Source of the DNA: Methanomassiliicoccaceae archaeon | Lineage (GTDB): Archaea; Thermoplasmatota; Thermoplasmata; Methanomassiliicoccales; Methanomethylophilaceae | DNA: 46,929 bases | Direction of reading: 5' to 3' | NCBI GenBank assembly: GCA_003550345.1 | Contig: PUJZ01000030.1 | Coordinates: forward strand, 1 to 46,929 | Shown: in pieces, positions 1 to 46,929 of the stretch | How positions within the stretch are numbered: position 1 is the first letter of the stretch | Layout of the letters: each line of letters begins with the position of its first letter | Translations under genes and position numbers: made by a program | The notes under the pieces: model-generated | Seen by the model: the letters and a program-made list of their open reading frames with translations, nothing else | Told to the model about the DNA's origin: nothing | Database searches by the model: none

Positions 1-33
1 TACTACACGAAGGGGAAAGCATTCGGCGAACAG

Positions 34-41
34 GTTAATAT
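34..41 (+). promoter_or_regulatory. Box A for the AsnB-like gene
   Basis: A TTAATATA element lies about 38 bases before the ATG at 76, and a GGAG ribosome-binding site sits 8 bases before that ATG. Together they place a promoter and support the start at 76, although the reading frame stays open to the left edge of the window. Confidence 0.45.
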
Positions 42-75
42 AGCGCAGGTTATAGGGCGCGATGGAGTTGGTTCC

Positions 76-855
76 ATGGATGATGCTGAAGCTCTTGTGC
101 AGGCCTTCCGGTCGGCGATGCGCGGAACGGTGGACGCCGACGAGGTCGCCGTGCTCTTCTCCGGCGGCCTTGACAGCAGCATCATAGCCATTCTCGCCGA
201 CGAGGTCGCCGATGTGAGCCTGTACACCGTGGGCGCCGAAGGTTCCCATGACCTGGAGGCGGGTCGCAGCGCCGCGGAGGCGCTGGGCATGAGATGGGTC
301 CCGGTCGTTATCGACCGCGGCGGGATATTGGCGGCGGTGGAGGACCTGGTCGCCCTTACCGGGAACCGGAACCCGGTCAGCCTCTCCTTCGAGATACCGC
401 TCTATTTCGTCTCCAAGGCGGCGGAGGAGAGGCTCCTGGTCTCCGGCCAGGGGGCCGACGAGCTCTTCGCCGGCTACGGCCGCTACGCCAGCATGACGCT
501 GGAGGAGAAGGCCAGGCAGATGGACGTCGACATGTCGAAGCTCCTGGAGGAGACCCTTGAGCACGAGGAGGCCATAGCGAGGCATCATGGGAAGGAGCTG
601 CGCCACCCCTTCCTCCGGCCGGAATCGGTGGCGGCGGTGAACAGCATCCCCTTGGAGCGGAGGGTGGGCACCCTGTCCACCAAGGAGCTCCTGCGGGAGG
701 TGGCCCGGCTGCTAGGGGCCGGGGATATTGCCGAACGGAAGAAGAAGGCCGCCCAGTACGGCAGCGGGGCGATGAGGGCGTTGAAGGCCGAGGCCAAGAG
801 CAGGGGCATGAGCGTGCGGGCCATGGTGGCGCAGATTGGCGGGGTAGACCGATGA
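76..855 (+). CDS. Asparagine synthase-like ATP-pyrophosphatase domain protein
   Basis: This 259-aa protein carries only the C-terminal, ATP-PPase half of AsnB-type asparagine synthetases. The PP-loop SGGLDSS is at residues 29-35, and a GQGADELFAGYGRY block near residues 124-137 matches the AsnB SG(E/Q)GADE signature. The N-terminal glutamine amidotransferase domain is absent, so the nitrogen donor and substrate are unknown; stand-alone archaeal homologues are usually annotated asparagine synthase-related. I chose ATG 76 because of GGAG upstream and a box A near 34-41. The frame is open to base 1 (codon use there is less GC3-biased), so an upstream start outside the window cannot be fully excluded. 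The stop overlaps the next ATG by four bases, implying co-translation with the FolC-like gene. Confidence 0.8.
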   Translation: MDDAEALVQAFRSAMRGTVDADEVAVLFSGGLDSSIIAILADEVADVSLYTVGAEGSHDLEAGRSAAEALGMRWVPVVIDRGGILAAVEDLVALTGNRNPVSLSFEIPLYFVSKAAEERLLVSGQGADELFAGYGRYASMTLEEKARQMDVDMSKLLEETLEHEEAIARHHGKELRHPFLRPESVAAVNSIPLERRVGTLSTKELLREVARLLGAGDIAERKKKAAQYGSGAMRALKAEAKSRGMSVRAMVAQIGGVDR

Positions 856-2120
856 GCCCTCTGGAAGAAGGCATCGAATGGCTCTTCTCGCTGACGTCCC
901 GCGGCACCAAGCTGGGCCTGGAGAACACCCGTGAGCTCCTCGCCCGCCTCGGGGACCCCCAGGAATCATTCCGCTCCATCCACGTGGCGGGGACCGATGG
1001 CAAAGGATCGGTATGCGCCATGATCCACTCGGCGCTCGTGGAGGCGGGCATGTCCGCCGGCCTGTACACCTCGCCGCACCTCCTCCGGTTCAACGAGAGG
1101 ATCATGGTGGGGCGCGAGGAGGTCAGCGATGAGGAGCTGGAGTCCCTGATCGCCCGCTGCCGTCCGTTGGCTGATCAGATGGCGTCCGAGGGCATGCGCC
1201 TCACCTTCTTCGAGCTGGGCACGGCGATGGCCTTCCTCCATTTCGCCGACAGGGGCGTGGAGTACGCGGTGGTGGAGACCGGGCTCGGGGGCAGGCTCGA
1301 CTCCACCAACGTGCTCAGCCCCGAGCTCACGGTGATAACCCCGGTGGGGATGGAGCACAAGGAGCACCTCGGGCACACCCTCAGGGAGGTGGCGCGGGAG
1401 AAGGCGGGCATAATCAAGAAAGGGGTGCCGCTGGTCTGCAACTGCTCCGGTGAGGCGCTGGAGGAGATCGCCCTTCGGGCGAGCGAGTCAGGCTCGCCCC
1501 TGCACACCCTGCAACCTGACGCCTATCGTCTGAAATCGATCGGCCGGCATGGGATAAGCATGGAGTGGGAGGGGCGGGACTATGAGGTGGGGGTAACCGG
1601 CTCCATCCAGGCGGCCAACGCTGCCACCGCGCTGCTGGCATTGTGGGTCCTGGCCGATCCCCGTGTCGGCGAAGAGGCGGCGGCGGCCGGACTGAAGGAA
1701 TGCCGTTGGCCCTGCCGCATGGAGCTGGTCGCCACCGAGCCGCTCACCGTCGTGGACGTCACCCACACCGCGCTCGGCGCCGAGTCGCTGATGAGGGACT
1801 TCCCCGCGGTCTACGGCCCCGGGAACGTGCTGGTGGTCGGGGTGCTGCGGGACAAGGACGTGGACGCCCTGGCGTCCATCATGGGCCCTGTGTTCCGCAA
1901 GGTCATCGCCACCGAGCCTGACAGCGACCGCGGCATGGCCGCCGATGCGGTGGGGCGTGCGTTCATCCGCCACTGCGACGATGTCACCGTGGAGGAGCGG
2001 GTGGGGGACGCCATCGCCATGGCCTATGAGGAGCTGGAGGAGGGGGAGGCGGTCCTGGTCACCGGCTCCTTCCACACCGCGGGGGATGCGCTGCAATGGT
2101 TACGGGCGAGGAAGCGCTGA
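852..2120 (+). CDS. folC: Folylpolyglutamate/dihydrofolate synthase-like Mur ligase
   Basis: The 422-aa product has the FolC/Mur ligase architecture. The P-loop reads HVAGTDGKGS near residues 37-46, followed by the FolC-typical ETGLGGRLDSTN stretch near residues 138-149 and a C-terminal glutamate-ligase-like domain. FolC adds glutamate to a pterin or folate using ATP; in an archaeon the substrate could instead be a pterin or other coenzyme, so substrate identity is an inference. Its ATG overlaps the preceding TGA (ATGA), and its 3' end overlaps the endonuclease III start by 25 bases, so three genes appear to form one transcript. Length is normal for the family. Confidence 0.85.
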   Translation: MSPLEEGIEWLFSLTSRGTKLGLENTRELLARLGDPQESFRSIHVAGTDGKGSVCAMIHSALVEAGMSAGLYTSPHLLRFNERIMVGREEVSDEELESLIARCRPLADQMASEGMRLTFFELGTAMAFLHFADRGVEYAVVETGLGGRLDSTNVLSPELTVITPVGMEHKEHLGHTLREVAREKAGIIKKGVPLVCNCSGEALEEIALRASESGSPLHTLQPDAYRLKSIGRHGISMEWEGRDYEVGVTGSIQAANAATALLALWVLADPRVGEEAAAAGLKECRWPCRMELVATEPLTVVDVTHTALGAESLMRDFPAVYGPGNVLVVGVLRDKDVDALASIMGPVFRKVIATEPDSDRGMAADAVGRAFIRHCDDVTVEERVGDAIAMAYEELEEGEAVLVTGSFHTAGDALQWLRARKR

Positions 2121-2764
2121 GGATCCTCGAGGAGCTGCGCCGGGTCCACGGCGAGGGGGTGTACCCCGGGCGCTCCGACGGGATGGACACGCCTTCGTGG
2201 AGGAGGGACCCCTTCCACACCCTGATAGCCACCGTCCTCTCACAGCGCACCAGGGACGAGAACACCCGCGCCGCCGCCGACAGCCTGTTCTCCGCCCTTC
2301 CGGAAGCGGCCGACATAGCCGCCGCCGGGCTTGAGGACATAGAGGCCCTCATCCGCAAGGCGGGCTTCCCTGCCCAGAAGGCCAAGGCGGTGAAGGAGAT
2401 ATCCCGGAGGGTCCTGGAGGAGCACGGCGGCGAGGTGCCCGCCGACATCGATGCCCTGCTGTCCCTGCCCATGGTGGGCAGGAAGACCGCCAACTGCGTC
2501 CTCGCCTATGCCTTCGGGATACCGGCGATCTGCGTGGACACCCATGTGCACCGCATCTCGAACCTCATGGGGCTGGTGGAGAGCAGCAACGCCGACGGGA
2601 CCGAGGAGGCGCTCAAGGATGTTTTCCCTCCAGCGCTCTGGAGGGACGTCAACGCCTTCATGGTCAGGCACGGGCAGGTGATCTGCCTGCCCCGCCGGCC
2701 CCGCTGCTCCGAATGCCCGGTCAGAAGCCTCTGCGACCATGGCCGGGGCGCGGACAGAAAATAA
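2096..2764 (+). CDS. nth: Endonuclease III (DNA glycosylase/AP lyase)
   Basis: This 222-aa protein is a full-length endonuclease III, which removes oxidised pyrimidines and nicks the abasic site in base-excision repair. The helix-hairpin-helix with the catalytic lysine is visible as LPMVGRKTANCVL, followed by VDTHVHR containing the catalytic aspartate. The C-terminus has the [4Fe-4S] loop pattern C-x6-C-x2-C-x5-C (CLPRRPRCSECPVRSLC). The ATG lies inside the end of folC in another frame, suggesting translational coupling. It ends with TAA, which is rare in this window, and that TAA is part of the AT-rich box A for hypA. Confidence 0.93.
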   Translation: MVTGEEALRILEELRRVHGEGVYPGRSDGMDTPSWRRDPFHTLIATVLSQRTRDENTRAAADSLFSALPEAADIAAAGLEDIEALIRKAGFPAQKAKAVKEISRRVLEEHGGEVPADIDALLSLPMVGRKTANCVLAYAFGIPAICVDTHVHRISNLMGLVESSNADGTEEALKDVFPPALWRDVNAFMVRHGQVICLPRRPRCSECPVRSLCDHGRGADRK

Positions 2765-2768
2765 ATAC
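2757..2768 (+). promoter_or_regulatory. Box A upstream of hypA
   Basis: An AAATAAATA run overlaps the nth stop codon and is centred about 28 bases before the HypA ATG at 2791. This is the distance expected for a leaderless or near-leaderless archaeal transcript, so hypA-hypD probably has its own promoter inside the upstream operon. Confidence 0.4.
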
Positions 2769-2790
2769 TGCGTCGCCGTATTCAGCGGGG

Positions 2791-3162
2791 ATGCACGAGG
2801 TTTCGGTGATGTCCAGCATCGTGGATGCCGTCCTTAAGGAGCTGGAGAGGCACCAGGTCCGCGGCGTGGAGGAGGTCGACCTCGTACTGGGCGAGCTCAC
2901 CAGGCTGGGCAAGGACCAGATGGAGTTCGCTTACGAGGTGGTCACCCGCGGGACTCCATTGGAGGGCTCCCGCCTCAACATCATCGAGGAGAGGATAGAG
3001 GTGCGCTGCGCCTTCTGCGGCCATCGCGGCGAGGCGGAGCGCCTGGAGGACGACGGCTTCCATCACAGCATACCTGTGCTCAGCTGCCCGTCCTGCTCCC
3101 AGGCGCTGGAGGTCCTGAGCGGGCGCAGCTGCATGGTCAAGTCGCTGAAGGTGCTGGAATGA
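2791..3162 (+). CDS. hypA: Hydrogenase/urease nickel chaperone HypA
   Basis: The 123-aa product begins MHE, where His2 is the nickel ligand of the HypA family. I therefore place the start at 2791 rather than at an in-frame codon 78 bases upstream inside nth. The zinc site is formed by CAFCGH and CPSC, the usual CxxC-Xn-CxxC pair, near residues 73-76 and 100-103. HypA delivers Ni(II) to the [NiFe]-hydrogenase large subunit with HypB, in the cytoplasm. It is followed by hypD with an ATGA overlap. No hydrogenase structural gene is in the window, so the target enzyme lies elsewhere. Confidence 0.93.
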   Translation: MHEVSVMSSIVDAVLKELERHQVRGVEEVDLVLGELTRLGKDQMEFAYEVVTRGTPLEGSRLNIIEERIEVRCAFCGHRGEAERLEDDGFHHSIPVLSCPSCSQALEVLSGRSCMVKSLKVLE

Positions 3163-4238
3163 GCCTTTTCAAATTCCGTGACGGGGGAACGGCCCGTGAG
3201 ATATTGGCCTCCATCGCCGAGCAGGGGGTGGAGCTGCGCTTCATGCATGTCTGCGGGACCCATCAGGACACCATGGTGCATTTCGGCCTGGAGGAGCTCC
3301 TCCGTGACGTAGGCATCGAGATACGCCAGGGCCCTGGCTGTCCGGTCTGCGTCACCACCGGCTCGGAGATCGGCGCCGGCATCGCCCTCGCTGACGCCGG
3401 CAAGGCGGTCTGCGTGTTCGGCGACATGCTGAACGTGCCCACCGAGGCCGGGTCCCTGGCCGACGCCCGCTCCCGCGGTGGCGACGTCCGCATCGTCTAC
3501 TCCATACTCGACGCGGTGGAGATGGCCCGCAAGGAGGACAAGGAGGTGGTGTTCATGGCGGTGGGCTTCGAGACCACGGCTCCGACCACCGCCGTCCCTC
3601 TGGTCAAAGGAGTGCCGGAGAACTTCAGCGTCTACAGCTGCCACCGCATCGTGCCCCCCGCGCTGGAGGCGATATTCCAGATGGGCGAGGTGAGCGTGGA
3701 CGGCTTCATTCAGCCGGGTCATGTGAGCGCGGTCACCGGCACGGGCATGTACGAGCCCTTCTCGGCCAAGTACGGGATGCCGCAGGTGGTGGCGGGCTTC
3801 GAGCCCTTGGACCTTCTCATGGCATGCCATATGCTGGTCCGGCAGATAGCCGAAGGGAGGGCGGAGGTGGAGAACGAGTACCGCCGTCTGGTGAGGAAGG
3901 AGGGCAACCCCCGGGCGCGGGGGATGATGGACCGGGTGTTCGTGGCCGAGGACCGGGCCTGGAGGGGCTTCCCGGTAATAGCGTCGAGCGCACTGGCCCT
4001 CCGCGAGGCCTACGCGGCCCACGACGCCCGCCTGGTCCACGAGGACATCCTGTCAGAGGCGCCCGAACTCGATGCCGAGACGGAGGGATGCCGCTGCGGC
4101 GAGGTCCTCAGAGGAGTGATGAGGTCGGAGGAATGCCCTCTTTTCGGGAGCGCCTGCGACCCGCAGCGGCCGATGGGCCCCTGCATGGTTTCCCGCGAAG
4201 GGAGCTGCAACATAGCCTACCGCTACGGCGGCCTGTGA
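3159..4238 (+). CDS. hypD: Hydrogenase maturation protein HypD
   Basis: The 359-aa protein is full-length HypD, the scaffold on which the Fe(CN)2CO group of [NiFe]-hydrogenases is built together with HypC. Visible signatures are the CGTHQDTM motif near residue 31, GCPVCVTTG near residue 60, and a conserved central FETTAPTTA block. The C-terminal cysteine-rich region (CRCGEVLRG, then CPLFGSAC and GPCMVSREGSC) binds the [4Fe-4S] cluster. The start codon overlaps the hypA stop. Pairing of hypA with hypD without hypB, C, E or F nearby means the remaining maturation genes are dispersed. Confidence 0.94.
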   Translation: MSLFKFRDGGTAREILASIAEQGVELRFMHVCGTHQDTMVHFGLEELLRDVGIEIRQGPGCPVCVTTGSEIGAGIALADAGKAVCVFGDMLNVPTEAGSLADARSRGGDVRIVYSILDAVEMARKEDKEVVFMAVGFETTAPTTAVPLVKGVPENFSVYSCHRIVPPALEAIFQMGEVSVDGFIQPGHVSAVTGTGMYEPFSAKYGMPQVVAGFEPLDLLMACHMLVRQIAEGRAEVENEYRRLVRKEGNPRARGMMDRVFVAEDRAWRGFPVIASSALALREAYAAHDARLVHEDILSEAPELDAETEGCRCGEVLRGVMRSEECPLFGSACDPQRPMGPCMVSREGSCNIAYRYGGL

Positions 4239-4278
4239 GCACTGAGAGTGTGAAGGAAAGGGGTTTTCGCCCGCGCTC

Positions 4279-4785
4279 TCACACCGAGGGTGCGCGAAGC
4301 TCGGCCAGCTTGGAGACCTTGAGCAGCACCGATGCGAAGAGGACGAAGGCCATGGCGATTATGAGCAGCATCAGGAAGAACATGAAGTTCTCCAGGAACG
4401 CCATCCCCAACGCCGTCTTGCCCGCGACCCAGCGGATGAACAAGATGTTGAGGAAGAACGCCAGCAACGACAGCGTGAAACCGGCCACCATATCCCGGTT
4501 GAACGATTCGAGCATGCCCGACTGATGCATCCTCCCCATGAGCGCGTCGCTGCTGCAGGCCATCATTATAACGTAGGCGAGAAGCATCGCGCCCAGTATC
4601 AGCACCAGCGGCAGCGTGAAGTTCGCCAGCATGGCGGTTGCGGCGTTGAAGGTCTCGGCGGTCATCAGCCACAGCACCAAGGCCAGCACGGCGGCCGCCA
4701 CCACGGTCTTCAGGTAATTCTCCAACAATGCGTCCTTTGAGGGAAGAGGAAGCTTCTCGGCGATGGATTTCAGATCGACGTCCAA
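4279..4785 (-). CDS. Unknown four-helix membrane protein
   Basis: I do not recognise this protein. It has about four hydrophobic helices: two in the first half, a short polar segment containing MACSSDALMGRMHQSGM, then two more. An upstream in-frame ATG at 4836 exists, but the TTTATAATAT box A overlaps that extension. A TTG at 4785 is preceded by AAAGGTGG, so I place the start there, giving about 168 aa. It is convergent with hypD, with 40 bases between stops. Function is unknown. Confidence 0.6.
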   Translation of the reverse strand: MDVDLKSIAEKLPLPSKDALLENYLKTVVAAAVLALVLWLMTAETFNAATAMLANFTLPLVLILGAMLLAYVIMMACSSDALMGRMHQSGMLESFNRDMVAGFTLSLLAFFLNILFIRWVAGKTALGMAFLENFMFFLMLLIIAMAFVLFASVLLKVSKLAELRAPSV

Positions 4786-4816
4786 TGGACCACCTTTGAC
4801 ATATATCCCCCAGGAT

Positions 4817-4826
4817 ATTATAAACA
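4817..4826 (-). promoter_or_regulatory. Box A for the four-helix membrane protein
   Basis: On the minus strand TTTATAATAT lies roughly 35 bases before the TTG at 4785. It falls inside the longer alternative reading frame, which argues against the ATG at 4836 as the start. Confidence 0.4.
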
Positions 4827-4908
4827 CATTGCCCATGAATAGGCCCTCGACGGGCCCGCTTCACGTCCTGCCGTCCTGTTTATCTGCCGCCGATGACATG
4901 CGCATTCC

Positions 4909-5520
4909 ATGAGGGCCCTCTGCGTCAGCAACGATTCGCGCATCTTCAGGACCGATGGCCGGAACAATCCCGCCGAGCGCATACCGGGCCTGATGGAGAG
5001 GCTGGAGCGCACGGGCCTCCCATTTCCAGGATGCGAGGGGGACGACAGCCTCTACGGCTTTCTGGAGGACTACCGCGCTCCGGCCAAGGAGTTCTTCGGA
5101 GGCCGTTTCACCGAGGTCAGGAACCTGGCCTCCTCCCTTCCGGGGGCGGAGCTGGCGGTGATCAGCGGAAGGTACGGCCTGGTGGACGGGGAGGAACTCC
5201 TGCTCCCTTACCGGTGCTACGTGGAATCGAAAGAGGAGGTGGGGATGCTGCAGAGGAGGACGCGTTTCGTGGAAGCGCTGCAGAGCAGGCATGCGGACCA
5301 TGACCTGCTCCTGTTCCTCCCCCGGGCCTTCATGGAGTGCATCCTTTCCCGGTGGCAGGGCCCCATGGACAGGACGATCGCCGTCACATCGCCGAGCCTG
5401 TTCCCCGAATTGGAGTCGCGGGGGGCGGCATGTCTGCCTCGCAGAGGGCCGCGCGTGGGCTCCGCCAACGCCGAATCCATAAGAAGGATGGTGGAAGGTG
5501 GTGCGGACGCCGGGATTTGA
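4909..5520 (+). CDS. DUF6884-like protein of unknown function
   Basis: This 203-aa soluble protein has a central AELAVISGRYGLVDGEE-LLPY segment resembling the SAKYGLL-PY core of DUF6884-type proteins, whose function is not established. The N-terminus MRALCVSNDSRIF suggests a Rossmann-like strand. No catalytic motif that I can name is present. Its TGA at 5518-5520 lies inside the T-arm of the convergent tRNA-Gly gene, so the last codons and the tRNA 3' end share about 20 bases. That overlap limits how the C-terminus can evolve. The family assignment is tentative. Confidence 0.6.
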   Translation: MRALCVSNDSRIFRTDGRNNPAERIPGLMERLERTGLPFPGCEGDDSLYGFLEDYRAPAKEFFGGRFTEVRNLASSLPGAELAVISGRYGLVDGEELLLPYRCYVESKEEVGMLQRRTRFVEALQSRHADHDLLLFLPRAFMECILSRWQGPMDRTIAVTSPSLFPELESRGAACLPRRGPRVGSANAESIRRMVEGGADAGI

Positions 5521-5574
5521 ACCCGAGTTCTAAGCTTGGCAAGCTCAAGTGATAACCAGCTACACTACGTCCGC
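5499..5574 (-). tRNA. tRNA-Gly (anticodon GCC), CCA encoded
   Basis: The minus strand folds into a complete cloverleaf: acceptor GCGGACG pairs with CGTCCGC, the D-arm begins GTGTAGCTGG, and the anticodon stem TGAGC/GCTTA encloses the loop TTGCCAA with anticodon GCC. The T-arm is TCGGG-TTCAAAT-CCCGG, and the discriminator is A. The CCA end is encoded at 5499-5501. There is no intron. A TTTATATTGG box A lies about 30 bases upstream near 5600. The 3' half overlaps the end of a convergent protein gene. Confidence 0.95.
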
Positions 5575-5597
5575 TTCAGTCTGGGTGAACAATTTGC

Positions 5598-5608
5598 CCA
5601 ATATAAAG
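5598..5608 (-). promoter_or_regulatory. Box A for tRNA-Gly
   Basis: The minus-strand sequence ACTTTATATTGG is centred about 29 bases before the tRNA 5' end at 5574, the normal archaeal spacing for a tRNA promoter. Confidence 0.5.
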
Positions 5609-5714
5609 TTTATCGTCTTCACCGCCAGAGGGCGCAGGCGTTGGCAGCGCCTCCGGGACGATGGCGGGTAGGGTAGAAAATAAATCATAGGAGGCGTTAG
5701 GGAAGGAGCAATCA

Positions 5715-7142
5715 GTGCAAGAATCAGTGATCACAATGGATTCAGAATTCAAACTTCTAGGGATCAAGGACAAGGTGCTAAAGGCCATAGACGAGATGGG
5801 CTGGAAAGAGCCTACGCCCATACAGGTGGAGTCGATACCGTACGGCCTCGAGGGGAGGGACATACTCGCCCAGGCGCAGACCGGGACCGGCAAGACCGGC
5901 GCCTTCGGTGGCATAGTGCTCGAGACAATCGAGGCGGGGGCCAAGGACCCCTCGGCGATCGTCCTCGCCCCCACCCGGGAGCTGGCGATACAGGTCTCGG
6001 AGGAGCTCAGCAACCTCGCCAAGCACTCCGGCCACAGATGCGTCGCCATCTACGGCGGGCAGGAGATCGAGAAGCAGTTCCGTGCCCTGGAGAGGGGCGT
6101 CGACATAGTGGTGGGCACCCCGGGCAGGGTGAAGGACCACCTCAACAGGGGCACCCTCAGGCTGGGCAGCATAAGGATCGCGATACTGGATGAGGCCGAC
6201 CGGATGCTGGACATGGGCTTCATCGAGGACATAGAGGACATCCTGCAGCGGACCCCCAAGGGCCGGCAGACCATGCTCTACTCGGCGACCCTTCCCGAAG
6301 GCGTCAAGAAGCTGGCCTACGACTATATGAACAGCCCCAAGGAGATAACCGTCTCCCGGGACGAGATCGTCCTCGAGCTCACCAAGCAGTACTACATCCC
6401 GGTGGGGAGGAGGAACAAGGTCTGGGCCCTCTGCCGCGTCCTCGACGCCGAGCGGCCCAAGGCGATAATCTTCTGCCACACCAAACGCATGGTGGACATG
6501 CTGGTGGAGCGCCTGCAGAAGCTGGACTACAAGGCCGAGGCCATCCACGGAGACATGACCCAGTCCAAGAGGGAGAAGGTTATGCAGGCCTTCAAGGCGG
6601 GCAAGATAGACCTGCTGGTGGCCACCGACGTCGCCGCCCGCGGCCTGGACATCGACGATGTGAACTACGTCATCAACTACGACATCCCCGAGCATCCCGA
6701 CGTCTACGTGCACCGCATAGGCAGGACGGGAAGGGCCGGCAAGGAGGGAATAGCCATCACCTTCGTCACCAACGAGGAGGACTACTACCTGCGCAGCATC
6801 ATGGCCTACACCGACATGGAGATCGAGGAGATGTCCCCTCCCAAGGTGGAGGGCAAGGAGACGGTGCGGAAGGTGGTGGATTACGACCAGCTCTCGGACA
6901 TATTCGGCATGGTGAAGTTCGAGATCAACATCGGCTCCGAGGACGGGGTCAAGAAGAACGAGATCGTGGAGATGCTCATCCGCGACCTGCGCATCAAGGA
7001 CCTGGCGATAGGCACGGTGGAGGTCGGCGAGCAGGAATCGGTCATCGAGGTGCACAAGGACTTCGCCAAGAGGGTGGCCAACGAGCTGCGGGAGATCAGC
7101 TACAAGGGCAAAGGGCTGAAGTCCCGGCCCCTGACGCGCTGA
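5715..7142 (+). CDS. DEAD-box ATP-dependent RNA helicase with DbpA-like RNA-binding tail
   Basis: The 475-aa protein contains the complete DEAD-box core. The Q motif is near residues 31-37 (EPTPIQ), the Walker A motif AQTGTGKT at 54-61, PTREL at 86-90, DEAD at 159-162, SAT at 190-192 and HRIGRTGR at 333-340. Residues from about 390 resemble the RRM-like DbpA/CsdA C-terminal RNA-binding domain, suggesting a role in ribosome assembly or structured RNA remodelling (inference). The GTG at 5715 has GGAG six bases upstream, which I prefer over the in-frame ATG at 5736. An AAATAAAT box A lies about 35-40 bases before the start. The gene is monocistronic. Confidence 0.93.
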   Translation: MQESVITMDSEFKLLGIKDKVLKAIDEMGWKEPTPIQVESIPYGLEGRDILAQAQTGTGKTGAFGGIVLETIEAGAKDPSAIVLAPTRELAIQVSEELSNLAKHSGHRCVAIYGGQEIEKQFRALERGVDIVVGTPGRVKDHLNRGTLRLGSIRIAILDEADRMLDMGFIEDIEDILQRTPKGRQTMLYSATLPEGVKKLAYDYMNSPKEITVSRDEIVLELTKQYYIPVGRRNKVWALCRVLDAERPKAIIFCHTKRMVDMLVERLQKLDYKAEAIHGDMTQSKREKVMQAFKAGKIDLLVATDVAARGLDIDDVNYVINYDIPEHPDVYVHRIGRTGRAGKEGIAITFVTNEEDYYLRSIMAYTDMEIEEMSPPKVEGKETVRKVVDYDQLSDIFGMVKFEINIGSEDGVKKNEIVEMLIRDLRIKDLAIGTVEVGEQESVIEVHKDFAKRVANELREISYKGKGLKSRPLTR

Positions 7143-7165
7143 CCGAGCCCCTACGGGCTAGAACG

Positions 7166-7182
7166 CCGCGCTCGGAGCGCGG
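7166..7182. terminator. GC-rich hairpin between convergent genes
   Basis: A perfect 7-bp stem, CCGCGCT/AGCGCGG with a CGG loop, sits in the 51-base gap between the helicase and ValRS stop codons. It may help end both transcripts, but there is no T-run, so this is weak evidence. Confidence 0.3.
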
Positions 7183-7193
7183 ACCTTGCGGCC

Positions 7194-9803
7194 TCAGCGC
7201 TCGATGGCGATGAGGACGTCGTCCACCTGGACGGTGTCCACCTCGCGCCCGTGCAGCATCAGGCTCCTCTCCAGGTCCACGTGCTCCGGCAGCACCGTCA
7301 GCACGCGGCCGTCGACCTCGACATCCATGCCGCCGTCGGCGAGCAGCGAGGCGAGCTCAGAAGGTTCCTTTCTCTTTATGGCCTCCACCACCCTCCCCGC
7401 GTCCGACTTGAACTGCGGGCCTATCCTGGCGTGCACTGGCCTGGCAGCGACCACCTTCTCCTCCAGCTCGGCGCTGGCGGCGATGCTGAGCTCATCGGCC
7501 TTCAGGGTGCCGGTGACGTCCCCCTCGTGCCCTCGGAGCAGCACCGCCCTCCCGCCGATCAGCTCCAGCCGTGAAATCCTGCTGTTGAGGGGCAGCTTGT
7601 TGCTGGCCTTCCAGCCGCGCACCGCCGATATGACGTCGCGCATCAGCTCGCCCACAGCGACGGCCTCCTCATCGACCTCCAGGGGCAGGGGGAAGGGGCT
7701 CACGTGTATGCTGACGTCGCCCTCGTGCTCACGGAAGTGGGCCTGGAAGGCGTCCTCGGTGACATGGGGCATCAGGGGCGCGAGCATCTTGATGAGGCCC
7801 AGGTACACGGTGTAGAGCGTATAGCGCACCGCGTCGTCATCGCGGTGCTTCACCATCTCGATGTAATGGTCGGCGAACTCGTGCCAGGCGAAGTGCTCCG
7901 CGTCGCGCATGGCGCGGTCGAAGTGATAGTTGCCGTAATGGGCGTCCACCTTGGCCACCGTCTCGCTGTAGCGGCTCAGTATCCAGCGGTCGGCGGCGCT
8001 GAGCTCGGCGGGCCTCTCCGGCTTGGAGCGGGTCCTGCCGCCGACGAAGCTGCCCATGTTGTGCACCTTGTTGGCCAGCCTCTTGCCCCGCTTCACGTCC
8101 TTCTCCCGGAAGGCGTGGTCAACGCCCAGGGAGCAGGTGCAGGCGTAGTAGCGCATGGCGTCGGCGCCGTACTCCTCCAGTATGGGGATGGGGTCGATCA
8201 CGTTGCCCAGGGAGGAGTGCATGGGGGTGCCGTCGGGCGACATGATGAAACCGTGGACCATGATGTCCTCCCAGGGTATGGAGCCCATGAGCTGCTCCGA
8301 CCGCAGCAGCGTGTAGAACGCCCAGGTGCGGATGATGTCATGTGACTGGGGGCGCATGGACATGGGGAATAGCTTCTCGAACATCTCATCGTCGCGCTGC
8401 CAGAAGCAGTTGTAGAGCGGGGAGCCCGAGGAGTCCATCCAGGTGTCGAAAACGTCCTCGCAGCCCTTGAGGGCGCCTCCGCAGGAGGGGCAGGAGTCCA
8501 CCGGGGGGTCGTCCTCGGTGGGGTCCACGTAGCACTGCTCCTCCTCGGCGGCGACCACCTCGCCGCAGAGCTCGCACTCCCATATCGGTATGGGGGTGGC
8601 GAATATCCGTTGCCTCGACAGGACCCAGTCCCATTCCAGGGACTCGACCCAGTCGCGGAGGCGGATCTTCATGAACTCCGGGAACCAGTCGACCTCGTCG
8701 GCGCGGGCCATGACCCTCTCCTTGAATTCCAAGGTCTTCAGGAACCATTGGGGCACCTGCAGGTACTCGATGTTCTCATGGCAGCGCCAGCACACCGAGA
8801 GGTTCTGGTCCTGCTTCTCCTGCTTCTCGAGGAGGCCCTCCCTCTCCAGGTCCTGTAGGACGGCGGCGCGGGCCTCCTTGACGCTCATGCCCTCGTAGGG
8901 CCCGGCGATATCGGTCATACGGCCGCTCTCATCGATGCCCTTCTCCAACGGCAGGCTGTACTTCATGACCCATTCCAGGTCCACCTTGTCGCCTATGGTG
9001 CAGACCATGACCGTGCCGGTGCCGTAGTCGGGGTCCACCTTCTCGTCGGCGATGACCTTCACCCTCTTGCCGTAGAGGGGCGTGAGCAGCTCTCTGCCCA
9101 CCAGGTCGCTCCTCGCCGCGTCGTCAGGATGCACCGCCACGGTCTGGCAGGTGCAGATGAGCTCCGGGCGGGTGGTGGCGATCATCACATGCCGTTCCTC
9201 GTCCGCCACCGGGAAGCGGATGTAGTTGAGGTCGGTGACATTGTCGCGGTACTCGACCTCGGCGTCCGCCAGCGCGGTTATGCAGCGCGGGCACCAGTTG
9301 ACCGGATAGTCCCCCTTGTAGGCCAGCCCCATCCTCAGCAGGCGGAGGAACGAAATCTGGGTAATGCGCCGGTAGTAGGGCGCGTCCGTCTGGTAGTAGA
9401 TGCTGGGGTCCATGCTCTGGCCGAGTATCTCGAAATGATGGGTCATCTCGTCTATGAAGCCGTTGGCGTACTCGCTGCAGAGCCGCCGGTACTCGGAGCG
9501 GGGGAGGTCCAGCTTGGTGATCCCGTACTTCTTCTCCACCTTGACCTCGGTGGGGGTGCCGTTGACGTCGAAGCAGAGGGGGTAGAACACGTTGTAGCCC
9601 TTCATGCGGCGGTAGCGGGCGGCGAAGTCGATGAGCGAATAGCCGGTGGCGTGGCCCAGGTGAAGGGAGCCGGAGGTGTAGCGCGGGGGGTTGTCGATGC
9701 TGTAGACCGGTTTATCGGAGGCGGGGTCGAAGCGGTGTATCCCCCACTCCTTCCATCTCCCCTGCCACTTCCTCTCGGTGGATATGGAATCGTATTGCGA
9801 CAT
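7194..9803 (-). CDS. valS: Valyl-tRNA synthetase, archaeal type, with non-canonical KMSKS loop
   Basis: This 869-aa class I synthetase charges tRNA-Val. The HIGH signature appears as HLGHATG, and DVNGTPTEVKVEKKYGITK matches the ValRS-specific region after it. The editing domain carries TTRPELICTCQTVAVHPDD, and the zinc-binding insert has CELCGE and CPSCGG. The C-terminal anticodon-binding domain and a terminal domain are present. The signature loop normally reading K-M-S-K-S reads P-M-H-S-S in DGTPMHSSLGN, so both lysines are replaced. I start at ATG 9803 (MSQYDS); upstream open frame to 10322 is a shadow of the next gene. It is transcribed on the same strand as the CBS/HPF gene, with a 44-base gap. 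Confidence 0.94.
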   Translation of the reverse strand: MSQYDSISTERKWQGRWKEWGIHRFDPASDKPVYSIDNPPRYTSGSLHLGHATGYSLIDFAARYRRMKGYNVFYPLCFDVNGTPTEVKVEKKYGITKLDLPRSEYRRLCSEYANGFIDEMTHHFEILGQSMDPSIYYQTDAPYYRRITQISFLRLLRMGLAYKGDYPVNWCPRCITALADAEVEYRDNVTDLNYIRFPVADEERHVMIATTRPELICTCQTVAVHPDDAARSDLVGRELLTPLYGKRVKVIADEKVDPDYGTGTVMVCTIGDKVDLEWVMKYSLPLEKGIDESGRMTDIAGPYEGMSVKEARAAVLQDLEREGLLEKQEKQDQNLSVCWRCHENIEYLQVPQWFLKTLEFKERVMARADEVDWFPEFMKIRLRDWVESLEWDWVLSRQRIFATPIPIWECELCGEVVAAEEEQCYVDPTEDDPPVDSCPSCGGALKGCEDVFDTWMDSSGSPLYNCFWQRDDEMFEKLFPMSMRPQSHDIIRTWAFYTLLRSEQLMGSIPWEDIMVHGFIMSPDGTPMHSSLGNVIDPIPILEEYGADAMRYYACTCSLGVDHAFREKDVKRGKRLANKVHNMGSFVGGRTRSKPERPAELSAADRWILSRYSETVAKVDAHYGNYHFDRAMRDAEHFAWHEFADHYIEMVKHRDDDAVRYTLYTVYLGLIKMLAPLMPHVTEDAFQAHFREHEGDVSIHVSPFPLPLEVDEEAVAVGELMRDVISAVRGWKASNKLPLNSRISRLELIGGRAVLLRGHEGDVTGTLKADELSIAASAELEEKVVAARPVHARIGPQFKSDAGRVVEAIKRKEPSELASLLADGGMDVEVDGRVLTVLPEHVDLERSLMLHGREVDTVQVDDVLIAIER

Positions 9804-9847
9804 GTCCCTCTGGAGAATATAAAAAGGATTAAAAAAGGTTGTGAGGG

Positions 9848-11032
9848 TCAGCGCGTCGGCCGCTTGCGGTGGTCGTCGCGCTGCTCCTTGGCATCGCTCA
9901 CCATGCCCATCAGCTTCTTCATCAGCTCCTCGGTGGTCCTCACCAGGTCCCAGTCCACCGCCTTGGCGCTGAACAGCCTCCCTCCGGCGGTAAGCCTCCC
10001 GGATATGCTGTACTTCGCCGAGGCGCCGTCGGAGTTGTACTTGGACACATGCATGACGAAGGTGTTGGGGGTGAAGATCTTGGCGATCTTGCTGAGCTCG
10101 TTGCCGATCTCCTTGTCGAGGGCGGGCATGAAGTAGCGGTCCTCGTCCTCGAGGCCGGTAATCTGCACGAAGACCACGTCCCTCTCGCGGCAGGCGGCCA
10201 TCAGCTCGATGACGTCGTAGCGGGTGATTATCCCCACCAGCCTGTCCTCCTCGACCACCGGCAGGGTGGAGATGTCGTTCTCCGCCATGATGGTGGCCGC
10301 CGTGCCGAGGTCGTCCTCCCATCCGATCGTGAAAGGGTTCTCCACGCAGAGGGACCCCACGTCCAGCTCCACCGGGGCCTTGACGCCGGTGAGCTCGCCC
10401 ACGGTCTGGCGGTTCTTCTCGCGGTAGTTGTAGTTGATGACCTCCTTCATGCCGATTATCCCGTAGACGTCCTTGTTGCCGTTCAGCACCGGTATGGTGC
10501 GCACGTCCAGGCGGCGCATGATGTCGAGGGCGTCCTCCAGCTTGTCATCGGGGCGGACGTACTCCACCACATCGCTCATGATCTCCCACACCCTGATCTC
10601 CTTCAGCTGGCGGATGGTGGAGACCCACTTGACCAGGTCGGCGCGGGATATGATGCCGATCACGCGGTTGCCCTTCACCACCGGCAGCTGCCGGGCGTTG
10701 CTGGACATCATGTGCTCCGCCACCTCGGTCAGGGGCGTGTCCAATGATATCGTGGGCACGTTGTCCATCAGCGTCCTCGCCTTGGTCTCCAGGGAGAGGT
10801 TCTTCCTCTTCATGATGGTCCCGTAGGACACCATCCCCAGGAACTTGCCACCCTCGACGACGGGTATCTCGTGCAGCTTGGAGGAGCGCATGATCGACAG
10901 CACATCGACCAGCTCGTCCTCCGGCGACACCGAGTCAAATTCATCGTCCATGTTCTCCTCAACCGTTTGGGAGTCGATCTGCGAGCGCAGGATCGACAGT
11001 TGCTTAAGGTCCTCTAGATCCATGGCTCCCAT
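9848..11032 (-). CDS. Four-CBS protein fused to a C-terminal HPF/S30AE-like domain
   Basis: The 394-aa protein has four CBS repeats near residues 28-80, 85-140, 150-207 and 226-285. These domains typically bind adenine nucleotides. The final ~105 residues resemble the ribosome hibernation factor (HPF/RaiA, S30AE) fold: a strand-helix start, then KYSISGRLTAGGRLFSAKA with WDL, an amphipathic helix, and a basic tail ending KRPTR. I infer an energy-sensing ribosome-binding protein. CBS-containing hibernation factors have been described in other archaea, but whether this is orthologous is unknown. Position between valS and glyS fits a translation role. Start may be the ATG at 11032 or the fourth residue, ATG 11023. 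Confidence 0.75.
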   Translation of the reverse strand: MGAMDLEDLKQLSILRSQIDSQTVEENMDDEFDSVSPEDELVDVLSIMRSSKLHEIPVVEGGKFLGMVSYGTIMKRKNLSLETKARTLMDNVPTISLDTPLTEVAEHMMSSNARQLPVVKGNRVIGIISRADLVKWVSTIRQLKEIRVWEIMSDVVEYVRPDDKLEDALDIMRRLDVRTIPVLNGNKDVYGIIGMKEVINYNYREKNRQTVGELTGVKAPVELDVGSLCVENPFTIGWEDDLGTAATIMAENDISTLPVVEEDRLVGIITRYDVIELMAACRERDVVFVQITGLEDEDRYFMPALDKEIGNELSKIAKIFTPNTFVMHVSKYNSDGASAKYSISGRLTAGGRLFSAKAVDWDLVRTTEELMKKLMGMVSDAKEQRDDHRKRPTR

Positions 11033-11076
11033 CTTATAACACCACTCTTTGTCCTATTCTCTCTCCATGTTCTTAA

Positions 11077-11106
11077 CGCTAATGGGCGGAGAGGCCCCCG
11101 TTAGCG
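11077..11106 (-). other. Stem-loop in the glyS to CBS/HPF gap
   Basis: CGCTAATGGG pairs with CCCGTTAGCG (10 bp, one G-T pair) around a 10-base loop. The surrounding 210 bases between GlyRS and the CBS/HPF gene contain no open reading frame and several G- and C-runs. It could be a terminator or processing signal for glyS mRNA. Confidence 0.35.
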
Positions 11107-11242
11107 TCTCCCCCGCCGCAAGGCCCCGCCCCGCCCCGTTTGGGGGGCAGGAGGGCCCTCCGGCGATGGTCTTGACGAAGGGTTTATCTATCTGTTGTTT
11201 GACGTAATCCGTATGCGGGTTGCTGTATTCGTATCCGAATGC

Positions 11243-12940
11243 TTATATCTTTGCGAAATCCGCCCCCTTCAACAATGATTTCAATGTAACGGGGAGGTCG
11301 CTTATGGCCACCCGCCGCTGCTCGCTGCTGTCGCGGTCGCGGACGGTCACGGTGCCTTTGAGCCCCCTCTCCTCCTCCAGGGTCTCGTAGTCCACGGTCA
11401 CGCACCATGGCGTGCCCACCTCGTCCATGCGCGCATACCTCTTGCCGATGGAGCCGGACTCGTCGTAGAACGCCTCTATGCCCTCGGCGGTTAGCAGGGC
11501 GAAGACCTCCTTGGCCTTCTCCTCGAGCCCGTCGCGGGCCATCAGCGGGAAGACCCCTGCCTTTATGGGCGCCATCTCCGGCCGGAGGGCGAGCACGGTG
11601 TAATCGTCCTCGCGCCGGTAGGCGTGCTCGAGCACGGTGTAGAAGATGCGGTCAAGGCCATGGGACGGCTCGATGACATGGGGCATCACCCTCTCCCCGG
11701 CCAGCTTCTCCCTCACGGTCACGGTCTCGAACAGTGTTTCCGGGATCTCCAGCTCGGCGCCGTCCTTCTCCACCTTCAGCACCCCGCCGGACACGTCCTC
11801 GGGGCCCCTCTCCTCGATGAGGCGGGCGACCTCCTTGGCTTCCCCTTTGAACAGGGGCCCCAGCTCCCGGTACTTGGCCTTCAGCGCCACGCGCTCCACC
11901 TCGCGGGGCTCGTCGTAGCGCTTGAAATGCGACATCTCCTCATTGGACCAGGCGGCATGCTGGCTGAGGTCCCAGCACCCCCTGTCGGCGATGCCCACCA
12001 CCTCCGTCCAGCCGTAGGACAGGAGCACCTCGGCGTCCCAGCAGTCCATGGCGTAATGGGCCATCTCGTCCTTGAGGTGCTGGCGGAAGCGCAGCCTCCC
12101 GCCGTCGACGCCCATCCTCTCCAGAAGCGTCTTGGTCAGCCAGATGAAATAGGCCAGCACCTCGTTGGCTATCACCCCTCCCTCCAGCGCCTGGGTCAGG
12201 CTGAGCTCGCGCTCGGCCCCGTCCTCGGGCACCAGGCGCAGGGTCTCTTCCGCGACGGCGGGGAAACGGGGCCAGGATTTGTCGTCGGGGTCGACGAAGA
12301 GCTCCACCTCCATCATGTTGAACTCCCGCAGCCTTATCATCCCCTGCCGCGGGGATATCTCGTTGCGGTACCCCCGCCCGTGCTGGATCACGCCGAGGGG
12401 GAGCTTCTCGCGGTTGTAGCGGTAGAGATGGGGGAAATTGACGAATATGCCTTGGGCCGTCTCGGGGCGGAGGTAGCCGGCGCGGTTCGAGCCCGGGCCG
12501 ATGCTGGTCTTGAACATCAGGTTGAACTCCTCCACGGAGCCCAGCTCGCACTGGCAGTCAGGGCAGCAGACGCTGTGCTCCACCATTAGCCCTTTGAGCG
12601 CCGCGGCGTCGAGGGTGTCGGGATTGGCGTGGAGGTCGCTGACCAGGTGGTCGGCGCGGAAGGGCTCCCGGCACTCCTTGCAGTGGACGACGTAGTCGGA
12701 GAACTCGTCCATATGGCCGGAGGCCCTGAACACCGCCTCAGGGTTGACGGTGGGGGAGTCGATCTCCACGAAGCCCTCCCCCCGTTTGTAGACGTCCCTC
12801 CAGACGGCGACTATGTTGTCCTTCAGGGCGCTGCCCAGCGGCCCGAAGTCGTACATCCCCGCCACCCCGCCGTATATCTCGAAGGACGGCCAGATGAAGC
12901 CTCGCCTTTTGCAGAGCGAAAGCAGCTCTCCCGCGTTCAT
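11243..12940 (-). CDS. glyS: Glycyl-tRNA synthetase, dimeric archaeal/eukaryal type
   Basis: The 565-aa class II synthetase charges tRNA-Gly, whose GCC isoacceptor gene lies in this window. The N-terminus has the GlyRS block GFIWPSFEIYGGVAGMYDFGPLG. Motif 2 is in RPETAQGIFVNF with RNEISPRQGMIR, and motif 3 in EPSHGLDRIFY. Zinc-ribbon-like cysteines occur in CKECREP and CCPDCQC. The C-terminal anticodon-binding domain contains APIKAGVFPLM and DESGSIGKRYARMDEVGTPW. It stops with TAA. The gene follows the CBS gene by 13 bases, so glyS is probably the last cistron of an amidohydrolase-uspA-CBS-glyS operon, an unusual set of partners. Confidence 0.96.
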   Translation of the reverse strand: MNAGELLSLCKRRGFIWPSFEIYGGVAGMYDFGPLGSALKDNIVAVWRDVYKRGEGFVEIDSPTVNPEAVFRASGHMDEFSDYVVHCKECREPFRADHLVSDLHANPDTLDAAALKGLMVEHSVCCPDCQCELGSVEEFNLMFKTSIGPGSNRAGYLRPETAQGIFVNFPHLYRYNREKLPLGVIQHGRGYRNEISPRQGMIRLREFNMMEVELFVDPDDKSWPRFPAVAEETLRLVPEDGAERELSLTQALEGGVIANEVLAYFIWLTKTLLERMGVDGGRLRFRQHLKDEMAHYAMDCWDAEVLLSYGWTEVVGIADRGCWDLSQHAAWSNEEMSHFKRYDEPREVERVALKAKYRELGPLFKGEAKEVARLIEERGPEDVSGGVLKVEKDGAELEIPETLFETVTVREKLAGERVMPHVIEPSHGLDRIFYTVLEHAYRREDDYTVLALRPEMAPIKAGVFPLMARDGLEEKAKEVFALLTAEGIEAFYDESGSIGKRYARMDEVGTPWCVTVDYETLEEERGLKGTVTVRDRDSSEQRRVAISDLPVTLKSLLKGADFAKI

Positions 12941-12953
12941 GTCGGGGGCCTCG

Positions 12954-13802
12954 TCACATCAGCAGGGAATTGATCACGTCCAGGTCGTAGATCATTCCCA
13001 GGAGGCGGTCCTCGTTGTCCCGTATCGGCAGCTGGCCGAAGTCGTTCCTCTTCATGATGCTGGCCGCCTCGGATACCGGGCTCTTCTTGAAGAGGGTGAT
13101 GGGATCCTTGACCATCATGTCCCGTACCTGGAGGTCGGGCAGGTCCACCTTGGACTCCTCATAGAAGAGGGGCATGACGTTGCGCAGACCCTCCCACGAC
13201 CACTCGTCCTCGTCAGGGCCTATGCCCAGCTCGGACTTGGTCACGTCGTCCTTTATGAGGGAGGTGTTGAACAGGTCGCGGTCGGTGACGATGCCGACTA
13301 TGTCGCCGTTGGAGTCGAGCACCGGCAGAGCGGTCATCCTGGTGACCTGGAAGACGGTCTGGACGTATTTCAGCGGATCGCCCTCCCACAGCGGCACGCA
13401 GGTCTTGCGTATGAGCTCCTCCACCGGGGTCTCCAGCTTGCGCTTCTTGACCTCCTTGAGGAGGTCGGTGGGGGTCACGATGCCCACCAGCTTGCCGTCG
13501 TCCACCACCGGGAGGCGGTGTATGTTGTTCTCCACCAGGATCCTGGCGGCGTCCTCGATGCTGTCGTCCGATCCGATGACCAGCACGTCCTTCTTCATCA
13601 GGAGGGAGAGCTGCTGCTCCTTGGGGTTGTTGTAGATGTCCTTGCGGGAGATGATGCCGGCGAGCCTGCCGTCGCTCTCCCTGACCACCGGCATGCCGGT
13701 GAGGTTGTGCTTGACCATGGAGCTGAGGACCTCGTTCCGGCTGCCAGGGACGATGGCGACGATCGGGTTGCTGACCATCACCTCCGATACCTTGGTGCTC
13801 AA
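12954..13802 (-). CDS. Four-CBS-domain protein
   Basis: The 282-aa protein is built of four CBS repeats and nothing else recognisable, near residues 8-60, 70-125, 135-190 and 225-282. A short acidic linker (GPDEDEWSW) precedes the last repeat. CBS modules sense adenine nucleotides or S-adenosylmethionine. The start is a TTG at 13802 that overlaps the uspA TGA, preceded seven bases earlier by AAGGAGG; a longer frame exists but lies inside uspA. Overlap with uspA and a 13-base gap to glyS imply co-expression. It differs from the CBS/HPF protein by lacking the C-terminal ribosome-binding-like domain. Confidence 0.85.
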   Translation of the reverse strand: MSTKVSEVMVSNPIVAIVPGSRNEVLSSMVKHNLTGMPVVRESDGRLAGIISRKDIYNNPKEQQLSLLMKKDVLVIGSDDSIEDAARILVENNIHRLPVVDDGKLVGIVTPTDLLKEVKKRKLETPVEELIRKTCVPLWEGDPLKYVQTVFQVTRMTALPVLDSNGDIVGIVTDRDLFNTSLIKDDVTKSELGIGPDEDEWSWEGLRNVMPLFYEESKVDLPDLQVRDMMVKDPITLFKKSPVSEAASIMKRNDFGQLPIRDNEDRLLGMIYDLDVINSLLM

Positions 13803-14239
13803 GCGACGTCCTCCTTCGCTCTGACCACCATGACGGGGCAATAGGCGTGGCGGGCCACCTTCTCCGCCACGCTGCCCATGAGCAGCTTGGACATGCCGCT
13901 GCGCCCCAGGGTGCCCATAACGACGAGGTCGAAGTCCTTGGAGGCGTCCACGATCCTCTTGACGGGAGAGCCCTCGTCCATCCAGACCTCGACATCGACG
14001 CCCATCTCGTCACCCATGGCCTTAACGTAGTCAATGGCCTCCTTGCCCTCCTCCTCCAACAGCGAGTAGATGTTGAGGGTGGTGGCGTCCATGGGTATGT
14101 TGACGAAAGCGGTCTGGTCCAGTATGTAGTACGCGGTGACCTTGGCGTCCAGCGCCTTGGCCAGCATAAGCCCCTTCTTAACGGCTGCTTTGGTGTATTC
14201 ACTGCCGTCGGTGGGTATCATGATCTTCTTGAATGCCAT
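13799..14239 (-). CDS. Universal stress protein (UspA family)
   Basis: The 146-aa protein has the UspA fold: MAFKKIMIPTDGSEYTKAA at the N-terminus and the ATP-binding loop VMGTLGRSGMSKLLMGSVAEKV (G-2x-G-9x-G(S/T)) near the C-terminus, ending with CPVMVVR. The complete loop suggests an ATP-binding subclass. ATG 14239 is chosen because AAGGAG lies nine bases upstream and GGGAG closer; a TTG at 14248 has no room for a ribosome-binding site. It lies 15 bases after the amidohydrolase and overlaps the CBS start. The upstream gene is in the same frame, separated only by one TAG. Confidence 0.9.
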   Translation of the reverse strand: MAFKKIMIPTDGSEYTKAAVKKGLMLAKALDAKVTAYYILDQTAFVNIPMDATTLNIYSLLEEEGKEAIDYVKAMGDEMGVDVEVWMDEGSPVKRIVDASKDFDLVVMGTLGRSGMSKLLMGSVAEKVARHAYCPVMVVRAKEDVA

Positions 14240-14254
14240 ATCTCCCAACTCCTT

Positions 14255-15301
14255 CTATTGCCTTATCAGCGCTGTCCTCCGGACGTTGCCGGAGCGGAAC
14301 AGCAGGTCGCAGATTGGGTCCGAGCCCTGATGCTCGAAAGCCACCAGGTCGGCCGGACCTCCCTTTGCCATCGGTAACTCCGATTGAAGATTTAATAGCT
14401 TTCTCGGGGAGAGGAAAGCGGCGGAGAGGGCGAGGCTGGCATCCGCCTGCTGTGAGCGGAGCAACCTGGCCATGCACTCCATCTCGGCGCGCATGTCGCC
14501 GTCGCAGTTCATGAAGTTGTCGGTGCCCAGGGCCAGCTCCATCCCCGCCTCGGCCATCCTCGCCAGCGGCGGCACCAGGCCCATGAACAGGTTGCTGCGC
14601 GGGCATACGACGGTGCTGAGGCCCTCGTCGGCGACGCGGCGCATGTCGGCATCGCTGGCGGAGCACATGTGCACCAGGAAGGACGGCTGCAGCGAGAGGA
14701 CGGCCTCGATGTCCTCCCGGCGGGCCTCGCTGACATGGAGGGCGAAGGGGCGGCCCGCCTGGCGGGCATGCTCCGCCAAGGCCTCCAGGTCGCGGGGCCT
14801 CCAGTCAGATACGGCGGAGACCCCGATGCCGTCGCAGCTGCGCAGCAGGCGCTCCACCTCCTCCTCGTCGTAGCTGAGCCCCGCCGGCCTGCCCATGATG
14901 ACCGGCGACGGGGGGCCGCGCAGCGAGCGCAGCGCCGCCGAGCCGCGCTCGCCCCCCTCGCGGAAGTCGATGAAGCGCGAGGTGCCGGAGCGGAGCATCA
15001 TGTCCATGGCCCTCCGCATGGAGGCCCGTTGCGAGTCTTCGTCCATGGAGCCGAGCTGTCGGTGCTTGAGGCCGTGAGGGGGGGCCACCAGCTCCTCCAG
15101 GGGCAGGGAGAGGTCGAGGCGCACGTCCGCGTCCGCAACGTGGGTGTGGCAGTTGATGAACGATGGTGTAATGATTCCCCGCAGCACCGGCCGCTGGGGC
15201 GGGTCGCCGTCCCCCGTCTCGACGATGGCGCCCCTCTCTATCCCGAGATGCCCCTCGCGGAACCCGTCCGGTCCCAGTATGTGGCCGGCGACATACCTCA
15301 T
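14255..15301 (-). CDS. Amidohydrolase-superfamily metal-dependent hydrolase/deaminase
   Basis: This 348-aa protein belongs to the amidohydrolase superfamily of TIM-barrel hydrolases. The metal-binding HxH is CHTHV with His52 and His54. Further ligands are likely the histidines in FALHVSEARRED and LVHMCSAS and the aspartate in LALGTDNFMN. It resembles the cytosine deaminase/ATZ-TRZ group, but I cannot name the substrate. A TATATA box A lies about 24-30 bases upstream of ATG 15301. It ends in TAG, one of only two amber stops in the window, and the frame then runs directly into uspA. Promoter-proximal gene of the uspA-CBS-glyS cluster. Confidence 0.8.
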   Translation of the reverse strand: MRYVAGHILGPDGFREGHLGIERGAIVETGDGDPPQRPVLRGIITPSFINCHTHVADADVRLDLSLPLEELVAPPHGLKHRQLGSMDEDSQRASMRRAMDMMLRSGTSRFIDFREGGERGSAALRSLRGPPSPVIMGRPAGLSYDEEEVERLLRSCDGIGVSAVSDWRPRDLEALAEHARQAGRPFALHVSEARREDIEAVLSLQPSFLVHMCSASDADMRRVADEGLSTVVCPRSNLFMGLVPPLARMAEAGMELALGTDNFMNCDGDMRAEMECMARLLRSQQADASLALSAAFLSPRKLLNLQSELPMAKGGPADLVAFEHQGSDPICDLLFRSGNVRRTALIRQ

Positions 15302-15550
15302 GACGACATCAATCGCGAACGCCTATATATTGAAGTTTCCGGTCCGGGGTGCAGGCATCCAAAGGATGGCGTGTCATCTTTCGCTAGAGTGGATGCCAAG
15401 CAGGTCCCGGGGCCGGCGGGGAGGAACGAAGGCCCCATGCCTTCGGCCGGAGACGGCCCGGCGCTGCGCGCATCTCATGGACGGAGGCCGTGCCCCCTCC
15501 GCGGAGAAAGCTAAAATACGGGGCTCGGCGTTCCTGCGCCGAGCTTGCAC
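15302..15550. other. Gene-free divergent promoter region
   Basis: These 249 bases separate the divergent amidohydrolase and first ferredoxin genes. They hold a minus-strand TATATA box near 15323-15330, an inverted repeat GGCATCC (15354-15360) / GGATGCC (15391-15397), a box A CTAAAATA near 15511, and a perfect hairpin just before the ferredoxin ATG. No coding sequence is apparent. Confidence 0.5.
15523..15544 (+). promoter_or_regulatory. Perfect inverted repeat at the first ferredoxin start site
   Basis: GCTCGGCG and CGCCGAGC form a perfect 8-bp inverted repeat around a six-base TTCCTG spacer. With box A at 15511-15518, transcription should begin within or just after it, and the ATG is only six bases past the repeat. 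It could be an operator or a leader hairpin; which one is not decidable from sequence. Confidence 0.4.
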
Positions 15551-15718
15551 ATGGTCGTGAGGATCGATGAGGCCGGGTGCGTCGCCTGCGGCGCCTGCGC
15601 GGACATATGCCCCGAGGACGCGGTGACGGTGGACGAGGTCGCGGTGGTCGATGCGGACGCATGCACAGACTGCCACAGCTGCATGGAAGAGTGCCCTCTG
15701 GACGTGATCAGCGGATGA
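15551..15718 (+). CDS. 2[4Fe-4S] ferredoxin (copy 1)
   Basis: This 55-aa protein is a bacterial-type ferredoxin with two CxxCxxCxxxCP clusters: CVACGACADICP (Cys10, 13, 16, 20) and CTDCHSCMEECP (Cys38, 41, 44, 48). Such ferredoxins carry low-potential electrons for hydrogenases, oxidoreductases and flavoprotein reductases. It is highly similar to the next gene and probably arose by tandem duplication; the two are separately promoted, with 68 bases between them. The second cluster differs between copies (TDCHSC versus IDCLNC), which may tune potential. Confidence 0.93.
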   Translation: MVVRIDEAGCVACGACADICPEDAVTVDEVAVVDADACTDCHSCMEECPLDVISG

Positions 15719-15786
15719 GGCAGCTCCCGGAGCCATGAAAAAAGGTTAAAATAAGATTATCAGCTTTCATGCGCTGAGGTTTCAAA
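15719..15786 (+). promoter_or_regulatory. Promoter region of ferredoxin copy 2
   Basis: The gap contains AAAAAAGG followed by TTAAAATAAG, a good BRE/box A about 35-40 bases before ATG 15787. The second ferredoxin therefore probably has its own promoter rather than depending on read-through. Confidence 0.4.
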
Positions 15787-15954
15787 ATGGTCGTTAAGAT
15801 AGACATTGACGAATGCACCGCCTGCGGCGCGTGCGCGGACATATGCCCCGAGGACGCCATCACCGTGGATGACCACGCCGTGGTGGACGCCGACCTGTGC
15901 ATCGACTGCCTGAACTGCATCGATGAGTGCCCGGTCGACGCCATCACCGAGTGA
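15787..15954 (+). CDS. 2[4Fe-4S] ferredoxin (copy 2)
   Basis: The 55-aa product has the same architecture as its upstream neighbour: CTACGACADICP... is replaced here by CTACGACAD (Cys10, 13, 16, then Cys20) and the second cluster CIDCLNCIDECP (Cys38, 41, 44, 48). It is acidic, as expected for a soluble electron carrier. It is convergent with a thioredoxin-reductase-like flavoprotein whose stop is about 60 bases away, making that enzyme a plausible redox partner (inference from position). Confidence 0.93.
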   Translation: MVVKIDIDECTACGACADICPEDAITVDDHAVVDADLCIDCLNCIDECPVDAITE

Positions 15955-16011
15955 TCGCCCCTCCGGTGAAAACCTGAGAAACCCCTTACCCTTCCTGTTT
16001 TACGCAAGAGT

Positions 16012-16947
16012 TCAGGCCCAGTACGGCTTCTTCACGAACTTGTAGGCGCTGTTGGCGGCGGTGGCGGCCTCCCCGCAGGCGGTCACGATCTGCCGGTACT
16101 TGCCCTTGTAGATGACCACGTCGCCGCAGCCGAAGACCCCCGGCCGGGAGGTCCTCATGTCGCTGTCCACTTTGACGAGGCCGTTCTCGTCCAGATCGAG
16201 CCCCCAGTCCTTCAGGTGCTCGAGGTCGGGGGTGTTCCCGATGTTGATGACCACCAGGTCGGCGGGGATGTCCAGGGTCTCACCTCCCTTCTCCACCGTG
16301 ACCGACTCCACCCGGGAACCGCCGTTGATGGAGAGGGGCACGGTCTCCAGCATGCATCTGACCGTGCTTTTGGAAAGCGATTCGACGACGCTCTCATCGG
16401 CGCGGTAGCAGTCGCGGCGGTGGACGAGCACCGTGTCGGCGACGCTGTCGGCGATTATGGCCATCTCCAATGCGCTGTTGCCTCCGCCGATCATGACCAC
16501 CCTCTTGTCCACCAGCTTGTCCTTCTCCGGCAGGACGTAGCCCACCCCCCGGCCGCTGAGCTCCTCCTCCCCCGGTACGCCCAGTCGCCGCGGCTTGAAC
16601 AGCCCCATGCCTATGGCGACGACCACCGCCTTGGAGCGGCGCTCGCCATCGTCGCAGCCGACCACGAAGCAATCCCCGTCACGGTCGACCCTGAGGACGC
16701 GGCAGCCCTCGGCGATCTCGCACCCCATGGACTCCGCGTGGGCCACCAGCCTCTCCGATAGCTTCTTGGCCTGGACCTCGGCGAAGCCGGGGTAGTTGTG
16801 TATCCCCTTGTCCGGATAGAGGCTGACCAGCTGGCCGCCCGCCGCCGCCGCATCCAGGACCAGGGTCTTCATCTTCCTCGACCTGGCATATATCCCGGCG
16901 GTGAGTCCGGCGGGGCCAGCGCCGATGACGATGAGGTCGTGCATCAT
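16012..16947 (-). CDS. Thioredoxin-reductase-like flavoprotein lacking the CxxC (ferredoxin-NAD(P) reductase-like)
   Basis: The 311-aa protein has the two-dinucleotide-fold layout of thioredoxin reductases: FAD motif IVIGAGPAG near residues 5-13, NAD(P)-binding MIGGGNSALEMA in the middle, and the C-terminal FAD-contact GVFGCGDVV. The redox CxxC expected just before the second fold is missing; that segment reads GVGYVLPEKDK. This matches TrxR-like ferredoxin-NAD(P) reductases (YumC type) more than true TrxR. A TTATTATA box is centred 26 bases before ATG 16947, so the transcript is probably leaderless; much longer upstream frame is not used. Neighbouring ferredoxins fit an electron-transfer role. 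Confidence 0.8.
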   Translation of the reverse strand: MMHDLIVIGAGPAGLTAGIYARSRKMKTLVLDAAAAGGQLVSLYPDKGIHNYPGFAEVQAKKLSERLVAHAESMGCEIAEGCRVLRVDRDGDCFVVGCDDGERRSKAVVVAIGMGLFKPRRLGVPGEEELSGRGVGYVLPEKDKLVDKRVVMIGGGNSALEMAIIADSVADTVLVHRRDCYRADESVVESLSKSTVRCMLETVPLSINGGSRVESVTVEKGGETLDIPADLVVINIGNTPDLEHLKDWGLDLDENGLVKVDSDMRTSRPGVFGCGDVVIYKGKYRQIVTACGEAATAANSAYKFVKKPYWA

Positions 16948-16969
16948 CGGTCTTCCAACCGGTACAATG

Positions 16970-16977
16970 TATAATAA
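16970..16977 (-). promoter_or_regulatory. Box A for the TrxR-like flavoprotein
   Basis: Minus-strand TTATTATA is centred 26 bases before ATG 16947, predicting transcription to begin at the start codon. Confidence 0.5.
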
Positions 16978-17038
16978 TTTTGTCCAGTGCCCCGGACGCC
17001 CCTCCATAGCCCTGGTTGAGGGCAAAGTGGGAGGGGAC

Positions 17039-17053
17039 ATTCCTAACAGGAAT
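17039..17053. promoter_or_regulatory. Palindrome upstream of the ferritin box A
   Basis: ATTCCT-AAC-AGGAAT is a perfect 6-bp inverted repeat with a three-base spacer, in the divergent region between the flavoprotein and ferritin genes. Its end is about 14 bases upstream of the ferritin box A, a position suited to a regulator or activator site. Confidence 0.4.
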
Positions 17054-17067
17054 CTGGGAGGCGGGAA

Positions 17068-17078
17068 AACCTTAAATC
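17068..17078 (+). promoter_or_regulatory. BRE/box A of ferritin
   Basis: AAACCTTAAAT lies about 40 bases before the ferritin ATG at 17113, predicting a start near 17099 and a 14-base leader containing GAGGT. Confidence 0.45.
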
Positions 17079-17094
17079 GGTTCTGCCGCAATCG

Positions 17095-17107
17095 ATACCC
17101 GAGGTAT
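17095..17107. promoter_or_regulatory. Palindrome over the predicted ferritin transcription start
   Basis: ATACC-CGA-GGTAT is a perfect 5-bp inverted repeat with a three-base spacer. It covers the position about 26 bases downstream of box A, where a bound repressor would block initiation. Whether it senses iron is inference from the ferritin target. Confidence 0.4.
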
Positions 17108-17112
17108 GACGA

Positions 17113-17634
17113 ATGCTGTCTAAGACCATGGAGAAAGGCCTCAACGAGCAGATGGTGGCGGAGACCTACTCCGCCTACCTATACTGGTCGATGGCCGCCT
17201 ACCTGCACGACCAGGACTACCCCGGGATGGCCCATTGGATGGAATGCCAGGCCAAGGAGGAGCTTTCCCACGCGGCCAAGATCTACGGTCACATGCTGGA
17301 GAGGGGCTCGAAGGTGAGGATGTCCGCGATCGAGGAGCCGCCCTCGGAATGGGACTCCCCCCTCCATGTGATGGACAGCGTCCTCGACCATGAGAGGAAG
17401 GTCACCGGGATGATAAACGCCCTGATGGACACGGCCATCGCCGAGAAGGACCACGCCAGCAACCAATTCCTCTCCTGGTTCGTTACCGAGCAGGTGGAGG
17501 AGGAGAGCAGCGCCTCGGCCATACTCGCCCGGATGAAGAAGATGGGCGACTACGTGCAGGGGCTGATGCTACTCGACGACGAGCTGGGCTCCCGCAAGGC
17601 CCTCTACGAGCTCCTCCCCAAGAAATCGGATTGA
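17113..17634 (+). CDS. Ferritin
   Basis: The 173-aa protein is a non-haem ferritin that oxidises and stores iron in a hollow shell. Likely ferroxidase ligands are Glu17 (VAETYSAYLYW), Glu50 and His53 (AKEELSHAAK), with additional acidic residues in the DHERKV helix and TEQVEEESS region. Length and the all-helical pattern fit FtnA-like members. The leader has GAGGT about seven bases before the ATG. Two palindromes flank or overlap the promoter, consistent with iron- or redox-dependent control. It is divergent from the CxxC-less flavoprotein, which could supply electrons for iron release (inference). Confidence 0.94.
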   Translation: MLSKTMEKGLNEQMVAETYSAYLYWSMAAYLHDQDYPGMAHWMECQAKEELSHAAKIYGHMLERGSKVRMSAIEEPPSEWDSPLHVMDSVLDHERKVTGMINALMDTAIAEKDHASNQFLSWFVTEQVEEESSASAILARMKKMGDYVQGLMLLDDELGSRKALYELLPKKSD

Positions 17635-17657
17635 GCTGGCACTCCGAAAACCCTTCC

Positions 17658-17667
17658 ATATTTTTTA
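17658..17667 (+). terminator. T-rich tract after ferritin
   Basis: ATATTTTTTAC follows the ferritin stop by about 25 bases. T-runs of this length are typical archaeal termination signals. Confidence 0.35.
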
Positions 17668-17708
17668 CATCAACAAACATGAAATACTACTGAGGACATG
17701 CAAGAATC

Positions 17709-18173
17709 ATGTCGGCATTGGCCACCAGCGTCGCTTTGGCTTTCGTTATAATCGGGATACTGCTTCTGATAACCGAGGCGGTAAGCCCCGGCACGTTCTT
17801 GGTGGTGCCAGGTACGGTGCTGCTCATACTGGGCGCCATCGGCTTGATATATCCCCCTCTGCTGCTCAGCTGGTGGGCGCCGCTCATTGCTGGCGTGGTG
17901 ATGATACCCACGACCATACTGACGATCAAGTTCTATCAGAAGCTGGGGGAGCCCATCCCTCCTACGACAACGGTGTCGAGTTCACTTATAGGACGCACTG
18001 GAACCGTGACCGTTAAGGTCGTGCCAGGGACCCTGCGGGGCAAGGTAAGGGTCAGCAACGACACCTGGAGCGCGACCTCGGAGAGCGATATAGAGGCGGG
18101 GGCCAAGGTCAAAGTGGTGGGCAGCGAAGGGGTGCACATAAAGGTGGCTCCCCTCGAAGAGGAGGTTAACTGA
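17709..18173 (+). CDS. NfeD-like membrane protein with OB-fold domain
   Basis: The 154-aa protein begins with two to three hydrophobic helices across residues 5-75, including the NfeD-typical EAVSPGTFLVVPG segment. It ends with a soluble OB-fold-like domain (LIGRTGTVTVKVVPGTLRGKVRVSNDTWSA). NfeD proteins pair with SPFH/stomatin proteins in membrane microdomain or proteolytic quality control. This gene precedes the SPFH gene by two bases, the classic arrangement. It lacks the ClpP-like protease domain of long NfeD proteins, so it is the short class. Confidence 0.9.
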   Translation: MSALATSVALAFVIIGILLLITEAVSPGTFLVVPGTVLLILGAIGLIYPPLLLSWWAPLIAGVVMIPTTILTIKFYQKLGEPIPPTTTVSSSLIGRTGTVTVKVVPGTLRGKVRVSNDTWSATSESDIEAGAKVKVVGSEGVHIKVAPLEEEVN

Positions 18174-18175
18174 AA

Positions 18176-19294
18176 ATGGTAGCAGCAATAGCGCTTGTCA
18201 TATTCGTGATAGTTGCGGTCCTGGTCATACTGGTCAGCGGCGTGAAGATCGTCCAGCCGTACGAGCAGGCCATATACATGAGGCTAGGTAAGTACATCAA
18301 GACGCTCGACCAAGGTTTCAACGTGGTCGTGCCGCTAATAAACGAGGTGGTGAAGCTGGACCTCAGGACCCAGGTCCTGGATGTCCCCCGCCAGGAGGTC
18401 ATAACCAAGGACAACTCCCCGGTCTACGTGGACGCGGTCATCTACACCAAGGTCATCGACCCGGTGAAGGCGTTCTTCGAGGTCACCAACTACCGCACCG
18501 CCACCATGTACCTGGCGCAGACCACCCTGAGGTCTGTCGTCGGCGAGATGGAGCTCGACCAGATATTCTCCAACCGCGAGAGCATCAACCTGCAGCTCCG
18601 CGACACCCTCGACGAGAGCACCGACAAGTGGGGCGTCAAGGTCGAGGCGGTGGAGATCCGCGAGGTGGACCCCGCGGCCCGCGTCAAGGAGTCGATGGAG
18701 GAGCAGACCTCGGCGGAGAGGAAGAGGCGCGCCGCCATCCTCGAGGCGGACGGCAAGAAGAGGGCGGCCATCCTCGAGGCCGAGGGAAAGAAGAGGGCCC
18801 GCATCCTCGAGGCCGAGGGCGTGCGCCAGTCGAAGATCCTCGAGGCCGAGGGAGAGAGGACCGCCATCGTGCTGCAGTCCCAGGGAGAGGCGCAGAAGCT
18901 GCGCATACTGTCGCTGGGCGCTTCCACGCTGGACTCCAAGGCCATCACCGTGCTGTCGCTGGAGACCCTCAAGGGCCTGGGCGAGGGAGAGGCTTCGAAG
19001 TTCTTCTTCCCCATGGAGCTCACCCGCCTCGCGCAGGGCATGTCCGAGTACATGGGCACCGGCACCGCCGTCCCCGAGAGGGGCATCTCGGACCTCAAGG
19101 ACCTCACCAAGGCCCTCGGGCTCCCCGAGGACCTGCTCGGTCCAGTTCCGAGGGTGGACGACATCCGCGCCCAGGCCGACGCCATGACCGAGGACCTGGA
19201 GGAGGAGATGAAGGAGTCCGCCAAGATAGCCCAGAAGGCCAGCAAGGCCAGCAAGGAGGATGTCGAGGAGCTCATCCGCGATCAGAAGGAGTGA
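18176..19294 (+). CDS. SPFH/stomatin-family membrane protein
   Basis: This 372-aa protein has one N-terminal membrane helix (residues 3-22), then the SPFH domain (VQPYEQAIYMRLGKY through VEIREVDP). A coiled-coil region follows, with five consecutive 11-residue repeats of the form RAAILEAEGKK near residues 185-239. The C-terminus is a variable acidic/basic tail rich in AQKASKASKED. SPFH proteins assemble rings or scaffolds on the membrane. GAGG in the end of the NfeD gene serves as a ribosome-binding site. The NfeD-SPFH pair implies a membrane quality-control complex. Confidence 0.93.
   Translation: MVAAIALVIFVIVAVLVILVSGVKIVQPYEQAIYMRLGKYIKTLDQGFNVVVPLINEVVKLDLRTQVLDVPRQEVITKDNSPVYVDAVIYTKVIDPVKAFFEVTNYRTATMYLAQTTLRSVVGEMELDQIFSNRESINLQLRDTLDESTDKWGVKVEAVEIREVDPAARVKESMEEQTSAERKRRAAILEADGKKRAAILEAEGKKRARILEAEGVRQSKILEAEGERTAIVLQSQGEAQKLRILSLGASTLDSKAITVLSLETLKGLGEGEASKFFFPMELTRLAQGMSEYMGTGTAVPERGISDLKDLTKALGLPEDLLGPVPRVDDIRAQADAMTEDLEEEMKESAKIAQKASKASKEDVEELIRDQKE
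18728..18892 (+). repeat. Five 33-bp in-frame repeats in the SPFH gene
   Basis: Five consecutive 33-base units encode 11-residue repeats: RAAILEADGKK, RAAILEAEGKK, RARILEAEGVR, QSKILEAEGER and a degenerate TAIVLQSQGEA. The 11-residue period suits a right-handed hendecad coiled coil. Similar repeats occur in other stomatin-like proteins. Confidence 0.8.
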
Positions 19295-19362
19295 TTGAAA
19301 CCCCTTTAACGCAAACCCCTTCCCTTACTTTTTAACCCTGTTCCGCGATAACGGGGGACGCG

Positions 19363-19995
19363 ATGCGCGAGAACTACATGCACGGCGATGACGACGCCGA
19401 GGCGCTGCTGCAGGGGCTGGAGGGACGAGGGACGAGGCCATGGTCCCTCCAGGCGAGACCGGCGCTGCTGGTCATGGACATGCAGTCGTTCTTCCTTGAC
19501 GAGTGCTCCCCTGCCTTCCTGCCATCGGCCCCGGCGATGCTGCCGCGCTTGGGCCTGCTGGTGGAGAGCTTCCGCGCCCGGAGGCTCCCGGTGATATTCA
19601 CCGTCCATCGGGACCGCGGCGGCCCGATGCAGCGTTGGTGGGGCCGCAGCCTGGACGAGGAATGGCACCAGGCGCTGGCCATAGAGCCCCTTGAAGGGGA
19701 GGAGGTGCTGGTCAAGGACGTCTACGATGCCTTCTGCGGCACCGGCCTCGAGGCCGCGCTGGAGAGGGCCGGGGCGGGGTCGCTGGCGCTGAGCGGCGTA
19801 TGCGCCCATCTCTGCGTGGAGTCCACCGCCCGCTCCGCCTTCTGCCGCGGGTACCAGGTGGTCCTGCCCGCCGACTGCGCCGCCGCCCACAACCTCGCGC
19901 TGCACCGTGGGTCCCTGGCCTCATTGGCCCACGGTTTCGCCCACATCACCACATGCCAGGAGCTCATCTCCAAGCTGGAGGGCCATCATGGTTGA
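19363..19995 (+). CDS. Isochorismatase-like cysteine hydrolase
   Basis: The 210-aa protein has the cysteine-hydrolase triad of the isochorismatase/nicotinamidase superfamily. Asp39 is in LLVMDMQSFF, Lys118 in LVKDVYDAF, and Cys151 in GVCAHLCVESTAR. The nicotinamidase metal-binding DxHxxH is not evident, so an amidase or related hydrolase on an unknown substrate is more likely. The ATG has GGGGGA four bases upstream and a TTTTTAACC box A about 35 bases upstream. Its stop overlaps the next ATG by eight bases, making it the first gene of the flavoprotein/radical SAM/cyclotransferase operon. Confidence 0.85.
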   Translation: MRENYMHGDDDAEALLQGLEGRGTRPWSLQARPALLVMDMQSFFLDECSPAFLPSAPAMLPRLGLLVESFRARRLPVIFTVHRDRGGPMQRWWGRSLDEEWHQALAIEPLEGEEVLVKDVYDAFCGTGLEAALERAGAGSLALSGVCAHLCVESTARSAFCRGYQVVLPADCAAAHNLALHRGSLASLAHGFAHITTCQELISKLEGHHG

Positions 19996-20851
19996 GATGG
20001 CGGTGATCGGCGGCGGCCCGGCCGGCATGGCGGCGGCGCTGCAGTGCTCGCGCTCGGGCATCGAGACGGTGCTCTACGAGCGTCAGGAGCTGGGGGGCCT
20101 GCTGAGGGAGGCGAACCTGGTGGAGAACTACCTGGGCTTCCCCGGCGGCGTCAGCGGCCACGAGCTGTGCTCGCTGTTCTCCGAGCAGATGCGCCTCCAG
20201 GGGGTGGAGGTCCGTCGGGAGGAGGTCGTCTCCCTGGATCACGACGGCGAGCTCTTCGTCATCGGCACCGCCTGCGGGGAGGAGAGGGCGGAGATGGCCG
20301 TTCTGGCCACGGGCACCGTGCCCTCCCCGCCCGGCCAAGGCCTCGATGCCGACCAAGAGCTGGTGTTCGACAGCGTGATCCCTTTGGCGGAGAGGGAGGG
20401 CCTGCACGTGGCGGTGCTCGGCGGCGGTGACGCCGCCTACGACTACGCCCTGCGGCTGTCGGCGGCCAACACGGTCACGATAATCAGCCGCTCCCTGCCC
20501 CGTTGCCTCCCGCTGCTGAGGTCGAGGGCGGAGGGCTCTCCGTCGGTGTCGTTGATGGACCGCAGCGCGCTCACGGCCCTGCGCAAGGCTGAGGGCCAGG
20601 TGTCCATCGAACTGATCACGGACGGCAGGCCGAGCGTGCTCGAGGCGGACGCGTTGCTGCTGGCGGTGGGTAGGGAGCCTGACGACGCCCTTCTCCGGGG
20701 AGGCCTCGGCGGCCTGTCGGAATCACTTATCAAGGATGGCGTGTTCTACATCGTGGGCGACGTCGTCAACGGGCCGCGGAGGCAGGCGTCGATCGCCGCC
20801 GCCGACGGCATCAGGGCGGCGATGGGTGCCCGGGAGGCGAGGGGACTATGA
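19988..20851 (+). CDS. FAD-dependent oxidoreductase, TrxR-like without CxxC
   Basis: The 287-aa protein has an N-terminal FAD motif AVIGGGPAGMAA and a second dinucleotide fold AVLGGGDAAYDYA. The TrxR-type motif YLGFPGGVSGHEL is retained, and the C-terminus has YIVGDVVNGPRRQ. As in the other flavoprotein of this window, the CxxC dithiol is absent; the equivalent region reads LDADQELVFDSVIPLAEREG. It may hand electrons from NAD(P)H to an external acceptor such as ferredoxin, flavodoxin or the downstream radical SAM enzyme (inference). ATG 19988 is used because the longer frame runs inside the hydrolase gene. It overlaps both neighbours. Confidence 0.8.
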   Translation: MVEMAVIGGGPAGMAAALQCSRSGIETVLYERQELGGLLREANLVENYLGFPGGVSGHELCSLFSEQMRLQGVEVRREEVVSLDHDGELFVIGTACGEERAEMAVLATGTVPSPPGQGLDADQELVFDSVIPLAEREGLHVAVLGGGDAAYDYALRLSAANTVTIISRSLPRCLPLLRSRAEGSPSVSLMDRSALTALRKAEGQVSIELITDGRPSVLEADALLLAVGREPDDALLRGGLGGLSESLIKDGVFYIVGDVVNGPRRQASIAAADGIRAAMGAREARGL

Positions 20852-21774
20852 TGGAGGTGCTGGCATCCACAGGGAGGGACGATCTGGCCACGGTATATGT
20901 GGCCCAGGGCCCCCGCGGCCGCCGCCTGGAGTTCGTGGAGTCGGTGCAGCCCCCGCTGACGCGGGAGGAGAAGTGGGTGCTAATCATATCCACCCTCTAC
21001 GGCTGCCCGGTGGGATGCCGGTTCTGCGACGCCGGCGGCTCCTATCACGGACGGGTGGCGAAGGACGAGATGCTCGCCCAGCTCGACCACATGGTCCTCC
21101 GCCGCCATCCTGACGGCAAGGTCCCCTCTAATAAATTCAAGGTCCAGTTCTCCCGCATGGGCGAGCCCTCCTTCAACGATGAGGTGATCGAGACCATGCA
21201 GGAGCTGCCCCGGCGCTATGACGCCCCGGGGCTGATGCTCTCCCTGTCCACCGTGGCCCCCGCCGGCAGGGACGCCTTCTTCGAACGTCTGCTGGATGTG
21301 AAAAGGGAGCTTTACCAGGGTCGTTTCCAATTCCAGTTCTCCCTGCACAGCAGCGATGAGGACAGAAGGTCCTGGCTCATACCCCGCAGGACCTGGAGCA
21401 TGGAGCGCATGGCCGCCTATGGGGCCGAGATGCGCCGCGGCGACAGCCGGAAGGTCACATTGAACTTCGCCGTGGGCGAGGGCAACGAGATCGACCCGGA
21501 CGCGCTGCTGCGCCACTTCGAGCCCCGCGACTTCGTCATCAAGCTCACCCCGGTCAACCCCACCCACAACGCCATGAGCAATCGTATCCGCAACAGCCTG
21601 GACAACGGGCTGGCGGAGAGCCTGGGCCAGGCGGGATACGATGTGATCCTCAGCATAGGCGAGGCCGAGGAGAACCTCATCGGCAGCAACTGTGGACAGT
21701 ACCTGAAGGCGTACGAGTCGTCCGGGGAGCTCCCCGGCGGCTACCGCTATCCCCTGCAGGACCTGAGAGGATGA
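20848..21774 (+). CDS. RlmN/Cfr-like radical SAM protein
   Basis: The 308-aa protein carries the radical SAM cluster motif C-x3-C-x2-C at Cys53, 57 and 60 (GCPVGCRFC). RlmN-like landmarks follow: RMGEPSFND (MGEPLLN in RlmN), SLSTVAP, SLHSSDEDRRSWLIP, and SNCGQYL near Cys282, which aligns with the ACGQL methyl-carrying cysteine. The other RlmN catalytic cysteine, normally seven residues before the first cluster cysteine, is isoleucine here. The N-terminal RlmN domain is also short. It may therefore not be a standard 23S rRNA/tRNA adenine methylase. It overlaps both flanking genes by four bases. Confidence 0.75.
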   Translation: MMEVLASTGRDDLATVYVAQGPRGRRLEFVESVQPPLTREEKWVLIISTLYGCPVGCRFCDAGGSYHGRVAKDEMLAQLDHMVLRRHPDGKVPSNKFKVQFSRMGEPSFNDEVIETMQELPRRYDAPGLMLSLSTVAPAGRDAFFERLLDVKRELYQGRFQFQFSLHSSDEDRRSWLIPRRTWSMERMAAYGAEMRRGDSRKVTLNFAVGEGNEIDPDALLRHFEPRDFVIKLTPVNPTHNAMSNRIRNSLDNGLAESLGQAGYDVILSIGEAEENLIGSNCGQYLKAYESSGELPGGYRYPLQDLRG

Positions 21775-21897
21775 GCGTCCCGCACGCCTTGTACGGGACC
21801 CTGCGCCGCGGCGGAGCCCTGCACCGCGCCTACCGCATAGACGAATGTCAGCATATGGGCGAGGCGAGGGTGCCCGGCTACGCGCTGGTCGTCTGCC

Positions 21898-21903
21898 CTG
21901 GAG
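21898..21903. repeat. Left target-site duplication
   Basis: CTGGAG directly precedes the left end of the insertion sequence and is repeated directly after its right end. Confidence 0.85.
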
Positions 21904-21921
21904 CCTGACTTCGACAGTTTG
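21904..21921 (+). repeat. Left terminal inverted repeat of the IS
   Basis: CCTGACTTCGACAGTTTG is the exact reverse complement of the right end at 23561-23578. Confidence 0.93.
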
Positions 21922-22017
21922 AACTTGTGAATATTGCGTTCTAGGAAATCTCGACAGTTGGCGTTCGCTAAGATAGCGACAATGAATCACGACTATTTGT
22001 CCGAGGAACGGGGCCTT

Positions 22018-23478
22018 TTAGGCCCCGTTCACCCCCGGTTCTATCAGGATCTCCCGCAGAATCGCGGTATTGAGGGGTTCAAAGTTGGAGAACAGCCGCT
22101 TTGAACGCCCCGTCGAGTCGAAAATGTGCGAAACTGTCAGATTTTCTAGAGAACGGATGACGAATCTTGTTGATTTCTTCCGCAGCGAAGGGTTCTCGAA
22201 GCGGATCATGGAGACTATGAGTTGAGCTAGGAAACCGAGCAGCAGCACACCGCGTATGGAGCTGTCTGACCATACCCTGAGGGGCTTGATGTTTATGTGG
22301 TTCTTGAGGGACTCGATGAGCTTCTCCACGGTGTCCTTTCTCCGATAGATGTCGTACACCTCGGTTGCTGTCAAATCCGTCGACGATTCAATCTTAAAAA
22401 ATCCCTCCCGGTGGTTCATGATCTTCTCCTTCGCGTACTCGAACATCGCATCCTCGCCGTCGAAGAACGCTTGTTGCACGTAGATGCTCACCGAGAGGAG
22501 GGGATTGAATTTCTTGACCACGGTCTTGGATATCCGCAGTTTTCCCTTCTTCGAGTACAGAACGGCGTCCTTGGCGTCGCGCACGCAGCGGCGTGCGCGC
22601 CCCTCCACGGACGCCATCTTCATCTCGTAAAGTGCGCGAGAGAAGAACAGGTACACCGTTCGTCCTGAGGATTCGTAAGTGTGCTTCACACAGCACAGCC
22701 CTCGAGCCTCATCCACGATCTCAATCTCATCCCACTTGAGTTCGGCGATACGTCTGTCGTCGCTCTTGTTCATCTTCTTCCTGGTGATATGGCGCATGCC
22801 GTGGTCGGCGATCCTGTCCAAGTTCTTCTTCGAATCACCGCCGGCGTCGAAGACGAACGTGGAGTCGGGACGCATGTGGTCGACGACGTTCTCAATGATG
22901 TTCAGGAACTGGATGGGGTCGGCGGTGTTGCCCTTGTCCACCGTCAGGTCGATGGGCAGGTTTATCGGATATCTGAGCTCCGCTACGCCGAAGTTCACCT
23001 GCTCCAGGTGGGCAAGGTGCCCACGGGGGAAGCCGTGGGCGCCTAATGGGCTCTTCCGTCCGTAGACCGCTACGGACGTGGTGTCGATGTTCACGTCCGT
23101 ATGTTCCAAAGAGTACATGGAGAACAATCGCTCACGCACAGCTTGCAGTATCTCGGTCATGTTGTCGCCGATGATCTCCACAGCACGGTTCAAGGTCCGC
23201 GAGCTCACTTTTCCCTTGATGCCCAGCTCATGCCGCACCTCCGCGGACTTCAACCATCGTCCGCATCCTTCGATGGAGAAGTTCTCCGTCAAGCGGTAGC
23301 AGATCAACGCGGCAGCGAGCGCGGAGAGCTCGCTGCCCCGTCCCTTGAACTTCGGGAACAAGGAGTCAAGCTCCAGCTTGCGCATGAAATGCAGCACCGC
23401 AGCAATCGTTCCAATCGGAATTGACTTATTGTCGTTCGTCTCTACTAGATTCGTCCTGAGTTTAGTTTGTGTTGTCAC
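22018..23478 (-). CDS. IS1634-like DDE transposase
   Basis: The 486-aa protein is full-length. Likely catalytic acids are the Asp in NIDTTSVAVYG, the Asp in FVFDAGGDSKKNL, and the Glu in RRKDTVEKLIESLKNH, the latter within a YxIYRRKDTVEK-type Y-R-E-K block of IS4-superfamily transposases. The following HINIKPLRVWSDSSIRG and LLLGFLAQLI segment resembles the IS1634 group. It has no frameshift and stops with TAA, in contrast to the host's TGA preference. It lies antisense to the interrupted gene. Confidence 0.88.
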   Translation of the reverse strand: MTTQTKLRTNLVETNDNKSIPIGTIAAVLHFMRKLELDSLFPKFKGRGSELSALAAALICYRLTENFSIEGCGRWLKSAEVRHELGIKGKVSSRTLNRAVEIIGDNMTEILQAVRERLFSMYSLEHTDVNIDTTSVAVYGRKSPLGAHGFPRGHLAHLEQVNFGVAELRYPINLPIDLTVDKGNTADPIQFLNIIENVVDHMRPDSTFVFDAGGDSKKNLDRIADHGMRHITRKKMNKSDDRRIAELKWDEIEIVDEARGLCCVKHTYESSGRTVYLFFSRALYEMKMASVEGRARRCVRDAKDAVLYSKKGKLRISKTVVKKFNPLLSVSIYVQQAFFDGEDAMFEYAKEKIMNHREGFFKIESSTDLTATEVYDIYRRKDTVEKLIESLKNHINIKPLRVWSDSSIRGVLLLGFLAQLIVSMIRFENPSLRKKSTRFVIRSLENLTVSHIFDSTGRSKRLFSNFEPLNTAILREILIEPGVNGA

Positions 23479-23560
23479 AAATACAAATAACTCTCAGGAC
23501 ACATTATTTCTTCCTATAGCTCGTTCCAAAAAACACTACCCAGAATAATGACTAGGGATG

Positions 23561-23578
23561 CAAACTGTCGAAGTCAGG
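23561..23578 (-). repeat. Right terminal inverted repeat of the IS
   Basis: CAAACTGTCGAAGTCAGG mirrors the left end exactly. Confidence 0.93.
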
Positions 23579-23584
23579 CTGGAG
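23579..23584. repeat. Right target-site duplication
   Basis: CTGGAG follows the right inverted repeat and matches the left flank. Collapsing the two copies restores the host reading frame. Confidence 0.85.
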
Positions 23585-23821
23585 AGCGGTTCCCCCGCGC
23601 GGTGCCGCGCCGGGGGAGCTCCATCGCTGCGGAGCTGTATCTGCTGCCGCCCCGCACGGCCGAGGCCGTGCGTTCGATGGAGGAGGCCGCCGGATATGCG
23701 CTGGAGCCGGCGACCGCGATCACCGATGAAGAGGAGATGGAGGTGAAGCTGTTCGTGCACCTCGGCCCCTGGCACGGTTGCGAGGAGCTGGCTGACGGCG
23801 ACTGGTCGTCGCGCCTGGACA

Positions 23822-24916
23822 TCAGTCGCCGTTGAGCCCCTCGAACCTCTCCACGATGTCGTTCACGAGGTCGTTCTGGAAGTAGTTGTAGTAGATGAAG
23901 ATGTAGATCATGGCGACGCAGACGGCTATGAGCAGGTAGAGGAAGTACATCGAGGCGATCTCCATGAGCGTGGTTATCTGCAGAGCAAGTACCAAGAGCA
24001 GTACCACGGTCCCCCAGCCCAGGAATCCCATGATGGTCTTCTTGAACCCCTTACCGAGATGGAAGTCGCGGCAGGGGTTGACCGCCCGGGCGTTGACGTC
24101 TATGACGACGGAGAACGGGAATATTGCCACCGGTATGAACAGCGACGCCCCTATCGCCAAGGACACCAGGTCGACGGTCTCGGTCTGGTTCAGGAAAAGC
24201 GGGTTGAGCAGCACGTATGAGGGTATGAGCACCGCGAAGTACATGATGAAGAGGAAGTTCTGTTTCAGCTTGTCATAGGGGAAGTTCTGCCTTTCAGGCA
24301 CGGGGCCGACCTCCACCCGGTGGATGTCTATTATGGAGGGGATCGAGAAGGTGCCCATGGCCATCCTGTTCCTCCGCGATCGGTCCTGCGTGTCCATCCT
24401 CCCCACGTAAGCCAGCAGCCGGGGTATGTCGCGCCGCAGCAGGGCGCAGGCCACCCCGATGACCCCGAAGGCTATCATGAAGGCCAGGATGAAGGTGGCC
24501 AGTATCATCACGAAGGACATCAGCAGGTCGAGCAGCAAGTGCTCCCCGGTGATCTCCGGCTGCAGATTGTAGTGGAGGTCTATGCCCATCCCCATCAGCA
24601 GCACCGCCCCCACGGACGCCAATAACACCAGGGCGGCCACGATCAGCCAGAGGCTGATGTTCCTTATGTATCCCCGGTCGAACCTTTTCACGTAGAGGAG
24701 GATGCCGAGGACGAAGAAGTAGACCATCAACACGTCAACGAGCAGATTGAGGAAGGAGGTCATGCCAAGGCTCCTGAATCCGAGGGCCAAGTAGACCAAA
24801 GTGAAAAGGAGGGCCAACGGCAGCACGACATAGAACGTCCTGATCAGGACCCGGTCCAGTTCTATCCTCTCTTCCATCGGCTCGGGGGCGATGTCCCGAG
24901 GTCTCAACAGCCCCAT
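23822..24916 (-). CDS. Unknown polytopic membrane protein
   Basis: About 364 aa with roughly nine hydrophobic helices. A charged cytoplasmic-looking segment in the middle (MDTQDRSRRNRMAMG and PVPERQNFPYDKLKQN) separates two membrane halves, and a short acidic tail ends ERFEGLNGD. I do not recognise a family. A TATATA box at 24941-24946 is centred about 28 bases before ATG 24916, favouring that leaderless start over the GTG at 24928. Its 3' end overlaps the convergent cyclotransferase fragment by 14 bases. Confidence 0.65.
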   Translation of the reverse strand: MGLLRPRDIAPEPMEERIELDRVLIRTFYVVLPLALLFTLVYLALGFRSLGMTSFLNLLVDVLMVYFFVLGILLYVKRFDRGYIRNISLWLIVAALVLLASVGAVLLMGMGIDLHYNLQPEITGEHLLLDLLMSFVMILATFILAFMIAFGVIGVACALLRRDIPRLLAYVGRMDTQDRSRRNRMAMGTFSIPSIIDIHRVEVGPVPERQNFPYDKLKQNFLFIMYFAVLIPSYVLLNPLFLNQTETVDLVSLAIGASLFIPVAIFPFSVVIDVNARAVNPCRDFHLGKGFKKTIMGFLGWGTVVLLLVLALQITTLMEIASMYFLYLLIAVCVAMIYIFIYYNYFQNDLVNDIVERFEGLNGD

Positions 24917-24940
24917 CGTCCAGGGCACGGCTATAGGGCT

Positions 24941-24947
24941 ATATATT
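24941..24947 (-). promoter_or_regulatory. Box A for the polytopic membrane protein
   Basis: Minus-strand AAATATAT is centred about 28 bases before ATG 24916, which predicts a leaderless transcript. Confidence 0.45.
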
Positions 24948-24959
24948 TCCGGCGTTGCC

Positions 24960-25235
24960 TCATTCCGAGTCCGCGGGGGGCGGCCGGCGCAACCTCAGCT
25001 TTGACATCACGAACTGGATCATGAAGATGGACATGCCGGCCAAGGCCATCCCGCCGAAGACGAATCCCAGCAGGAGGAGCAGGTTCTGCCCTGACAGGAC
25101 CACGTCACCGCGGAACAGCTCCACGAAGATGCCCACGAACATCAGAAGGAGCGCTCCGAGGAAACCTACGACCATCAGGAAAAGCCCCACCATCGCCATG
25201 AAGGTCTCCAACCTCTCCCCCGCGCTCCTTCTCAT
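24960..25235 (-). CDS. Small two-helix membrane protein
   Basis: This 91-aa protein has two long hydrophobic helices (residues about 13-39 and 50-75), a basic N-terminus MRRSAGERLE and a C-terminal KLRLRRPPPADSE. No family is recognised. A TATAAAT box (25261-25267) is centred 29 bases before the ATG, so it is probably leaderless. It lies just upstream of the polytopic membrane protein on the same strand, 44 bases away, but that gene has its own box A. Confidence 0.65.
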   Translation of the reverse strand: MRRSAGERLETFMAMVGLFLMVVGFLGALLLMFVGIFVELFRGDVVLSGQNLLLLLGFVFGGMALAGMSIFMIQFVMSKLRLRRPPPADSE

Positions 25236-25260
25236 CGCCGTTGCAATCGTTAATCAGGGT

Positions 25261-25267
25261 ATTTATA
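25261..25267 (-). promoter_or_regulatory. Box A for the two-helix membrane protein
   Basis: Minus-strand TATAAAT lies 26-32 bases before ATG 25235. Confidence 0.5.
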
Positions 25268-25329
25268 GCTGACCGAGCGGCTCGCTGGGCTGAGAACGGC
25301 GGCGGCGTGCCAGAACGATTGCCGATTAG

Positions 25330-25338
25330 TTATAAATA
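25330..25338 (+). promoter_or_regulatory. Box A for the PAS protein
   Basis: TTATAAATA lies about 40 bases before ATG 25375, giving a short leader that contains GAGGTGCGAGG. Confidence 0.5.
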
Positions 25339-25374
25339 GGGAGCTTACGAATCTTATCAGCGAGGTGCGAGGAC

Positions 25375-25740
25375 ATGGGGAACGAGACGCTGTCCGACTA
25401 TTGCGAGGCTCTGCTGAACATAATCATGGACGTGATAGAGGACATCATTCTGATCCACGACTCCGAGCACACGGTGGTATGGATGAACCAGGCTGGCCTG
25501 AAGGCCTGCGGCAAGCAGTTGGACGAGGTCCTGGGGAAGAGCTGCTACTCCCTGATGGGGAGGAACTCCCCCTGCGAGGACTGCGAGACCCCCTCATCGG
25601 CCAAGCAGACATCGGTCCTGAAGTTCAACAAGTACATACCCAAGACCGGCAAGTACTACGAATGCACCAGCACGCCCCTGGAGGACAAAGAGGGCAGGGT
25701 GGCGATGGTGGTGCAGCATCTGCGCGAGATAGACGAGTGA
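25375..25740 (+). CDS. Single PAS-domain protein with a CxxC motif
   Basis: The 121-aa protein is essentially one PAS domain with no output domain. The core reads DIILIHDSEHTVVWMNQAG, and the family-typical GKSCYSLMGRNSPCEDC places Cys57, Cys67 and Cys70 together. This Cys-rich PAS pattern is common in anaerobes and may bind a metal or cluster or act as a thiol switch (inference). It could act as a small receiver for the nearby histidine kinase or other PAS proteins. It has its own promoter. Confidence 0.85.
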   Translation: MGNETLSDYCEALLNIIMDVIEDIILIHDSEHTVVWMNQAGLKACGKQLDEVLGKSCYSLMGRNSPCEDCETPSSAKQTSVLKFNKYIPKTGKYYECTSTPLEDKEGRVAMVVQHLREIDE

Positions 25741-25793
25741 CCAGCGTCACGAATAAATAGTCAGTACCCATAACGGTGGAGGAGGCTGACGAA

Positions 25794-25892
25794 ATGAGTC
25801 TGGAGCTTGTCGATACGATACCGATAGCGATTGCGATAGTGTTCGCCGTGGCCCTCACCCTGTACATGAACCGCAAACCGTCCCAGCAGTGA
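25794..25892 (+). CDS. Single-pass 32-aa membrane microprotein
   Basis: The short frame encodes MSLELVDTIPIAIAIVFAVA followed by LTLYMNRKPSQQ: a single hydrophobic helix with a positively charged C-terminal end. A strong GGAGGAGG ribosome-binding site lies about seven bases before the ATG, and an AATAAATA box A precedes it by about 40 bases. These signals make translation likely despite the size. It sits between the PAS protein and the FMN-binding protein. Function unknown. Confidence 0.6.
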   Translation: MSLELVDTIPIAIAIVFAVALTLYMNRKPSQQ

Positions 25893-25963
25893 TTATTGGG
25901 ATAAAAGTGCGAAGTCCGTCCTTTAAAGGACAATGTAATATATTATTATTGAATCATATTATA

Positions 25964-25975
25964 AAATTTTAAATA
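25964..25975 (+). promoter_or_regulatory. Box A for the FMN-binding protein
   Basis: AAATTTTAAATAGG lies about 40 bases before ATG 26008 in a strongly AT-rich stretch (25893-25980) that contains no gene. Confidence 0.45.
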
Positions 25976-26007
25976 GGCCTCCCGCCCAATTTTTCCCCGG
26001 TGGTAAA

Positions 26008-26406
26008 ATGACTGCATTACCTGAGAACGTGAGGGCTTTGCTGAACGACCCCGAGGCCGTCAAGGTGCTGGCAACGGTGTCCGAGGATGGCATGCCCCAC
26101 GCCATCGTGGTGGGGAGCCTCATGTCTCCATCCCCCGACATGATCGTGGCCGGCGAGGTGCTGATGAAGACCACCAGCGCCAACCTCAACGCGACCAAGA
26201 AGGCGGCGATCACCGTCGTAAAGGGGATGGAGGCCTATCTCATCAGCACCGAGGACCCCGGATACCTTTCCGAGGGCGAGATCGTCGACATGATGAACGA
26301 GGAGCTGGCCAAAATGAACCTCAAGGCCCATGGAGTATGGACCTTCAAACCCTCCGGGGTATGGAACGAGAGCGCCAGCCCTGAGGCCGGAACAAAACTG
26401 GCCTGA
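26008..26406 (+). CDS. Pyridoxamine 5'-phosphate oxidase-like FMN-binding protein
   Basis: The 132-aa protein has the split-barrel flavin fold of PNPOx-like proteins: VKVLATVSEDGMPHAIVVGSL followed by IVAGEVLMKTTSANLNATKKAAITVV. It ends with a region (KAHGVWTFKPSGVWNESA) that closes the barrel. Such proteins bind FMN or F420 and reduce small substrates or act in flavin storage. GGTGG lies about five bases before the ATG. It is convergent with the histidine kinase. Confidence 0.82.
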   Translation: MTALPENVRALLNDPEAVKVLATVSEDGMPHAIVVGSLMSPSPDMIVAGEVLMKTTSANLNATKKAAITVVKGMEAYLISTEDPGYLSEGEIVDMMNEELAKMNLKAHGVWTFKPSGVWNESASPEAGTKLA

Positions 26407-26445
26407 GGCCCCCACAAACCCTTTTCACCGCGGACCCGCAAGGGC

Positions 26446-27870
26446 TCAGAGCCGCCTGATGTTAGCCAATGGCACCGCGATCTCGAAACGGGCGCCCTTC
26501 CCTTCGACGCCCACCTCCTTGATTTTTATGTCGGTGAGGTCCAGTATCTCCTTGATCACGAAGAGGCCGTAACCCGTGCCTTTGCCGTAGCCGCGCTCGA
26601 ATATGCGCTCCTTGGCGGAGTCAGGGATGCCCACGCCGTCATCCTGGTAGACGATGACCCCCTCGGCCTGGCCATGGCCGTAGGTGACCTTCACGGTCCT
26701 GGCGTCGCCGCCGTGGCGGACGGTGTTCTCCAGAAGATTGTAGAACACGTTCATGAACAGCGGGTCGGCGAGGACCTCGACCGGGCAGTCCACCTTGACA
26801 TCCAAGGATTGGAACTCCGGCCTCACCGCCATTTTCTTGATCTTATCCGGTATGTTGTGCCACTCCGGTGCCTTGGCGCCGATGTCCTGGTACAGGCGGG
26901 TGAACTCCATCTGCCGCACGATGTTGTCTATGGAGTCGTTGACCTTCTTCAGGTAATCGTATGACTTGGTGTCGGGGAGTATGTAGCCGTCGAGGTCCAG
27001 GAGGCCGAGGTAGCCCTGGGCGGCGGTTATCTCGTTCAGGATGTCATGCCTGGTGATGCTCGAGAGTATGTTCAGCTTCTCATTGGCGGAGACCACCGCC
27101 ATCTGCTGCACGATGCTGGATGTTATGTCCTCCAGCACCCCCACCAGCCTGATGACCTGGCCGTCCTGGTCCCGGTTAACCGTCATGTAGATGCGCGCCC
27201 ACATCTCCTCGCCGCTCTTGCGGTGTAGCTTGAGCTCCAGCTTGCCGTTGTCCAGTTCGCCGCCGCGGAGCTGCCTCTCCAGGTTCTGGTACTGCTGCTG
27301 GAACTCGGGATGGACATGGGCGGAGAACACATCGCTGGGGAGGTCGTCCTTGGGGCCGTAACCGATGAGCGAACGCCAGCGGGCGTCCACTGTGTCGCTG
27401 CCGTCACGGTAATCGTGCTCCCATACCCCCAGCCCTGCACCCCACAGGGCGGTGTCCAGCAGGTCCTTGTTCTCCTTGAGCTCCTGGGACGCCTCCTGCA
27501 GCTTCTCGCGGGTCTTCTCGCTGTTTATGACCAGATAGGCGATCATCCATCCGATGATGACGAAGAGTATGAGCCACACCAGCAGGTAGATGGCATATTC
27601 GATTCCCGGGCTGTACAGGCCGTAGGCCACAACGAAAGGGATGGTGCCGATCAGCAGCGCTTGGAAAGGCCCGTATTTCGGCATGTAGTACGAGGCCAGG
27701 ATCATGGGGATGTAGAACAGGCTGAGGTATGCCTGGGGATAGGCCTCCAAACCCTGGGAGAAGAATATTATCTGGACGCCGACGGCGAACAGCAGCGTCA
27801 CGGATATGCCCGCTAGCTTGATGAGATCCCTCTTGCCTTCCTCACCAAGCATGTCCAGCAGCGCAGCCAT
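26446..27870 (-). CDS. Membrane-bound PAS histidine kinase
   Basis: The 474-aa protein has about four membrane helices in residues 15-115, a coiled coil (120-137), one PAS/PAC domain (about 138-250), a dimerisation helix with phospho-acceptor His275 in SITRHDILNEI, and a HATPase domain with N box NLLENTVRHG, DDGVGIP and GKGTGYGLF. The RHDILN form is typical of archaeal methanogen-type kinases. A TATTATAATC box is centred about 28 bases before ATG 27870. No response regulator is adjacent, so the partner is unknown; the REC-PAS-PAS protein at 45679-46830 is a candidate. Confidence 0.9.
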   Translation of the reverse strand: MAALLDMLGEEGKRDLIKLAGISVTLLFAVGVQIIFFSQGLEAYPQAYLSLFYIPMILASYYMPKYGPFQALLIGTIPFVVAYGLYSPGIEYAIYLLVWLILFVIIGWMIAYLVINSEKTREKLQEASQELKENKDLLDTALWGAGLGVWEHDYRDGSDTVDARWRSLIGYGPKDDLPSDVFSAHVHPEFQQQYQNLERQLRGGELDNGKLELKLHRKSGEEMWARIYMTVNRDQDGQVIRLVGVLEDITSSIVQQMAVVSANEKLNILSSITRHDILNEITAAQGYLGLLDLDGYILPDTKSYDYLKKVNDSIDNIVRQMEFTRLYQDIGAKAPEWHNIPDKIKKMAVRPEFQSLDVKVDCPVEVLADPLFMNVFYNLLENTVRHGGDARTVKVTYGHGQAEGVIVYQDDGVGIPDSAKERIFERGYGKGTGYGLFVIKEILDLTDIKIKEVGVEGKGARFEIAVPLANIRRL

Positions 27871-27893
27871 CGAGAGTAGTAAAATCCTGGGCG

Positions 27894-27903
27894 ATTATAA
27901 TAT
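27894..27903 (-). promoter_or_regulatory. Box A for the histidine kinase
   Basis: Minus-strand TATTATAATC lies about 24-33 bases before ATG 27870, predicting a leaderless or near-leaderless mRNA. Confidence 0.45.
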
Positions 27904-27955
27904 CTTCCATACAGCCTTCGGCAACGGTTAGATAGTTGCGCAGCAATCACAGGGC

Positions 27956-28171
27956 ATGGAGCTCAACGAGGGAGTGCTGCGTCGCTTTCTGTTCTACGGT
28001 CTGGGATTGGCGATAGTGGGGCTGTCCTTGATCGTGTTCTACGACCACTTATGGGCCGGGGCCTTCCTTCTGGCTATCGGACTGATCATGGCCCTGTTCG
28101 GAAGAACGGGGGCGACCATGCTGATGGAGAAGGAGGTCAGGGCCAAGGACGGCAATCGGCCCGGCCGATGA
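27956..28171 (+). CDS. Small two-helix membrane protein
   Basis: This 71-aa protein has hydrophobic helices at about residues 10-28 and 32-48, followed by a charged tail (MEKEVRAKDGNRPGR). The first helix begins after RRFLFYGLGLAI. No family is recognised. Its stop is one base from the end of the convergent PrsW-like gene. Codon use is like the neighbouring genes, supporting that it is real. Confidence 0.6.
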   Translation: MELNEGVLRRFLFYGLGLAIVGLSLIVFYDHLWAGAFLLAIGLIMALFGRTGATMLMEKEVRAKDGNRPGR

Positions 28172-28172
28172 A

Positions 28173-28727
28173 TCAACGCCCCGCGTGGCGCGCCAGCAGG
28201 GCCAGCGTCGCCGCGGGCACGGCGATGCGCAGCAGCAGAGAAGGCAATGAGGTCCATTCGCCCCAAAGGACCACGCTCACCGCCAGGGCGTTGAAGGCCA
28301 TGTGCAGGGCGATAGCGGCCAGCAGGCAGACGGCGGCCACTCCTCCATTGCGCGTGCCCATCCCCCATCCCAGCACCCCGGTGGCGGCCGCATGCAGCGG
28401 CAGAGTGGTGAAGCTGCGCAGAAGCAGGAGGCCAGCGTCCCCCGAAGCGATGAAGTAACCGAGGTTCTCCACCGTGCCGAAACCAGCGCCGGCGGACACG
28501 CCCAGAATGGCCCCTCTCCTCACGTTTCTGATGAAGCGGATCATGAGGAGCAGCGCCAAGGCCTTGACCATCTCCTCTATCGCCGGGGCGGCCACCAGGG
28601 TGTTGGCCAAGGATGATATGGAGCCTTGAACGCTCAACCCCAGAACGAGGGCGGGGAGCACCGTCAACGCCCCTAAGGCGAAGGCGGCCACCGCCGCCTT
28701 CCCGAGCCCCATCTCTTTACGTTCCAC
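28173..28727 (-). CDS. PrsW-like intramembrane metalloprotease
   Basis: The 184-aa protein is almost entirely hydrophobic, with five to six helices. It holds the PrsW motifs: EExxK at Glu51-Glu52-Lys55 (APAIEEMVKA), GFGTVEN with Glu87, and TLPLHAAATG with His112. PrsW proteases cleave membrane-embedded anti-sigma factors in bacteria; in archaea the substrates are unknown. GTG 28727 is the longest start, with ATG 28712 an alternative. It is short for the family but all three motifs are present. Confidence 0.82.
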   Translation of the reverse strand: MERKEMGLGKAAVAAFALGALTVLPALVLGLSVQGSISSLANTLVAAPAIEEMVKALALLLMIRFIRNVRRGAILGVSAGAGFGTVENLGYFIASGDAGLLLLRSFTTLPLHAAATGVLGWGMGTRNGGVAAVCLLAAIALHMAFNALAVSVVLWGEWTSLPSLLLRIAVPAATLALLARHAGR

Positions 28728-28784
28728 AATGCTCCATGACGACCTCGGTTGATATCCTTTGCGCGCCCAACGTTCCAGCGGCGT

Positions 28785-28795
28785 AAAGGTTTTAA
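28785..28795 (+). promoter_or_regulatory. BRE/box A for the first ABC permease
   Basis: AAAGGTTTTAAGA lies about 95-100 bases before the permease start, implying a leader of about 70 bases. That leader includes an inverted repeat CTCCAGT (28804-28810) / ACTGGAG (28830-28836). Confidence 0.35.
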
Positions 28796-28889
28796 GACGG
28801 ATACTCCAGTTATGGCGGAAGGCGATGGGACTGGAGCCCCGACGGGAAGCTGACCCTTCGAGACTGCCCCCCGGCCCAAGGTGAGAGAC

Positions 28890-29681
28890 ATGGCAGGAGC
28901 ATTGCCCAGCGACCTACAGCAGGCCAAGGTGGCCGCCCGTTTCGAGATCCTGAAATATATCAGAGGGAAGAAGATCCTGATCCTGGGGGCATTCATAATA
29001 CTAGTCCTGGCTCTTCTCACCGCTGCCCCCTATCTGCTCGGTCAGGAGCTGCCGTCCGAACCGCGGCCGTTCGCCGAGTTCTACATCATGTTCGCCACCA
29101 TACTGATCATAGTCATCGTGACCCTTTTCGGCTCCGACTCGCTCTCGACCGAGTTCGAGCACCGCACCGGGCTGCTGATGTTCCCTCAGCCCATGAAGAG
29201 GGGGTCGCTGTTCGTCGGAAAGTTCCTCGCCAGTTTCCTTATGTCCCTGGTCATGGTGCTGGCCTATTATGCGGCGGTGCTGCTGCTATCCTATCTGGTC
29301 ACCGGTTCGGTATACAGCGAGCTGTACACCTCCTTGGGACTGGCCGCGCTCTACGTGCTGGCGGCGACCGGTTTCGGATTCATGTTGAGCGCATTCCTCT
29401 CGCGGGGAGCAACGGCCGCCATCCTGCTGTTCGCGCTGCTGATGCTGATATTCCCCATCGCCGAGACCGTACTGTTCATGGCCGACATCGAACCATGGTT
29501 CAGCATCCATTACGCGGGCGAGGCGGTCTTCCACAGCATCGCCGGCCCTTGGCAGATATTCATGGGGTTCGGGACGGTCGATTATAATCCTGAGACCTAT
29601 AGGTCAGCGGCCGTCATGGCAGCCTGGACCATCGCCACCGCTGGTCTGGCGCTACTCAGGTTCAAGAGCAAGGAGATATGA
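28890..29681 (+). CDS. ABC-2 type exporter permease (copy 1)
   Basis: The 263-aa protein has six hydrophobic helices and the layout of ABC-2 family permeases, with a long loop holding DSLSTEFEHRTGLLMFPQPMKR between helices 2 and 3. ATG 28890 is used because AGGTGA, complementary to the 16S rRNA 3' end, lies five bases upstream. Two regions (LPSDLQQAKVAARFEILKY and LTAAPYLLG) are nearly identical to the second permease after the ATPase. It has its own promoter and T-run (29769-29774) before the ATPase gene. It presumably uses the same ATPase. Confidence 0.85.
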   Translation: MAGALPSDLQQAKVAARFEILKYIRGKKILILGAFIILVLALLTAAPYLLGQELPSEPRPFAEFYIMFATILIIVIVTLFGSDSLSTEFEHRTGLLMFPQPMKRGSLFVGKFLASFLMSLVMVLAYYAAVLLLSYLVTGSVYSELYTSLGLAALYVLAATGFGFMLSAFLSRGATAAILLFALLMLIFPIAETVLFMADIEPWFSIHYAGEAVFHSIAGPWQIFMGFGTVDYNPETYRSAAVMAAWTIATAGLALLRFKSKEI

Positions 29682-29837
29682 GCAGGAAATTGGGCGGTGC
29701 ATGTCAGGGCCGCCGAAGGCTCCAACCGATGGCGTGGTCGAGCTCAAGGACGATGTCGTTAAGTATCATTTTTTATTACAAAGGGTTAACATGCCTTTTT
29801 ATACCAATTCCAATTACGAACAGGAAGGTGCATATCA
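29682..29837 (+). promoter_or_regulatory. Terminator and promoter region before the ABC ATPase
   Basis: The 156-base gap has a six-T run at 29769-29774 and a TTTTTATA box A at 29796-29803. The ATPase ATG at 29838 is preceded by AAGGTG, seven bases away. The ATPase can be transcribed separately from the first permease. Confidence 0.45.
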
Positions 29838-30773
29838 ATGACTGACCCCATAGTATTGGAGGGTCTCACCAAGGTGTATGGCGACCTGACCGCCGTCGAC
29901 TCCGTGGACATGCGGGTGAAGAAGAACAGCTTCACCGGCTTCCTGGGGCCCAACGGCGCCGGCAAGAGCACCACCTTGAAGATCCTCACCAACCTGACCA
30001 AGGCGACGTCAGGCTCCGCCTATCTGAATGGCATCGACGTCACCAAGGACTTCAAGAACGCCCTCCACAACGTTGGCGTTGTGGTGGAGACGCCGGAGTT
30101 CTATCCGTTCCTGACACCGAAGGAGACGTTCCGCTACATCGGAGAGATAAACGGGATGACAAAGGAGAGCATCGATGCCAAAGGGCAGGAGCTCTTCGAG
30201 ATGCTCAAGATGAACGAGTGGCAGGACAAGAGGATAGGCGAGTTCTCCAAAGGCATGAAGCAGCGGATAGCCCTAGGCCAGTCGCTGCTAATGGATCCGG
30301 AGATAGTGATACTGGACGAGCCCACCTCCGGCCTCGACCCCCGCGGAATGGTGGAGATGAGGGAGATCCTCAGCAATCTCAACACCAGCGGTCTGACCAT
30401 TTTCATGAGCTCCCACATGATGTACGAGGTCTCCGTCCTCTGCGACCATGTGGCCATAATCGAGAGGGGCAGGATCATCGCTGAAGGCGACGTCGAACAG
30501 CTCCTCTCCGACAACGGCATGAGGCGCATCGAGGTCCACACGTCAAAGGACATCAGCGACCAGGACCTGGAGGCCATATCGGATTTCGAGATGGTCAACA
30601 AGGTGCAGAGGATAACCCCCCATCAGCTGCAGGTCAACCTGACCGGCGGCGACGCTGAGCAGGCGGAGTTCCTGCAGAGGCTCATACCCTTGGGGTTGGG
30701 AGTGTACAACGTCTCCAGCAGCGGCAGCAGCCTGGAGAAGCTCTACCTGGAGCTGGTGCAGGACTCGAGGTGA
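29838..30773 (+). CDS. ABC transporter ATP-binding protein
   Basis: The 311-aa protein is a complete nucleotide-binding subunit. Walker A is GPNGAGKST (residues 37-45), the signature is FSKGMKQR (136-143), and Walker B is VILDEPTSGLDP (157-168). The C-terminal extension of about 90 residues (from EVHTSKDISDQ) is typical of ABC-2 exporter ATPases. It powers the flanking ABC-2 permeases for export of an unknown substrate, possibly an antimicrobial or lipid (inference). The following permease begins five bases after its stop. Confidence 0.93.
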   Translation: MTDPIVLEGLTKVYGDLTAVDSVDMRVKKNSFTGFLGPNGAGKSTTLKILTNLTKATSGSAYLNGIDVTKDFKNALHNVGVVVETPEFYPFLTPKETFRYIGEINGMTKESIDAKGQELFEMLKMNEWQDKRIGEFSKGMKQRIALGQSLLMDPEIVILDEPTSGLDPRGMVEMREILSNLNTSGLTIFMSSHMMYEVSVLCDHVAIIERGRIIAEGDVEQLLSDNGMRRIEVHTSKDISDQDLEAISDFEMVNKVQRITPHQLQVNLTGGDAEQAEFLQRLIPLGLGVYNVSSSGSSLEKLYLELVQDSR

Positions 30774-30778
30774 GAAGG

Positions 30779-31576
30779 ATGGTAACACAACTTCCAAGCG
30801 ACTTCTCCCAGGCCGTCACCGCCGCACGCTACGAGGTACTGAAATACCTAAGGGGCAGGAAGCTCCTGGTATTCCTGCTGCTGACCGGCCTGATACTGGC
30901 CCTGCTGACTGCCGCTCCATACCTGCTCGGCACCGACCTGCCGTCCGACCCGCGCGACTTCATGGTGCTCTATCTCTCGTTCGGAAGCGTGCTGGTCATC
31001 ATCGCGGCGACCCTGTTCTCCGCCGATTCGCTGGCCAGCGAGTTCGACCACCGGACGGGGTTCCTGATCTTCCCTCAGCCGATGAAGCGCGAGGCGCTCT
31101 TCGCCGGGAAGTTCATGGCCAGTTTCGCGGTCTCAGCGCTGATGATAAGCATATTCTACCTGGTGGTCTACATCATCTCCCTGGCGGTTACGGGTGAGAT
31201 CCTCAGCGAAGCATACACCTCGCTCGGGATCGCCCTGCTCTACGTTCTCGCGGCCACCGGGTTCGGGTTCATGCTCAGCGCCTTCATGGGCCGCTCCACC
31301 ACCGCCGCCATCCTGGTGTTCGCCACTCTGCTTCTGGTGTTCCCGATCATAGACTCGGTGCTGATGTTCGCCAGCATCGATCCCTGGTTCAGCATCACCC
31401 AGGCGGGGGAGACCATGTTCTACGTCGTCACCGGTCAGGCCGGGGATGTCGTTCCCATGCCTGGTTTCGGCGACATCTTCTACGCGGAAGTGAACACCTC
31501 GGCTGCCGTGCTGGCGGCGTGGGCTGCTGTGACCTCGGTCATAGCCATGCTCAAGTTCAAGAGCCGCGAGCTCTGA
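30779..31576 (+). CDS. ABC-2 type exporter permease (copy 2)
   Basis: The 265-aa protein is a paralogue of the permease at 28890-29681, sharing LPSD-x2-QA, ILALLTAAPYLLG and the EFDHRTGFLIFPQPMKREALFAGKF loop. Six hydrophobic helices are present. ATG 30779 is chosen over GTG 30770 because AGGTGA lies five bases upstream, the same arrangement as in copy 1. Two permeases and one ATPase suggest a heterodimeric exporter or two alternative exporters sharing the ATPase. Confidence 0.88.
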   Translation: MVTQLPSDFSQAVTAARYEVLKYLRGRKLLVFLLLTGLILALLTAAPYLLGTDLPSDPRDFMVLYLSFGSVLVIIAATLFSADSLASEFDHRTGFLIFPQPMKREALFAGKFMASFAVSALMISIFYLVVYIISLAVTGEILSEAYTSLGIALLYVLAATGFGFMLSAFMGRSTTAAILVFATLLLVFPIIDSVLMFASIDPWFSITQAGETMFYVVTGQAGDVVPMPGFGDIFYAEVNTSAAVLAAWAAVTSVIAMLKFKSREL

Positions 31577-31595
31577 GCCGATAACAAACCACTTA

Positions 31596-31610
31596 CCCTT
31601 TCCTTTTTTT
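31596..31610 (+). terminator. T-rich terminator after the ABC operon
   Basis: CCCTTTCCTTTTTTT follows the permease stop by about 20 bases and overlaps the stop of the convergent MFS gene. Confidence 0.4.
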
Positions 31611-33003
31611 ACCGGCCTATCCGGCATTCATTCCGAGTAAGCAACGCCAATGCGACGGCGGCCAACGCGAAGACCGCTCCGAGGGCGAAGCCCGCCTGGA
31701 ACCCATCCAGCATCATGGGCGCCGCCGGGGCGGGCCCGGCCACCATCTGGTAGAGCGCCGGCATGGTCGCCGCCCCGAGCACCATGCCGACCTGACGCAG
31801 CATCTGGTGCATACCTGAGGCGGTGCCGATGTGCTCTATGGGCACGGCGCAGAAGATGCGGCGGTTGTTGGGGGGGTTGAACAGGCCGTGGCCGGCCCCC
31901 ATCGCCGCCAGTCCCAGGGAGGCGAGCAGCAGCCCGTCCATCCTCCCCATCGAGGCGAAGACCGCCATCGAAACGACCATCATCCCGGTTCCCGCCAATG
32001 ATATGGTATAGGAGCCTCGGCGGTCGGCGAAGGAGCCCGAGAGGGGGCCGATGGCCATTATTATGAACGCGGGCAGCACGAATAGCAGGCCCATGGCGGC
32101 GGGGGTGAGTCCGAGTATGTACTCGAGGTAGAACGGCAGCAGGACCATGGCACCCGAGTAAGCCATGTAGACGAACGCCATGCAGACGATGGGGACCATC
32201 ACCACAGGGTCTCGTACGACCGACCTCTCCAGCAAGGGGGTTGTGGCATGAGCCTGGCGCCGAAGGACGATGGCAGCCGCCGCCAGGGCACCCGTGGCAG
32301 TCAGCATCACCACGGGGGAGAGGCCCTCGACCAGAGACCTGTTCACCGTTATCACGAAGCAAAGAAGCCCGATGAACAGGGCCGCCGTCTGCACCACATC
32401 GGCGGCGACGCCTTCACCTCCGCTCCTGGGTATGAAGAGCACGGCCGCCGCCAGGCCGACGGCGGCTATGGCGGCGTTGGTATAGAAGATCCAGTTCCAC
32501 TGGAGCAATGTTATCAGCAGGCCGGAGGCCAGGGGCCCGGTCATGAACCCAACAGCTCCGAGGACCGTGAAAATGCCCAGGCCTCTGCCCCTGACCTCCT
32601 CCGGCAGGTTGATGGACACTATTGCGAAATTGACCGAGACCATCATGGCCGTCCCCAGGGCGGCCACTCCCCGCAGCACCACCAGGGCGAGGAAGGAGTC
32701 GAGATGGTAGCTGAGTCCGGCCCCCAGATTGGCGACAGAGAAGAGCGCCAGACCGGCGATGAACAGGCGGCGGTGGCCGATGACGTCCCCCGCCTTCCCG
32801 AAGGGGAGCAGCAGGCTGCAGAGCACCACCGCGTATATGATCACCAGCCAGGCGGAGGTGGCTATGTCCAGCGAATAGTGGGCGGTTATGGTGGGCAGGG
32901 CGATGTTCACCATGTTGACGTCGAAGGAGAGCAGGAAAATGCTCACCGCGGCGGTGATGACCACCAGCATGTGCCTGCGCCTCTGCTCGGACATGCCACT
33001 CAA
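31609..33003 (-). CDS. DHA2-type MFS drug exporter (copy 1)
   Basis: The 464-aa protein has about 14 hydrophobic helices as in EmrB/QacA (DHA2) exporters. The loop between helices 2 and 3 contains GKAGDVIGHRRLFIAG, the family's G-x3-D-x2-GRR-type motif A. An acidic residue in the first helix (SFDVNMVNIALP) is typical of proton-coupled multidrug exporters. It is a close paralogue of the next gene, and both are 464 aa. The stop is TAA. Substrate unknown. Confidence 0.9.
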   Translation of the reverse strand: MSGMSEQRRRHMLVVITAAVSIFLLSFDVNMVNIALPTITAHYSLDIATSAWLVIIYAVVLCSLLLPFGKAGDVIGHRRLFIAGLALFSVANLGAGLSYHLDSFLALVVLRGVAALGTAMMVSVNFAIVSINLPEEVRGRGLGIFTVLGAVGFMTGPLASGLLITLLQWNWIFYTNAAIAAVGLAAAVLFIPRSGGEGVAADVVQTAALFIGLLCFVITVNRSLVEGLSPVVMLTATGALAAAAIVLRRQAHATTPLLERSVVRDPVVMVPIVCMAFVYMAYSGAMVLLPFYLEYILGLTPAAMGLLFVLPAFIIMAIGPLSGSFADRRGSYTISLAGTGMMVVSMAVFASMGRMDGLLLASLGLAAMGAGHGLFNPPNNRRIFCAVPIEHIGTASGMHQMLRQVGMVLGAATMPALYQMVAGPAPAAPMMLDGFQAGFALGAVFALAAVALALLTRNECRIGR

Positions 33004-33030
33004 TACATCGCCCCCGCTAAATAACTTCCA

Positions 33031-34425
33031 TCACCCGTCAAGCTCACAGGAGCGGTACTGGCGGGATATGGTGGCGGTGATGGCCATGGCCGCGATCGCG
33101 AACACCAGGCCCAGCTGGAAAGCGGCCTGGAAGCCATCGAGCATGACCGCCGGGTCCAGCGACGGGCCCACCACGAACTGGTAGACCGCGGGCATGGTGG
33201 CCGCGCCCAGGACGTTGCCGGTGTGCCTCATCGTCTGGTGGGTGCCGGACGCGGTGCCGAGGTTCTCCACCGGCACGGAGCTGAAGACACGACGGTTGTT
33301 GGGGGCGTTGAAGCCTCCATAGCTGACGCCCATCAATATCAGGCCCGCCAGGGCTATGATCATCATGTCCAGCCTTCCCAGGCTGAGGAAGAGGAGCATG
33401 GCGGCGACCATCGCGATGGCGGCGCCCAGCGTGAGGCCGTAGGACCCGCGGTAATCCGATGCCCTTCCCGTGGCCGGTCCCAGGAATGTGATGAGCACCG
33501 CCGGAATGAGGAACATCATGCCCATCGAGGCGGTGTCGAGGCCTCTGACGTCCTGGAGGTAGAAGGGGAGCACAACCATGGACCCCGAGTAGCACATGTA
33601 GAGGAAGGACATCGAGAACAGGGAGCGCATGACCCGGGAATTGAATATCACCGTCGGCTCCAGCAGCGGCCGCTCTGCCGTCCTCTGCCTCCGCACCACC
33701 ACCGCCGCGGCGGCGAGCGCCCCCAGGGCGGACAGGGACACCCCCAGGGTAAGGCCGTCGATCAGCCCGCGGTTGATGGCCAGCACCGAGAAGAGGATCA
33801 CAGCGAAGAACGCCGCGGTCTGCGGCAGGTCGGCGGCCCTGCCCGACCCGCCGCTTCGGGGTATGTGCCTGAAGGCCAGCAGCGACCCGGGCACGGCGAT
33901 GGCGAAGAGGAGGAAGAACAAAGAGCTCCAAGGGAGGAAGCTGAGCATCACGCCTGACACGATGGGGCCGGTCATGAAACCCATCGACCCGAAGACCGCC
34001 GACCAGCCGAGGCCGCGGCCCCTCATCCCGGCAGGGAGGTTGACGGACATTATGGCGAAGTTCACCGAAAGCATCATGGCCGCTCCCACGGCGGAGAAGG
34101 AGCGCAGCATAACCACCGCCAGGAAGGAGTCCAGCATATAGCCCAGGCCCACGGCGAGGTTGGCGGCGGCGAAGAGCGCCATGCCCGTGATGAAAAGGCG
34201 GCGGTGGCCGATGACATCGCCCGCCCTCCCGAAAGGGAGCAGCAGGCTGCAGAGCACTATCCCATGCACTATGACCAGCCAAGCGGCGGTGCCCAGGTCG
34301 AGATCGAAATGGGAGGCGATGGTGGGCAGGGCGATGTTCACCATGTTGATGTCGAAGGCGATGAGGAAATTGCTCATGGCGGCGGCGCTCACCAGCAGCA
34401 GGTGCCTTCTACCGACTTCGCTCAT
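33031..34425 (-). CDS. DHA2-type MFS drug exporter (copy 2)
   Basis: A second 464-aa member with the same helix pattern and loop motif GRAGDVIGHRRLFITG. The first-helix acidic residue is kept (AFDINMVNIALP). The two genes are in tandem with 27 bases between them and are likely co-transcribed. Exact equality of length and conserved regions indicates a recent duplication, while divergence in the central loops suggests different substrates. Its start ATG 34425 follows a stretch with no strong ribosome-binding site. Confidence 0.9.
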   Translation of the reverse strand: MSEVGRRHLLLVSAAAMSNFLIAFDINMVNIALPTIASHFDLDLGTAAWLVIVHGIVLCSLLLPFGRAGDVIGHRRLFITGMALFAAANLAVGLGYMLDSFLAVVMLRSFSAVGAAMMLSVNFAIMSVNLPAGMRGRGLGWSAVFGSMGFMTGPIVSGVMLSFLPWSSLFFLLFAIAVPGSLLAFRHIPRSGGSGRAADLPQTAAFFAVILFSVLAINRGLIDGLTLGVSLSALGALAAAAVVVRRQRTAERPLLEPTVIFNSRVMRSLFSMSFLYMCYSGSMVVLPFYLQDVRGLDTASMGMMFLIPAVLITFLGPATGRASDYRGSYGLTLGAAIAMVAAMLLFLSLGRLDMMIIALAGLILMGVSYGGFNAPNNRRVFSSVPVENLGTASGTHQTMRHTGNVLGAATMPAVYQFVVGPSLDPAVMLDGFQAAFQLGLVFAIAAMAITATISRQYRSCELDG

Positions 34426-34474
34426 GCATAGCCCTATGGGCCTAAGGTGTAATTACAGTTGCCACCGTAATCGA

Positions 34475-35107
34475 TCAGACGCCGCCCATCCTGTCCCCGA
34501 GGACGGCCATCCAATTGCGCCCCTCCACCAGACGGACATCGGTCTCGAAGCCCTCCAGCGCTATCAGGTCCGCAATATCATCCGGTTCCATGAGCGTAAG
34601 GCCGTGGATCCTGCTGTTCTCATCGTTGCGGGCGGAGAAATCAGGATGGGGATATGATTCGGAGACGATCATCATCGTCCCTCCGGGGGCGGTGACCCTC
34701 GCCATCTCCTCTATCCCTGCCCCCACGTCCTTCCAGAAGAAGTAGCTCTCGAACGATAGCACCAGGTCAAAGCTGCCGCTGTCGAACGGCAATGCGTCCG
34801 CTGAGGCCTGGACGAGCTCCAGCCTGCCGCTCTCCATCAGGTCACGGTTCTGCTCGGCGCAGTAGGCCAAGGCATCGGCGGAGATGTCAACGCCGTGGAG
34901 AACGCTCCTGGGCCATAAGCGGGAGGCCATGGACAGGGCCAGCCCTCCGCCGCAGCCGACATCCAGCACCCTATCGGGAACGATCCCGTCCAGTTCGCCG
35001 AGCGCCCATTCGGTAAGAGGGAGATGATGCTCGTTCATGCTCTCCATGGCCCTCCTCCCCTCCTCCCCCTGGGGATTGGAGTATGGCGAGCCGTTGCCTT
35101 CTTCCAT
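34475..35107 (-). CDS. Class I SAM-dependent methyltransferase
   Basis: The 210-aa protein has the SAM-binding motif VLDVGCGGGLALS near residues 47-59, VDISADAL as motif II and LPFDSGSFDLVLSFESYFFW as the post-motif III region. This is the methyltransferase type 11 (UbiE-like) layout. There is no RNA-binding domain, so a small-molecule substrate is more likely. It lies divergent from an Lrp-type regulator, 92 bases apart, a position suggesting that regulator may control it (inference). Confidence 0.85.
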   Translation of the reverse strand: MEEGNGSPYSNPQGEEGRRAMESMNEHHLPLTEWALGELDGIVPDRVLDVGCGGGLALSMASRLWPRSVLHGVDISADALAYCAEQNRDLMESGRLELVQASADALPFDSGSFDLVLSFESYFFWKDVGAGIEEMARVTAPGGTMMIVSESYPHPDFSARNDENSRIHGLTLMEPDDIADLIALEGFETDVRLVEGRNWMAVLGDRMGGV

Positions 35108-35167
35108 GGCGCCAGCAGAGACGACCCTCTAGATTAATCTTTCACAGCCACCCTAGGCCATCAGATA

Positions 35168-35177
35168 GAGATATATC
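35168..35177 (+). promoter_or_regulatory. Box A for the Lrp-type regulator
   Basis: AGATATATCC is centred about 27 bases before ATG 35200, predicting a leaderless transcript from that codon. A GTG at 35191 is a less likely start. Confidence 0.4.
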
Positions 35178-35199
35178 CGGCCATGGACATGTGAATCGG

Positions 35200-36084
35200 A
35201 TGGACGAGGCCGACATCAGGATGACGATAGAGCTGTCCATGGAGCCCCGCGCCACGTTCAGGGACCTCTCCAAGGCCTTGGGCCTGTCGGTCACAGCTGT
35301 GCACAAAAGGTTCAGGTCGCTCGTTGACGAGGGGGTATTCAGGAGATTCACCGCCTCCCCCTCGCCATGGGCCTACGGCTGCCCGGTATGCATGATCATA
35401 GGTCGCTTCGACCCGTCGCAGGAGGAGGAGACCCTGGCCTCGCTGGTGTCCGACGAGAGGGTGCACTCGGTCCACATCGTCTCCGGTGACATCATCCATA
35501 TGGGGGCGATCGCCCGCCCCGGGGAGCTAATCGAGGACGTCAAGAAGGAGCTGATCGCCGCCGCAGGCATCGAGGACGCTTTCACCGACTCCATGCACCC
35601 TCCCCGCCCCTCGGCAAAGCTTGAACCGGAGGACCATTCCATCATCGCCGCCCTGCAGGAGGACTGCCGGCGTCCCATGCAGGAGGTTGCGGACCTCACC
35701 GGGATGGGCGGCAAAGCCTTGAGGAGGAGGCTGGACAGGATGCGTCAGGAAGAGCTCATATGGATGAGGCTGGACTGGTCGCCGCTAGCCAGCGGCGACC
35801 ACCTGGCGATCATCAACGGGCAGCTGGCCGATGGGAGGGCCGCCATGGACGCGGTCAACGATATCCGCCGTTGGCACATGCCGCCCGTGGTGGGCCTGGG
35901 CGCATTCGTGGAGCATCCCCGGCAGCTGCTGATGGGGGTATGGGCCCGGAACCTGGTGGATCTGCACGAGGCCCGCCGCGACCTTAAGGACCGCGGCCTG
36001 TTCAGCTCCCTGCGCTACAACCTGCTCAGCGACATGCGGGACTGCGACTGCTGGCTGGACAAGGTCTCCAGCAGGTCGTGCTGA
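35200..36084 (+). CDS. Lrp/AsnC-type regulator with two HTH domains
   Basis: The 294-aa protein has two winged-helix units: residues 4-50 (FRDLSKALGLSVTAVHKRFRSLVDEGVFRRF) and about 147-187 (MQEVADLTGMGGKALRRRLDRMRQEELIWMRL). Each is followed by a RAM-like ferredoxin-fold region (PVCMIIGRFDPS... and DHLAIINGQLADG...). It is effectively a tandem duplicated Lrp. The final segment holds Cys-rich MRDCDCWLDKVSSRSC. A longer frame upstream is discounted since the box A falls inside it. It is divergent from the methyltransferase gene. Confidence 0.85.
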   Translation: MDEADIRMTIELSMEPRATFRDLSKALGLSVTAVHKRFRSLVDEGVFRRFTASPSPWAYGCPVCMIIGRFDPSQEEETLASLVSDERVHSVHIVSGDIIHMGAIARPGELIEDVKKELIAAAGIEDAFTDSMHPPRPSAKLEPEDHSIIAALQEDCRRPMQEVADLTGMGGKALRRRLDRMRQEELIWMRLDWSPLASGDHLAIINGQLADGRAAMDAVNDIRRWHMPPVVGLGAFVEHPRQLLMGVWARNLVDLHEARRDLKDRGLFSSLRYNLLSDMRDCDCWLDKVSSRSC

Positions 36085-36181
36085 ATCCTTCCCGAACAGG
36101 CGGAAGGCCGGGATCCGGGGATGCCAGCATCAAGGCAGGAATTCAATAAGTAAAGAATAAATAAAGTGTTTGGTCGTTCAT

Positions 36182-36196
36182 CGCGCCTTCGGCGCG
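36182..36196 (-). terminator. Hairpin after zinc-ribbon copy 1
   Basis: CGCGCC-TTC-GGCGCG forms a six-bp stem just past the stop of the minus-strand zinc-ribbon gene. An AT-rich tract follows at 36140-36175. Confidence 0.35.
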
Positions 36197-36203
36197 CGCT
36201 CAC

Positions 36204-36365
36204 TCAGAACCTGTCGCGTCGCGGGGGTGCGTGCTTCTTGTAGCAGTCCCTGCAATAGACTGGCCTGCCCTGGGTAGGCTTGAAGGGGACTTCGCATTCC
36301 TGATTGCAATCAGAGCATGTCGCCTTGTGGAATTCCCTGGGTGGTCTATCCCTGTCAAAAGACAT
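36204..36365 (-). CDS. 53-aa zinc-ribbon protein (copy 1)
   Basis: The 53-aa protein begins MSFDRDRPPREFHKATC and has two paired cysteine knuckles, CSDCNQEC and YCRDCYKKH, on either side of VPFKPTQGRPV. This CxxC-X17-21-CxxC zinc ribbon is widespread in archaea and some bacteria; its role is unknown, though nucleic-acid binding is often assumed. The C-terminus PPRRDRF is basic. It is a paralogue of the gene at 36597-36758 (identical length, same spacing). Confidence 0.85.
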   Translation of the reverse strand: MSFDRDRPPREFHKATCSDCNQECEVPFKPTQGRPVYCRDCYKKHAPPRRDRF

Positions 36366-36596
36366 CCTTTCTCAACTCCTTTTCCTATAAGACCGTACAC
36401 CGTACTCCCTACGCCCAACTTAACTAACGTCTTGTTCTTAGGGATATGACCAGGCTTAGTGTTCCGTTGCACGGTCCAGTGGGGAAGTCATCGTTCTAGT
36501 ATATTAAATCTTAGTAGCGACTGGCTTATCGGGTGGCCAAATCTTTTATACGATGCGCTGGAAAATACCGATAAGGGGTTTCTCCGCCCTGCCCGC
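36366..36596. other. AT-rich gene-free region between zinc-ribbon paralogues
   Basis: These 231 bases contain a minus-strand TTTAATATAC near 36498-36508, a plus-strand CTTTTATACG near 36540 and minus-strand TTATAGG near 36384. No convincing reading frame is present; a 90-codon minus frame here shares bases with the zinc-ribbon gene and has atypical composition. The region holds one or more promoters and possibly a long leader or small RNA. Confidence 0.4.
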
Positions 36597-36758
36597 TCAG
36601 AAACGTTCCTTGCGGGGCGGGGCGTGGATCTTGTAGCACTCGCGGCAGTACACCGGCCTGTCCTGCGCCGGTTTGAAGGGGACCTCGCACTCCTCACCGC
36701 AGTCCGCGCAGGTCGCCTTATGGAACTCACGCGGCGCTCTGTTCCTGTCCTGTCTCAA
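36597..36758 (-). CDS. 53-aa zinc-ribbon protein (copy 2)
   Basis: The product is MRQDRNRAPREFHKATC followed by CADCGEEC, VPFKPAQDRPV and YCRECYKIH, ending PPRKERF. Starting at TTG 36758 makes it 53 aa and aligns position by position with copy 1; GGGAGA directly precedes and GGAG is nine bases further up. A longer open frame (to 36857) exists but has no comparable start signal. Two such genes in tandem suggest duplication. Function unknown. Confidence 0.8.
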   Translation of the reverse strand: MRQDRNRAPREFHKATCADCGEECEVPFKPAQDRPVYCRECYKIHAPPRKERF

Positions 36759-36916
36759 TCTCCCACTCTCCTGCTCCGCGAAGCGGCCGCCAACGGCCGC
36801 ATCGCCCATGGACTGGAATGCAAATCGGCATTTCAGGTATAATATGATTGAGCCCATGGCGGCGCCGCTCCCGGAGGCGCGTAAACTTTTCTATTCCCTA
36901 TGACCTTTAGGCTAGC

Positions 36917-37117
36917 ATGGTCGACTGCATGATGAACGCCTACCACGCCTTCCGCCGTGATGTCAGGCATTGCGGCCTCTCCGACGAGCTGATATGCACC
37001 GACGGCGATTGCAGGATATGCAATCTCCCGCTCTGGTTCCTGCCGCGGAACGAGGACCCTGAGAAGGTGAAGGAGAAGTTCCACCAAATGCTCACCTGCT
37101 ACGAGGAGCCTGAGTGA
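36917..37117 (+). CDS. Small cysteine-rich protein
   Basis: This 66-aa protein has six cysteines (4, 19, 27, 32, 35, 61), with CTDGDCRIC near the centre suggesting a metal- or cluster-binding site. The rest is a soluble helix-rich tail ending MLTCYEEPE. No family is recognised. Composition and codon use resemble neighbouring genes. It is followed by the GYD protein 56 bases on. Confidence 0.5.
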   Translation: MVDCMMNAYHAFRRDVRHCGLSDELICTDGDCRICNLPLWFLPRNEDPEKVKEKFHQMLTCYEEPE

Positions 37118-37173
37118 GCGGGTCGAAATCATTATAACATCCCAGCTCCAAATCTAAGATGGAGGTGGAACGA

Positions 37174-37458
37174 ATGCCAGTGTATGTGGTGCTATCCAGG
37201 CTGACCAGCGATGGCAGGAAGACCCTGAAGTCCAACCCCGAGAGGTTGAAGGAGGTCAACAAGGAGATCGAGGCCATGGGCGCCAAGGTGGTGCACCAGT
37301 ACGCCCTGTTGGGGAGGTACGACTTCCTCAACATCCTTGAGGCCCCGGACGAGAAGGTCATAGCCAAGGTGCTGGTGGAGATGGGCTCCCGCGGGACCCT
37401 GCAGACGGCCACGATGCAGGCCATGCCCATCGACGACTTCCTTCAGTCGATGGACTGA
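37174..37458 (+). CDS. GYD-domain protein
   Basis: The 94-aa protein matches the GYD family: MPVYVVLSRLTSDGRKTLKSNPERL, GAKVVHQYALLGRYDFLNILEAP with the GRYD variant of the name motif, and a final TLQTATMQAMP. This dimeric ferredoxin-like fold is of unknown function. ATG 37174 is chosen because GGAGGTGG lies five bases upstream; an upstream ATG at 37159 is in frame but overlaps that site. Confidence 0.85.
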   Translation: MPVYVVLSRLTSDGRKTLKSNPERLKEVNKEIEAMGAKVVHQYALLGRYDFLNILEAPDEKVIAKVLVEMGSRGTLQTATMQAMPIDDFLQSMD

Positions 37459-37473
37459 AGGTTAAACAACAAA

Positions 37474-37506
37474 CCGCCCGGGCCCCCCGGGCGGACCCAA
37501 TTTTTT
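37474..37506 (+). terminator. Intrinsic-type terminator hairpin
   Basis: CCGCCCGGG and CCCGGGCGG form a 9-bp GC stem with a CCC loop, followed after eight bases by six T residues. This is a bacterial-style intrinsic terminator and ends the GYD transcript. The following microprotein has its own GTG start about 13 bases beyond the T-run. Confidence 0.55.
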
Positions 37507-37518
37507 CCAGGTGGGACC

Positions 37519-37635
37519 GTGAGCGACGAGAGAAGAAGGAAGATCCTGGCCCTTCTGGTGGGCGCGCTGTTCGTGATGGCGGTGGCGACCGGCTCGATAT
37601 CTTACATGATCCAATTCTTGGCCGTCAATGCCTGA
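37519..37635 (+). CDS. Single-pass 38-aa membrane microprotein
   Basis: The short frame encodes MSDERRRKILALLVGALFVM and then AVATGSISYMIQFLAVNA: a basic N-terminus followed by one hydrophobic helix. Its GTG start has AGGTGGG about four bases upstream. It is placed just after a strong terminator and its TGA overlaps the longest frame of the nitroreductase. Function unknown; the pattern is like other membrane microproteins in this window. Confidence 0.5.
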   Translation: MSDERRRKILALLVGALFVMAVATGSISYMIQFLAVNA

Positions 37636-37654
37636 TGCCGCCGGCCGTGGATAA

Positions 37655-37662
37655 TTGTTTAT
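37655..37662 (+). promoter_or_regulatory. Box A for the nitroreductase
   Basis: GTTTATCC is centred about 28 bases before ATG 37686, in the position of a leaderless promoter. Confidence 0.35.
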
Positions 37663-37685
37663 CCCTCTTAGAGGCTTATCCGGGC

Positions 37686-38294
37686 ATGTCCGACATGCCG
37701 GTCAGGGAGGCGGTGGGGGCCCGGAGGGCGAGGAGGGCCCTCTCCTCCGAGGCGATAAGAGAGGATGAGCTCATGGCCATGTTGGAGGCGATGAGGCTGT
37801 CCCCCTCTTGCAACAATAATCAGCCCTGGAATGCGATCGCGGTGCGCGGCGACGAAGCCTTGGCGAGCTTGAAGGAATGCCTTCCCCGCGGCAACGGATG
37901 GGCGAAGGCATCTCCGCTGATCATCGCGGTTTGCTCCCGCGACGATGACGACTGCCTGCTCTCCGACCGCCGCGACTACCACCTTTTCGACTGCGGCCTG
38001 GCGGTGGGGGAGATGATGCTGGCGGCGACCGGCATGGGCATCATCGCCCATCCCATAGCCGGCTACGACCCTCTCAAGGCCAAGGAGGCCCTCTCCATAC
38101 CCGGGGAGCACATCCTCATAACCCTGGTCGTCTGCGGCCGGCCAGGGAGCGACAGTTCGATGCTCTCGGAGAAGCAGCTGCTTGCGGAGAGGGAGAGGCC
38201 CGCCCGCAAGCCTTGGAGGGAGAATTTCTTCGCAGACCGCTGGGGGTCCCCGCTTGTGGCCGATGCGGAATCAGTCGATACCGGCGAGAACTGA
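37686..38294 (+). CDS. Nitroreductase-family FMN oxidoreductase
   Basis: The 202-aa protein has the nitroreductase fold: VREAVGARRARRALSS at the N-terminus (FMN phosphate contacts), LSPSCNNNQPWNAIAV, and GLAVGEMMLAATGMGIIAHPIAGYD, the helix that covers the flavin. The C-terminus is ARKPWRENFF. These enzymes reduce nitro compounds, enones or quinones with NAD(P)H. I start at ATG 37686 since a box A centred 28 bases upstream implies a leaderless message; a longer in-frame ATG at 37635 lies inside the preceding microprotein stop. Its end overlaps the convergent flavodoxin by 24 bases. Confidence 0.88.
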   Translation: MSDMPVREAVGARRARRALSSEAIREDELMAMLEAMRLSPSCNNNQPWNAIAVRGDEALASLKECLPRGNGWAKASPLIIAVCSRDDDDCLLSDRRDYHLFDCGLAVGEMMLAATGMGIIAHPIAGYDPLKAKEALSIPGEHILITLVVCGRPGSDSSMLSEKQLLAERERPARKPWRENFFADRWGSPLVADAESVDTGEN

Positions 38295-38723
38295 TGCGAG
38301 GAAAGACTCAAGCTTCTTCTCCCACCCTTCCTCCAGGGGCCCGCTCAACCCCATGCAGCCGATCTCCAGAGAGCCGCGGTGCCGCAGCTGTCCTTTGGAC
38401 AGGGCCCTCTTCATCATCTCCGTGGTCCGGAGCGGGCGGTCATCCTTCCCGTCGGGCATCCTCGTCGCCACGAGCGCGTAGTCCCCGTCCCGCTGCACCC
38501 TGGCCAGCGATTTGAGGAAGGAGCGTATCTTGCGTGGGGGCCTCCCGATGTGCGTGGGGGAGCTGAAGATGTAGAGGTCGGCGCCTTTGGCCTCCTCCGG
38601 CAGTATGTCATGGACATTGTGGCATTCGGCCTCGTGCCCGATGGCGCGGAGGGCCCTCCCCAGGTGCCTGGCGATCTCCCGGTTGTTGCCATGGGTCGTC
38701 TGGTAAACGATAACCGCTTTCAT
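38271..38723 (-). CDS. Flavodoxin-like protein (copy 1)
   Basis: The 150-aa protein starts MKAVIVYQTTHGNNREIARHL, the flavodoxin T/S-x-T-G-N-T-type FMN-phosphate loop, and has YIFSSPTHIG as the 60s loop. It belongs to the flavodoxin/flavodoxin-like group that may act as an electron carrier or quinone-type reductase. TATAAAA upstream (38756-38762) would allow a leaderless start at ATG 38732, three codons earlier; I keep 38723 because it matches the paralogue's start. Paralogue at 44491-44946. It overlaps the nitroreductase end. Confidence 0.85.
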   Translation of the reverse strand: MKAVIVYQTTHGNNREIARHLGRALRAIGHEAECHNVHDILPEEAKGADLYIFSSPTHIGRPPRKIRSFLKSLARVQRDGDYALVATRMPDGKDDRPLRTTEMMKRALSKGQLRHRGSLEIGCMGLSGPLEEGWEKKLESFLASVLAGID

Positions 38724-38829
38724 GCCCCTCATGCACCGGGATATATCATGTCGAGTTTTATACCCTGTCTTCCTGGAGCTTGTAAAACTATTACTAATAC
38801 TTCGGTGATTCAATCCGGCCGCAAGGAGC

Positions 38830-39363
38830 GTGCGTTATTTGACTCAGGGAACTTTGGACCGTCTGCGGGAGAAACTGAGGCTGGAGAACGAGCCCAAAGA
38901 GAGGATCGACCCGAGGGCGTGGAAGGTCTGGACCATCACGGGGGCGATCAATTTCGCCATACTGCTGCCGCTGGCGCTCGCGTTCGACCGCTTCGCGGTC
39001 GGCCTCGTCAACCTCCCCTCCTTGGCGGGTACGGCGGTGCTGGCATTGGCGCTCGTCTACGGCCCGTGGGGGATGGCCATCGCCCCATGGCTGCGCATGC
39101 GCTTCTGGCGTTATGAGGTCCGCGAGAAGGAGATGGAGATCCAGCACGGCATATTCATAATAAGGAGGCACCTAATCCCCATGGTGAGGGTGCAGCATGT
39201 GGACACCGAGCACGGACCGCTGATGCGCTATTTCGGACTGGCCACGCTGTATGTGAACACCGCCGCCAGCCGCTTCCCCATACCCGCTCTGCCCCAGGGC
39301 AGGGCGGAGGAGCTCAGAGGGGAGATATCCGCCCTGGCCGGGGTCAGTGATGAAGATGTCTGA
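38830..39363 (+). CDS. PH-domain (DUF304/YdbS-like) membrane protein
   Basis: The 177-aa protein has two hydrophobic helices near residues 32-55 and 63-84, then a single bacterial-PH domain (YEVREKEMEIQHGIFIIRRHLIPMVRVQHVDTEHGPLMRYFGLATLYVNTA). YdbS/YdbT pairs are of unknown function, possibly membrane organisation. GTG 38830 is the longest start, but AAGGAG precedes it by only one base, so TTG 38839, ten bases after GGAG, is a realistic alternative. It overlaps the next gene by 17 bases, an operon. Confidence 0.8.
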   Translation: MRYLTQGTLDRLREKLRLENEPKERIDPRAWKVWTITGAINFAILLPLALAFDRFAVGLVNLPSLAGTAVLALALVYGPWGMAIAPWLRMRFWRYEVREKEMEIQHGIFIIRRHLIPMVRVQHVDTEHGPLMRYFGLATLYVNTAASRFPIPALPQGRAEELRGEISALAGVSDEDV

Positions 39364-40783
39364 GTACAGACGTCAGCACCCGATGATGATGGTCATCGAG
39401 GCCAGCCGCAGCGCGCCCGCCTTCATCGGCCTGGCCTTCGTGTTCTCCATAAGCTCTTTGGGCGTCTCCCTCGCCCAGTTCGCGGTCCAGTTCTCGGCGA
39501 CCTTCCTGGTCCTGCTCCTGATATCATCGGTCTTCAACAGCCTGAGCTGGGCCTTCTTCTGGTACCGCCATGAGCCCGGCTACGTGCACATCCGCCGCGG
39601 GGTGGTCTTCAAGAGCGAGCGCTCGATCAAGCGGGAGCGGGTGCAGTCCGTCAACGTCTACACCAACATACTGCAGAGGGCGGCCGGGCTGGCGACGTTG
39701 CAGATAAAGACCGCCGGGACCGGCGAGGAGGCGGAGGTCAACCTCCGCGCCCTGACCCTGGAGGAGGTGGAGGCGATCAAATCCCATCTCAAGAAGGACT
39801 ACAGCCCCGACTCCCCCCCGGAGGAGGAGGCCGAGGAGGCCGTCCACCGTCTCGACAACAAGGACCTATGGCTCGCAGGCATAACCTCAGGCCGTTTCCT
39901 GGTGCTGTTCTCGGTGATCGGCGTCGTCTTCTCCCAGCTGTTCACCTATATTCCCGATTGGATCTACGATTATGCCTTGGAGCTGCTCATCGACGTTCCA
40001 TTGGCGGCCATAGCCATCGCCGCCATCCTCCTCTTCCTGCTGTCGTGGGCGCTGTCGATAATCTCGTTCGTGGTCCAGTACGCCCGCTTCACCATCAGGC
40101 GCTACGAGGACAGGCTGGAGATAAGCTGGGGGATACTCAAACAGAACCATGTAACGGTGGGGCTGCATCGCCTCCAGGCGCTGGTGGTCATGGAGGGCGT
40201 GTTCAGGCAGCCTTTGGGCCTGAGCACCCTGTACATCGAGGTTGCCGGCGGCGGCGCCGAGGGTCAGGAGCAGATATCCATGCTCCATCCCCTGGTGCGC
40301 ATAAAGGAGCTCCAAGGCTTCCTGGGCGGCATCCTTCCGGAGTACAGCGTTCCAGCGGCCCCGGTGGAGCTGCCGCAGCGCTCCCTGCGGAGATACCTGC
40401 TGCGCGCCATGGCCCCCGCCGCGCTCTTCGCCGTGGCTGCCTGGGCGGCCTTGGCCGAGTACGGCATCGGCAACGGATGGCTGGCCTTGCTGCTGCTGGT
40501 ACCCGCCGCTCTGCTGGGGATGTCCCGCCATGCCAACGGAAGGACCGCCGTGGAAGGCTGCCAGATGACCCTCCGCTTCCGCGACATCAACCGTTACACG
40601 GTGATGATAAACAAGCCCCATCTGCAGTCCCTCAGCCTATTGGCGAACCCGTTCCAGCGCTACAACGACCTGCGGACGGTGCGGGCGGCGGTCCTCTCCT
40701 CCCCCAGCGGCAAGTCGTTCCAGGTCAAGGACGTCGACGCTGACGAGGCCCGGAGGGCCTGGGAATGGTACTCGCACCGATAG
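39347..40783 (+). CDS. Multi-PH-domain (YdbT-like) membrane protein
   Basis: The 478-aa protein has about six hydrophobic helices in pairs, each followed by a PH-like domain: VHIRRGVVFKSERSIKRERVQSVNVYTNILQRAAGLATLQIKTA, then ISWGILKQNHVTVGLHRLQALVV, and a third in the C-terminus (NKPHLQSLSLLANPFQRYNDLRT). This is the YdbT architecture that accompanies YdbS. It starts with clustered candidates GTG 39347, ATG 39350 and 39356. Its stop is TAG, one of two amber stops seen here. Confidence 0.85.
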   Translation: MMKMSEYRRQHPMMMVIEASRSAPAFIGLAFVFSISSLGVSLAQFAVQFSATFLVLLLISSVFNSLSWAFFWYRHEPGYVHIRRGVVFKSERSIKRERVQSVNVYTNILQRAAGLATLQIKTAGTGEEAEVNLRALTLEEVEAIKSHLKKDYSPDSPPEEEAEEAVHRLDNKDLWLAGITSGRFLVLFSVIGVVFSQLFTYIPDWIYDYALELLIDVPLAAIAIAAILLFLLSWALSIISFVVQYARFTIRRYEDRLEISWGILKQNHVTVGLHRLQALVVMEGVFRQPLGLSTLYIEVAGGGAEGQEQISMLHPLVRIKELQGFLGGILPEYSVPAAPVELPQRSLRRYLLRAMAPAALFAVAAWAALAEYGIGNGWLALLLLVPAALLGMSRHANGRTAVEGCQMTLRFRDINRYTVMINKPHLQSLSLLANPFQRYNDLRTVRAAVLSSPSGKSFQVKDVDADEARRAWEWYSHR

Positions 40784-40901
40784 GCCCGTTTCCGTTCCCG
40801 GGCCTGCGGGCAGGCGGCATCATACCCCGGTGGGGTGTTGGCCCCCGGCCTCTCCGCAACGTTAATGAGCCGCCTCGATGATAGGGCTAAGAGGTGGCGA
40901 T

Positions 40902-40988
40902 ATGGTCGAGGTCGTGATAGCAGCGGTGATAGTGGTAGGCGTTGCAGCGGTGATCCTTTCCAGAAGGGAGAATTATTGGCATCTTTGA
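40902..40988 (+). CDS. Single-pass 28-aa membrane microprotein
   Basis: The short frame encodes MVEVVIAAVIVVGVAAVILS then RRENYWHL, a single hydrophobic helix followed by basic residues. GAGGTGG lies four bases upstream of the ATG, and a GTTAATGAG box A about 40 bases upstream. Signals are good for such a small gene, though it is not proven. Function unknown. Confidence 0.5.
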   Translation: MVEVVIAAVIVVGVAAVILSRRENYWHL

Positions 40989-41063
40989 TGGTTAGGCCTA
41001 GATTCCCTCAGACCTGCGTGGCCTCCGATGATATGGAGGATGGGCTTTATAGGTGAACGGATC

Positions 41064-41099
41064 GGCCGCGAGGCCAAGCATCGGTCCTGCGTCGCGGCC
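41064..41099 (+). other. Inverted repeat upstream of the serine hydrolase
   Basis: GGCCGCGA (41064-41071) and TCGCGGCC (41092-41099) form a perfect 8-bp inverted repeat with 20 bases between. It lies between a GCTTTATAGG box A (41044-41053) and ATG 41152, so it would be in the leader or overlap the start site. Confidence 0.35.
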
Positions 41100-41151
41100 C
41101 CGTCCTGCAGTCAAGATATGCTTATCTCCCATAATCCCGTTGGGTAGGGGG

Positions 41152-42228
41152 ATGGAAGCAGAAACCGCAGAGAGGCTCATCGAGGAAAGGTTCAAAAAGG
41201 CCGTGGCCGCCGACCGCAGGATCCACGTGGCGCACCTGCTGGTGCATTCCGAAGATTCTGGACTGCACGTGGAGACCGCCGCCAGCGATGAAGGCGTATA
41301 CTCCCACCCGAAGCAGCCCTATTTCACGGCCAGCATCGGTAAGCTGTTCACCTCCGTCATCCTCGCCAACCTCGAGGAGCAGGGGGCCCTCTCCTATGAC
41401 GACCGCATCGCCGAGCATCTCGATGCGGACATCATGCGCGGCCTGCATGTGCACAAGGGCATCGACCACAGCCAGGAGGTCACCGTTGGCCAGCTGCTGA
41501 ACCACAGCTCCGGCCTGCACGACTACTTCGAGGAGGGCAGATCGATAAGGAGGATGGAGCTTGACGTCGTCCTCGCCGATCCGGACCGCTTCTGGACCCC
41601 TAGGGAGATAGTGGAGTACTCCAAGGCCAACAAGGAGACGCAGTTCCCTCCCGGGGAAGGCTTCTACTACTCCAGCACCGGATTCCATCTCCTGGGCCTC
41701 TTGATTGAGGAGCTCACGTCCATGCCGTACCATCGGGCGTTGTCTTCTTTCATATTCCGGCCCTTGGGCATGGCAAGCTCCTACCTGATACAGTACTCGG
41801 AGCCGATGGAGGAGAGCGAGCATCCGGTCGCCGGGGTGTATCTCGGCGGAACCGACGCCATCGGCTTCCGCAGCCTCAGCGAGGAGTACGCCGCCGGAGG
41901 CGTCGTCTCCACCTCCGAGGACCTCCTGCGCTTCACGAGGTCCTTCGCCGACCGGGAGATAGTCAGCGGCCGGGCGTTGAGAAAGATGCAGGAATGGAGG
42001 AAATTCTCTGTCGGACTCGACTATGGCTACGGCCTGATGCGCTTCCGCAGCATCCCGCTCATCATGCCATTCGAGCTCTGGGGGCACGCTGGAAGCACCG
42101 GCGCCTTCATGTTCCACAACCCGTCGGAGGACATCCATGTGATCGGCTCGGTGCATCAGCTGGGACATGTGAACAAGGCGATGCGGATAGCGTTCGGGGC
42201 TCTGGCCACCGCCTCCAAGGTTGGATGA
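41152..42228 (+). CDS. Serine beta-lactamase-like hydrolase (class C/esterase family)
   Basis: The 358-aa protein has the beta-lactamase class C/esterase fold. The catalytic SxxK is Ser61-Ile-Gly-Lys64 (ASIGKLFTS), the second motif is YYSSTGFHLLG with Tyr-Ser-Ser, and the conserved NHSSGL segment precedes it. The third motif is HAGSTGA (HxG form) near the C-terminus. No signal peptide is visible, so it is likely cytoplasmic and acts on an ester or peptide rather than an antibiotic. ATG 41152 is chosen since GGGGG lies upstream; the longer frame starting at 41053 has an implausible N-terminus. Confidence 0.87.
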   Translation: MEAETAERLIEERFKKAVAADRRIHVAHLLVHSEDSGLHVETAASDEGVYSHPKQPYFTASIGKLFTSVILANLEEQGALSYDDRIAEHLDADIMRGLHVHKGIDHSQEVTVGQLLNHSSGLHDYFEEGRSIRRMELDVVLADPDRFWTPREIVEYSKANKETQFPPGEGFYYSSTGFHLLGLLIEELTSMPYHRALSSFIFRPLGMASSYLIQYSEPMEESEHPVAGVYLGGTDAIGFRSLSEEYAAGGVVSTSEDLLRFTRSFADREIVSGRALRKMQEWRKFSVGLDYGYGLMRFRSIPLIMPFELWGHAGSTGAFMFHNPSEDIHVIGSVHQLGHVNKAMRIAFGALATASKVG

Positions 42229-42260
42229 GAGGCCTCCCTCCCCGGCAAGGCGGTTGAACA

Positions 42261-42269
42261 AAATATATA
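42261..42269 (+). promoter_or_regulatory. Box A for thiM
   Basis: AAATATATA is about 40 bases before the ThiM ATG at 42308. The leader (about 15-20 bases) is too short for a TPP riboswitch. Confidence 0.5.
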
Positions 42270-42307
42270 CCGGTCAGCGGATGACACCCCCTGCAGGAGA
42301 GAGCAAT

Positions 42308-43111
42308 ATGGACATGGCCCGCGAGACCGCACGTCTTTTCGACCGGATGAGGGAGAGGAGGCCCCTCGTCCACCATATAACCAACTACGTGACAGTGAAC
42401 GATTGCGCCAACATCGCCATATGCGCCGGCGCGGCGCCGGTCATGGCCGACGCCATCGAGGAGATGGAGGACATGGTGGCCATCGCTGGGGCGCTGGTGC
42501 TGAACATCGGGACCTTGAACGAGCGCCTGGTGGCTTCCATGCTGCGGGCGGGGGAGAGGGCCAACGAGCTGGGCATCCCCGTCGTGCTCGACCCGGTGGG
42601 CGCCGGCGCCACCCCCTACCGCACCGAGACGGCGAGGATGCTGCTGGACAGGCTCGAGGTCAGCGTCCTCAAGGGCAACGCCGGAGAGGTGGCCACGCTG
42701 GCCGGTTCGGAGGCGAAGGTGGTGGGCGTCGACTCCCACGGGGTGAGCGGGGACCTGCTCTCCATATGCGAGGATTTCGCCGTCCGCTCCGGCTGCACCG
42801 TGGCGATGACCGGGCCGAGGGACTTCATCAGCGACGGGGCTCGGAGCTTCATCGTGGAGAACGGCCACGGGATGATGGAGAAGGTCTCCGGCACTGGATG
42901 CATGGCGTCCACGGTGGTGGGGGCGCTCGTCTCGGGCAAGGAGGATGCCACGGTGGAGACCGCCGCCGCTCTGGCCGCCTTCGGCCTCGCCGGAGAGCAT
43001 GGCGCACGCGAGGCGGGGGGGCCGATGTCCTTCAAGACGGCGCTGTTCGACGCGATGGACGGATTGAAGGTCACCGAGCTAGCTTCCGAGGCCAGGGTGA
43101 CGAGGCTATGA
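42308..43111 (+). CDS. thiM: Hydroxyethylthiazole kinase
   Basis: The 267-aa protein is ThiM, which phosphorylates 4-methyl-5-(2-hydroxyethyl)thiazole for thiamine salvage. Signatures are VHHITNYVTVNDCANI at the N-terminus, LNIGTLNERLV, LDPVGAGATPYRT and the catalytic SGTGCMAST. ATG 42308 has GGAG nine bases upstream; the frame upstream has no such signal. It is followed by thiE with an ATGA overlap, the usual thiamine operon pairing. Confidence 0.95.
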   Translation: MDMARETARLFDRMRERRPLVHHITNYVTVNDCANIAICAGAAPVMADAIEEMEDMVAIAGALVLNIGTLNERLVASMLRAGERANELGIPVVLDPVGAGATPYRTETARMLLDRLEVSVLKGNAGEVATLAGSEAKVVGVDSHGVSGDLLSICEDFAVRSGCTVAMTGPRDFISDGARSFIVENGHGMMEKVSGTGCMASTVVGALVSGKEDATVETAAALAAFGLAGEHGAREAGGPMSFKTALFDAMDGLKVTELASEARVTRL

Positions 43112-43746
43112 CACGCTACGGCCTGTACGTCATTACCGACGAGAAAGTCTCCGGCGGGCGCAGCCATGCCGAGATCGCGAGGGCGGTGGCCCATGCGGGG
43201 GCGGACGTCATCCAGCTGCGTGACAAGGGCCTGTCGGGCGAGGAGCTGGCGGAGACCGCCCGCCAGCTCCGGGCCATAACCCGTGAGGCCGGGGTGCTGC
43301 TGTTGGTCAATGACAGCCTGGAGGCCGCCCTGGAATCCGGGGCCGATGGCGTCCACCTCGGTCAGACGGACCTTCCGTTGCGCGAGGCCAGGAGCATGGC
43401 GCCCCCCGGATTCATCATCGGGGTTTCAGTGGGCAACGCCGAGGAGGCCCTGGAGGCCGAGGAGGAGGGGGCGGACTACGTGGGGCTAGGGCCCATATAC
43501 CCGACCGGCTCCAAGGACGATGCTGGGCCCGCTTGCGGACTGAAGGCCCTCAGGGAGGTGAAGGCGGCGGTGGGCATCCCGGTGGTGGCCATCGGCGGCA
43601 TCACCAAGGCCAACGCCGCCGAGACACTGCGCAACGGCGCCGACGGCCTGGCGGTGATATCGGCGGTGCTGGCGCAGCCGGACATGGCCGGGGCGGCGCG
43701 GGAGCTGGCGGAGGCGATCGCCCAGGCCAGGCCGGGCAGCGGATGA
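43108..43746 (+). CDS. thiE: Thiamine phosphate synthase
   Basis: The 212-aa protein is ThiE, which joins the thiazole phosphate and HMP pyrophosphate. It has YGLYVITDEK, VIQLRDKGLSGEELAE, VNDSLEAALESGADGVHLGQTDLP (pyrophosphate and magnesium contacts), GLGPIYPTGSKDDA and AIGGI. ATG 43108 overlaps the ThiM stop. The long open frame from 42403 runs inside thiM and is not the start. Together with ThiM this gives a salvage branch for thiamine. Confidence 0.95.
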   Translation: MTRYGLYVITDEKVSGGRSHAEIARAVAHAGADVIQLRDKGLSGEELAETARQLRAITREAGVLLLVNDSLEAALESGADGVHLGQTDLPLREARSMAPPGFIIGVSVGNAEEALEAEEEGADYVGLGPIYPTGSKDDAGPACGLKALREVKAAVGIPVVAIGGITKANAAETLRNGADGLAVISAVLAQPDMAGAARELAEAIAQARPGSG

Positions 43747-43813
43747 AGGGCATGGATCGGGCCGACGGCATGGCCGTTTCCGAAGCAAGAAGGCCGGCCA
43801 GGGCCGCGGGGTC

Positions 43814-44005
43814 TCAGAACCATACCTTGTCGCGCAGCAGGTAGGTGGCGATCAGGAAGGCGGCCACCAGCACCAGGACGGTGAACGCCATGGCCAGGTC
43901 GCCGGCGCCCAACCAATGGTCGAAGGCGATGTAGCTGCCGAACAATATGGCCAGCAGCACAGCTACCGTCGCAATCCTGACCACCAGCTGCCTGGTCATA
44001 TCCAT
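43814..44005 (-). CDS. Small two-helix membrane protein
   Basis: This 63-aa protein has two hydrophobic helices (residues about 8-29 and 36-56) ending YLLRDKVWF. No family is recognised. It is convergent with thiE, with 67 bases between stops. Start ATG 44005 follows GAGAGG by about eight bases. Function unknown. Confidence 0.6.
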   Translation of the reverse strand: MDMTRQLVVRIATVAVLLAILFGSYIAFDHWLGAGDLAMAFTVLVLVAAFLIATYLLRDKVWF

Positions 44006-44190
44006 ATTTCTGACCTCTCCTAGACCCTCAGACTACGTTGCTTTAAGTGTTTCGCAACCGACCGAAAATAACCCCTTCACCGACATTTTGCGTATCGAGC
44101 ATTCAGGGCGCTGCCTCGGCCCATTTCTGCGGGAGTCGGCCTCGTGGCTGCCCGCCAAGCGAAAAAACATTAGAGTGGGGACGGTTCTCA

Positions 44191-44454
44191 TTGCAACTGA
44201 ACGGGGGGCCCGGCTTGGAACTGAGGGTTGAGAGGACCGGCGAATACAAACGCGTGCTCAATGCGCTATGGGAGCTGAGGATGGAGTTCATGCGCATCCA
44301 GTCGCGGGACCCGCAAGACCCCCGACTGGACATCCTACGCACCGAGATAGCCTTCCTGAAACGTTCCTTGATACTCATGGACTACGAGAGGGACGGCATG
44401 GAGCCCCCGCGGGCCTTCCAGAGGGACATCGAGGACCCTGACGCTAAAGGCTGA
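44191..44454 (+). CDS. Small helical protein of unknown function
   Basis: About 87 aa, mostly charged helix: ERTGEYKRVLNALWELRMEF, then RIQSRDPQDPRLDILRTEIAF and an acidic tail. No motif identifies its role. The start is uncertain: TTG 44191 is near the expected start site downstream of an AAAAAACATTAG box, and TTG 44215 is another option. Codon use supports coding from about 44215 onward. It is convergent with flavodoxin copy 2. Confidence 0.5.
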   Translation: MQLNGGPGLELRVERTGEYKRVLNALWELRMEFMRIQSRDPQDPRLDILRTEIAFLKRSLILMDYERDGMEPPRAFQRDIEDPDAKG

Positions 44455-44490
44455 CGGCGTTCGGCCCGCGGCCCAGGCGTGGATGGTCGC

Positions 44491-44946
44491 TTATCGCAAA
44501 GCGCCCCTGCCCGCCGCAGCCGCGCTGAGCAGCCCCTCGGTGAAATCCGACACCTTCCGCTCCCAGCCCTGCTCGAGCCCGTCCTTTCCGTCCAGGCAGA
44601 CGGTCATATACGAGAGGCAGCGCATCCCCCCTCCCGATAAGGCCTGCAGCATGGATTCGACGGCCTCGGAATCAGGCGTTGACCTGGTGGCCAGCAGCCC
44701 GTAGGGGCCTTCCCGCTGCACCCTGGCGAGGGAACGGAGGAAGGACCTCATCCTTCTGGGCGCCGATCCGATATGGGTCGGCGCCGAGAATATGTAGAGG
44801 TCCGCGCCGGCGGCCTCCTCCGCATCGACACGCTTCACGTCATGCAGCTCAGCCTCATGTCCCGCCTGCGATACCGTTTCCTCCATGAGCTTGGCGATCT
44901 TCCGGTTGCTGCCGAATGTCGTTTGGTAGATTATGAGGCATCTCAT
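44491..44946 (-). CDS. Flavodoxin-like protein (copy 2)
   Basis: The 151-aa protein starts MRCLIIYQTTFGSNRKIAKLM, an FMN-phosphate loop like copy 1, with LYIFSAPTHIGSAPRRMRSFLRSLARVQREG nearly identical in pattern to copy 1 (SSPTHIGRPPRKIRSFLKSLARVQRDG). The C-terminal halves differ, so the pair may serve different partners. The stop is TAA. It lies about 6 kb from the first copy, in opposition to an unknown gene. Confidence 0.85.
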   Translation of the reverse strand: MRCLIIYQTTFGSNRKIAKLMEETVSQAGHEAELHDVKRVDAEEAAGADLYIFSAPTHIGSAPRRMRSFLRSLARVQREGPYGLLATRSTPDSEAVESMLQALSGGGMRCLSYMTVCLDGKDGLEQGWERKVSDFTEGLLSAAAAGRGALR

Positions 44947-45093
44947 CCTAACACCCGGGGATCGAACGTGATAGGCGTTATTAAATGAGCATATCCGAGG
45001 AGCGGATAGGGCCGATACTCATTATATCCCTACGGAGCGATGGCCTCATATGAAGCGCGATCCCCGGTCGGGATGCGGAAAGGGGACGAAGCC

Positions 45094-45564
45094 ATGACTG
45101 CAGATGAGTGCTGTCCGCGCTTCGACCCTGGTCCATGGGACGGAGCGGAGTTCCAATGGGAGGGGAAGGGATTCGTCAAGGGCAGGGTAAGCGCATTCTT
45201 CCACATGCCGCTGAACTTCGGGAAGGTGATGAGGGGCCTGGACCGGAGGATCGCCGAGGCCGGTGCCCAGGCGGGACAGCCCATGAGCCTCTCCGGCAAC
45301 AGCTCGAGATGGGGGATGGACCTCTACGTCGCCGTCGATGGCGAGGTCCCGGGGGCGGAAAACCTGACGCTGAGCGGACGATTCGTCTCCAAGGCATACG
45401 AGGGCCCCTATGATGAGGTGGGCGCATGGCTGAAGGATTTCCAACGATTCGCTGAGGATAAAGGTCTGACACTGGATGAAGTTTACACATGGTTCACCAC
45501 CTGCCCCGGCTGCGCCAAGCTGCATGGGGAGAACCATGTGGTCATCATCGGCAGGCTGGCCTGA
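45094..45564 (+). CDS. GyrI-like small-molecule-binding protein
   Basis: The 156-aa protein has the sequence pattern of GyrI/effector-binding-like hydrolase proteins: CCPRFDPGPWDGAEFQWEGKGFV, FFHMPLNFGKVM, LSGRFVSKAYEGPYDEVGAW and TWFTTCPGCAKLHGENHVVI. The paired CxxC (CPGC) near the end and CC near the start are typical. Function is not established. ATG 45094 is chosen because GGGGACGAAGCC precedes it; upstream ATGs at 45040 and 45073 are in frame. A box A ATTATATCC at 45021 precedes it by about 70 bases. Confidence 0.7.
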   Translation: MTADECCPRFDPGPWDGAEFQWEGKGFVKGRVSAFFHMPLNFGKVMRGLDRRIAEAGAQAGQPMSLSGNSSRWGMDLYVAVDGEVPGAENLTLSGRFVSKAYEGPYDEVGAWLKDFQRFAEDKGLTLDEVYTWFTTCPGCAKLHGENHVVIIGRLA

Positions 45565-45678
45565 GCGCCCCCTTCGGAAAGGGACGTCTTGGATCAGAGC
45601 GGTTCATTGCTGCCGCGGACCAGGCAGATATGGCTGCGCAAGCTCCGATGGCGTCACCGGAGGCCGATGTTTTCACCC

Positions 45679-46830
45679 TCAGGCCCCCCCATCAACGGTA
45701 CGGCCCACCGCCTGGTATTCGATGAGGCGGCCCTCGGCATCGAATATTCCCTGGTAGCTCCATTCCAGCTCCATCAGCGAGCCGTCGTCCATGAACAGAC
45801 GGTGCCTGAAGCGGCCGTCGGGGCTCTGAGGGCAGATGGCGGACTTCAGCTCCTCGAAGCGCCGACCCTCCTCCTCGGGCATTAAGTCGAGGACCCTCCG
45901 CCCGACCGTCTCCTCCTCCGAGGTGAGAAGGGTCTCGTAGAAGGAGGGGTTGGCGAACGTCATCGTCATGTCAGGGTCGAAACGGCACACCATGTCGCGT
46001 TGGAGCCCCACCACCGACTGGTACCTGGCCTCGTAGACCGAGCCGCAAGCCTCCTTCTCGACCCAGCACGTTATGTCGCGGAGGAGGATGAGCACGGCCT
46101 CCTCCCCATCGAATTCTATGATGTTGTGGAACCCCTCCAGCCAGGTCCATCCTCCGTCACGTTTCCGGGTCCGCAGCCTCTGAAGGCCCAGGCCATCGTC
46201 CCGCAGAGAGGGGCCGCCAGGGCGCCCCGGGCCCAAGGGCCAATTTCCGCCCGGGGGTCCGCAGTCAAACAACCCAAGGTCGTCCAGGGTCTGCCCCTTC
46301 TTGACGCCTATCATCTCCTCGGCGGTGCGGTTGTAGAAACGCACCCTGCCATCGGATCCGAGGACCACCAGGCCCTGGTCCATCCCGTCGACCATCGTTT
46401 TGAGCCGGCGCTCGCTCTCGACGAGGCCCTTCTCGCTCTTACGGCGGGAGACTGCCTGCCTGACCATGTTTATGAGCTCGGCGAACTGCGCCTGGGGATT
46501 CCCTCCCTTCTGAAGGTAGAAGTCCGCCCCTGACATGAAGGCCTCAACGGCCACCTCCTCCCTCCCCTTGCCGGTGAATATTATGAACGGGAGGTCGTTC
46601 TCATGGGAGCGCAGCCTCTTCAAGAACTCCAGGCCGTCCATGCGGGGCATCTGGTAATCGGAGATGACCGCATCGAAATCGGCCTTTTCCAGAAGACCGA
46701 TGGCCTCGGGGGCGCCTTCCGCCGTCTCCACCTCGAAACCCCCCACGTCCTCGAGGTATATCTTCCCCAGCTCCAGAAGGCTGGTCTCGTCATCCAAATA
46801 GAGTATGCGGCACTGCCTGTCCCCCGTCAC
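45679..46830 (-). CDS. Response regulator with two PAS domains and no output domain
   Basis: The 383-aa protein has a receiver domain (about 5-120) with acidic pair DDE (13-15), phospho-acceptor Asp58 (SDYQMPRMDG), Thr86 and Lys108. Two PAS domains follow, near 140-260 (VLGSDGRVRFYNRTAEEM) and 275-380 (FDPDMTMTFANPSFYETL). There is no DNA-binding or enzymatic output domain, a layout common in archaeal signalling. Start GTG 46830 is supported by a TTATAAATA box A (46857-46865) about 30 bases upstream. The partner kinase is unknown. Confidence 0.87.
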   Translation of the reverse strand: MTGDRQCRILYLDDETSLLELGKIYLEDVGGFEVETAEGAPEAIGLLEKADFDAVISDYQMPRMDGLEFLKRLRSHENDLPFIIFTGKGREEVAVEAFMSGADFYLQKGGNPQAQFAELINMVRQAVSRRKSEKGLVESERRLKTMVDGMDQGLVVLGSDGRVRFYNRTAEEMIGVKKGQTLDDLGLFDCGPPGGNWPLGPGRPGGPSLRDDGLGLQRLRTRKRDGGWTWLEGFHNIIEFDGEEAVLILLRDITCWVEKEACGSVYEARYQSVVGLQRDMVCRFDPDMTMTFANPSFYETLLTSEEETVGRRVLDLMPEEEGRRFEELKSAICPQSPDGRFRHRLFMDDGSLMELEWSYQGIFDAEGRLIEYQAVGRTVDGGA

Positions 46831-46929
46831 TGAAAAACGTATTCTGCTTATCTGATATTTATAATTTATAATATTATGAAATAATCAAACGATTGTTAGC
46901 AGAATGAAGAGGGGGATTAGTGGGCCCAA
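46831..46929. promoter_or_regulatory. AT-rich promoter region at the right edge
   Basis: The last 99 bases contain the box A (minus strand TTATAAATA at 46857-46865) for the response regulator and a further ATAATATTATGAAATAAT tract. No gene is seen before the window ends. Confidence 0.45.

Follow-up and report, generated by a model that had tools for sequence, protein, structure and literature searches.

Three intact genes that overlap one another, followed by a fourth that is split by a transposon, lie on the forward strand of the window (the whole 46,929-nucleotide stretch of DNA that was analysed). The genes and associated features are as follows:

19363..19995, forward strand: HYD, isochorismatase-superfamily cysteine hydrolase, 210 aa, catalytic triad D39-K118-C151
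19988..20851, forward strand: FLAV, thioredoxin-reductase-like FAD/NAD(P)H flavoprotein without a CxxC dithiol, 287 aa, ATG at 19988
20848..21774, forward strand: RSAM, RlmN/Cfr-like radical SAM protein, 308 aa, CxxxCxxC formed by C53/C57/C60, plus C282
21771..21903, forward strand: 5' remnant of a GGCT-like (GGACT, PF06094) gene, its frame ending after 45 codons in insertion sequence
21898..21903, no strand: left-hand 6-bp target-site duplication, CTGGAG
21904..23578, no strand: IS1634-family insertion sequence, 1,675 bp, with perfect 18-bp terminal inverted repeats CCTGACTTCGACAGTTTG
22018..23478, reverse strand: IS1634-family DDE transposase, 486 aa (NF033559, 6.9e-51, above cut-off)
23579..23584, no strand: right-hand 6-bp target-site duplication, CTGGAG
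23579..23835, forward strand: 3' remnant of the GGCT-like gene

An earlier note on this DNA had described a four-gene operon ending at 23835, with overlaps of 8, 4 and 4 bases. The overlaps were confirmed for HYD, FLAV, RSAM and the gene starting at 21771, all on the forward strand, and the first three genes were found intact; the fourth is broken by the transposon, and the operon end given earlier spans that element. The frame of gene 4 stops early because the IS1634-family element was inserted into it, and joining the flanks of the element minus one duplicate restored a 127-aa GGCT-like frame without a stop. Membership in IS1634 was indicated by a transposase score of 173.7 bits (cut-off 100), the 18-bp inverted repeats and the 6-bp target duplication; one copy of the element was present in the draft genome. 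Intact copies of the GGCT-like gene occur in the sister genomes G104 and G105, and that of G104 matched GGACT PF06094 (3.7e-12, 47.3 bits against a cut-off of 22.8); in gene 4 of the window this domain is interrupted.

The earlier note had also suggested a modification pathway on a gamma-glutamyl or amide-containing molecule. A four-gene pathway on a gamma-glutamyl compound is very improbable, and for the conserved module it is already largely refuted. The GGCT-like gene shares 4 bases with RSAM and is found in three of the four genus members that carry the core of HYD, FLAV and RSAM, but it is absent from the other (G108), broken by the insertion sequence in this genome, and without a relative beside the core at the 77 examined loci outside the window's genus. 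The gamma-glutamyl hypothesis is therefore left without comparative support, as it rests on GGCT, which fails the gene-order test. A four-gene unit was rejected, since GGCT is confined to the genus and disrupted in this strain, where the transposon has cost the genome what is a lineage-specific extra. The broader idea, a modification pathway acting on an amide-containing small molecule, may still apply to the core.

The gene families assigned earlier were upheld by profile searches: HYD matched PF00857 (isochorismatase, 4e-36), FLAV matched Pyr_redox_2/TRX_reduct and RSAM matched RlmN/Cfr models. HYD has the D-K-C triad on the PF00857 fold that places it in the isochorismatase superfamily of cysteine hydrolases, and it shares both the superfamily model and the triad with isochorismatase-like hydrolases (EntB, YecD-type and N-carbamoylsarcosine amidase-like). 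D39, K118 and C151 were each present in at least 90% of 60 HYD neighbourhood homologues, with C151 in all 60, and all three were invariant in a 23-row alignment. The closest profile was that of the EntB isochorismatase 2fq1 (1.2e-32), which has a glycine at the position where HYD keeps its nucleophile C151. HYD also differs from these hydrolases in having its own N-terminal motif, K..YFTPETI, and it scored under every NCBIfam equivalog cut-off.

FLAV shares its FAD and NAD(P)H domains and the motifs ENY.GF and GD..RQ with thioredoxin reductase and with dithiol-free reductases of the same fold; its match to TIGR01292 (1.5e-33) was under cut-off. The predicted structure (AF2, pLDDT 88.7) gave its best Foldseek matches to thioredoxin reductases (1e-24). 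Across 71 homologues the nucleotide motif GxGDxAxDxA was kept, and no CxxC dithiol or conserved cysteine pair was found, a single cysteine, C173, being present in only 52 of the 71. FLAV thus differs from thioredoxin reductase, which is defined by a redox-active CxxC in the NADPH domain, and falls outside that family; it could equally be a general reductase.

RSAM matched PRK14464 (2.7e-12) and RlmN (4.6e-9), with all such matches under cut-off. Against the RlmN family it scored 35.7 bits where the cut-off is 290, and the match begins at about position 94 of 355 in the profile; RSAM has no N-terminal RNA-binding domain, and on both counts it falls outside the RlmN rRNA/tRNA methylases. The predicted structure (AF2, pLDDT 91.6) gave RlmN and Cfr as the best Foldseek matches (1e-14 to 1e-8), at 17-22% identity. 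Shared with RlmN/Cfr are the fold, the CxxxCxxC and GEP motifs, and the methyl-carrier cysteine in a CGQ loop: C53, C57 and C60 were present in 86 of 86 sequences, as was C282, which corresponds to RlmN C355 and lies within a conserved GSNCGQ loop. The site of RlmN C118 (C105 in Cfr) was I, L, M, T or V in 85 of the 86, which thus lack the second catalytic cysteine; RSAM of the window has no equivalent of C118. Class A radical SAM methylases are defined by two cysteines, the second of which is C118 in RlmN and C105 in Cfr (PMC9692996). Judged from its sequence, RSAM has the fold, CxxxCxxC and putative methyl-carrier cysteine of class A, and it departs from that class on a defining feature because the second (resolving/base) cysteine is absent. 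C118 is reported to be indispensable in RlmN and Cfr, and the RlmN C118A variant traps a covalent protein-substrate adduct (PMC9692996); natural single-cysteine proteins of the RSAM type would therefore use another base or perform a different reaction.

These features bear on the possibility that RSAM is an aberrant RNA methylase (m2A-type, on rRNA or tRNA) kept reduced by FLAV, with HYD working on some other, unrelated target. RlmN and Cfr are its closest solved structures, the equivalent of C355 and the overall active-site layout are retained, and absence of the N-terminal domain does not in itself exclude an RNA substrate. Such a role is nevertheless quite unlikely, given that the RNA-binding domain is missing, that C118 is replaced in nearly every sequence, that RSAM lies far under every RlmN/Cfr family cut-off and that its gene order is bound to a hydrolase and a flavoprotein.

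The extent of that linkage was determined by a survey covering 84,980 species, which yielded 469 RSAM relatives; the best 80 of the 469 were examined. HYD, FLAV and RSAM were adjacent and in the same order at 56 of these 80 loci, which represent at least 15 named phyla of bacteria and archaea, and the genes of the trio typically overlap by 4-22 bases. FLAV and RSAM were adjacent at 72 of the best 80 loci, 16 of which lack an adjacent HYD, 7 being cut by contig ends. Among 22 genomes without an adjacent HYD, 14 encode one elsewhere that scores 190 bits or more, and in 5, all drafts, no HYD was found at E<=1e-15. Of the 147 genomes of the host order, 11 carry the whole trio, and no genome has one of its genes alone (thresholds of E<1e-60 for HYD and E<1e-49 for FLAV, the next matches being at 1e-27 and 1e-44, respectively); in the eleventh genome RSAM is cut by a contig end. 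In the Anaerolineae, RSAM is present in 3 of 249 genomes, each of which also has HYD and FLAV. The conserved gene order envisaged in the earlier note thus holds for the first three genes, well outside Thermoplasmatota and in all 11 positive genomes of the host order, but not for the fourth. Genes flanking the trio vary between lineages, so the trio is a unit of its own.

Relatives were also found in Methanoculleus sp. FWC-SCC1 and in Methanogenium sp. MK-MG, neither of which has a record that carries a metagenome-bin label. A first tree had suggested that acquisition in the host order took place twice; this idea was withdrawn, since a single clade is not rejected by an AU test (p 0.71) and the constrained tree had the better score.

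Coincidental clustering, in which a compact operon layout and transfer hold three functionally unrelated genes side by side, would be compatible with the patchy distribution (10 of 147 genomes in the host order, 3 of 249 in the Anaerolineae) and the variable flanks. It is very improbable, as co-occurrence persists where the genes are unlinked and across at least 15 phyla, the counts lean to tight co-occurrence of unlinked copies, and the catalytic residues are strongly conserved. Maintenance of the trio with intact catalytic residues in both prokaryotic domains almost certainly reflects one defined job, apparently undescribed; a published description of such a system was not found in the literature searched, and the earlier note knew of no described system joining the four families.

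The reading we favour, tentatively, is that HYD, FLAV and RSAM constitute one undescribed three-enzyme pathway for one-carbon modification of a small molecule, where both the small-molecule substrate and the order of reactions are what we infer. Anaerobic bacteria and archaea carry the trio patchily, in the form of a compact operon whose genes overlap; order, overlaps and co-occurrence were observed directly. In the proposed scheme RSAM would take a methyl group from SAM onto C282, a second SAM would convert the C282-borne methyl into a methylene radical, and the one-carbon unit would end up on an sp2 carbon, belonging to a free small molecule rather than to RNA. Since the second cysteine used by RlmN/Cfr is absent, another residue or a partner would take its role. 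FLAV may give or remove electrons using NAD(P)H, at the 4Fe-4S cluster or at a pathway intermediate, and HYD may use D39-K118-C151 to cleave a bond of amide-like (or vinyl-ether) type in either the precursor or the product. It is possible, though somewhat doubtful, that RSAM represents a new radical SAM reaction class, in which an RlmN-fold enzyme passes on a one-carbon unit from a single methyl-carrier cysteine with no second catalytic cysteine, at the core of a new three-enzyme pathway for a small metabolite or cofactor common to anaerobic bacteria and archaea. RSAM keeps one and drops the other of two cysteines thought essential in RlmN/Cfr chemistry, and the way in which such chemistry is completed is therefore directly testable.

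Genes that recur beside the trio give a weak pointer to corrinoid/C1 metabolism. MttB-MtgC corrinoid methyltransferase systems are co-directional with and directly upstream of the trio in six bacterial loci: an MttB-family gene directly precedes HYD in L027, L032, L057 and L078 and, by coordinates, in L052 and L070, and is accompanied by genes for an MtgC-like corrinoid protein, a homocysteine methyltransferase and a methionine-synthase activation-like protein. This association needs four changes on the RSAM tree, the deeper part of which is not settled. CODH/ACS genes or CooC adjoin the trio in L051, L081, L092, L083 and L086. The trio might accordingly serve corrinoid-dependent one-carbon metabolism, for example by producing a cobamide lower ligand that is modified (2-methyladenine type) or by processing the product of an MttB-family demethylase, but this is unlikely: most lineages show no visible link, HYD is given no role, and MttB was found in only 23 of 50 RSAM-positive genomes (CdhD in 14, either in 31), so that over half of the tested genomes with the module lack the methyltransferase systems. 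On these counts an obligate tie to MttB or CODH/ACS found no support as a universal feature. Control by a cobalamin (cobamide) or SAM riboswitch was discarded, a search of the window and 32 trio loci at gathering thresholds having found none. HYD, FLAV and RSAM matched no PADLOC model, which removed a known anti-phage defence system from consideration, and biotin-type (Fermentibacterota), NadA, SPFH/NfeD and metal-transporter neighbours were set aside as lineage-limited and without a common theme.

HYD may also have a use of its own, since HYD-like genes occur without RSAM in some Anaerolineae genomes (G210 and G242, with partial ones in G373 and G350). A selenium trait that includes an isochorismatase-like protein has been described (PMC9312934) and is taken here as a mere lead.

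HYD (an isochorismatase-like cysteine hydrolase), FLAV (a TrxR-like flavoprotein without CxxC) and RSAM (an RlmN-like radical SAM protein) were each found to be real open frames in the window. The features are as follows:

19363-19995, + strand: HYD; 8-base overlap with FLAV
19988-20851, + strand: FLAV; overlaps HYD by 8 bases and RSAM by 4 bases
20848-21774, + strand: RSAM; 4-base overlap with FLAV
21904-23578: IS1634-family element, 1,675 bp, with perfect 18-bp terminal inverted repeats; inactivates the GGCT-like gene

Re-reading the frames bore out the overlaps of 8, 4 and 4 bases described in the earlier note, the last lying between the end of RSAM and the start codon of a fourth frame at 21771. 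This frame, presented there as the gamma-glutamylcyclotransferase-like gene (GGCT) of a four-gene operon, is dead here because it stops after 45 codons and the IS1634-family element splits the gene; the operon end assigned earlier therefore falls past the transposon. The element is flanked on each side by a 6-bp target duplication (CTGGAG) and encodes a 486-aa transposase on the strand opposite to the trio, which scores 173.7 bits against an IS1634-family cut-off of 100; a single copy was seen in the draft genome, although assemblies collapse repeats. Joining the flanks minus one duplicate gave a stop-free 127-aa frame, and the sister gene in genome G104 is intact and belongs to the GGACT family (PF06094).

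HYD was assigned to the isochorismatase superfamily (PF00857, 4e-36), with the EntB isochorismatase as the nearest match to its profile and the catalytic residues D39, K118 and C151 kept in alignments of homologues. FLAV was identified as a TrxR-like flavoprotein (TIGR01292, 1.5e-33, below cut-off); its AF2 model (pLDDT 88.7) matches TrxR structures and its FAD and NAD(P)H motifs are retained, and no conserved cysteine pair was found in the alignment of homologues. RSAM showed only a distant likeness to RlmN/Cfr models (top score 46 bits, PRK14464). None of the three proteins reached an NCBIfam equivalog cut-off.

Of the four-gene order, whose conservation in Thermoplasmatota the earlier note set as a check, HYD-FLAV-RSAM was conserved and GGCT was not. 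RSAM was detected in 10 of 147 genomes of the host order, Methanomassiliicoccales, spanning three families, and HYD and FLAV adjoin it in the same order in all ten. Profile searches placed the HYD subfamily (E<1e-60, next match 1e-27) in 11 genomes and the FLAV subfamily (E<1e-49, next match 1e-44) in the same 11; the eleventh genome (G137) preserves RSAM residues 1-46 at a contig end. GGCT was confined within the order to the window's genus: the copy in the window is broken, G104 and G105 have intact ones and G108 has none. The host-order trio members were divided in two in a first tree, and a single host-order clade was not rejected by the AU test (p 0.71); the trio may have a vertical or a horizontal history in the order.

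A scan of 84,980 species yielded 469 RSAM relatives. The 80 best loci were examined, a sample biased toward close relatives and drawn mostly from metagenome bins, with genes called mechanically. Among these 80 loci, HYD, FLAV and RSAM were adjacent in that order in 56; a FLAV-RSAM pair was found in a further 16 (in 7 of which the contig ends before HYD would begin), RSAM lay at a contig edge in 4 and was scored alone in 4. One of the last, L081, really carries all three genes, RSAM being separated from FLAV by a further frame. The 56 trio loci represent about 14 to 15 bacterial and archaeal phyla, among them Chloroflexota, Cloacimonadota, Fermentibacterota, Krumholzibacteriota, Eiseniibacteriota, Thermoplasmatota and Methanobacteriota, a count that takes phylum names from record titles of possibly mixed bins and includes one class without a phylum name. 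HYD was found elsewhere (at least 190 bits) in 14 of the 22 genomes lacking an adjacent copy, several of these being HYD-FLAV pairs, some at contig ends. Within Anaerolineae, RSAM occurred in 3 of 249 genomes, all with HYD and FLAV, and a HYD-like gene without RSAM in four more (two of these genes are fragments). Such rare and scattered presence makes the trio an accessory, patchy trait.

The alignment of RSAM with the RlmN profile begins near position 94, and RSAM thus lacks the N-terminal domain. The closest structures to its AF2 model (pLDDT 91.6) were 6fz6, E. coli RlmN and Cfr, and the fold is predicted to be RlmN-like. According to a review (PMC9692996), catalysis by class A enzymes depends on a conserved pair of cysteines, the methyl group being carried by C355; C118 of RlmN (C105 in Cfr) is indispensable, and a covalent adduct is trapped in RlmN C118A. 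C53, C57, C60 and C282, the last being the counterpart of C355, were kept in 86 of 86 RSAM sequences, whereas the C118 site was I, L, M, T or V in 85 of 86 (HMM alignment to RlmN). RSAM is thus RlmN-like in fold and in C282, yet fails the two-cysteine test of class A; we infer that its first half-reaction would be RlmN-like.

There is a strong case that HYD, FLAV and RSAM form one functional unit. As to the product of the pathway, which we infer, the favoured reading from family chemistry is that RSAM would modify a small molecule with a one-carbon unit, with FLAV as a putative redox partner linked to NAD(P)H and HYD as a putative amide-type hydrolase. No published description of the trio was found in literature searches, whose coverage of subscription journals was thin.

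Genes flanking the trio vary between loci. An MttB-family gene lies directly upstream of HYD in L027, L032, L057 and L078, and by coordinates also in L052 and L070; in several such loci it is accompanied by genes for a corrinoid protein of MtgC type, a homocysteine methyltransferase (PF02574) and a protein resembling the methionine-synthase activation domain (Met_synt_B12-like). This grouping looks like a folate-free split methionine-synthase module. CODH/ACS genes, CooC (both recognised by eye) or DUF3786 adjoin the module in L051, L081, L092, L083 and L086, from Anaerolineales, Bipolaricaulota and Syntrophaceae. None of the recurrent neighbours is general: MttB was present in 23, CdhD in 14 and either in 31 of 50 RSAM genomes. 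The corrinoid/C1 link, the sole recurrent functional hint, is a weak one. No riboswitches were found in 32 trio loci or in the window.

NfeD and/or SPFH (stomatin) genes lie beside the module in the window's genus (window 17709-19294) and in L061, L072, L090 and L096 (Eiseniibacteriota/Acidobacteriota), and biotin-type genes, recognised by eye, near it in Fermentibacterota. In a Syntrophaceae genome an adenine deaminase gene (L120:9466-11166) directly follows HYD-FLAV, with RSAM elsewhere, beside CooC. Melainabacteria/Cyanobacteria genomes encode, directly 5' of HYD, a conserved small protein of about 105-111 aa with the motif KA.SHCLNL.CKK (L123:4009-4323, L124:7940-8275). A second TrxR-like flavoprotein in the window (16012-17091), also without CxxC (GVGYVLPEKDK replaces the CATC of TrxRs), is kept across the genus next to a ferritin-like gene and is perhaps a TrxR-type ferredoxin/flavodoxin reductase. 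Also near the module and kept in the genus is an amidohydrolase resembling adenosine/cytosine deaminases (14255-15301; PF01979, 2.3e-15), and a predicted 368-aa membrane protein with no Pfam match (23822-24928) is encoded beside the module in 4 of 4 genus members.
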